This document shows, one piece after another, positions 1 through 35,367 of a stretch of 35,367 nt of DNA. The number at the start of each line of letters is the position of its first letter. The first letter of the stretch is position 1. The DNA is taken from NCBI GenBank assembly GCA_937920275.1, contig CALGVD010000092.1, positions 77,225 to 112,591 of the forward strand, given 5' to 3'. The notes under the pieces are model-generated. The model had not been told where the DNA came from. It ran no database searches and saw only the letters and a list, made by a program, of their open reading frames with translations. Origin of the DNA: an uncultured Pseudomonadota bacterium (GTDB lineage Bacteria > Pseudomonadota > Gammaproteobacteria > Steroidobacterales > Steroidobacteraceae). A program made the translations under genes and the position numbers.

Positions 1-1
1 G

Positions 2-133
2 AACCACGGCGCCGACCTGCGGGTCGTCCAGATGCTGCTCGGCCACAGCGACCTCTCCACCACGCAGATCTACACCCATGTCGCCCGCGAACGCATGAAG
101 GAACTGCACGACCGCCATCATCCGCGCGGCTGA
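2..133 (+). CDS. xerD: Tyrosine recombinase XerD, C-terminal end (partial)
   Basis: Only the last 43 residues are inside the window; the gene begins upstream. XerD with XerC resolves chromosome dimers at dif at the septum. The visible part holds the end of the catalytic domain: the [16 protein letters not shown] block, whose His (LGH) is a conserved catalytic residue and whose Tyr (IYTH) is the nucleophile that attacks DNA. The tail ends in RHHPRG followed by a stop. The next gene is dsbC, the same xerD-dsbC order as in enterobacteria, which supports XerD over XerC. Family assignment is firm for the visible part; the rest cannot be judged. Confidence 0.93.
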
Positions 134-180
134 TCGGGTCGGGTGACCGGGGGCTGCTGGCGTGCTCCGCCGGTGTGCTC

Positions 181-189
181 TGCTAGAAT
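181..189 (+). promoter_or_regulatory. Extended -10 promoter of dsbC, leaderless type
   Basis: TGC-TAGAAT is an extended -10 element (TGn before the hexamer at 184-189). The ATG of dsbC is at 196, exactly where transcription would be expected to begin, and no Shine-Dalgarno lies between. A leaderless dsbC transcript is inferred; no clear -35 is seen. Confidence 0.5.
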
Positions 190-195
190 CGCACC

Positions 196-1017
196 ATGAG
201 GACTCTCTATCGATCCATCGTGGTCGCGGCGGCGCTCAGCCTCGCCGCGTGGGCGGCCATGCCGGCGTCGTCGCAGAGCGCTGCGCCGTCCCCGGGGAAG
301 CGCCTCGCGACCAAACCGGATCCGCGCAGCGAACTGGCGCGGCGCATGCCGGGCAGCAAGCCCGAAGATTTCCGCGCGACCCCGATCCCCGGTCTTTACG
401 AGTATGCCCGTGGCGCAGACATCCTCTATCTCTCCGCCGATGGCCGGTTCGCCCTCGATGGCGATCTCTACGACCTCAGCAACGAGCAGAACATCAGCGA
501 CCGACGCCGCCGCGAGGCAAGGCTCTCGCTGCTCGGAAAAGTGCCTGAGTCGAGCATGCTGGTGTTCGGACCCCGCAACGCGCGCCACACCGTCACGGTC
601 TTCACCGACATCGACTGCGGCTTCTGCCGCAAGCTGCATTCCGAGATGGCGCAGTACAACGCGCTCGGCATCCGGGTGCGTTATCTCTTCTATCCCCGCT
701 CAGGTCCGGATACCGAATCCTGGAACAAGGCGGTTGCGGTCTGGTGTTCACCCAACCGCAACGACGCTTTGACGCGGGCCAAGAACGGCGAGCCGTTGAA
801 GGCGTCCAAGTGCGATGCGTCGGCGGTGATGCGCGATTATGAGCTCGGCGACGAATTCGCCGTGCAAGGCACTCCGGCCATCGTCATGCCGGACGGCGAT
901 ATGTTGCCGGGTTATCTGCCGCCCGCGATGCTGCTGAAACGCTTGGAACCGGCTGCACCCCTCAAGCCGGGTGCGCCTGCTGCGCCGGGGACGCCGAACC
1001 GTCCGACCGGACGCTGA
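196..1017 (+). CDS. dsbC: Periplasmic thiol:disulfide isomerase DsbC
   Basis: 273 residues. DsbC isomerises wrong disulfides in periplasmic proteins and is kept reduced by DsbD. Residues 1 to about 28 form a signal peptide (charged MRTLYR, hydrophobic stretch, A-x-A-like end). Residues 50-110 match the N-terminal dimerisation region, and the thioredoxin-fold domain follows with the active site CGFC at Cys141-Cys144 and the cis-proline loop GTPA near residue 225. The C-terminus carries a Pro/Ala-rich tail (about 25 residues) not needed for the fold. It lies 62 bp after xerD, as in related bacteria. The start is set by the signal peptide and by the -10 element immediately upstream; there is no ribosome binding site. 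DsbG is an alternative but the xerD neighbourhood favours DsbC. Confidence 0.92.
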   Translation: MRTLYRSIVVAAALSLAAWAAMPASSQSAAPSPGKRLATKPDPRSELARRMPGSKPEDFRATPIPGLYEYARGADILYLSADGRFALDGDLYDLSNEQNISDRRRREARLSLLGKVPESSMLVFGPRNARHTVTVFTDIDCGFCRKLHSEMAQYNALGIRVRYLFYPRSGPDTESWNKAVAVWCSPNRNDALTRAKNGEPLKASKCDASAVMRDYELGDEFAVQGTPAIVMPDGDMLPGYLPPAMLLKRLEPAAPLKPGAPAAPGTPNRPTGR

Positions 1018-1024
1018 TCGGTCC

Positions 1025-1046
1025 GCTGGCGCCGCGCGGCGTCAGC
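1025..1046. terminator. Hairpin between convergent dsbC and ferredoxin genes
   Basis: GCTGGCGCC / GGCGTCAGC form a 9-pair stem (one G-T wobble) around a GCGC loop. It lies between the dsbC stop and the last codons of the convergent ferredoxin gene. There is no T-run on either side, so it would act as a bidirectional pause or RNA-end hairpin rather than a textbook intrinsic terminator. Confidence 0.45.
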
Positions 1047-1365
1047 GCTCGAGCAGTTTGAGCTTGTCCGGCTTGCCTTCCCAGGCCTTGGCATCGGTGG
1101 GCGCATCGCCTTTCTCTGTGATCACCGGCCACTTGCGGGAGAGTTCGGCGTTCAACGCCTTGAAGGATTCCTGGCCATCCGGCACTTCATCCTCGGAGTA
1201 GATCGCCTCGACCGGGCATTCCGGCTCACAGAGGGTGCAGTCGATGCACTCATCCGGATCGATCACCAGGAAATTAGGTCCCTCGTGGAAACAGTCCACG
1301 GGGCAGACCTCCACGCAGTCCATGTACTTGCACTTGATGCAGCTCTCGGTGACGACGAAAGTCAT
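1042..1365 (-). CDS. fdxA: 7Fe-type ferredoxin FdxA
   Basis: 107 residues, the usual length of Azotobacter FdI-type ferredoxins. The N-terminal half carries two cluster motifs: C-x2-C-x4-C-x3-CP ([17 protein letters not shown], residues 9-25), where the spacing suits a 3Fe-4S/4Fe-4S arrangement, and [16 protein letters not shown] further on. The C-terminal half is the long acidic then basic extension typical of FdxA. It is a soluble low-potential electron carrier; the partner is not shown by the context. The start at 1365 is chosen because MTFVVTESC is the conserved N-terminus and an AGGGACAG Shine-Dalgarno precedes it; further in-frame upstream codons are not protein-like. Confidence 0.93.
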
Positions 1366-1481
1366 GATCCTGTCCCTTGCCGACGAAGGCGGGGACTTTA
1401 TAACGCCGCCGCCCTCCGCGCCAACCACCCACCGCCGATCGCCGATCTCAGGCAGCCGACCGCAGGCCGCCAAGACGCCGG

Positions 1482-2027
1482 TCAACTCCGGGGGCGACGG
1501 TCGAGTTCCGTGAAGTGGTGCCGGTCGAGCCCGGCGGCGCGGTCTTCGAGATAGCGCCGCAGCGTGAAGGTGGTGCTGGTGAAGGCGATGTCGTCCCAGG
1601 GGATCTCATGCTCGGCCACCATGCGCACCTCGAGGCTTTCTTCGCCTGCGCCGATCTTGGGCGAGCGCAGCCTGCCGCGGAAGAACACATGCACCTGTTC
1701 AGCGTGCAGTACATGGACCACCGACAGCAACGAGCCGATCTCGACATCCGCCAAGGCTTCTTCCATCGACTCGCGTGCCGCCGCCTGCTGCAGGGTCTCC
1801 CCGTTCTCCATGAAGCCCGCCGGGACCGTCCAGAAGCCATGCCGGGGCTCGATGGCGCGCCGACAGATGAGGATGCGACCCGCGTCGTCCTCCGGCACGC
1901 AACCGACCACCAATTTAGGATTCTGGTAATGCACGGTCTCGCAGGACAGACAGACGAAGCGCAGGACTTGGTCGCCTGCCGGGATGCGCCGTTCAACGCC
2001 GGCGCCGCATGTGCTGCAGTATTTCAT
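1482..2027 (-). CDS. Nudix hydrolase with N-terminal zinc ribbon
   Basis: 181 residues. Cys4, Cys7, Cys26 and Cys29 form an N-terminal zinc ribbon, and the Nudix box runs from Gly71 (GFMENGE, then [11 protein letters not shown] at 85-95). Glu86, Glu89 and Glu90 are the expected metal ligands. The Gly that normally follows the EE pair in the Nudix box is Leu92 here. The family hydrolyses nucleoside-diphosphate-linked compounds (ADP-ribose, NADH, CoA-like or nucleotide substrates); the substrate cannot be read from sequence. The start at 2027 is where the zinc ribbon begins; the frame stays open upstream only because it runs through the tRNA-Leu gene. The ATG is 12 bases downstream of the tRNA CCA end, on the same strand, so the gene is probably transcribed together with the tRNA. 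No good ribosome binding site is visible. Confidence 0.85.
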
Positions 2028-2039
2028 GGGGTGTTTGAG

Positions 2040-2126
2040 TGGTGCCGGGAGAGGGAATCGAACCCACACTCTGTCGCCAGAACCGGATTTTGAGTCCGGC
2101 GCGTCTACCAGTTCCGCCATCCCGGC
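2040..2126 (-). tRNA. tRNA-Leu (anticodon CAA)
   Basis: 87 nt including an encoded CCA. The acceptor stem is GCCGGGA paired with TCCCGGC, followed by discriminator A and CCA. The anticodon stem CCGGA/TCCGG encloses the loop CTCAAAA, giving anticodon CAA. A long variable arm and the GGTTCGATTCC T-arm identify a class II tRNA, hence leucine. It is divergent from queA and immediately upstream of the Nudix gene. Confidence 0.96.
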
Positions 2127-2145
2127 GCCGGGAGGACAATCCGGA

Positions 2146-2155
2146 AAGTATACTT
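2146..2155. promoter_or_regulatory. Palindromic -10 shared by divergent tRNA-Leu and queA
   Basis: AAGTATACTT is a perfect 10-bp palindrome, so the hexamer TATACT is read on both strands: 2149-2154 for queA and the complement of 2147-2152 for the tRNA. The predicted queA start (about 2161) falls on its GTG codon at 2162; the predicted tRNA transcript starts about 14 nt before the mature 5' end at 2126. No good -35 is visible on either side. Confidence 0.5.
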
Positions 2156-2161
2156 CAACCC

Positions 2162-4345
<2,184 letters not shown>

Positions 4346-4385
4346 TCGCGGCCTTTTTTCGACCGGACCTCCGAGGACCCCTCCC

Positions 4386-4712
4386 ATGAATGGATTGATC
4401 CCCGAAGCCTATGCACAGGCTGGCGCTGCGTCACCCGGCGGCCAACTCGCGCCGCTGCTGATGATGGTGCTGTTCATCGTCATCTTCTATTTCCTGCTCA
4501 TCCGTCCGCAGCAGAAGAAGGCCAAGGAACACCAGGCCATGCTCTCGGCGCTGTCGGTCGGCGACGAGGTGGTCACCGTGGGTGGCATCCTCGGCAAGGT
4601 CAGCGCGATCGGCGAGGGCGTGGTCACGCTCGAAGTCGCCAAAGACGTGCAGATCAAGGTCCAGAAATTCCAGGTCAGTTCGCTTGTGCCCAAGGGCACC
4701 CTGAAGGGCTGA
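4386..4712 (+). CDS. yajC: Sec translocon accessory protein YajC
   Basis: 108 residues. YajC is the small single-span inner-membrane partner of SecD and SecF in the holotranslocon. The transmembrane segment is LLMMVLFIVIFYFLLI (about residues 24-39), followed at once by the family signature RPQQKKAKEHQ and the conserved VGDEVVTVGGILGKV stretch, then a short cytoplasmic beta-rich tail. It lies 3 bp before secD in the tgt-yajC-secD-secF cluster. The start is supported by the MNGLIPEAYAQ N-terminus common to close homologues and by GAGGA 11 bases upstream. Confidence 0.95.
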   Translation: MNGLIPEAYAQAGAASPGGQLAPLLMMVLFIVIFYFLLIRPQQKKAKEHQAMLSALSVGDEVVTVGGILGKVSAIGEGVVTLEVAKDVQIKVQKFQVSSLVPKGTLKG

Positions 4713-4715
4713 TCC

Positions 4716-6581
4716 ATGCTCGAATTCCCTCGCTGGAAGTATTGGCTGGTCGCGGTGGTGCTGCTGTTGGCCACCGTGGTCGCGCTGCCGAACGTGTTCG
4801 GTGAGGATGCGGCGTTGCAGATGGTGCGCAAGGACCGCGCCGCCGTCGGGGTCGACGCCGGCCGCGAGGTGATCCGGCTGCTCGCCGACCGCGACGTCGC
4901 GGTGTCGCGCAACTACGAGGACCAAGGCCGATTGATGCTGCACTTCGATTCGGTCGCGCAGCAGCTGAAGGCGCGGGACGCCGTCAATGAGGTCTATGGC
5001 AAGGACTACGCGACCGCCCTGTCGTTCGCCTCGCGCGCCCCCGATTGGCTGCGTGCGGTCGGCCTGCGTCCGATGCCGCTCGGCCTCGATCTGCGCGGCG
5101 GCCTGCACCTCCTCTACCAGGTGGATGTCGACGGTGCGGTCGCGCAGTTGCTCGAGGTCTACGAACAGGATGTGCGCCGCGCACTCGGCGGCGCGGGCCT
5201 CGCCTTCACCGATGTGACGCCGGTGGCCGATGGCGCCCCGAAGCCGAACGGGCTGCGGGTGTTGCTGCCGGCGGGCGCCGACATCGACGCGGCACGCGAT
5301 GCGCTGCGCAGGATCCTGCCGGATCTCGCCTATTCTGAGGTGTTCGCGACCGAAGGCCCGGCGTTGCAACTGCTGCTCACACCCGTGCAGGTCCGCGAGC
5401 GGCAGGACTACGCCATCCAGCAGAACCTCACCACGCTGCGCAACCGCGTCAACGAACTCGGCGTCTCCGAGCCCGTGGTGCAGAAGCAGGGCATCGACCG
5501 CATCGTCGTCCAGCTGCCGGGCGTACAGAACTCCGCCGAGGTGAAGGACATCCTCGGCAAGGTCGCGACCCTCGAGTGGCGCCTGCAGGACCAACAGAAC
5601 AGCGTCTCCGAGGCCGTGCAGCGCAACCGCGCGCCGATCGGCTCGAAGCTGTACGAGAACAACGGTCAGCCGGTGCTACTCAAGCGCGACATCATCGTCA
5701 CCGGCGACCAGCTCATCGATGCCGTCACCGCCGCCACCGACCAGGGTCCGGGCGTCTCCATCACGCTCGACAACGCGGGCGGCGAGGAGATGCTGCGCAC
5801 CACACGCGCCAACCTCGGCAAGCCGATGGGCGTCGTGTTCATCGAGCAGCGCCGCGAAGAGATCGACATCGACGGACGCAAGGTGCAGCGCGACATCAAG
5901 GAAGAGAAGGTCATCAGCGTCGCCACCATCCAAGGCGTGTTCTCCAACAAATTCCAGATCACCGGACTCGGTGCCAACGAAGCCCGCGAGCTCGCGCTGC
6001 TGATGCGCGCCGGTGCGCTGGCGGCGCCGCTGTTCGTGGTCGAAGAGCGCGTGGTCGGCCCCGCCCTCGGCAAGGAGAACATCCGTAAGGGCGTCACCGC
6101 GCTCCTGATCGGCATGGGGATCCTGTTCGTCTTCATGCTGGTCTACTACCGGACCTTCGGCCTGGTCACCAACATCGTCCTGCTCGCCAACGTGGTGTTG
6201 CTCGCGGCATTGCTCACCCTCTTCAAGGCGGCGCTGTCTTTGCCCGGCATCGCCGGCATCGTGCTCACCGTCGGCATGGCGGTCGATGCCAACGTGCTCA
6301 TCTACGAGCGCATCCGCGAGGAACTGCGCAACGGGGTGAGCCCGCAGACCGCCATCTCGAAGGGCTTCGAGAAGGCGTTCTCCGCGATCGCCGACTCGAA
6401 CATCACCACCCTGATCGCGGGCATCGTGCTGTGGGCCTTCGGCACCGGCGCGATCCGTGGCTTCGCGGTGGTGTTGTCGCTCGGTATCCTCACCTCGATG
6501 TTCACCTCGTTGCTCGGCAGCCGCGCGCTGCTGACACTCATGTACGGCGGCACGCGCCGACCGCAATCCCTGCCGATCTGA
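4716..6581 (+). CDS. secD: Protein translocase subunit SecD
   Basis: 621 residues, normal for proteobacterial SecD. With SecF it uses the proton gradient to pull exported proteins out of SecYEG on the periplasmic side. One membrane span lies at the N-terminus (WLVAVVLLLATVVALP), then a large periplasmic domain starts with the signature GLDLRGGLHLLYQVD (from residue 123). Five more spans occupy roughly residues 455-610, including GMAVDANVLIYERIREE, which holds the membrane Asp implicated in proton use. It is translationally tight with yajC and is followed 19 bp later by secF. Confidence 0.97.
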   Translation: MLEFPRWKYWLVAVVLLLATVVALPNVFGEDAALQMVRKDRAAVGVDAGREVIRLLADRDVAVSRNYEDQGRLMLHFDSVAQQLKARDAVNEVYGKDYATALSFASRAPDWLRAVGLRPMPLGLDLRGGLHLLYQVDVDGAVAQLLEVYEQDVRRALGGAGLAFTDVTPVADGAPKPNGLRVLLPAGADIDAARDALRRILPDLAYSEVFATEGPALQLLLTPVQVRERQDYAIQQNLTTLRNRVNELGVSEPVVQKQGIDRIVVQLPGVQNSAEVKDILGKVATLEWRLQDQQNSVSEAVQRNRAPIGSKLYENNGQPVLLKRDIIVTGDQLIDAVTAATDQGPGVSITLDNAGGEEMLRTTRANLGKPMGVVFIEQRREEIDIDGRKVQRDIKEEKVISVATIQGVFSNKFQITGLGANEARELALLMRAGALAAPLFVVEERVVGPALGKENIRKGVTALLIGMGILFVFMLVYYRTFGLVTNIVLLANVVLLAALLTLFKAALSLPGIAGIVLTVGMAVDANVLIYERIREELRNGVSPQTAISKGFEKAFSAIADSNITTLIAGIVLWAFGTGAIRGFAVVLSLGILTSMFTSLLGSRALLTLMYGGTRRPQSLPI

Positions 6582-6600
6582 TCCGCCGGAGTCCGCCCCC

Positions 6601-7536
6601 ATGGAATTCTTCAAATCGGACAGTCGAATCGGGTTCATGGCAGGCCGCAAGCTCGCCTACGGCCTGTCGATCTTCTTGTTCGTGGCCTCGATCGCCGCGT
6701 TGCTCACACGCGGCCTGAACCTCGGTGTCGATTTCACCGGCGGCATCACGGTCGAGGCGCGTTTTGCCGCCGACGCCAACCCCGAACTGCTGCGCGCGCG
6801 GCTCGAGCAAGCCGGGTTCGCCGATGTCCAAGTGCAGAACTTCGGCTCGTCACGCGATGTCGCGGTCCGGCTGCCGCCGCCCGAGGGTCAGTCGACGGAT
6901 GTCGTGCGCGGACGCGTTGAAGCCGTGCTGCGGGCGGTCGACCCGGCCGTAGAGGTCAGCCGGCTCGAGGTGGTCGGGCCACAGGTCGGCGCCGAACTGC
7001 GCGATGCCGCGGTGGTCGCCCTGCTCACCACGCTGGTGCTGATCGCGATCTACCTGTTCATCCGCTTCCATGCGTGGCAGCTGTCGCTCGGCGCCATCTT
7101 CGCCGCCATCCACGACCCGATCATCGTGCTCGGCTTCTTCGCGGTGACCGGCATCCTCTTCGACCTGTCGGTGGTCGCCGCGCTGTTGGCAGTCATCGGC
7201 TACTCGCTCAACGACACCGTGGTGGTGTTCGATCGGATCCGCGAGCGTTTCGAGGCCAGCAAGCGTCTCGAGCCGGCTGTGGTGCTCGATCAATCCGTCA
7301 ACCAGACCCTCTCGCGCACCATCATGACCAGCACGACCACCCTCATCGTGGTGGTGGTGTTGCTGCTGCTCGGCGGGCCGGTATTGCACGGGTTCTCGGT
7401 GGCGCTGATCGTCGGCATCCTGGTCGGCACCTACTCGTCAATCTACGTCGCGAGCGCCGTGGCGCTCGACACCGGCTTGACCGCCGAGAGCCTGTTTCCG
7501 ACCCGCAAAAAGCTCGCGATCGACGACCTGCCCTAG
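6601..7536 (+). CDS. secF: Protein translocase subunit SecF
   Basis: 311 residues, standard length. It is the partner of SecD: one N-terminal span (KLAYGLSIFLFVASIAALL), the short periplasmic domain with GVDFTGGITVEARF (from about residue 42), then five spans containing GYSLNDTVVVFDRIRERFE, the SecF counterpart of the SecD proton-linked motif, and SRTIMTSTTTLIVVVVLLLLGG. The C-terminal tail is short. It closes the queA-tgt-yajC-secD-secF unit; 90 bp separate it from the next gene. Confidence 0.97.
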   Translation: MEFFKSDSRIGFMAGRKLAYGLSIFLFVASIAALLTRGLNLGVDFTGGITVEARFAADANPELLRARLEQAGFADVQVQNFGSSRDVAVRLPPPEGQSTDVVRGRVEAVLRAVDPAVEVSRLEVVGPQVGAELRDAAVVALLTTLVLIAIYLFIRFHAWQLSLGAIFAAIHDPIIVLGFFAVTGILFDLSVVAALLAVIGYSLNDTVVVFDRIRERFEASKRLEPAVVLDQSVNQTLSRTIMTSTTTLIVVVVLLLLGGPVLHGFSVALIVGILVGTYSSIYVASAVALDTGLTAESLFPTRKKLAIDDLP

Positions 7537-7584
7537 GCCGGTCGTCCGCCTCTCGTCAGAGCACCCTAGCGGTCGGGTACGCTA

Positions 7585-7619
7585 CCCCCCTACAATCGGG
7601 CATAACTTCCCTGGGGGGG
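7585..7619 (+). promoter_or_regulatory. Putative promoter and ribosome-site hairpin before the permease
   Basis: TACAAT at 7591-7596 is a candidate -10. The permease ribosome binding region is a run of seven G (7613-7619), and CCCCCC at 7585-7590 is exactly complementary. If transcripts start upstream of 7585 these runs could pair and hide the ribosome site; if they start after TACAAT the C-run is not transcribed and the site is free. Both readings are inference. Confidence 0.3.
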
Positions 7620-7626
7620 ATCGACC

Positions 7627-9120
7627 ATGAACTGGCGTATCAAACCGCTCGACGAGATCTTGGCCACCGCCGAAAAGAAGAGCCTCAAGCGCTCGCTAGG
7701 CGCGTTCCAACTCACCATGATGGGCATCGGCGCCATCATCGGCACCGGCATCTTCGTGCTCACCGCTGAAGCCGCCCAGAAGGCAGGCCCGGGCATGATG
7801 CTCTCCTTCGTCATCGCGGGCTTTGTGTGCGCGGTGGCGGCGCTCTGCTACGCGGAGCTCTCCTCGATGGTGCCGGTCTCAGGATCCGCCTACACCTACT
7901 CCTACGCGGTGCTCGGCGAACTCATCGCTTGGATGGTCGGCTGGGCCTTGATCCTCGAGTTCGCGGTCGCCGCGAGCGCGGTGTCGGTCGGGTGGTCCAA
8001 CTACTTCGTCGGTAACATCGAGCGTGTATTCGGCATCGAATTGGCCGATACCTACACCAAGGGCCTCTATGCGGGCGGTCTCGTCAACCTCCCCGCAGCG
8101 GTCATCGCGATGCTGGTGACGTGCCTGCTCATCATCGGTACCCGCGAGAGCGCCACCGTCAACGCGGTGCTGGTCTCGATCAAGGTCGTGGCGCTGATCG
8201 TGTTCGTCATCCTCGCGATACCCGTCATCGATGGCTCCAACTTCGAGCCTTTCGCCCCGAACGGCTTCCTCGATACTTCCGGGATCGGCATCGGCGTCGC
8301 GGGCGCAGCAGCCTCCATCTTCTTCGCCTATGTCGGCTTCGACGCCGTGGCGACCGCCGCCGAAGAGACGAAGGACCCGCAGCGTAATATCCCCATCGGT
8401 CTCATCGGCAGCCTCGCCGTCTGCACGGTCTTCTACATCTTGGTGGCCGCCGGCGCGGTGGGCGCCATCGGCGCACAGCCGGTCGCCGATGCCTCAGGGG
8501 TCGCCTTGTCGCCCGGCAGCGAGGCGTTCTTCGCCGCCTGCGCCCAGGAGGCCAACCGCAACCTGCTCGCCTGCAGCGACGAGCCGCTCGCCCACGTCCT
8601 CGACATGATCGGTTGGGCCAAGTTCGCGCAGCTCATCGCCCTCGCGGCCTTCCTCGCGCTGCCCTCGGTCATCCTGATGATGCTGTTCGGCCAGACCCGC
8701 ATCTTCTTCGTGATGGCGCGTGACGGGCTGCTGCCGTTCGGCGAGACCCTCTCGAAGGTGCACCCGAAGTTCGGTACGCCATATGTGGTGACGATCATCA
8801 CCGGCATCGCAGTGACGATCTTCGCGGCCTTCTTCCCGGTCGGCGTGCTCGCCGACATCTCCAACAGCGGTACCTTGTTCGCCTTCCTCACCGTGTCGGT
8901 CGGTGTGATGGTGCTGCGGGTCCGCGAGCCGGGCCGCCACCGGCCGTTCCGCATGCCGTTCATCTGGTTGGTCGGCCCATTGGCGTTCATCGGTTGCGCA
9001 TTCCTGTTGTACCAGTTGCCGATGAAGACGCAGATCACCTTCCTGCAGTGGACCGCAGCAGGTCTCCTGATCTACTTCCTCTACGGCTACCGCAAGAGCC
9101 CGCTCGCGGGCAGGAAGTGA
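7627..9120 (+). CDS. APC-superfamily amino acid permease (cationic amino acid type)
   Basis: 497 residues with about 12 hydrophobic spans. The N-terminal part LGAFQLTMMGIGAIIGTGIFVL holds the GxGxIIGTGIF substrate-binding break of the first APC helix. SGSAYTYSYAVLGELIAWMVGW and FFAYVGFDAVATAAEETKDPQRNIPIGL are the other hallmarks, typical of the bacterial CAT/YfnA branch, which takes up cationic or small neutral amino acids. A periplasmic loop near residues 285-320 contains two Cys. The ATG follows a strong G-rich ribosome site. It stands alone or forms a unit with the symporter 18 bp downstream. The exact substrate is not readable. Confidence 0.88.
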   Translation: MNWRIKPLDEILATAEKKSLKRSLGAFQLTMMGIGAIIGTGIFVLTAEAAQKAGPGMMLSFVIAGFVCAVAALCYAELSSMVPVSGSAYTYSYAVLGELIAWMVGWALILEFAVAASAVSVGWSNYFVGNIERVFGIELADTYTKGLYAGGLVNLPAAVIAMLVTCLLIIGTRESATVNAVLVSIKVVALIVFVILAIPVIDGSNFEPFAPNGFLDTSGIGIGVAGAAASIFFAYVGFDAVATAAEETKDPQRNIPIGLIGSLAVCTVFYILVAAGAVGAIGAQPVADASGVALSPGSEAFFAACAQEANRNLLACSDEPLAHVLDMIGWAKFAQLIALAAFLALPSVILMMLFGQTRIFFVMARDGLLPFGETLSKVHPKFGTPYVVTIITGIAVTIFAAFFPVGVLADISNSGTLFAFLTVSVGVMVLRVREPGRHRPFRMPFIWLVGPLAFIGCAFLLYQLPMKTQITFLQWTAAGLLIYFLYGYRKSPLAGRK

Positions 9121-9138
9121 TCGGCCAGGTACGCTGAG

Positions 9139-10467
9139 ATGGCCGCTGGCGTGGACTCGCAACTCGCGAACCGCATCCTCCTCGGCTTGCTCGGCGGGGC
9201 GGTAGCGGGCGCACTCACCCTGTTGGTGGGCGCCGGTTCGCCGGCGGTTCTTGAGGCGGCGCGGTCGTTCGCCGTCACCGTCCTCGACCCCATCGGTCAG
9301 GTGTTCCTGCGGCTGCTGTTCTTCGTGGTGATGCCGTTGGTCTTCGCGTCGCTCGCGGCGGGTGTCTCGCAGTTGGGGGACCTCGCGCGCCTCGGGCCGT
9401 TGTCGGTGCGCACCTTCACGCTGTTCTTCCTCAACATGTCCATCGCCTGCGCCTTGGGCCTGTTGATGATGAACGTGCTGCAGCCGGGAGCGGTGATCGA
9501 CGGCGACACCAAGACCCGTCTCATCGAACAGTACGGCGATGCCTCGGGCAAGCTCATCGAGAAGCAGGCGGCCCAGCCCGACATGAGCTTCACGACCGTG
9601 GTCGACATGTTCATGCCGCGAAATCTGATCGGGGCGATCACCGGACACGACCGAGCGACGCTGGGCGAGGTGTTGCCGCTGATCCTCTTCGCCATCCTGG
9701 TCGGCGCTGCAGCGATCCAACTGGGCGGCCGTCGTCGCGAGCAACTGCAGTCCGGCCTCGAACTCGTCACCGAGCTCATGACCGGCATCGTGCGCTTCGC
9801 CTTGCGGCTTGCGCCTTATGCCGTTCCGGCCATGATCTACAGCGTCGTCGTGAAGGTCGGCTGGGACATCCTCATCGCACTCGGTCTGTTCGTCGTCGGC
9901 TGCCTTGCGGTGATGGTGCTGCACCTCTTCGGCACGATGTCGCTGTGGCTCAAGCTGTTCTCGCGTTACCGTCCGCTGGATTTTTGGCGGCGCATCCGGC
10001 CCGTACTCGTCACGGCATTCTCGACCAGCTCGAGCAGCGCGACGCTGCCTGCGGCACTCGCCTCGGCACGCGACGAGCTCGGCATCCGCCCGACGACCGC
10101 CGGGTTCGTGCTGCCGCTTGGTACCACCATGAACATGGCCGGTACCGCGCTCTACGAGGGCTGCGTGGTGCTGTTCGTGGCGCAGGTGTTCGGCATCCCA
10201 CTCGATCTCGGCCAGCAGCTCACGCTGCTGCTGCTCGCGGTGCTCGGTGCGGTCGCCGCTGCGGGGATCCCCGGGGGGTCCTTGCCCATCATCGCGGGCC
10301 TTCTCATCACCTTCGGCATCCCGCCCGAGGGCATCGGCATCGTGCTCGGTGCGGACCGCTTGCTCGACATGACGCGCACCATGGTCAATGTCGGTGCGGA
10401 CATGGCCACGACTGCGGTGGTCGATTCCCTCGAGCACAAAGACGCACCCGGCAGCGCATCGGCCTAA
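9139..10467 (+). CDS. DAACS dicarboxylate/glutamate:cation symporter
   Basis: 442 residues, the usual length for GltP/DctA-type carriers. It shows the Ser-rich hairpin tip STSSSSATLP (from residue 295), the binding-site helix PLGTTMNMAGTALYEG (NMAGT from residue 332) and the second hairpin AAAGIPGGSLPI, all needed for the elevator fold. The helix-8 block GADRLLDMTRTMVNVGADMA contains the Asp-x3-Asp/Arg/Asn set that binds the substrate carboxylate. It imports C4-dicarboxylates, glutamate or aspartate with protons or sodium. It is the same strand as, and 18 bp after, the APC permease, so co-transcription is likely. Convergent with suhB. Confidence 0.9.
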   Translation: MAAGVDSQLANRILLGLLGGAVAGALTLLVGAGSPAVLEAARSFAVTVLDPIGQVFLRLLFFVVMPLVFASLAAGVSQLGDLARLGPLSVRTFTLFFLNMSIACALGLLMMNVLQPGAVIDGDTKTRLIEQYGDASGKLIEKQAAQPDMSFTTVVDMFMPRNLIGAITGHDRATLGEVLPLILFAILVGAAAIQLGGRRREQLQSGLELVTELMTGIVRFALRLAPYAVPAMIYSVVVKVGWDILIALGLFVVGCLAVMVLHLFGTMSLWLKLFSRYRPLDFWRRIRPVLVTAFSTSSSSATLPAALASARDELGIRPTTAGFVLPLGTTMNMAGTALYEGCVVLFVAQVFGIPLDLGQQLTLLLLAVLGAVAAAGIPGGSLPIIAGLLITFGIPPEGIGIVLGADRLLDMTRTMVNVGADMATTAVVDSLEHKDAPGSASA

Positions 10468-10494
10468 GCCCGACGGCCTAAGTGCGACGGGGCG

Positions 10495-11295
10495 TCAGCC
10501 CTCGATGAGCGAGGGCACCAGGTGCGGTCTGATGACGTCCAGCATCGCTGCGTAGACTTTGGGGGAGGCGGCGACGATGTTGCCGCCCTGGGCGTAGGCG
10601 CCACCTGAAAAGGTCCCGACGAGACCGCCCGCTTCTTCCACCATCAGCGAGCCGGCGGCGGTGTCCCAGGGGCCGAGCCCGATCTCGAAGAAGCCATCGG
10701 TGCGGCCTGCGGCGACATAGGCGAGATCGAGCGCCGCCGATCCCGGTCGGCGCACCCCGGCGGCGAGCGTCATGAAATCCTTGAGCATCGCCATGTAGCA
10801 ATCGAGGTACGCGACGTTGGCGCGATACGGGAAACCGGTGCTGAGCAGCGAGCCTTCGAGGTTGCGCAGGCTGCCCACGCGCAGGCGACGGCCTTCGAGT
10901 TGGGCGCCGCCGCCACGCGAGGCCGTGAACAGCTCTTGCCGCATCGGGTCGTAGATCACCCCATGTTCCATCCGCCCGCGCACGCGGCAGCCGATGGAGA
11001 CGCTGAAGTGCGGGAGGCCGTGCAAAAAATTGGTGGTGCCGTCGAGCGGGTCGATGATCCACTCGATCTCGCCCGAGCCCATGGCGCCGCTCTCCTCGCC
11101 GAGGAACGCGTGGTCCGGGTAGGAGCGACGGATGGTGGCGATGATGTCCGCTTCGGCAGCGCGGTCGACCTCGCTGACGAAGTCGTTACGGCCCTTGCTG
11201 GCGACCTCGAGGGAATCGAGGCGGTTGAGGCTGCGGAGGATGAGGTCCGCGGCGCGGCGCGCGGCGCGCACGGCGATGTTCAGGAGTGGCGGCAT
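10495..11295 (-). CDS. suhB: Inositol-1-monophosphatase family protein SuhB
   Basis: 266 residues, like E. coli SuhB (267). It is a lithium-sensitive, magnesium-dependent phosphatase that also joins rRNA antitermination complexes. Metal and catalytic residues are present: Glu67-Glu68 (FLGEES), Asp82 and Asp85 in WIIDPLDGTTNF, and Asp211 in GPWDTAAGSLMVEEAGG. The start MPPLLNIAVRAAR is the conserved N-terminus; codons further upstream run antisense through trmJ and are not real. It is divergent from trmJ with 42 bp between start codons, a pairing conserved across gammaproteobacteria. Confidence 0.95.
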   Translation of the reverse strand: MPPLLNIAVRAARRAADLILRSLNRLDSLEVASKGRNDFVSEVDRAAEADIIATIRRSYPDHAFLGEESGAMGSGEIEWIIDPLDGTTNFLHGLPHFSVSIGCRVRGRMEHGVIYDPMRQELFTASRGGGAQLEGRRLRVGSLRNLEGSLLSTGFPYRANVAYLDCYMAMLKDFMTLAAGVRRPGSAALDLAYVAAGRTDGFFEIGLGPWDTAAGSLMVEEAGGLVGTFSGGAYAQGGNIVAASPKVYAAMLDVIRPHLVPSLIEG

Positions 11296-11324
11296 GCTGG
11301 CAAAGAGCGGCTGGGGAAGGAGGG

Positions 11325-11330
11325 TAGAAT
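11325..11330 (+). promoter_or_regulatory. -10 element of trmJ, leaderless type
   Basis: TAGAAT ends 7 bases before the trmJ ATG at 11338, so transcription should begin at or within a base of the start codon. No Shine-Dalgarno is present. It is the same hexamer and almost the same spacing as before dsbC. Confidence 0.45.
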
Positions 11331-11337
11331 ACCACGC

Positions 11338-12192
11338 ATGACTGCGCCGCCCGCCGACAACGCCTCCGCCGACCTGCGGCCGATCGACATACGGCCTATC
11401 GATATACGGCCTATCGACATTCGGGTGGTCCTGGTCGAGACCTCCCACCCCGGCAACATCGGCGCCGTGGCGCGTGCCATGAAGAACATGGGTCTGTCGC
11501 AATTGGTGTTGGTGAGGCCGAGATCTTTCCCGGATCCCGAGGCGACCGCCCGGGCCTCTGGCGGCGCCGATGTGCTCGCGGATGTGCGGGTGGTGCAGGA
11601 TCTCGCCGCCGCCATCGCCGATTGCGGCCTGGTGGTGGCGACGACGGCGCGTGAGCGTGACCCCAACATCCGCGTGCTCGATGTGCGTGATGCGGCGGTG
11701 CGCGCAGTCGAGGAGGCGGCGCGCGGGCCCGTCGCGCTGCTGTTCGGCAACGAGCGCACCGGTCTCACCAACGATGAACTCGCCAGCGCGCACCTGCTGC
11801 TGCGGATCCCTGCGAACCCGCAGTACTCATCGCTCAACCTGGCGATGGCGGTACAACTCATCACCTACGAGGTGTACCGGGCCCGAGGGGCAGTTCATCG
11901 ATCCGCGGACGCGGTGCCCGAGGCGGTACCGCTCGCCACCGGAGCGGAGATGGAGCGTCTCTATACCCATCTCGCGCAGGTGCTCGAGGAGATCGGCTTC
12001 CGCGACCGCACGACGAGCGGTCGCAATCTGATGGACCGCATCCGCCGGTTCCTGAACCGTGCGGAGCCCGACCAGAACGAGGCCAACATCGTGCGCGGCA
12101 TCCTCACCGCCGTACAACAAAAACGCCGCACCGCAGGGCTGCGACCGGAGCCCACGGCGAAGTCGCCGGCGCAGCCACCGGATCCGCCGTGA
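11338..12192 (+). CDS. trmJ: tRNA (cytidine/uridine-2'-O-)-methyltransferase TrmJ
   Basis: 284 residues. TrmJ methylates the 2'-OH of nucleotide 32 in tRNA anticodon loops. It has the SPOUT knot: motif 1 ETSHPGNIGAVARAMKNMG, motif 2 LLFGNERTGLTNDEL and motif 3 IPANPQYSSLNLAMAVQLI, where the deep knot binds S-adenosylmethionine. A C-terminal helical extension of about 100 residues is typical of TrmJ and separates it from TrmL. The N-terminus is odd: before the first strand (IRVVLVETS) lie three in-frame copies of a five-residue unit. Its stop overlaps the GTG of the cysteine desulfurase by 4 bp. In relatives trmJ precedes the isc genes, as here. Confidence 0.94.
   Translation: MTAPPADNASADLRPIDIRPIDIRPIDIRVVLVETSHPGNIGAVARAMKNMGLSQLVLVRPRSFPDPEATARASGGADVLADVRVVQDLAAAIADCGLVVATTARERDPNIRVLDVRDAAVRAVEEAARGPVALLFGNERTGLTNDELASAHLLLRIPANPQYSSLNLAMAVQLITYEVYRARGAVHRSADAVPEAVPLATGAEMERLYTHLAQVLEEIGFRDRTTSGRNLMDRIRRFLNRAEPDQNEANIVRGILTAVQQKRRTAGLRPEPTAKSPAQPPDPP
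11377..11421 (+). repeat. 15-bp tandem repeat x3 at the trmJ 5' end
   Basis: Three consecutive 15-bp units (CGG-CCG/CCT-ATC-GAC/GAT-ATA/ATT), differing at few positions, encode RPIDI three times just before the SPOUT domain. Being a multiple of three, a change in copy number would keep the frame. Confidence 0.85.
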
Positions 12193-13730
12193 CCCGCCTC
12201 GACAGCGTCGTGGAGCCGGTGTTCCTCGACCACGCCTCCACCACGCCGCTCGACCCTGCCGTGGCGGCGGCGATGGTCGAGTGCCTGCTCGCGCCGCAGA
12301 CCCAGGGCAACGCCTCGAGCACCCGCCACGCCCACGGCCGCGCGGCTGCGGCGCTGGTCGAGCGGGCCCGCGGCGAGGTCGCCGAGTTGGTGGGCGCTGC
12401 GCCTGCGGAGGTCGTCTTCACCGCGGGCGCCACTGAGGCCGACAATCTCGCGGTGCTCGGCATCGCGCGCGGGCGCGCCGATCATGGCCGACACCTGCTG
12501 ATCGGCCGCACCGAGCACAAGGCCATCATCGACCCGGCGCGATTCCTCGCCAAGCGCGGCTTCGAGATCGGTTGGCTCGAGCCCGATGCCGCAGGTCGCA
12601 TCACGCCGCAGACGGTGGCGGCGGCCTTGCGTCCCGACACGCAGCTCGTGTCAGTGATGCACGCCAACAACGAGACCGGTCTCGTCAATGATATCGCGGG
12701 CATCGCAGCGGTCTGCCGGGCCGCGGGCGTGCTGCTGCATACGGATGCCGCGCAGTCGGCAGGTAAGATACCGGTATCGATGAGCGCGCTCGGCGCCGAT
12801 CTGATGTCGGTCTCGGCGCACAAGATGTACGGTCCGAAAGGCATCGGCGCTCTGGTGGTGGGCGAGGCCGCGCGGCCGTGGCTCGAGCCGCTGATGTTCG
12901 GCGGGCCGCAGGAACGCGGCTTGCGCCCCGGGACGCCAGCGACCCATCAGGCGGTCGGTTTCGGTCGGGCTGCCGCGATCGCCGTCGCTCGATCGGCTCT
13001 CGATGCCGAGCACACCACCGCCTTGGCGAGGCGGCTTTTGGCCGGGCTCGACGGGCTGTCCGGGATCCGCTGCAACCATGCGCCGCTCGATGCGGCCGCG
13101 GCGGCGCTCGGTCTGCCCGGACTGGTGTCGTTGAGCATCGAGGGGGTCGAGGGCGAGAGCTTGCTGGCCGAGCTACCGGAGCTCGCCGTGTCGAGCGGGG
13201 CGGCCTGCGACTCGGCCTCGGGCGAACCCTCCTATGTGCTGCGCGCCCTCGGATTGCCGCCCGAACTGGCCCAATCGACGCTGCGGATCATGTTCGGACG
13301 CTACAGCCGCGCGGCGGATGCCGACCTCGCGGCGGCGGCCATCCGGCGCGCGGTGGCGGCGCTGCGGGCGGCCGACGCCCCCGGCGCGCCAGCGGGGGAA
13401 GGCTGGGTGATGGGCGAAGCGGGGCGGTTGCGGGAGGGGACGCGGGTGCGCTGCTTCCTTCAGGTCGATGCCGCCGGTCGGCTCACCGCGGTCCAGTGGC
13501 GGATTTTCGGCTGCCCGCAGACCCGGGCGGTGGCCGCGAGCCTGGCGGCCGTCCTGGTCGGGCAACCGGCGACGACGGCGGCCCCCTCGGCGGGCTCCCG
13601 GACGGAGACGCCGACAGACTGGGCGACCCGTCATGGCATCCCGGTCGAGAAACTTGGCCGGCTCTTGAAGGTCGAAGACGCATTACGGCAAGCGCTTGCT
13701 AAACTGACGGTTGTAACGGAGTCTCGCTGA
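12189..13730 (+). CDS. Cysteine desulfurase fused to a degenerate IscU-like domain
   Basis: 513 residues, about 110 longer than IscS. Residues 1-390 are a class V PLP enzyme: PLP Lys212 in SVSAHKMYGPKG, His110 (TEHKAI), Asp186 and Gln189 (HTDAAQS), and the persulfide Cys340 in SSGAACDSASGEPSYVLRALG, the group I (IscS/NifS) form. Residues 408-505 resemble the IscU scaffold (RCFLQVDAAGRLTAVQW, IFGCPQTRAVAAS, then KVEDALRQAL). Only the central scaffold Cys (Cys442) is kept; the positions matching the first and third IscU ligands are not Cys. It overlaps trmJ by 4 bp and abuts iscA. It most likely supplies sulfur for Fe-S clusters; whether the tail holds a cluster, receives sulfur or only docks partners is unknown. 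Confidence 0.88.
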   Translation: MTRLDSVVEPVFLDHASTTPLDPAVAAAMVECLLAPQTQGNASSTRHAHGRAAAALVERARGEVAELVGAAPAEVVFTAGATEADNLAVLGIARGRADHGRHLLIGRTEHKAIIDPARFLAKRGFEIGWLEPDAAGRITPQTVAAALRPDTQLVSVMHANNETGLVNDIAGIAAVCRAAGVLLHTDAAQSAGKIPVSMSALGADLMSVSAHKMYGPKGIGALVVGEAARPWLEPLMFGGPQERGLRPGTPATHQAVGFGRAAAIAVARSALDAEHTTALARRLLAGLDGLSGIRCNHAPLDAAAAALGLPGLVSLSIEGVEGESLLAELPELAVSSGAACDSASGEPSYVLRALGLPPELAQSTLRIMFGRYSRAADADLAAAAIRRAVAALRAADAPGAPAGEGWVMGEAGRLREGTRVRCFLQVDAAGRLTAVQWRIFGCPQTRAVAASLAAVLVGQPATTAAPSAGSRTETPTDWATRHGIPVEKLGRLLKVEDALRQALAKLTVVTESR

Positions 13731-14054
13731 ATGGCTATTTCCCTCACCCCCGCCGCCGCGGATCGCGTCCGCCACTTCCTCGCCGCCCGCGGACAGGGGC
13801 TAGGCCTGCGGTTGGGCGTCCGTAAGACCGGCTGCTCGGGTTTCGCTTATGTGGTCGACTATGCCGACTCCACCCGACCCGATGACCTCGTTTTCGAAGA
13901 TCACGGGGTGCGCGTGTTCGTCGATCCGCAGAGCCTGGCGACGATCGATGGCACAGAAGTCGATTTCGTGAAGCAGGGTCTCAACGAATCCTTCAAGTTC
14001 CGTAACCCGCAGACCAAGGCCGAATGCGGGTGTGGCGAAAGCTTCACCGTCTGA
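13731..14054 (+). CDS. iscA: Iron-sulfur cluster assembly/carrier protein IscA
   Basis: 107 residues, the IscA length. A-type carriers take 2Fe-2S or 4Fe-4S clusters (or iron) to apo-proteins. The three conserved cysteines are Cys35 (KTGCSGFAY) and Cys99/Cys101 in the C-terminal ECGCGESF motif; that ending marks IscA rather than ErpA. The ATG directly follows the stop of the desulfurase gene, so the two are translationally linked. The normal neighbours iscU, hscB, hscA and fdx are absent from this locus. Confidence 0.93.
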
Positions 14055-14093
14055 AAATCCCTTGCTGACCAGCCACTTGCGCTGAGTCTTTCG

Positions 14094-14123
14094 TTGCCGT
14101 CCGAGCCCCGGGACAGGTACAAT
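14094..14123 (+). promoter_or_regulatory. Sigma-70-type promoter of ndk
   Basis: TTGCCG (14094-14099), an 18-bp spacer and TACAAT (14118-14123), giving a start near 14130 and a leader of about 40 nt with AAGGA before the ndk ATG. It lies in the 117-bp gap after iscA, so ndk probably starts a new transcription unit. Confidence 0.5.
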
Positions 14124-14171
14124 AGGCGTTTGCCCGTCTCCTTCCCGTACCCTGACAAAAGGAATCTCACC

Positions 14172-14600
<429 letters not shown>

Positions 14601-14618
14601 CCGCCACGCACTGCCGTC

Positions 14619-15797
14619 ATGGACGCCGCTGCCGACGACACCCGTACCCACTTGCTCGGGCTTGAAAGGCCCGCGCTCGAGGCGTTCGTGGCGTCGCTCG
14701 GCAGCAAGCCGTTCCGTGCGCGCCAGCTCATGCAGTGGATGTACAAACGCGTCGAGGGCGACTTCGCTTCGATGACCGATCTCGCGCGTGATTTCCGAGC
14801 GCAGCTCACCGAGCACGCCGTGATCAGCGCGCCCGAGGTGGTCTCGCGTCACGATTCAGCCGACGGTACGCGCAAGTGGTTGCTGCGCGCCGACGGCACG
14901 CAGGCCTTCGAGATGGTCTACATCCCCGAGACCGACCGCGGCACCCTCTGCGTGTCCTCGCAGGTCGGCTGCGCGCTCGACTGCGCGTTCTGCTCGACGG
15001 CGCAGCAGGGTTTCAACCGCAACCTCACCACCGCCGAGATCGTCGGTCAGGTCTGGCTCGCCAACCGCGAACTCGGCCTCGAGCCCGGCGGGCTGCGGCC
15101 GGTGACCAATGTCGTGCTGATGGGCATGGGCGAACCGCTCGCCAACTTCCGTAATGTCGTGCCCGCAGTGCGCATCATGCTCGATGATCTCGGCTTCGAC
15201 ATCTCGCGCCGCCGCGTCACGCTCTCGACCTCCGGCCTCGTGCCGCAGATCTACAAGCTCGCGGAGGAGACCAACTGCGCGCTTGCGGTGTCCCTGCATG
15301 CGCCGGATGACGCGCTGCGCGACGAGCTCGTGCCGATCAACCGCAAGCACCCGATCGCCGAGCTGCTTGAGGCCTGCTGGCACTACATCGATGAACAGAA
15401 CGGACGCAGCATCACCTTCGAGTATGTGATGCTCGATGGCGTCAACGACCAGCGTTCGCACGCGCGTGAACTCGCGCGGCTGCTGCGCGGCAAGCCCGCG
15501 AAGCTCAACCTCATCCCCTTCAACCCGTTCCCGGGCACGCATTTCCGCCGCTCGCCGATGCCGGTGATCACCGCGTTCCGCGACGAGCTCATCCGGCGCG
15601 GTGTGCTCGCCACGATCCGCCGCACCCGCGGTGACGACATCGACGCGGCCTGCGGTCAGCTCGCCGGCCGCGTGAACGATCGCGTGCGTGTGCGCCTCGG
15701 CGACAAGCTCACCCATGCCCTGCGGCCGCGCGCCGTGGGGGATGTCGCCATGGGGGATGTCGCCATGGGGGATGTCGCCATGGGGGATGTCGCATGA
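14619..15797 (+). CDS. rlmN: Dual-specificity rRNA/tRNA methyltransferase RlmN
   Basis: 392 residues. RlmN is a radical-SAM enzyme that methylates C2 of A2503 in 23S rRNA and A37 in some tRNAs. The cluster motif C118-x3-C122-x2-C125 (CALDCAFCST) and the methyl-carrying Cys345 in IDAACGQLAG are present, as are GMGEPLANF and the SLHAPDD loop. The family domain ends near residue 370; the last 20 residues are a four-times GDVAM repeat encoded by a DNA tandem repeat. Its TGA overlaps the rodZ ATG (ATGA), and the last repeat unit forms the rodZ ribosome site. Confidence 0.96.
   Translation: MDAAADDTRTHLLGLERPALEAFVASLGSKPFRARQLMQWMYKRVEGDFASMTDLARDFRAQLTEHAVISAPEVVSRHDSADGTRKWLLRADGTQAFEMVYIPETDRGTLCVSSQVGCALDCAFCSTAQQGFNRNLTTAEIVGQVWLANRELGLEPGGLRPVTNVVLMGMGEPLANFRNVVPAVRIMLDDLGFDISRRRVTLSTSGLVPQIYKLAEETNCALAVSLHAPDDALRDELVPINRKHPIAELLEACWHYIDEQNGRSITFEYVMLDGVNDQRSHARELARLLRGKPAKLNLIPFNPFPGTHFRRSPMPVITAFRDELIRRGVLATIRRTRGDDIDAACGQLAGRVNDRVRVRLGDKLTHALRPRAVGDVAMGDVAMGDVAMGDVA
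15735..15793 (+). repeat. 15-bp tandem repeat x4 at the rlmN/rodZ junction
   Basis: Units of ATGGGGGATGTCGCC run from 15735 (first unit begins GTG) to 15793; the fourth is one C shorter and runs straight into the rodZ ATG at 15794. Each unit holds a G-run plus ATG at ribosome-site-like spacing. In the rlmN frame it encodes GDVAM repeats. The missing C is what moves the final ATG out of the rlmN frame and into that of rodZ. Confidence 0.95.
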
Positions 15798-16720
15798 ACG
15801 AACCCATCGGCGTCCAACTCACCCGTCTGCGCGAGCTGCGCGGCCTGTCGTCAGCCGAGGTCGCGACCTTGTTGCGTTGCGATACCAAGACCATCGATGC
15901 GCTGGAAGGTGAGCGCTGGGCGGAGCTCGGTGCTCCGGTGTTCAGCCGTGGCCATCTTCGCCGCTATGCCGAATTCCTTGGCGTGTCGGCCGATCCCCTG
16001 CTCGAGCAATGGAACGCGGAGCAAGGCGGTTCGACGGTGTTGCCCGACCTCAGCCTCGGCCCACAAGCGCCGCGGCCGCTCGATACGCAGCGTTGGGGGC
16101 GTCGTCTGGCGATGCTCGCGGGCGCGTTCGTGATCGCGCTCGCCGCATGGTGGATCCTCCAAGGTGCCGAGATGCGGCCCGCAGCCATCCTGGCGCCGGT
16201 CGAGGCGTCGGTGCCGATGCCGACCGTGCCGGTGGTGCCTGCACCGGCACCGGCCGACCTGGCGCCCGTCCCTGCGGCACCGATCGCCCTTGAGCCTGCG
16301 CCCGATGCTGCGCCCGTTGCCGCGGTGCCCGTCGGGGTGACACCCGCTGTCGCCGCGCCGTCCGTGCCGGGCGACGGCGTCGCGGTCGCGTTCACGGCGA
16401 GCGAGCCGTGCTGGGCGGAGGTCGTCGATGCCACCGGTGCGCGTCGGCTCTACGCGCTGCTCCAGCCTGGCCAGCGCGTGTCGGTGCAGGGAGCGCCGCC
16501 GTTGCGGGTGGTGCTGGGTCGTGGCGATGTCACGGCGCTCGAGATCAGCGGCAGTGCCGCGGCGATCCCGGCGGATGCCGTCCGCAATACGGTCGCCCGT
16601 TTCGAGATCGCGGCCTCCGGCGCGATCCGCGCGCTGCCGCCAGAGCCGAGACCTGAACCGGCACCGGCACCAGCACCGGCACCAGCACCAACACCGGCAA
16701 CGCCGGGCGGTGCGTCGTGA
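15794..16720 (+). CDS. rodZ: Cytoskeleton protein RodZ
   Basis: 308 residues. RodZ anchors MreB filaments to the inner membrane and sets rod shape. Residues 5-70 form the cytoplasmic helix-turn-helix domain (LTRLRELRGLSSAEVATLL). A single span follows at 105-123 (LAMLAGAFVIALAAWWILQ), then a Pro/Ala-rich periplasmic linker and the C-terminal beta domain (FTASEPCWAEVVDATG ... LEISGSA). The protein ends in a PAPAPAP-type tail encoded by a CCGGCACCAGCA-like repeat. The start is fixed by overlap with rlmN. In relatives pilF lies between rlmN and rodZ, and ispG between rodZ and hisS; both are missing here. Confidence 0.9.
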   Translation: MNEPIGVQLTRLRELRGLSSAEVATLLRCDTKTIDALEGERWAELGAPVFSRGHLRRYAEFLGVSADPLLEQWNAEQGGSTVLPDLSLGPQAPRPLDTQRWGRRLAMLAGAFVIALAAWWILQGAEMRPAAILAPVEASVPMPTVPVVPAPAPADLAPVPAAPIALEPAPDAAPVAAVPVGVTPAVAAPSVPGDGVAVAFTASEPCWAEVVDATGARRLYALLQPGQRVSVQGAPPLRVVLGRGDVTALEISGSAAAIPADAVRNTVARFEIAASGAIRALPPEPRPEPAPAPAPAPAPTPATPGGAS

Positions 16721-18027
16721 GCGCGGTCACGATCGCGCCCGTCAAGGGCATGAACGACCTGCTGCCCGCCGAGGCGCCGCGTTGGCAGTTCCTCGAGCGC
16801 GTCACCCGCGAACTGTTGCACGCCTACGGCTACGACGAGATGCGCGTGCCGGTGGTCGAGCACACCGATCTCTTCAAGCGCGCGATCGGTGAGTACACCG
16901 ATGTCGTCGAGAAAGAGATGTACAGTTTCACCGACAAGGGCGGTGAAGCGCTCACGCTGCGCCCGGAGGCGACGGCGGGCATGGTGCGCGCGGTCATCTC
17001 CAACGGCATGCTGCGCGGCGCACGCCACAAGCTCTGGTGCGTCGGTCCGATGTTCCGCCACGAGAAGCCGCAGAAAGGCCGTTTCCGCCAGTTCCACCAG
17101 ATCGATGTCGAGGCGATCGGCTTCGCCGGTCCGGACATCGACGCCGAACTCATCGCGTTGACCGCGGCGTTCTGGCGCCGGCTCGGCATCGGCCGGGTGA
17201 CCTTGCACCTGAATTCTTTGGGCACCGCCGAAGCACGTCGCGCCTACCGCGAACACCTCACCGGTTACCTCCGCGCGCATCGGGGCGATCTCGACGAAGA
17301 CAGCCTACGCCGCCTCGAGGGCAATCCGCTGCGCATCCTCGACAGCAAGAACCCTGCGATGCAAGCGCTGATCGCCGGTGCGCCCTCGCTGCCTGAACAC
17401 CTCGACGCCGAGTCCCGCGCCCACTTCGTAGAGCTGCAGGCGATGTTGCAGGCGCTCGGCATCGGCTTCGAGCTCAACCCGCGCCTGGTGCGGGGGCTCG
17501 ATTACTACTCCCGCACCGTGTTCGAATGGACCACGGAGGCGCTCGGCGCACAGGATGCCGTGTGCTCCGGCGGGCGCTACGACGGCCTCGTCACGCAGCT
17601 CGGCGGCGAGGCGACGCCAGCGATCGGGTTCGCGATGGGCATGGAGCGGGTGGTGGCGCTGCTCGAGCAGGGCGCTGCGGCACCGCCTGCCGTCGCTGCC
17701 GATGTCTTCCTCGTCGCGCAGGGTGAGGCCGCCGCACGCGCGATGTTGCCCTTGGCCGAGGCGCTGCGTGGCGCGCTGCCCGGTCGGCGTATCGAAGCCA
17801 ATCTGGGCGGCGGCAACTTCAAGGCGCAGTTCCGTCGGGCCGACCGCAGCGGGGCGCCGCTCGCCTTGGTGCTCGGCGAGGACGAACTCACGCGCGGCGT
17901 GGCGCAGCTGAAGCCGTTGCGCGAGGGCGCCGGCGCACCACAAGAGATCTCTTTGGCGACGGCCGCGACGGCCGTGGCCCGCTGGTTCGATGATCAGCCC
18001 TGTGGGGTTGGGGAGCAAAGACCGTGA
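16717..18027 (+). CDS. hisS: Histidyl-tRNA synthetase
   Basis: 436 residues, class II synthetase for tRNA-His. It has the N-terminal VKGMNDLLPAEAPRW, motif 2 FRHEKPQKGRFRQFHQIDVEAIG, the histidine-binding LVRGLDYYSRTVFEW and GGRYDGLV, motif 3 around IGFAMGMERVVALL, and the anticodon-binding domain from about residue 330. The GTG start overlaps the rodZ stop by 4 bp; its own stop overlaps yfgM. It belongs to the rlmN-rodZ-hisS-yfgM-bamB run. Confidence 0.97.
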   Translation: MSAVTIAPVKGMNDLLPAEAPRWQFLERVTRELLHAYGYDEMRVPVVEHTDLFKRAIGEYTDVVEKEMYSFTDKGGEALTLRPEATAGMVRAVISNGMLRGARHKLWCVGPMFRHEKPQKGRFRQFHQIDVEAIGFAGPDIDAELIALTAAFWRRLGIGRVTLHLNSLGTAEARRAYREHLTGYLRAHRGDLDEDSLRRLEGNPLRILDSKNPAMQALIAGAPSLPEHLDAESRAHFVELQAMLQALGIGFELNPRLVRGLDYYSRTVFEWTTEALGAQDAVCSGGRYDGLVTQLGGEATPAIGFAMGMERVVALLEQGAAAPPAVAADVFLVAQGEAAARAMLPLAEALRGALPGRRIEANLGGGNFKAQFRRADRSGAPLALVLGEDELTRGVAQLKPLREGAGAPQEISLATAATAVARWFDDQPCGVGEQRP

Positions 18028-18746
18028 TCGATGATTACTACAACGAGCAGGAACAGTGGGAACGCGTCAAGCAATGGCTGCGCGAGAACGGACTCTGGAT
18101 CATCCTCGGCATCTTGCTCGGACTCGGCGCCCTGGCAGGTTGGCGTTGGTGGGAGCAGCGCGTCGAGACGCGTCACCAGTCCGCGAGCGCCGCCTATGGC
18201 CTGATGCTGGACACGCTCGCCACCGGCGATCGTGCCAAGGCCTTGGTGTTGGCCGACGAACTGCGTCGCGAGCACGGCAGCAGTCCCTATGCGGATCAGG
18301 CCGATCTGTTGGCGGCCCGCGCGGATGTCGAGGTCGGTAAATTCGGCGAGGCCGTGGTACGCCTCACCCGGGTGATGAAGGGCTCCAAGGACGAGCAGCT
18401 GCGCCTCGTGGCCCGTGCCCGTCTGGCCCGCGTCGAGCTCGCGCAGAACAACGCCGATGCCGCGCTCCGCACATTGGGCGGCGCCCAGCCGGGTGCTTTC
18501 ACCGCCCTCTACGATGTCGTCCGCGGTGATGCGCTCTACGCCAAGGGCGATCGCGCGGGTGCGCTGGCGGCCTGGCGCAAGGCCGAAGCCGTGGGGATCC
18601 CGGCGGGCAGTGCGCCGACCGTGGATGCGGCTTCGCTGCAGCTCAAGATCGCCGATGTGCTCGCGGACGGCGTGAAGGATGTGGCTGCGCCGGCTGGCAC
18701 TACCGCCGCCGCAGCGCCCGCGGCGCCTGTGGCGGTGAAGCCGTGA
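18024..18746 (+). CDS. yfgM: SecYEG ancillary subunit YfgM (TPR-like)
   Basis: 240 residues. YfgM is a single-span inner-membrane protein that works with PpiD at the Sec translocon and links to periplasmic chaperones. The N-terminus YYNEQEQWERVKQWLRENG is the family signature; a membrane span follows (about 24-41, LWIILGILLGLGALAGW), then a periplasmic helical repeat domain (KALVLADELRREHGSSPYAD, LAARADVEVGKFGEAV). It ends in an Ala/Pro tail. The GTG start overlaps hisS by 4 bp and its stop overlaps bamB by 4 bp, the conserved hisS-yfgM-bamB-der order. Confidence 0.92.
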   Translation: MIDDYYNEQEQWERVKQWLRENGLWIILGILLGLGALAGWRWWEQRVETRHQSASAAYGLMLDTLATGDRAKALVLADELRREHGSSPYADQADLLAARADVEVGKFGEAVVRLTRVMKGSKDEQLRLVARARLARVELAQNNADAALRTLGGAQPGAFTALYDVVRGDALYAKGDRAGALAAWRKAEAVGIPAGSAPTVDAASLQLKIADVLADGVKDVAAPAGTTAAAAPAAPVAVKP

Positions 18747-19906
18747 CGAGCCGCCGTAAGGCGGGCCGGTATGCGCCGACGCCGCTGGCGTTGTTGGCGC
18801 TGCTCGCGATCACCGCGGGTTGCTCGAAGGACAAAGATGTCGAGCAGCCGGCAGAACTCGTCGATTTCGAGCCGACGCTGTCGGTGGATCGCCTCTGGAG
18901 CGCGTCGGCGGGCGGCGGCGGAGGCGCGATGCGGGCCGGCCTCGCGCCCGCCATCGACAACGAGCGGATCTACGCCGCCGGTCGCGGCGGTGATGTCCTC
19001 GCCCTGCAAGCCGCAGACGGTCGCACCGCGTGGCGCGTGCGCACCAAGACCGAGCTCACGGGTGGTCCGGGCATCGGTGCAGGTCTCGTGGTGGTCGGCT
19101 CCCTGGACGGCGAGGTCATCGCGCTCTCCGCCGAGGACGGTCGCGAGCGTTGGCGCGTGAAGCTCGGCGGCGAGGTGCTCTCGGCGCCGGCGGTGTCGGC
19201 AGAGATCGTCGTCGTCCGTACGGTCGATGGTCGTCTGCACGGCCTGTCGCCCGCAGAAGGCAAATCCTTGTGGCGGGAAGAACAGGCGGTGCCGCGGTTG
19301 ACGCTGCGCGGTGCGGCCACACCGGTCATCGCAGGCAATGTGGTGATCTGCGGTTTCGACAACGGTCGCGCCATCGCGATCGATGTCCGTAACGGTGAAC
19401 TGCTCTGGGACGCCTTGCTCGCGCCGGCGCGCGGCCGCACCGAACTCGAGCGCATGGTCGACATCGATTCGGCTGTGAAGGTCTCGGGTGCCGATGTCTT
19501 CGTCACGGGCTTCCAAGGTCGGGTCGCGATGTTGGCGCTCGACAACGGTCAGTCCTGGTGGTCTCGCGAGATGTCCAGCCATCGCGGTCTCGACATCGAC
19601 GACGATCGCGTCTATGTGAGCACTTCCGAGGGTGATGTGGCCGGGCTGCGTCGTCGCACCGGGGTCGAGGAGTGGCGCCAGGATGGGCTGCGTCGCCGTG
19701 GCCTGTCGGGCCCCGCGGCGCTCGGCGGCCACATCGTCGTCGGTGACAACGAGGGCTACCTGCACTGGTTGGACGCCACGACCGGCGCCTTTGCGGCACG
19801 AAGCAAAGCCGGTGGCCGGGTCACCAATGCGCCGCAGGTCGCGGGTGATCTGCTTGTGGTACAGGACGACGAAGGGCGCATCAGCGCCTTCCGGCCGCGC
19901 CGCTGA
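18743..19906 (+). CDS. bamB: Outer membrane assembly lipoprotein BamB
   Basis: 387 residues, the usual size. BamB is a periplasm-facing lipoprotein of the BAM complex that helps insert beta-barrel proteins. The signal peptide ends in a lipobox LAITAGC with acylated Cys27. The rest is an eight-bladed propeller with PQQ-type repeats, for example VLALQAADGRTAWRVR, VIALSAEDGRERWRVKL, AIAIDVRNGELLWD and YLHWLDATTGAF. The GTG start overlaps yfgM. der follows 26 bp later. Confidence 0.95.
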   Translation: MTSRRKAGRYAPTPLALLALLAITAGCSKDKDVEQPAELVDFEPTLSVDRLWSASAGGGGGAMRAGLAPAIDNERIYAAGRGGDVLALQAADGRTAWRVRTKTELTGGPGIGAGLVVVGSLDGEVIALSAEDGRERWRVKLGGEVLSAPAVSAEIVVVRTVDGRLHGLSPAEGKSLWREEQAVPRLTLRGAATPVIAGNVVICGFDNGRAIAIDVRNGELLWDALLAPARGRTELERMVDIDSAVKVSGADVFVTGFQGRVAMLALDNGQSWWSREMSSHRGLDIDDDRVYVSTSEGDVAGLRRRTGVEEWRQDGLRRRGLSGPAALGGHIVVGDNEGYLHWLDATTGAFAARSKAGGRVTNAPQVAGDLLVVQDDEGRISAFRPRR

Positions 19907-19932
19907 ACGCGCTCCCCCCATCGGATCGGCCG

Positions 19933-21381
19933 ATGCCTGCGGTGCTGCCGGTGGTGGTGCTGGTCGGGCGGCCGAATGTCGGCAAGTCCACGCTCTTCAA
20001 CCGTCTGACCGGGACCCGGGACGCCTTGGTCGCGGACATGCCGGGCGTCACGCGCGATCGCCAATACGGCTATGGCCGCCTCGGGCCGGTCCCCTATGTC
20101 GTCGTCGACACCGGCGGCCTGGTCGAGCAGCCCTCGGGCATCGAGCAGCCGATGCGCTTGCAGACCGAGCGCGCCGTCGCCGAGGCCGATGTGCTCGTGT
20201 TCCTCGCCGATGCACGCACCGGTCTCACCCCCCAAGATCACTTCGTGGCGCGCGAGCTGCGTCGTTCCGGCAAGCCCGTGTTCCTCGCGGTCAACAAGGC
20301 CGAGGGGCTCGACCCGTCGACGGCCGCCGCAGATTTCCATTCGCTCGGCCTCGGTGAACCGCAGGCGATCGCTTCGGCGCACGGCGACGGCTGTCGTGAC
20401 CTCATGGATCTGGTCCTCGCGAGCTGGGACACGCCCGAGGCCGTCGATCGCGACACCGCACCCGATGGACGCATCCGCATCGCCGTCATCGGCCGCCCCA
20501 ACGTCGGCAAGTCGACGCTCGTCAACCGGCTGATCGGTGAAGAGCGCGTGATCGCGAGCGAGATGCCGGGCACCACCCGCGACAGCATATTCGTGCCGTT
20601 CGCGCGCGACGGACGCGAGTTCACCTTGATCGACACCGCGGGCGTGCGCCGTCGCGGCAAGGTCGAGGATGTGGTCGAGAAGGCGAGCGTCGCCAAGACC
20701 CTGCAGGCCATCGACACCGCCCATGTCGTCATCTTCATGGTCGATGCCCACGACAGCATCGGCGAACAGGATGCGAGCGTGCTGGGGCTTGCGCTGCAGC
20801 GCGGCCGGGCGCTGCTGATCGCCATCAACAAATGGGACGGTATCCCCCACGAGCAGCGCGAAGACATCCGCCGTCAACTCGAACTCAAACTCGATTTCGT
20901 GCCCTACGCACCCGTACAGTTCATGTCGGCGCGCCACGGCACCGGCGTCGGTGAGCTGGTCGCTGCGGCCATCAAGGCGTACGACGCGGCGATGACCGAT
21001 ATCCCGACGCCCAAGCTCTCCAAGGCGCTCGAGCGCGCCATCGTGCAGCACCAACCGCCGCTGGTGCGCGGCCGGCGCATCAAGCTGCGCTATGCGCACC
21101 AGGGCGGACGCAATCCACCGCGCATCATCATCCACGGTAACCAGACCAAAGATGTCCCCGAGGCCTACACCCGCTATCTCGCCAATGTATTCCGGCGCGA
21201 GTTCGACCTCTTCGCCTCGCCGGTCGCGGTGGAGTTCCGCACCGACTCGAACCCCTACGCCCGCGGCAAGGGGCGTCCGAGCACGCTCACCGCTTCGGAG
21301 AAGCGCTCGGCGGTGGAGCAGAAGCGGCGGAAGGCTTCGGCGGCGCGAGGAACAGGGCAGGGTCCACGTAAGCGCGGTTGA
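19933..21381 (+). CDS. der: Ribosome assembly GTPase Der (EngA)
   Basis: 482 residues. Der carries two GTPase domains in tandem and a C-terminal KH-like domain, and acts late in 50S subunit assembly. Domain 1: P-loop GRPNVGKS (12-19), [17 protein letters not shown], and a G4 motif written NKAEG in place of NKxD. Domain 2: P-loop from residue 187, [19 protein letters not shown]. The KH domain includes [20 protein letters not shown], and a basic tail ends in RKRG. Its last 95 bp overlap the convergent M23 peptidase gene. It closes the bamB-der pair. Confidence 0.97.
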
Positions 21382-22177
21382 GCGACACGCCCCAGTGCAG
21401 ATGGGGGCCGGTCGAACGGCCGGTCGAACCCACGGCGCCCAAGAGATCGCCCGTCTCGACGACATCGCCCGGCTGCACCTCGATACGGCTGAGGTGACAG
21501 TAGAGCGTCACCAAACCCTGTCCGTGATCGATGATCACCGTGTTGCCGTTGAAGAAAAAATCCCCGGTCTCGATGACGCGCCCCGGTGCGGGCGCGATCA
21601 CCGGCGTGCCGGTGGGCGCGGCGATGTCCATGCCTGAGTGCGGGTTGCGCGACTGCCCGTTGAACACGCGGCGCAGCCCGAAGGAGCTCGAGCGCCGCCC
21701 GCTCACGGGTTGCTCGAAGCGCAGCGTGGCGGGTGGCGCCTCGGTGAAGGTGTCCATCGCCTTGCGCAGGATCGGTGACTCGCGGGCGACGCGCGCGGCG
21801 TCCTCCGGGGCGAGATCGACCTGACGCGGCGCGACCTTGAGGCTCTGCGTGGCGTAGGCCTTGCCCTCGATGGTGAATCCGCGGGTGAGCGGCGCTGCGC
21901 CTTGCCGGATCTCGACCTTCGCGGCACCCGGGCTGCGCGCCAACGGGATGCCGACGATCGCGACCCAGCCTGCGCCCTTGGGCATCACCATGACGCGTTT
22001 GTCTTCAAAGGTCACCGTCGGAGGCGCGGTGCCGGGGAGGTCGATGAGCACCACCCCGCCCGGTACCGCGCTCTGGCGCGGCAGGTCGGCCACGGCGAGG
22101 GTCGCTGCGGTGGCGCAGCCCAGAGCTGCGAGCATCGAAGACCGCGAGGCGCTGCGGCGGCGGGCTTGCGCGGTCAT
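21287..22177 (-). CDS. M23 (LytM) family metallopeptidase
   Basis: 296 residues. It is a probable cell-wall peptidase or regulator of amidases. The N-terminus [12 protein letters not shown] plus hydrophobic stretch to about residue 30 is a signal peptide. The C-terminal LytM domain has all zinc and catalytic residues: His180 and Asp184 ([14 protein letters not shown]), His228 (YCHLS) and His259/His261 (GPHLHWGV), so it should be active, unlike degenerate EnvC/NlpD forms. The tail is Pro/Ala/Ser-rich. It overlaps the end of der (antisense) by 95 bp and the stop of xseA by 4 bp, so it is probably co-transcribed with xseA; a peptidase beside xseA is also seen in pseudomonads. Confidence 0.9.
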
Positions 22178-23556
22178 GGGGTCTCCGGTGGATCCGCGGG
22201 CGCTGCGCCGGTCACGATGGCTTCGAGATGTCCCCGGCCCAAGCGCGCGATGATGCGCGTACCGACCGGCGCTGCGGCGCTATCGCGCAGCAGACGACCG
22301 TCTTCGCGCGAGACGATCGCGTAGCCACGATCGAGTGTGGCCAGCGGGCTCACCGCGTGCAGGGTGCGGCGTGCGACTTCATGGCGCTGTGCGAGCGCTG
22401 TCAGGCGAGCGGGCAACACGCGTCTCAGCCGCGCATCGAGCAGCGCGCGGCGTTGTGCGAGACGCTGCAAGGCGAGCGCTGGCGAAGCCTGCGCCAGACG
22501 GGCATCGAGGCGTTGGGTGCGCAGTCGCGCATCGGCGAGCACGAGCCGCAGCCGTCCCGTGAGCCGTTGCTCGAGTTCATCCAGCCGCTGCGCGCCTTGC
22601 TGCAGGCGTACGCCGGGATGGGTGAGGGTGAGCCGTCGACTGAGGCGCGACAGCTGCTCATCGCCGCTGCGCAGGCGACGCGCGGCGAGTTGCTGCAGTC
22701 GCGCATCGAGCGCTGCGAAACCGGCGCGCCACGCTGCGCCATCCGGTGTGACGAGCTCAGCGGCTCCCGAGGGGGTGGGCGCACGCACATCGGCGACGAA
22801 GTCGGCGATGGTGAAGTCGGTCTCGTGTCCGATGCCCGTGACCACCGGCATGGGCGCCGCGCGCAGCGCACGCGCCAACGATTCGTCGTTGAACGCCCAA
22901 AGATCCTCGAGCGAACCACCGCCGCGCGCCACGATCAGCACATCGCACTCCGCGCGGATGCTCGCGAGGGCGAGCGCGGCGAGCAGCTGCGGCACGGCCT
23001 CCTTGCCCTGCACCGCCGCCGGGTGGATCACCACGCGTGCTGCCGGGAAACGCCGTCGCAGGATGTTCAGGATGTCGCGGATCGCGGCGCCGGTGGGCGA
23101 GGTGATGACCCCGATCACGCCCGGCGCCTTCGGCAGCGGGCGTTTGTGTGCCGGATCGAACAGGCCTTCGGCCTCGAGCTTCGCGCGCAGCAGTTCGTAT
23201 TCCTGCCGAAGCGCACCGACCCCAGCATCCTCCAGGTGCTCGACCACCAACTGGAACTCGCCGCGCGCTTCGAAGAGCCCCGCCCGGGCGCGCACCAGCA
23301 CGCGCTGTCCGTCGCGGGGCGTCATGCGCAGTACGGCGTTGCGACCGCGGAACATGGCGCAGCGGACCTGCGCGTCGCGGTCCTTGAGCGAGAAGTACCA
23401 GTGGCCGGAGGCAGGGCGCGAGAAGTTCGAGATCTCCCCCTCGACCCACAGCAAGGGCAGCCCATGGTCGAGCAGCTGTCGTACCTCGCGGTTCAGGCGC
23501 CCGACGCTGTAGATATCGCGGTCGGCGCGGACGAGGCTGGGCGGACGGGTCGACAA
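22174..23556 (-). CDS. xseA: Exodeoxyribonuclease VII large subunit
   Basis: 460 residues, normal length. XseA with XseB degrades single-stranded DNA from both ends. An OB-fold lies at residues 10-110 ([37 protein letters not shown]). The catalytic domain follows, with [31 protein letters not shown] and [27 protein letters not shown], then a long helical, Arg/Leu-rich region (about 280-400) that forms the coiled coil binding XseB. It is divergent from guaB. xseB is not in the window. Confidence 0.96.
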
Positions 23557-23640
23557 GGCGGCTCCGGCGGAAGGGGTCCGGGGGGCAGTTTACCCCGAGC
23601 GGGTCGGTCCGGATGCGTAGACCGCACCCTCGCCGAAGCG

Positions 23641-23672
23641 TAAAATAGGGCGTCCATTAGCCCTCGATGGAC
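23641..23672 (+). promoter_or_regulatory. guaB promoter -10 and 5' leader hairpin
   Basis: TAAAAT at 23641-23646 is a -10 candidate. GTCCAT (23652-23657) and ATGGAC (23667-23672) are perfect inverted repeats with a 9-nt loop, placing a hairpin at the very 5' end of the mRNA. The 7 bases between it and the ATG (ACCCCCG) contain no Shine-Dalgarno. No clear -35 is visible. Confidence 0.45.
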
Positions 23673-23679
23673 ACCCCCG

Positions 23680-25146
23680 ATGCGCATCCTGCAGGAAGCA
23701 CTCACCTTCGATGACGTGCTGCTCGTCCCGGCTTACTCCGAAGTGCTGCCCCGCGAGGTCGATCTCTCGACGCAGCTGACCCGCACGATCCGCCTCAACC
23801 TGCCGATCGTCTCAGCCGCGATGGACACGGTCACCGAAGCCCGTCTCGCCATCGCCATCGCCCAAGAGGGCGGCATCGGCATCATCCACAAAAGCATGAC
23901 CGTCGAGGCCCAGGCCCGCGAAGTCGCGCGCGTCAAGAAATACGAGAGCGGCGTGGTGCTCGACCCCATCACCGTGTCCCCGGACGCCACCTTGCGCGAG
24001 GTGCTCGCACTCACCCGTGCGAACGGCATCTCCGGCATGCCGGTGGTCCAAGGCCGTCAAGTGGTCGGTATCGTCACCAGCCGCGACCTGCGTTTCCAAC
24101 GCGCCCTCGACACCCCGGTCTCGGCAGTGATGACCCCGAAGGAACGACTCGTCACCGTACCTGAGAACACGCCGCGCGAGACCGTGCTCGATCTCTTCCA
24201 CAAGCATCGCATCGAGAAAGTGCTGGTGGTGGGCGAGAACGGCGAGCTCAAAGGTCTGGTCACCGTCAAAGACGTACAGAAAGCGACCGATCGGCCGCGC
24301 GCCTGCAAGGACGAGAGCGGACGCCTGCGTGTGGGCGCTGCGGTCGGCACCTCGCCCGACACGCTCGATCGGGTGGCGGCTTTGGTCGAGGCCGGCGTGG
24401 ATGCCGTGGTGGTCGACACCTCCCACGGCCACTCGCGCGGTGTCATGCAGTCGGTCGAGCGCATCAAGGCGCGGTTCCCGCAGTTGCAGGTCATCGCCGG
24501 CAACATCGTCACCGCTGAGGCCGCGCGCGATCTCGTGCGCTGCGGCGCCGATGCCGTCAAGGTCGGTATCGGTCCCGGCTCCATCTGCACCACACGCATC
24601 GTCGCGGGCGTGGGCGTGCCGCAGGTCTCCGCCATCGCCAACGTCGCCGCTGCGCTCGAGGGCACGGGTGTACCGCTGATCGCCGACGGCGGCATCCGCT
24701 ATTCGGGCGATCTCGCCAAGGCGCTCGCCGCCGGCGCGCACTGCGTGATGATCGGCGGTCTCTTCGCCGGCACCGAAGAATCCCCGGGCGAGGTCGAACT
24801 CTTCCAGGGCGCGAGCTTCAAGAGCTACCGCGGCATGGGCTCGCTCGGTGCGATGGGCGAGCGGCATGGCTCGAGCGACCGCTACTTCCAGGACACCACG
24901 ACCGAACTCGAGAAACTCGTCCCCGAGGGTATCGAGGGCCGTGTTCCCTACAAGGGCAGCATCGTCGCCATCCTGCACCAACTCGCCGGCGGCCTGCGCG
25001 CCGCGATGGGCTACACCGGCAGCCAGGACATCGGTCAGATGCGCACCCGTCCGCAGTTCGTGCGCATCACCTCGGCGGGTGTGCGCGAGTCGCATGTCCA
25101 CGATGTGACCATCACCAAAGAAGCCCCGAACTACCGGATCTCGTGA
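23680..25146 (+). CDS. guaB: Inosine-5'-monophosphate dehydrogenase
   Basis: 488 residues. GuaB oxidises IMP to XMP, the first committed step to GMP. The TIM barrel starts with [18 protein letters not shown]. It is interrupted by a pair of CBS domains (about 95-205, including [34 protein letters not shown]) that sense adenine and guanine nucleotides. The active-site Cys303 lies in [16 protein letters not shown] mobile flap and the YKGS block follow. guaA lies 10 bp downstream, the classic guaBA operon. The leader has a 5' hairpin and no ribosome site. Confidence 0.98.
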
Positions 25147-25156
25147 AGCGTCCTCC

Positions 25157-26755
<1,599 letters not shown>

Positions 26756-26896
26756 GGGGTCTTTCGAGGGCTGTCGCGGTCTATCGAGATCTATCGCGAA
26801 TCCAACTCGCCCTCTGACCTCGGTGAGAGCGGAGTGTTGAGATGTCAACGTGCAACTCAGACGCGGTGTGGTCTTTGCTGAAAGTCGATTGCGCCG

Positions 26897-26923
26897 GCCT
26901 GTGGAGCCTTCGCAGGCGTTTTT
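26897..26923 (+). terminator. Intrinsic terminator downstream of guaBA
   Basis: GCCTGTGG ... (T)TCGCAGGC folds into an 8- to 9-pair stem with two wobble pairs and a tiny loop, followed by G and TTTTT. It lies about 140 bp after the guaA stop. The stretch 26756-26896 between them holds no recognisable gene. Confidence 0.5.
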
Positions 26924-26934
26924 ATAACGTCATA

Positions 26935-26963
26935 TTGCACGGTAACATTGGTCGTGTTATCGT
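26935..26963 (+). promoter_or_regulatory. Candidate promoter of the AbiEi-like gene
   Basis: TTGCAC (26935-26940), 17 bp, then TATCGT (26958-26963). The surrounding AT-rich sequence has an imperfect inverted repeat GGTAACA / TGTTATC (about 26941-26961), a possible operator for the winged-helix product. A start near 26970 would leave almost no leader before the ATG at 26973. Weak hexamers; tentative. Confidence 0.3.
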
Positions 26964-26972
26964 GTATATACA

Positions 26973-27986
26973 ATGTTAAATAAAGCCACTCCGGAACCCG
27001 CCGTGGACGCCGCCGTCCACGCGTATCTGCATGAAACCTTGGGAATCTCCCCCAAGGTTCGGGCGTGGCCGGGTGCCGCCAAGCTGCCTTACTTTCTGCA
27101 GGACACCTTCGAGATCCGGGAACTGAGGCTCCTGGATCGGCAGGTTCTCTTGGCGATCGACAAGCGGCCCGACAAGCCGCGCTTGGCCAACGTGCGAGGC
27201 CAGATGGACAAGCTGCGTCAACTGGCCGGGATGCCGGTGGTCTACGTAAACGGCACCCTCGCGTCCTACGAGCGCAAGCGCCTCATCCAGCAGAAGGTAC
27301 CGTTCTTGGTGCCGGGCAACCAGCTCTATCTGCCGGATCTCGGGATCGACTTGCGCGAGTACTTTCGCAGGCCGCCCGCCGCTCCGGACACCGCACTCAG
27401 CCCGGCGACGCAGGCGATGTTGATTACGGTCCTGCTCAGACAACCTTGGCGCGCCGAGTGGCAGCCCGCCGAGGTGATGAGCGACCTGGGCTACACCGCG
27501 ATGACCCTGTCCCGGGCCGTCAAGGAGCTTACGGCCGCTGGCATTGCGGCATTGCGCACCGAGGGTAGGGCGCGATGGCTGCACACGGAGCGTACTGCCG
27601 AGCACACCTGGGAGCGAGCGAAGCCGTTATTGCGCAGTCCGATCAAGCGCCGATTCTGGGCCCGCCCCACTGGCAAGTGGAAGCCGCCCCGTGTGAAGCT
27701 GGCTGGCTTGAGCGCGTTGGCGCGGCATTCGATCCTTTCCGAGCCGCAGTTGCCGATCTATGCCATCAGCCCGGCGCAGTGGAAGACAGCGACACAGGCG
27801 GGCATCGAGGCCCTGCCTGAGCCGCTGCCCGGAGCCTGTGAATGGGAGCTCTGGCACTACAACCCCGCACTCATCCCGAACAGCGAAACCGTCGATCCAC
27901 TGTCCTTGACGCTCAGCCTGCAGGACAACACCGACGAGCGTATTCAACTCGCGCTCGATGAACTGAAGGGGCGCTTTCCGTGGTGA
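26973..27986 (+). CDS. AbiEi-like / MarR-type winged-helix protein, no partner seen
   Basis: 337 residues. Three parts can be seen: residues 1-130, an alpha/beta region (RQVLLAIDKRPDKPRLANVRGQ, MPVVYVNGTLASYERKRLIQ, VPFLVPGNQLYLPDLGIDLREYF); residues 140-200, a winged helix (EVMSDLGYTAMTLSRAVKELTAAGI, then the wing); and a C-terminal domain from about 230 (LAGLSALARHSILSEPQLPIYAI). This layout resembles type IV antitoxins of the AbiEi kind or related MarR-like regulators that normally sit beside an AbiEii nucleotidyltransferase toxin. No such toxin follows: the next gene is Fic, 240 bp on. The ATG has no ribosome site; GTG 27003 is an alternative start. The function is inferred, not proven. 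Confidence 0.6.
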   Translation: MLNKATPEPAVDAAVHAYLHETLGISPKVRAWPGAAKLPYFLQDTFEIRELRLLDRQVLLAIDKRPDKPRLANVRGQMDKLRQLAGMPVVYVNGTLASYERKRLIQQKVPFLVPGNQLYLPDLGIDLREYFRRPPAAPDTALSPATQAMLITVLLRQPWRAEWQPAEVMSDLGYTAMTLSRAVKELTAAGIAALRTEGRARWLHTERTAEHTWERAKPLLRSPIKRRFWARPTGKWKPPRVKLAGLSALARHSILSEPQLPIYAISPAQWKTATQAGIEALPEPLPGACEWELWHYNPALIPNSETVDPLSLTLSLQDNTDERIQLALDELKGRFPW

Positions 27987-28015
27987 GGGGACTCAGGCCG
28001 GGTGGGTGGTGGGGG

Positions 28016-28039
28016 CAGGGGGTTTGAATTGCCTATCCG
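28016..28039 (+). repeat. Boundary repeat, copy 1 of 5
   Basis: CAGGGGG followed by TTTGAATTGCCTATCCG, 30 bp after the stop of the AbiEi-like gene. One mismatch to the core shared with copies 2 and 3. The flanks to either side are not shared beyond the G-rich lead-in. Confidence 0.8.
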
Positions 28040-28113
28040 TGATCGTGGAACCGGTCGAGCGGTTGGTCGGCGGTCGGTGCGGTCCTGACAGGAGGCTCGC
28101 TCGATCTGCAGAA

Positions 28114-28200
28114 CCGGCCAAAAGACCGGCCAAAATTTAGCCTACAAAGGATGACAAGTTACTGTTTATAGAGTTAATATTCCGGCCATGGAACCGGCCA
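28114..28200 (+). promoter_or_regulatory. fic promoter flanked by two pairs of CCGGCCA repeats
   Basis: CCGGCCA occurs at 28114, 28126, 28182 and 28194: two pairs, each with a 12-bp period. Between them lies the only AT-rich stretch of the area, with ATGACA (28151-28156), 18 bp, TAATAT (28175-28180) as a promoter candidate. The repeat pairs bracket it, as operators would. The likely ligand is the winged-helix tail of the Fic protein itself; this is inference. Confidence 0.5.
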
Positions 28201-28225
28201 AGACACTCATCCGGGGGATCGAGCC

Positions 28226-29401
28226 GTGACCCCTGCCGCCGCCGAGCCGTACATGCCCACCGAGGGCACGGCCGTGCTCGAAAATCTGGCCTTCGATCTG
28301 GCGCGCGAGGCCAGCGAGCTTTCCGCTCAGCTGCATCCGGCAGTTCGACTGTCGGTCGCCGAACTCGTCCGGTCGATGAACTGCTACTACTCGAACCTGA
28401 TCGAGGGGCACAACACCCACCCGCGGGACATCGACCGCGCCCTTACTGCCGACTATTCCACCGACCTGCATCGCCGCGATCTGCAGCTCGAGGCCCGCGC
28501 GCACATCGAAGTTCAGCAGATGATCGATGAGCGAGTCGGCGAACTGCCGCGTCCGCCCGCCGCGCGTGCATTCATCGAATGGACGCATCGGGAGTTCTGC
28601 AAGCGCTTGCCCGAGAGTCTGCTCGTCGTCGTGAACCCGGACACCGGGGAGCGCGTTCCTGTTATCCCAGGGCAGTTGCGCTCGCGTACGGTCGCCGTCG
28701 GCCGGCACGTGGCGCCGGCGCCGGAGGATCTACCGGCGTTCATGCTCAGATTCGAGGAAGCCTTCGATGCGGCTCGGCTGACGAAGTCGCGGCAGGTGAT
28801 CGCCGTCGCGGCGGCTCACCATCGGTTTCTGTGGATCCATCCCTTCCTCGATGGCAATGGGCGTGTCGCGAGGTTGATGTCGCACGCGTTGCTGCTCGAT
28901 ATCGGGATCGGCTCCGCGCTCTGGTCCGTTTCGCGCGGACTCGCGCGCAACTCCGGTGACTACAAACGCCTGCTGATGGCGGCCGATGAGCCGCGCCGGA
29001 GCGATCTCGACGGGCGAGGGGCGCTGTCCCATGAGGCGCTGATCGACTTCTGCCGGTTCTTTCTCGAGACCTGTCTCGATCAGGTCCGCTACATGCGCGA
29101 GCTGCTCGACGCTTCCGAGCTTCAGCGTCGCATGGAGCTGTACGTGCGTGAGGAGGAAAGCGCAGAGCGGCTCCCGAAGCGTAGCTTTGCCGTTCTGCGT
29201 GAAGCGCTTCGCGCTGGCGAGTTGGAACGCGGTCGCATTCCACAGTTGATCGACACGAGCGAACGCACGGCGCGACGCGTGGTGTCTGCGCTGATCGAAA
29301 AGCGGTTACTGGTTTCAGCCTCACACAAAGCGCCATTGCGACTGGGTTTCCCCATCGATGTCGTCGAGCGCTGGTTTCCGAGGCTTTATCCCGTGGTGTG
29401 A
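28226..29401 (+). CDS. Fic family adenylyltransferase with built-in inhibitor and wHTH tail
   Basis: 391 residues. Fic enzymes transfer AMP (or similar groups) from nucleotides to protein hydroxyls. The catalytic motif HPFLDGNGRVAR is intact at residues 205-216. An inhibitory (S/T)xxxE(G/N) motif, SNLIEG, lies at 56-61 before the Fic core, making this a class II Fic that should be self-inhibited. Residues 280-391 form a helical linker and a winged-helix DNA-binding domain (RIPQLIDTSERTARRVVSALIEKRLL). The GTG start follows a GGGGGA ribosome site. It lies between boundary repeats 1 and 2 as a single-gene block. The target is unknown. Confidence 0.88.
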   Translation: MTPAAAEPYMPTEGTAVLENLAFDLAREASELSAQLHPAVRLSVAELVRSMNCYYSNLIEGHNTHPRDIDRALTADYSTDLHRRDLQLEARAHIEVQQMIDERVGELPRPPAARAFIEWTHREFCKRLPESLLVVVNPDTGERVPVIPGQLRSRTVAVGRHVAPAPEDLPAFMLRFEEAFDAARLTKSRQVIAVAAAHHRFLWIHPFLDGNGRVARLMSHALLLDIGIGSALWSVSRGLARNSGDYKRLLMAADEPRRSDLDGRGALSHEALIDFCRFFLETCLDQVRYMRELLDASELQRRMELYVREEESAERLPKRSFAVLREALRAGELERGRIPQLIDTSERTARRVVSALIEKRLLVSASHKAPLRLGFPIDVVERWFPRLYPVV

Positions 29402-29435
29402 TGGCCAGGGCGGCCGACTGCGCCTTCGGTCGGGA

Positions 29436-29460
29436 CAGGGGGTTTTGAATTTCCTATCCG
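29436..29460 (+). repeat. Boundary repeat, copy 2 of 5
   Basis: CAGGGGG then TTTTGAATTTCCTATCCG, 34 bp after the fic stop. Same orientation as the other copies. The minus-strand membrane gene ends 19 bp beyond it. Confidence 0.85.
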
Positions 29461-29479
29461 TTGCGCGACCACGCACGGC

Positions 29480-30039
29480 TCAAGATTTTTTTGACTGCCT
29501 GAGGCTTGCCGGTATCGTCTCAAGCGTCGCCGCGAGCACCTCACCGTCGCTGGGAAAGCGGCACTCCTCCTCGGTGATGTCGGAGTAGTCGTGCGCGATG
29601 AGGGGCAGCGGTTTTCCATGACAGCGGATCTCCAGCGCCATACCGCTTTTCGCCCCGCGGATGACATCGAACTCGCTGTTCGGGAAAGTCCCGGCACGCA
29701 GCGCGCCGCGCGCCGTCGCCGGTCATGCAGCCACAGCGGAATCCCCAGCATCCCCAACGCGGCGGACGCGATCATGGTGAGCTGTACGCTGGCTGGCCGC
29801 GTGAGTGCGTCCGGCGCCGAGGCATCCGGCAACACCAACGAGAGGAGATAGAACAGCAAGAGGATGACGACCCCGGCCAGCCAGCCGAGTGCGGCGCAGC
29901 CGGCCAGCATGAAGAATACCCCTACTGCATCCCCCGGCTTGCGGATCTGGAACAGCGGCTTGTAGAACCGCTTGCTGCGCTCGCGCTCGAGCGCCTGCCG
30001 CTGCGCCGGCTCCATCGGGCTGTATTTGCGACTTGGCAT
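29480..30039 (-). pseudogene. Two-span membrane protein gene, frameshifted
   Basis: The 5' part (from ATG 30039) encodes a basic N-terminus MPSRKYSPMEPAQRQALERE and two membrane spans (VGVFFMLAGCAALGWLAGVVILLLF region; LTMIASAALGMLGIPLWL). Near 29700-29735, in an Arg-rich GC stretch, the reading frame is lost; the sensible continuation is in another frame (TFPNSEFDVIRGAKSGM ... ITEEECRFPSDGEVL ... SLRQSKKS) and stops at 29480. The original frame runs on into the boundary repeat with no protein-like sequence. One base lost or gained would explain it. The product is an unrecognised inner-membrane protein of about 185 residues, with the soluble C-terminal part broken. A sequencing error cannot be excluded. 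Confidence 0.6.
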
Positions 30040-30123
30040 CCGCGGTTCTCTAACGTCGGGTAAAAAGCATGGTACAGCGAAGCTTCAAGATTATCGCGAC
30101 TGCGAGCTAAGGGTGGTTGACGC

Positions 30124-30141
30124 CTGAGCGTTTGCGCTCAG
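30124..30141. repeat. Short inverted repeat upstream of transposase fragment
   Basis: CTGAGCG TTTG CGCTCAG: a 7-bp perfect stem with a 4-nt loop in the 140-bp non-coding stretch before the first IS91-type fragment. It could be a mobile-element hairpin or chance. Confidence 0.35.
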
Positions 30142-30180
30142 CGCTCTTCGAGCAGGCGCAGTTTCGATGTCCGTCGTACG

Positions 30181-30342
30181 CAGCGGCTGAAGCGCGAGTT
30201 CGGTATCAACATCGAGACCTGCACCGGTTGCGGCGGGAAGCTCAGGGTGATCGCGAGGATTCTGGGGCACCTGGAACGCACGGCGCCGGATCAGCACCCA
30301 TCCGGGCTGCTGCGTCTGTCGGGAAACGGCTGTCGGCGATAG
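30181..30342 (+). pseudogene. IS91-type transposase, C-terminal fragment (copy 1)
   Basis: 53 residues remain: QRLKREFGINIETCTGCGGK-LRVIARILGHLE..., ending at TAG 30342. The ETC-x2-CGG-x-LRVIA block is the C-terminal zinc-binding signature of IS91-family (Y2 rolling-circle) transposases. In full-length family members about nine residues (of the type IEDPAVIE) normally stand between VIA and the RILxHL helix; here they are missing. The catalytic part is gone. A boundary repeat follows 49 bp after the stop. Confidence 0.75.
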
Positions 30343-30390
30343 GCTTCGGCTCACCATCAAGCCATTCAAGCGCAGCGGATTGGTCTCGAT

Positions 30391-30413
30391 GGGTGGTTTG
30401 AATTTCCTATCCG
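30391..30413 (+). repeat. Boundary repeat, copy 3 of 5
   Basis: GGGTGG then TTTGAATTTCCTATCCG, downstream of transposase fragment 1 and directly before the alkA fragment. This position suggests the repeat is the 3' terminus of the IS91-type element. Confidence 0.85.
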
Positions 30414-30432
30414 CCCACGCGCATCGTAATCT

Positions 30433-30678
30433 GTGGTGTCCGAGCACGGCGGTATCGAGCACCTCGACGACAAGGAGATCATCACGCGCCTCAGCAGTGT
30501 GCGCGGCGTCGGTGATTGGACTGTGGAGATATATCTGATGTTCACGCTGGGTCGCCCCAATTATTGGTCGGTGGACGCCCCCCGGGGTACGCAAGGGCTG
30601 GTCGGTGGCCCTATCGCAGCCATGCGGCGTGGTGTCGCTATCGCGCGATCGACAACCTTGTGCCGGAGGTATGCGGCA
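30433..30678 (+). pseudogene. DNA-3-methyladenine glycosylase (AlkA-type), 3' fragment
   Basis: The translated piece IEHLDDKEIITRLSSVRGVGDWTVEIYL...LGRPNYWSVD matches the helix-hairpin-helix glycosylase core (LSSVRGVGDWT is the HhH; LGRP..VD normally ends in the catalytic Asp). After VDAPRG the frame breaks; the family C-terminus resumes in another frame as WPYRSHAAWCRYRAIDNL. The N-terminal half is absent: the fragment starts about 20 bp after boundary repeat 3. It is clearly non-functional as an independent glycosylase. Its 3' end runs into the ribosome site of the next gene. Confidence 0.65.
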
Positions 30679-31386
30679 ATGATGCGGTACCCCCTTCCCC
30701 TCACGCTGGCGCTGTTGGGGGCGTGCGCCACACCCACCGCCCAAAACCCCACCCGCGGCCCTTTGGCGCTGGTGGGAACATGGGACACCGCGCGCCAATA
30801 TGAGGCCGCAGCCCCCGCCATCAAACGGCCCGCCACCGCAGGCGACAGCACGCCGTGGCTGGATCGCCAGCACGCGCGCTTTGTGCAGATCAGCGCGCCC
30901 GGCTTGGCCAAGGACGGCGATATCGCCCTGTTCTTTGCATGGCGCACCGGCGGCCCCACAGGCCCGATCAGCCGCGAGCGTATTTGGGTGTTTGAGCGGG
31001 ATGCGTCGGGCGAGATCGCGCGCATGAACTTCCATACGTTGAAAGCGCCCGCGCCCAGCGTCGCCTTCACCGATCCGCGCAAGGCCTTTGCCGCCCTCAC
31101 CCGCGACGATGTGATCTCCTATCCAGACCTGTGCAAGCTGCCTTTTGAAGCCACGGCTTCGGGCTGGCGCGCGGCGATCCCGGTGGACTGCGCCATAACC
31201 GCTCGCTCAGGCCGACGGATGACATTGAGCGCGCAGATCATCTTTGATGGTGAAAGCCTGAGTTACGAAGAGGCTGGCATCTTGGACAGCGGCGCGTTTG
31301 CGTTCAAAGTGCCGTCCGCTGAGCCGTATCGGTTTGAGCGCACGCCGCAGTCCGTGGCGGCCCCTGACTCACGGCTTTACCGTTAA
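30679..31386 (+). CDS. Putative CpcT/CpeT-like lipoprotein
   Basis: 235 residues. MMRYPLPLTLALLGAC is a lipoprotein signal with lipobox LLGAC (Cys16). The mature part has the general pattern of the CpcT/CpeT fold: GTWDTARQYEAA near the start, then SRERIWVFERDASGEIARMNFHTLK, a conserved central Cys stretch (YPDLCKLPFE), VDCAI, and a C-terminal DSGAFAF...EPYRFER. Phycobilin lyases of that family exist in cyanobacteria, but homologues of unknown role occur in heterotrophs, which is the likely case here. The start is chosen from GGAGGT at 30665-30670. An open frame extends upstream through the alkA fragment but is not part of this gene. Base composition is somewhat less GC-rich than in the core genes. 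Family call is tentative. Confidence 0.6.
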   Translation: MMRYPLPLTLALLGACATPTAQNPTRGPLALVGTWDTARQYEAAAPAIKRPATAGDSTPWLDRQHARFVQISAPGLAKDGDIALFFAWRTGGPTGPISRERIWVFERDASGEIARMNFHTLKAPAPSVAFTDPRKAFAALTRDDVISYPDLCKLPFEATASGWRAAIPVDCAITARSGRRMTLSAQIIFDGESLSYEEAGILDSGAFAFKVPSAEPYRFERTPQSVAAPDSRLYR

Positions 31387-31427
31387 ATGTTCATAACGTA
31401 CGGTTGTGACAAAGCTTAGGGTTCACC

Positions 31428-31676
31428 ATGTCAAAACGTCGTTACAGCGGTGTCGAAGAAACTCGTCAGCAACTGCCCTCGCTGCTGGAAACTGCACATG
31501 CGGGACAAGCCCTGATCATCACCAAGCGCGGCAAGCCCTATGCGGCGCTGGTCCCCATCGAAGCACTACCGGACGCTCGGCCGCGCCCATCGATCGTGGC
31601 GTTGCGCGGTTCAGGCAGGGGACTGTGGGGCAGGGACGCGGCGGCCTGGGTCAGCCGGATGCGGAACGAATGGTGA
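31428..31676 (+). CDS. Phd/YefM-type antitoxin
   Basis: 82 residues. MSKRRYSGVEETRQQLPSLL and the following LIITKRGKPYAALVPIEAL are the N-terminal DNA-binding half of prevent-host-death antitoxins. The C-terminal tail (from about 55) would wrap the toxin. AGGG lies 7 bases before the ATG. Its stop overlaps the GTG of the PIN gene by 4 bp (GTGA), the usual toxin-antitoxin layout, with the toxin broken by an internal deletion. Confidence 0.85.
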   Translation: MSKRRYSGVEETRQQLPSLLETAHAGQALIITKRGKPYAALVPIEALPDARPRPSIVALRGSGRGLWGRDAAAWVSRMRNEW

Positions 31677-31988
31677 AGGCCGCTTCGCTGCTGGCTGGGC
31701 TGCCCGAGCGTCCAGTCCTGGTGGTCGACACGGCGCCGATCATTTACTGGCTAGAAGGTCATGCGAGGTTCGCCGAGCGGTTTGCCGAAGTTTTTTACGC
31801 AGCGGAATCTGGTGCCGCTCGATGCGGAGACGGCCGTCGAGGCTGCGCGCATCCGTTCAGCCTATCGACTGCGCCTGCCGGACGCGATTCAGGTCGCGAC
31901 GGCGATTCGCGTCGGCGCGGCTGCGCTGATCACGCACGATAAAGCGCTGGCGCAGGTGACCGGGTTACGGGTGTTGGGACCCGCGTAG
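31673..31988 (+). pseudogene. PIN-domain (VapC-like) toxin with internal deletion
   Basis: The 5' frame starts at GTG 31673 and gives VLVVDTAPIIYWLEGHARFAERFAEVF, the first third of a PIN ribonuclease with the first metal-binding Asp (residue 19). From about 31797 only another frame makes sense: RNLVPLDAETAVEAARIRSA, then LPDAIQVATAI and LITHDKAL, the last third with the other acidic residues, ending at TAG 31988. About 40-50 central residues, including the conserved Glu of the middle motif, are missing and the join is out of frame. The toxin should be inactive while the antitoxin remains. Confidence 0.8.
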
Positions 31989-32203
31989 GCGAAGGCTCGA
32001 CCCGGAGTGTCGATCTGACCTTCGACCGCCATGCTGAAGAGGAAATCCGATTCGGAAATCGCTGCGGTCGACGCCGCCTCGGCGCGGGGCGCTTCATTGC
32101 CGGATCGTGATGCGGGCCCACTATTGGGGTTACAGGCAGCGAGGATCAATGCGATCAGAAAGCCGCCTGTCAAGAACTCTTGACTATCAAGAATGCTTGA
32201 CAT
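31889..32203 (-). CDS. Possible truncated lipoprotein (uncertain)
   Basis: A minus-strand frame from ATG 32203 reads GGFLIALILAAC (lipobox LAAC, Cys24) followed by an Ser/Asn/Ala-rich linker typical of lipoproteins, then FLFSMAVEGQIDTPGR. After about residue 72 it runs antisense through the end of the PIN gene and is not protein-like. The first 14 residues lack a charged n-region and overlap the palindromic operator, so the true start may have been lost. Probably a lipoprotein gene remnant; low confidence. Confidence 0.25.
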   Translation of the reverse strand: MSSILDSQEFLTGGFLIALILAACNPNSGPASRSGNEAPRAEAASTAAISESDFLFSMAVEGQIDTPGRAFAYAGPNTRNPVTCASALSCVISAAAPTRIAVAT

Positions 32204-32208
32204 ACCTT
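32169..32208 (+). promoter_or_regulatory. Tandem palindromic operator and promoter of the XRE gene
   Basis: GTCAAGAACTCTTGAC (32169-32184; 7-bp arms) and TCAAGAATGCTTGA (32187-32200; 5-bp arms) share the half-site TCAAG and have centres 17 bp apart. TTGACT (32180-32185) and TACCTT (32203-32208) with a 17-bp spacer form a promoter that the palindromes overlap. Autorepression by the XRE protein is the natural inference. Confidence 0.55.
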
Positions 32209-32217
32209 CATCGCAAG

Positions 32218-32430
32218 ATGAAGAACAGGTTGCGCCATTATCGAGAAGACCGCGGATGGTCGCAGGGCGGGTTGGCCCAGCGGCTCGGCGTATCGCGCCA
32301 GACGATCAATGCGGTCGAAACCGATAAATATGACCCGAGCCTCCCGCTGGCACTGCGTATCTCCAAACTGTTCGGGGTGGCGGTCGACATGATCTTTCTC
32401 GACGATTGGCAACCGGAGGACGAGGCATGA
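32218..32430 (+). CDS. Small XRE-family transcriptional regulator
   Basis: 70 residues. The whole protein is one helix-turn-helix domain: RLRHYREDRGWSQGGLAQRL, then GVSRQTINAVETDKYDPSL with the recognition helix, and LALRISKLFGVAVDMIF. It is the compact YgzD-like type often found upstream of a membrane protein. The ATG at 32218 fits the family N-terminus MKNRLRHYR; there is no ribosome site and the predicted mRNA start is about 3 bases upstream. Its stop overlaps the next gene (ATGA). Palindromes in its promoter suggest autoregulation. Confidence 0.88.
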   Translation: MKNRLRHYREDRGWSQGGLAQRLGVSRQTINAVETDKYDPSLPLALRISKLFGVAVDMIFLDDWQPEDEA

Positions 32431-33095
32431 ACGACGTGAAGACCACGCAGTCAGGTGTCTGGAAAGGTTGGGCTACGGCGGCAATCTGTGGGGCCGGCGG
32501 CTATCTCTTTTTCAAGTGGTTCGTCTTGAGATGGCTCGCCGACAACGGCGTGCTGTGTGCCTATGAGCCGATGATTAAGGCGGCTTTCGCTCGGGACGGA
32601 TGGTGGATGATCGCTGGCTGGGTGACGGTGGCCTTTTTCGGGTTCATGGGATTGATTCTGACCATCGCCAGCCTGCGGGGTCGGTGGACCCAGAGGGTGA
32701 TGCGTATGCAGCCGGGGGAACCCCTGGATAAACTACGCCAGATGGTGCGGATCAGCGGGATCGGAGGGGCCGCCTATGGCCTGCTGGTCACCTTGTTCCT
32801 GATGCCCGGTATCGACCCGCTGGTGGGTGTCGTGGTCGGGGTTGCGGCGTTTGGACTGATCACGATCCTATTTTTTTGGGGGCTTCGGATCAGCGACGAG
32901 TTGCAGCGGGCGGCGCAGAATGAAGCCCTTGTCTGGTCGTTCATAGTCATCGAAGCGGTGCTGGTGCTTTGGGCGCTGCTCAATCATTTCGGATTTGTCG
33001 GGCCGATGAAGGCGCTGCCGGTGGTTTTGCTGATCACATGGGTTTATCTGGCGGCCTTTATGGTCGTCGCCTCTCGGCGTGGGCTCGACCAGTAG
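32427..33095 (+). CDS. Six-span membrane protein paired with XRE regulator
   Basis: 222 residues, family not recognised. Hydrophobic segments at about 14-34, 59-82, 109-127, 132-152, 168-188 and 196-215 predict six spans with short loops. The second loop is basic (RGRWTQRVMRMQ). It starts at the ATG overlapping the XRE stop, with GGAGGA 7 bases upstream, so it is translated from the XRE transcript. The arrangement (tiny XRE repressor plus membrane protein) is common in accessory regions, but no transport or enzyme motif is seen. Confidence 0.75.
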   Translation: MNDVKTTQSGVWKGWATAAICGAGGYLFFKWFVLRWLADNGVLCAYEPMIKAAFARDGWWMIAGWVTVAFFGFMGLILTIASLRGRWTQRVMRMQPGEPLDKLRQMVRISGIGGAAYGLLVTLFLMPGIDPLVGVVVGVAAFGLITILFFWGLRISDELQRAAQNEALVWSFIVIEAVLVLWALLNHFGFVGPMKALPVVLLITWVYLAAFMVVASRRGLDQ

Positions 33096-33216
33096 TTATA
33101 TGCATGGCGCTGACAAAGAGGCTAGAAAGCGAGGTTCGACACAACTGGCCGAAGGTACTTGCCGTCGAATATCGATAGGCGGCTGGTAGTCGCGCGGGGC
33201 CATCCGACCGCGCTAG

Positions 33217-33381
33217 CTCGCGCCTCGCCATGCCGCCATGACTTGGGCACAGCGGCTGAAGCGCGTGTTCGGTATCAACATCGAGACCTGCACCGGCTGC
33301 GGCGGCAAGCTCCGGGTGATCGCGAGGATGCTGACGCACCTTGAAAAGGCCAGCTGCCGCCCGGCACAGGGTGAAGGGATT
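33217..33381 (+). pseudogene. IS91-type transposase, C-terminal fragment (copy 2)
   Basis: LAPRHAAMTWAQRLKRVFG, then the INIETCTGCGGKLRVIARML zinc block and LTHLEKASC. It is the same C-terminal segment as copy 1, nearly identical over 33250-33343, and has the same missing stretch between VIA and the last helix. The frame has no stop and runs through boundary repeat 4 into the VOC gene. The stretch 33096-33216 before it holds no gene I can recognise. Confidence 0.75.
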
Positions 33382-33406
33382 CAGGTGGGGTTGAATTTCT
33401 TACCCG
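33382..33406 (+). repeat. Boundary repeat, copy 4 of 5
   Basis: CAGGTGGGG then TTGAATTTCTTACCCG, about 40 bp after the transposase homology ends. Two T/C transitions from the core. Downstream begins the VOC gene block. Confidence 0.75.
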
Positions 33407-33471
33407 CAATCAACCGCGTAGTATCCTTAGCACCCCCGTGCCATCGCACGGTTCGACCGGCGAGGGCCCCG

Positions 33472-34380
33472 ATGAATCGCACACCGTCTTTGACCCGTCG
33501 CTCGCTTGCCCTGCTGGCCGCGACGCTCTCCCTCGTCGGCGCGAGCGGCGCGGCGCCGGCGGCCCCGGCGATGCCGGCGCTCTCCGACCCGCCGTCCGGC
33601 CTGCACATCCCAGGTAAGTTCATCTGGTTCGATCTCGCCACCGCCGACCCGGCCGCGGCGCAGCGCTTCTACGGCAGCGTGTTCGGCTGGAGCTTCGAGC
33701 CGGTGGCCGGCACGGGCGGTCGCTATGCCGTGATCCGCAACGAAGGACGCCCGATCGGCGGTGTGTTCCGCCCGGCGCTGCCGCGGGGCGAGCAGGCTGG
33801 CACGCGTTGGCTGTCGTTCGCGTCGGTCGAGAAACTCGATCGCGCGGTCGGCGCACTGACCGACCTCGGCGCTACCGTGCTGGTGAAGCCGACCCTGGTG
33901 CCGGGTCGCGGCAGCCACGCGATCCTGCGTGATGCGCAGGGCGCGGTGGTCGGTCTGCTGCAGTCCGCGAGCGGCGATCGTCCGGACGAAGCGGTCGCGC
34001 CCGGCGATTTCTTCTGGGTCGACCTCTTCGCGCGCGATCCGGCGAAAGCCGGCGAGGCCTACCGCCAGCTCGGCTTCGAAGTCGTGCCCGACGACGTCTC
34101 GGGCTCGCGCGAACGGCTGCTGCTGGTGTCGGCGGGTTATGCGCGCGCGGGCATCATGCCGCTGCCCGCCGGCGGGCGTGAAGCCGGTTGGCTGCCCTAC
34201 GTGCAGGTCGACGACGTGGCCGCCGCGCTCGAGCGCGCGAAGGCCGCAGGCGGCAAGGTGCTGCGCGAACCGGATGCGGCCGTGCTCGGCGGCGGCGTCG
34301 CCGTGATCGGCGACCCGCAGGGTGGCGTACTCGGGCTCATTCATTGGCCCGCCCCGGCTACCGGCGGGGACCGCCCATGA
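33472..34380 (+). CDS. Exported protein with two glyoxalase-fold (VOC) domains
   Basis: 302 residues. The N-terminus TRRSLALLAATLSLVGASGAA is a signal peptide with an RR pair, possibly Tat-type. Two VOC domains follow: about 48-160 (GKFIWFDLATADPAAAQRFY, WLSFASVEKLDRAVGAL, VVGLLQ) and about 175-295 (GDFFWVDLFARDPAKAGEAY, WLPYVQVDDVAAALERAKAAG, GVLGLIHWP). VOC proteins bind metals or small hydrophobic ligands; the function is not readable. The ATG is preceded by GAGGG; the open frame upstream comes from the transposase fragment. It overlaps the lipoprotein gene by 4 bp. Confidence 0.85.
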   Translation: MNRTPSLTRRSLALLAATLSLVGASGAAPAAPAMPALSDPPSGLHIPGKFIWFDLATADPAAAQRFYGSVFGWSFEPVAGTGGRYAVIRNEGRPIGGVFRPALPRGEQAGTRWLSFASVEKLDRAVGALTDLGATVLVKPTLVPGRGSHAILRDAQGAVVGLLQSASGDRPDEAVAPGDFFWVDLFARDPAKAGEAYRQLGFEVVPDDVSGSRERLLLVSAGYARAGIMPLPAGGREAGWLPYVQVDDVAAALERAKAAGGKVLREPDAAVLGGGVAVIGDPQGGVLGLIHWPAPATGGDRP

Positions 34381-34679
34381 AGAGATCCACGGCACTCACA
34401 GCGCGCTTGGCGCTGGCGACGATCGTCGCGGCGGGCGTGAGCTCCTGCGCAAACATGGATGGCGTGTCCGTCAGTGGCAGCGTCGGCGTCGGCATGTACT
34501 ACGGCAGCGGTTACTACGATCCCTGGTACTACGGTCCCGGCTACGGCCCGCCGGTCGTGGTCGTGCCGCCGAGGCCCGAGCGTCCGGCCAGGCCCGTGCG
34601 CCCCGACGCCCGGCCGATGCCGGTGCCGTCGCGGCCGACACAACCGATGCCGCGCGGTGGCGGCGGCCGCCGCTGGTAG
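34377..34679 (+). CDS. Small Gly/Tyr/Pro-rich lipoprotein
   Basis: 100 residues. A signal sequence LALATIVAAG and lipobox VSSC give lipidated Cys24. The mature part is low-complexity: a Tyr/Gly run (YYGSGYYDPWYYGPGYG), a Val/Pro stretch, then Pro/Arg repeats (RPERPARPVRP) and a final GGGGRRW. Such tails suggest an envelope-exposed, possibly cell-wall-binding, small lipoprotein. The ATG overlaps the VOC stop (ATGA), so the two are co-translated. No family recognised. Confidence 0.75.
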   Translation: MKRSTALTARLALATIVAAGVSSCANMDGVSVSGSVGVGMYYGSGYYDPWYYGPGYGPPVVVVPPRPERPARPVRPDARPMPVPSRPTQPMPRGGGGRRW

Positions 34680-34720
34680 GTCACGCGGCGTTCCGTTCCC
34701 CGCGACGCTCTCGGAGGGGT

Positions 34721-34745
34721 CAGCCGGGGGTGACTTCCCTATCCG
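34721..34745 (+). repeat. Boundary repeat, copy 5 of 5
   Basis: CAGCCGGGGG then TGACTTCCCTATCCG, 41 bp after the lipoprotein stop. The most diverged copy, but the CCTATCCG end and G-rich lead-in are kept, and the position (3' edge of a gene block) is the same. Confidence 0.65.
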
Positions 34746-34768
34746 CACACAGTCGCCGCGAGCAGCAA

Positions 34769-34798
34769 TTGGTTGATCCCATCGCAACACCGTATGCT
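34769..34798 (+). promoter_or_regulatory. Candidate promoter of the last VOC gene
   Basis: TTGGTT (34769-34774), 18 bp, TATGCT (34793-34798), giving a start near 34805 and a leader of about 35 nt with GGAG before the ATG at 34840. It begins 23 bp after boundary repeat 5. Confidence 0.4.
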
Positions 34799-34839
34799 TG
34801 CCGACGGAACAAAACCCTATTCCTCTGACGGAGCCTGCA

Positions 34840-35211
34840 ATGATCAGTTATGTCACTCTCGGGACGCGCGACCTACAGCGAGCTGCTGATTTTTATGCCA
34901 GTTTGCTGGGTGATCTAGGCGCAAAACGGCTGATCAACATGGAGCGGATCGTTTTCATCGGTAAAAGCAACAAAGAGCCGATGCTGGCGGTTTGTGTGCC
35001 TTTTGACAAAGAAGACCCGCATCCGGGTAACGGCGTGATGCTGGCGTTCGCGCCAGGCTCGAAAGAGTTGGTTGATCAGCTGTATCAAAAAGCCATCGCG
35101 CTGGGTGCCACTTGTGATGGTGCGCCGGGCCAGCGTATTCCGGGTGTTTTTTACGGCGCTTACGTCCGCGATTTTGACGGCAACAAAGTCTGTTTCAACC
35201 ACTTCGGTTAA
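34840..35211 (+). CDS. Single-domain VOC (glyoxalase/dioxygenase-fold) protein
   Basis: 123 residues, one VOC domain: MISYVTLGTRDLQRAADFYA (first strand and helix), EPMLAVCVPFDKEDPHPGNG, VMLAFAPGSKELVDQLYQKA, GVFYGAYVRDFDGNKVCFNHF with the C-terminal motif of lactoylglutathione-lyase-like proteins. The usual metal-binding His/Glu pattern is not clear at the N-terminus, so a small-molecule binding or unspecified lyase role is possible. GGAG lies 6 bases before the ATG. The codons are visibly more AT-rich than in neighbouring genes, consistent with transfer. Confidence 0.8.
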   Translation: MISYVTLGTRDLQRAADFYASLLGDLGAKRLINMERIVFIGKSNKEPMLAVCVPFDKEDPHPGNGVMLAFAPGSKELVDQLYQKAIALGATCDGAPGQRIPGVFYGAYVRDFDGNKVCFNHFG

Positions 35212-35298
35212 GCCTTGCGGCTGACTGAGTGAACGCTTGCAGGGCGTCGCGCGAAGATGATGTCGCCAGGCATCAATAGATCTTGGAGCTGAGCACTT

Positions 35299-35367
35299 AT
35301 GAGATACCTCACCGGTTTGCTTGCCGTGGTCTTGATGCAGACGCTCGCCTTTCAAGCGGCGTCAGCA
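35299..35367 (+). CDS. N-terminal signal peptide of an exported protein (partial)
   Basis: Only 23 codons are inside the window: MRYLTGLLAVVLMQTLAF, then QAASA. This is a complete signal peptide (Arg, hydrophobic core, A-x-A end) with GGAG about 10 bases upstream. The gene continues beyond the window, so no function can be given. Confidence 0.6.
   Translation, partial: MRYLTGLLAVVLMQTLAFQAASA

Follow-up and report, generated by a model that had tools for sequence, protein, structure and literature searches.

ISCR elements are held responsible for the spread of many antibiotic-resistance genes, and in IS91 sensu stricto a GAAC or CAAG target adjoins the oriIS. For IS801, the cited passages describe the use of GAAC-type tetranucleotides and the movement of right-end fragments of 229, 360 and 679 nt, in which the right end is intact and the left end truncated (PMC3189936). 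ISCR27 is presented, in the cited part of its description, as a single element next to a resistance gene rather than an array, with the oriIS GCGGTTGAACTTCCTATACC placed 236 bp after the transposase stop (PMC8894482). The 3′ end of guaA is a known integrase island site, and GIsul2, in the excerpt concerned, integrates at guaA GAGTGGGA with a CR2-sul2 unit (PMC9376610). A passage from 2018 states that there was no experimental evidence of transposition for any ISCR (PMC6218425), and the transposition and exact boundaries of these elements appear as undemonstrated or debated there and in the excerpt from 2022 (PMC6218425; PMC9376610).

The window considered here (the whole stretch of DNA analysed, 35,367 nucleotides of an uncultured Steroidobacteraceae bacterium) contains five short copies of one sequence. 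Judged by sequence comparison, this sequence is the oriIS (right, 3′) terminus of ISCR-type rolling-circle elements, and the array is a series of such ends at the gene junctions of an environmental genome, the end type itself being already known. ISCR2 (ISVsa3) and ISCR1 carry the same end motif, both differing from the consensus pattern by 3 mismatches. Among named elements, ISCR2 comes closest to the intact parent element found in related genomes, whose transposase is about 60% identical to that of ISCR2 and about 57% to that of ISCR1. In contrast to both, the window holds ends in series, mostly stubs, with two transposase fragments only. The stubs of 33–45 bp are shorter than the mobile IS801 fragments and, unlike in IS801 and at the strict IS91 target, neither GAAC nor CAAG nor their complements directly follow the terminal CCG at any of 54 ends collected. 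In GIsul2 with CR2-sul2, as excerpted, the 3′ end of guaA likewise carries an ISCR unit (PMC9376610), whereas the present array has different cargo and no integrase gene was found in it. Among the titles and abstract openings of the literature matches listed, mostly from outside subscription journals, no description of serial solo ISCR ends was found.

Identity of the end sequence

The initial annotation had taken the sequence to be probably the 3′ terminus of a rolling-circle element and had suggested a search for an intact element ending in it. Such elements exist in two relatives (G379 and G031), and the known ISCRs end in the motif as well, which bears the proposal out. Both intact relatives encode 504-aa transposases with Y2_Tnp and Zn_Tnp_IS91 domains; the window holds transposase fragments only. 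Against the NCBIfam model of ISCR clade Ia these proteins score 589 and 586 bits, below the model cut-off of 925, and they therefore fall outside that named clade. The motif lies 229 and 239 bp 3′ of the transposase gene in G379 and G031, 251 bp after the gene in an element of G041 that is cut by the contig start, and 218, 215 and 227 bp after the gene in plasmid-borne ISCR2/ISVsa3, ISCR1 and a third ISCR; in a fourth plasmid ISCR stretch (L190) it is absent. The gene-to-oriIS spacing of about 215–250 bp is thus a property of the intact relatives and not of the window copies, where the gene is missing.

A protein search detected transposase pieces in 20 of the 24 genomes that carry ends and in none of 4 others. 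The genome to which the window belongs (G000) has four transposase fragments and no full transposase by the same protein search, the Pfam Y2_Tnp profile having given nothing there, nor in its control; the assembly is a draft and could therefore lack an intact element that is present in several copies. No exact match to the end was obtained in viral contigs. A hairpin in the end was considered and dropped because no bases pair in a consensus fold computed from 16 long tails, and an apparent inverted repeat to the left of END2 was discarded as lying partly inside the native fic flank.

The five ends and their surroundings

Allowing up to 3 mismatches, TTTGAATTTCCTATCCG matches the window four times (28023, 29444, 30397 and 33390, all +) where 0.03 matches are expected, and a fifth site at 34729 has 4 mismatches. 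The training set of a 30-bp end profile consisted of 33 unique copies (42 places) in other genomes of the order, with the window left out. Over both window strands its five best sites are the five same-direction copies of the initial annotation, all on the plus strand and all outside the 26-kb core that had been described as free of copies. Their scores are 43.9, 36.1, 30.8, 15.2 and 11.6, the next best in the window being -1.2. Taken singly, END4 and END5 are weak: the top score among 60 shuffles of the whole window was 18.4, and their own scores were reached in 1 and 4 of 300 array shuffles (plus strand) and in 2 and 2 of 100 whole-window shuffles. Of 294,220 positions in ten loci of relatives, none has a profile score of 9 or more, but these loci had been picked for the lack of a good end in earlier scans. 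Throughout the own genome (2.7 Mb, 137 contigs; reversed-pattern control 0) the ends form a single cluster, the window array. Four lone 3-mismatch matches elsewhere, each on a different contig, are judged to be chance-like. The window stops at a contig end, and contig C90, which begins with the final 55 bases of the window, shows no additional copy with a score above 0. The reported distance of 30–50 bp downstream of a gene or transposase fragment is correct for copies 1, 2, 4 and 5; for copy 3 the gap to its transposase fragment is about 88 bp.

Table 1. Features of the array and its left border (window coordinates)
Feature	Position	Strand	Remark
guaA (presumed)	25157..26755	+	inserted region begins at its 3′ end
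AbiEi-like gene, 337 aa	26973..27986	+	name by resemblance alone
END1, 45-bp ISCR-type oriIS fragment	27995..28039, core 28023-28039	+	
Fic/DOC protein, 391 aa	28226..29401	+	
END2, 33-bp oriIS fragment	29428..29460, core 29444-29460	+	
ISCR/IS91 transposase C-terminal fragment, first	30133..30309	+	
END3, ~112-bp oriIS tail	30302..30413, core 30397-30413	+	most complete of the five
XRE-type HTH gene	32107..32430	+	coordinates of the listed ORF; actual start probably further in
229-aa ORF after HTH gene	32406..33095	+	membrane nature is the initial annotation's wording
ISCR/IS91 transposase C-terminal fragment, second	33223..33354	+	
END4 core	33390..33406	+	weak match
VOC/glyoxalase-superfamily protein	33472..34380	+	96% identical in G018
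Small ORF, 100 aa	34377..34679	+	'lipoprotein' is the initial annotation's name
END5, ~35-bp oriIS fragment	34711..34745, core 34729-34745	+	weak match
Second VOC-type protein	34840..35211	+	95 bp past END5

The gene at the left border is taken to be guaA, and the names DUF1415, AbiEi, alkA and lipoprotein are likewise assumptions, in part carried over from the initial annotation; the family searches confirmed none of the five. The AbiEi-like protein has no Pfam, NCBIfam or PADLOC match, the 229-aa ORF no Pfam match and the 100-aa ORF no family match. The second transposase fragment is 92% identical to the first over 96 bp, and the END3 tail is 82% identical to an end copy in G042.

Edges, breaks and spread among relatives

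In a sample of the order, end copies occur at 39 places in 19 of 396 genomes (control 0). Homologous copies in G031, G288, G320 and G042 have an identical right edge at CCG, beyond which the flanks are unrelated, and a left homology of about 85–250 bp that is ragged in ungapped comparison. Such exact right and variable left edges, known as a mark of ISCR, are as expected of one-ended transposition. In G320, a 1,204-bp unit with a transposase fragment only is present at two places with 100% identity. GAAC stands at the left flank of one G320 copy. The base after the end is C in 45 of the 54 ends. Neighbouring ends no more than 15 kb apart comprise 16 co-oriented and 2 opposed pairs, which are not independent, include the four of the window and, in one opposed pair, depend on a weak site. 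An extra end tail lies close by at 5 of the 54 ends and at none in the window; among the five is a 35-bp end doubled head to tail in G376. In addition, G379 has a head-to-tail repeat of a unit of 947 bp plus an intact ISCR.

Comparison with homologs reveals breaks at four of the five window ends (END1, END2, END4 and END5), so that these four do mark breakpoints between unrelated DNA. After the three measured left breaks 33, 35 and 45 bp of the end are left. The left edge of END1 lies 11 nt into sequence that leads, in homologs, to a partner gene, and END1 interrupts what in a relative is an overlapping gene pair. That of END2 is 26 bp past the fic stop, with the G379 homolog as reference, and that of END5 coincides with the end of a 31-bp repeat common to contig C90. 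Native downstream DNA is missing to the right of the END1 and END2 stubs. In G018 a counterpart of END4, different at 2 bases and with another lead-in, occupies the same base beside the VOC gene, with different neighbours. What the two genomes have in common is the VOC block plus its left-hand end and not its right-hand one, and mobilisation running leftward from this end does not account for that. Homologs of fic with at least 75% identity lack an end nearby at 13 of 16 places (flank covered: up to 1.5 kb), and among more distant ones 1 of 14 has a weak end-like site (score 13.6), which is upstream; a reading of fic as gene plus end thus failed. Since the five lead-ins differ, the ends do not stem recently from a single parent. 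Together with the gene pair cut by END1, the fic places, the VOC block and the island site at guaA, this speaks against clean gene-plus-end cassettes, one of which, in the earlier suggestion, each event could have laid down. An empty site was found for no single window end, and no block flanked by two ends turned up in a second place.

Build-up of the array at guaA

The array sits between the guaA 3′ end and the next core gene, which directly follows guaA in G005 and G003. As integrase islands are known to use this site, some of the accumulation may reflect island traffic. G007 has two pieces of the guaA 3′ end downstream of guaA; further such pieces follow guaA in G021 and G001 or lie on other contigs in G003 and G016, and contig C90 has a guaA-end-like 20-mer. 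An end directly before guaA remnants, the prediction of a single crossover, was seen in none of those examined in G001, G007 and G021, nor were ends found in the blocks at guaA of G007 and G021. The own genome has two Phage_integrase-family matches, of which one is separated from the array by about 26 kb and the other is on a different contig; no integron integrase, as would be expected near a cassette array, was found nearby.

Probably, the five sites are oriIS-end remnants of several ISCR-like elements that inserted or moved island DNA. Different elements would, over time, have inserted or moved DNA between guaA and the next core gene. Each would replicate from its oriIS leftward and, by stopping early or running past the normal left end, produce a right edge that is exact and a left edge that is ragged, and could take neighbouring DNA along. 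Repeated events and loss of transposase DNA would then leave short oriIS stubs at the junctions of unrelated genes. The transposition would have been one-ended, the events would have followed in this order, and blocks beyond the stubs would have been moved by the ends.

It is possible, if doubtful, that site-specific or homologous recombination at the 3′ end of guaA, of the kind known from GIsul2, brought the blocks in and out, and that the ends are small 5′-truncated insertions of later date that moved nothing. The recurrent guaA pieces in relatives, the 20-mer on C90, the 13 end-free fic places and the integration of GIsul2 with CR2-sul2 at guaA, as excerpted (PMC9376610), fit this account; however, a simple stub insertion should keep native DNA on its right, which is absent at END1 and END2, both phage-integrase-family matches are outside the array, and END4 keeps its base beside VOC in two genomes with differing neighbours. 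A system resembling integrons, in which replication would run from one end to the next one upstream, the ends would serve as origin, terminator and preferred target and a block plus end would be excised and inserted beside another end, is very unlikely: directional arrays of 2–5 ends in several genomes, the end-in-end structures, including the G376 doubling, and the G379 repeat would agree with it, but no two-ended block was found to recur, END1 splits a gene pair, neither fic nor VOC travels with a right-hand end, and the window itself has no end-in-end tail. That the sequence is a terminator, promoter or DNA-uptake-type repeat unrelated to transposons is hardly credible. Ends 1, 2 and 5 do lie close after a stop codon and ends 1, 4 and 5 about 65–187 bp ahead of a gene start, yet the motif is rare (19/396 genomes), clustered and missing from the core, and its identity with the terminus of intact ISCR elements, together with the edge comparison, largely refutes a regulatory or structural role.

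Remnants of several ISCR-like elements remain the preferred reading. A wider proposal, unlikely at present, would make ISCR ends an integrase-free cassette system in the order, with stubs as both start point and preferred landing site, directional arrays, and guaA as a founding site common to ISCR2 and its environmental relatives. The placement of ends beside guaA in 10 of the 24 end-bearing genomes links these relatives to the site of ISCR2 within GIsul2. With its dozens of copies, the environmental clade provides a natural data set on ISCR edges, on stubs of 33–45 bp and on a duplicated unit without a full transposase, and its intact parents could be tested. At the left (terIS) end, the left regions of 12 copies align poorly, and two copies in G370 start alike about 120 bp before the gene.

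The end copies and their class

With up to 3 mismatches allowed, a pattern search found four of the five sites in the window against 0.03 expected, and a scan with a 30-bp end profile trained on 33 unique copies, all from other genomes, gave as its top five exactly those of the initial annotation (END1–END5), all on the plus strand, with the sixth far lower. The five annotated sites are real. One of 60 shuffles reached 18.4, which is higher than sites 4 and 5, each weak in isolation; jointly, the five sites exceed chance. In the remainder of the 2.7-Mb genome, the same pattern gave only four scattered 3-mismatch matches.

The suspicion that this sequence is the 3' terminus of a rolling-circle element proved right, because intact relatives, plasmid ISCR elements and the ISCR27 oriIS carry the same motif. 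Intact elements in two related genomes (G379 and G031) terminate in it, 229 and 239 bp downstream of their transposase genes. The encoded proteins, 504 aa long, have Y2_Tnp and IS91 zinc domains and match ISCR clade Ia best in NCBIfam, at 589 and 586 bits (model cut-off 925), whereas the IS91 model gives 99.5 bits (cut-off 125), far under the ISCR score. In G041 the end lies 251 bp past the transposase gene of a copy cut by the contig start. The motif also lies 218, 215 and 227 bp past the genes of three plasmid ISCRs, namely ISVsa3 (ISCR2), ISCR1 and a third one; no end motif was seen in a fourth plasmid stretch (L190). The published ISCR27 oriIS is placed 236 bp past its gene and reads like the end motif of the window (PMC8894482). 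The closest class for the end is ISCR.

A pattern scan of the order-wide sample placed ends at 39 places in 19 of 396 genomes (control 0). A longer exact pattern matched 16 stretches of the genome collection, a few labelled as outside this order, and none among the viral contigs. Transposase pieces are present in 20 of the 24 end-bearing genomes; none was detected at E 1e-6 in the other four (G001, G288, G296 and G377) or in four end-free relatives. Just four transposase fragments were found in the draft genome of the window, two of them in the window itself.

Copies in relatives and breaks at the junctions

Homologous copies within G031, G288, G320 and G042 have their right edge at CCG with unrelated DNA beyond, while the left limits of homology vary in ungapped comparison (~220 and 250 bp for G031, 245 for G288, 85–145 for G042). 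G320 has two copies, 13 kb apart and 100% identical, of a 1,204-bp unit that closes at the end motif in both and holds the transposase as a C-terminal piece only. A unit of 947 bp plus the intact element is repeated head to tail in G379, and a 35-bp end is doubled in G376. An extra end tail lies near 5 of 54 ends (36 stretches). Neighbouring ends within 15 kb are co-oriented in 16 of 18 pairs, which are not independent and include the four of the window. The base after CCG is C in 45 of the 54 ends, and GAAC or CAAG follows in none.

At END1 in the window, three homologs of the AbiEi-like gene (G386, G388 and G281) have similar DNA past the stop, with which the window agrees over 11 nt, counted from the stop codon, before 45 bp of end and then other DNA; an overlapping 258-aa partner ORF, confirmed beside the G386 homolog, had no Pfam or PADLOC match. 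At END2, the fic homolog of G379, on which the left edge was judged (the flanks of other fic homologs being more variable), shares ~26 bp beyond the stop; the window then turns to 33 bp of end, followed by foreign DNA. The tail of END3 is 82% identical over 113 bp to a G042 copy. At END4, the block of the VOC gene and small ORF is 95% identical in DNA to that of G018, where it has other neighbours within the contig (~1.5 kb left, >7 kb right) and where the end core stands at the same base before VOC with a different lead-in; the G018 block may connect to guaA across its contig start. At END5, a 31-bp stretch common to the window and contig C90 of the same genome extends right up to the 35-bp end; in C90 it runs on into a guaA-end-like 20-mer. 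Since the lead-ins of END1–END5 differ from one another, the five likely descend from several parent elements.

The guaA site

In G005 and G003, a 180-aa core gene, which we take to be DUF1415-like, directly follows guaA. The genome of the window has two copies of it, at contig ends of C33 and C90. The first 55 bases of C90 are the last 55 of the window, so C90 most likely continues it; the inserted region would then be ~12.3 kb, with all five ends within its first 8 kb. In C90 (L152), two DoxX-like genes flank the 20-mer together with genes for a carbonic anhydrase and for a DUF1254 protein, and the next core gene lies just beyond.

Ends or ISCR transposase pieces occur within ~5 kb of the guaA 3' end, on the guaA strand, in the genome of the window (G000) and in G001, G016, G031, G039, G041, G273, G285 and G377. 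With G203, where two transposase pieces enclose a guaA 3' fragment, this makes 10 of 24 end-bearing genomes, a count that covers part of the transposase pieces; contig breaks may conceal further cases. A full-length transposase gene begins ~330 bp past guaA in G031 and G285, the G285 contig stopping ahead of its end motif. GIsul2, a carrier of ISCR2, inserts at the guaA 3' end via its integrase (PMC9376610). The genome of the window has just two phage-integrase-family matches, none within the array.

Relatives carry extra guaA 3' pieces of ~70–205 bp, either past guaA itself or on a different contig (L077, L078, L090, L082 and L084), and all of these loci except L090 lack a good ISCR end; one such piece in G007 comes after a fragment of the start of the next core gene. 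A partly inverted GACGGTAAA-type repeat, perhaps an integrase arm site, lies between guaA and the ISCR transposase in three genomes (L196, L032 and L200).

Features with coordinates or loci
Feature	Locus	Position	Strand or remark
End or transposase piece near guaA	window	26755 (guaA 3' end)	guaA strand
Ends or transposase pieces near guaA	L032, L039, L083, L090, L121, L196, L200, L201, L209		guaA strand
End upstream of fic	window	28023	fic strand
End upstream of fic	L090	16445	fic strand
End upstream of fic	L117	2875	fic strand
CCGGCCA boxes	window	28100-28230	fic promoter region
Short in-frame repeat (GDVAM)	window	15750-15797	C-terminus of ORF 14619-15797, immediately before next ORF

Origin of the array and possible roles of the ends

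The best reading is that ISCR-type one-ended events would have occurred in series inside a guaA island and that the transposase DNA would have been lost afterwards, leaving oriIS stubs at the block junctions. Each of the ingredients (ISCR ends, one-ended transposition, guaA islands) is already known; very short ISCR ends in series at block junctions, with intact environmental parents and the guaA link, did not appear in the open-access literature searched.

The initial annotation had further proposed that a transposon end could have laid down one block per single-ended event. Its clean version, a cassette of gene plus end, is weakened because fic mostly lacks a flanking end and because the end common to the window and G018 stands on the left of the VOC block. 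Among 180 genomes, 15 have fic at ≥75% identity, at 16 places in total, and only three of these places have an end in the flank (up to 1.5 kb); all three have it upstream, and the window alone has a downstream end too. Farther away on the fic contig, G041 and G379 carry a transposase piece or an end. In three genomes (the window, L090 and L117) an end precedes the fic start by 120–190 bp on the fic strand; it could be an outward promoter or the mark of a preferred target. Since the oriIS region of ISCR1 drives downstream genes, ends upstream of genes might, by analogy, also be kept as promoters. The fic promoter region has repeated CCGGCCA boxes, conserved across homologs, which are probably a fic operator.
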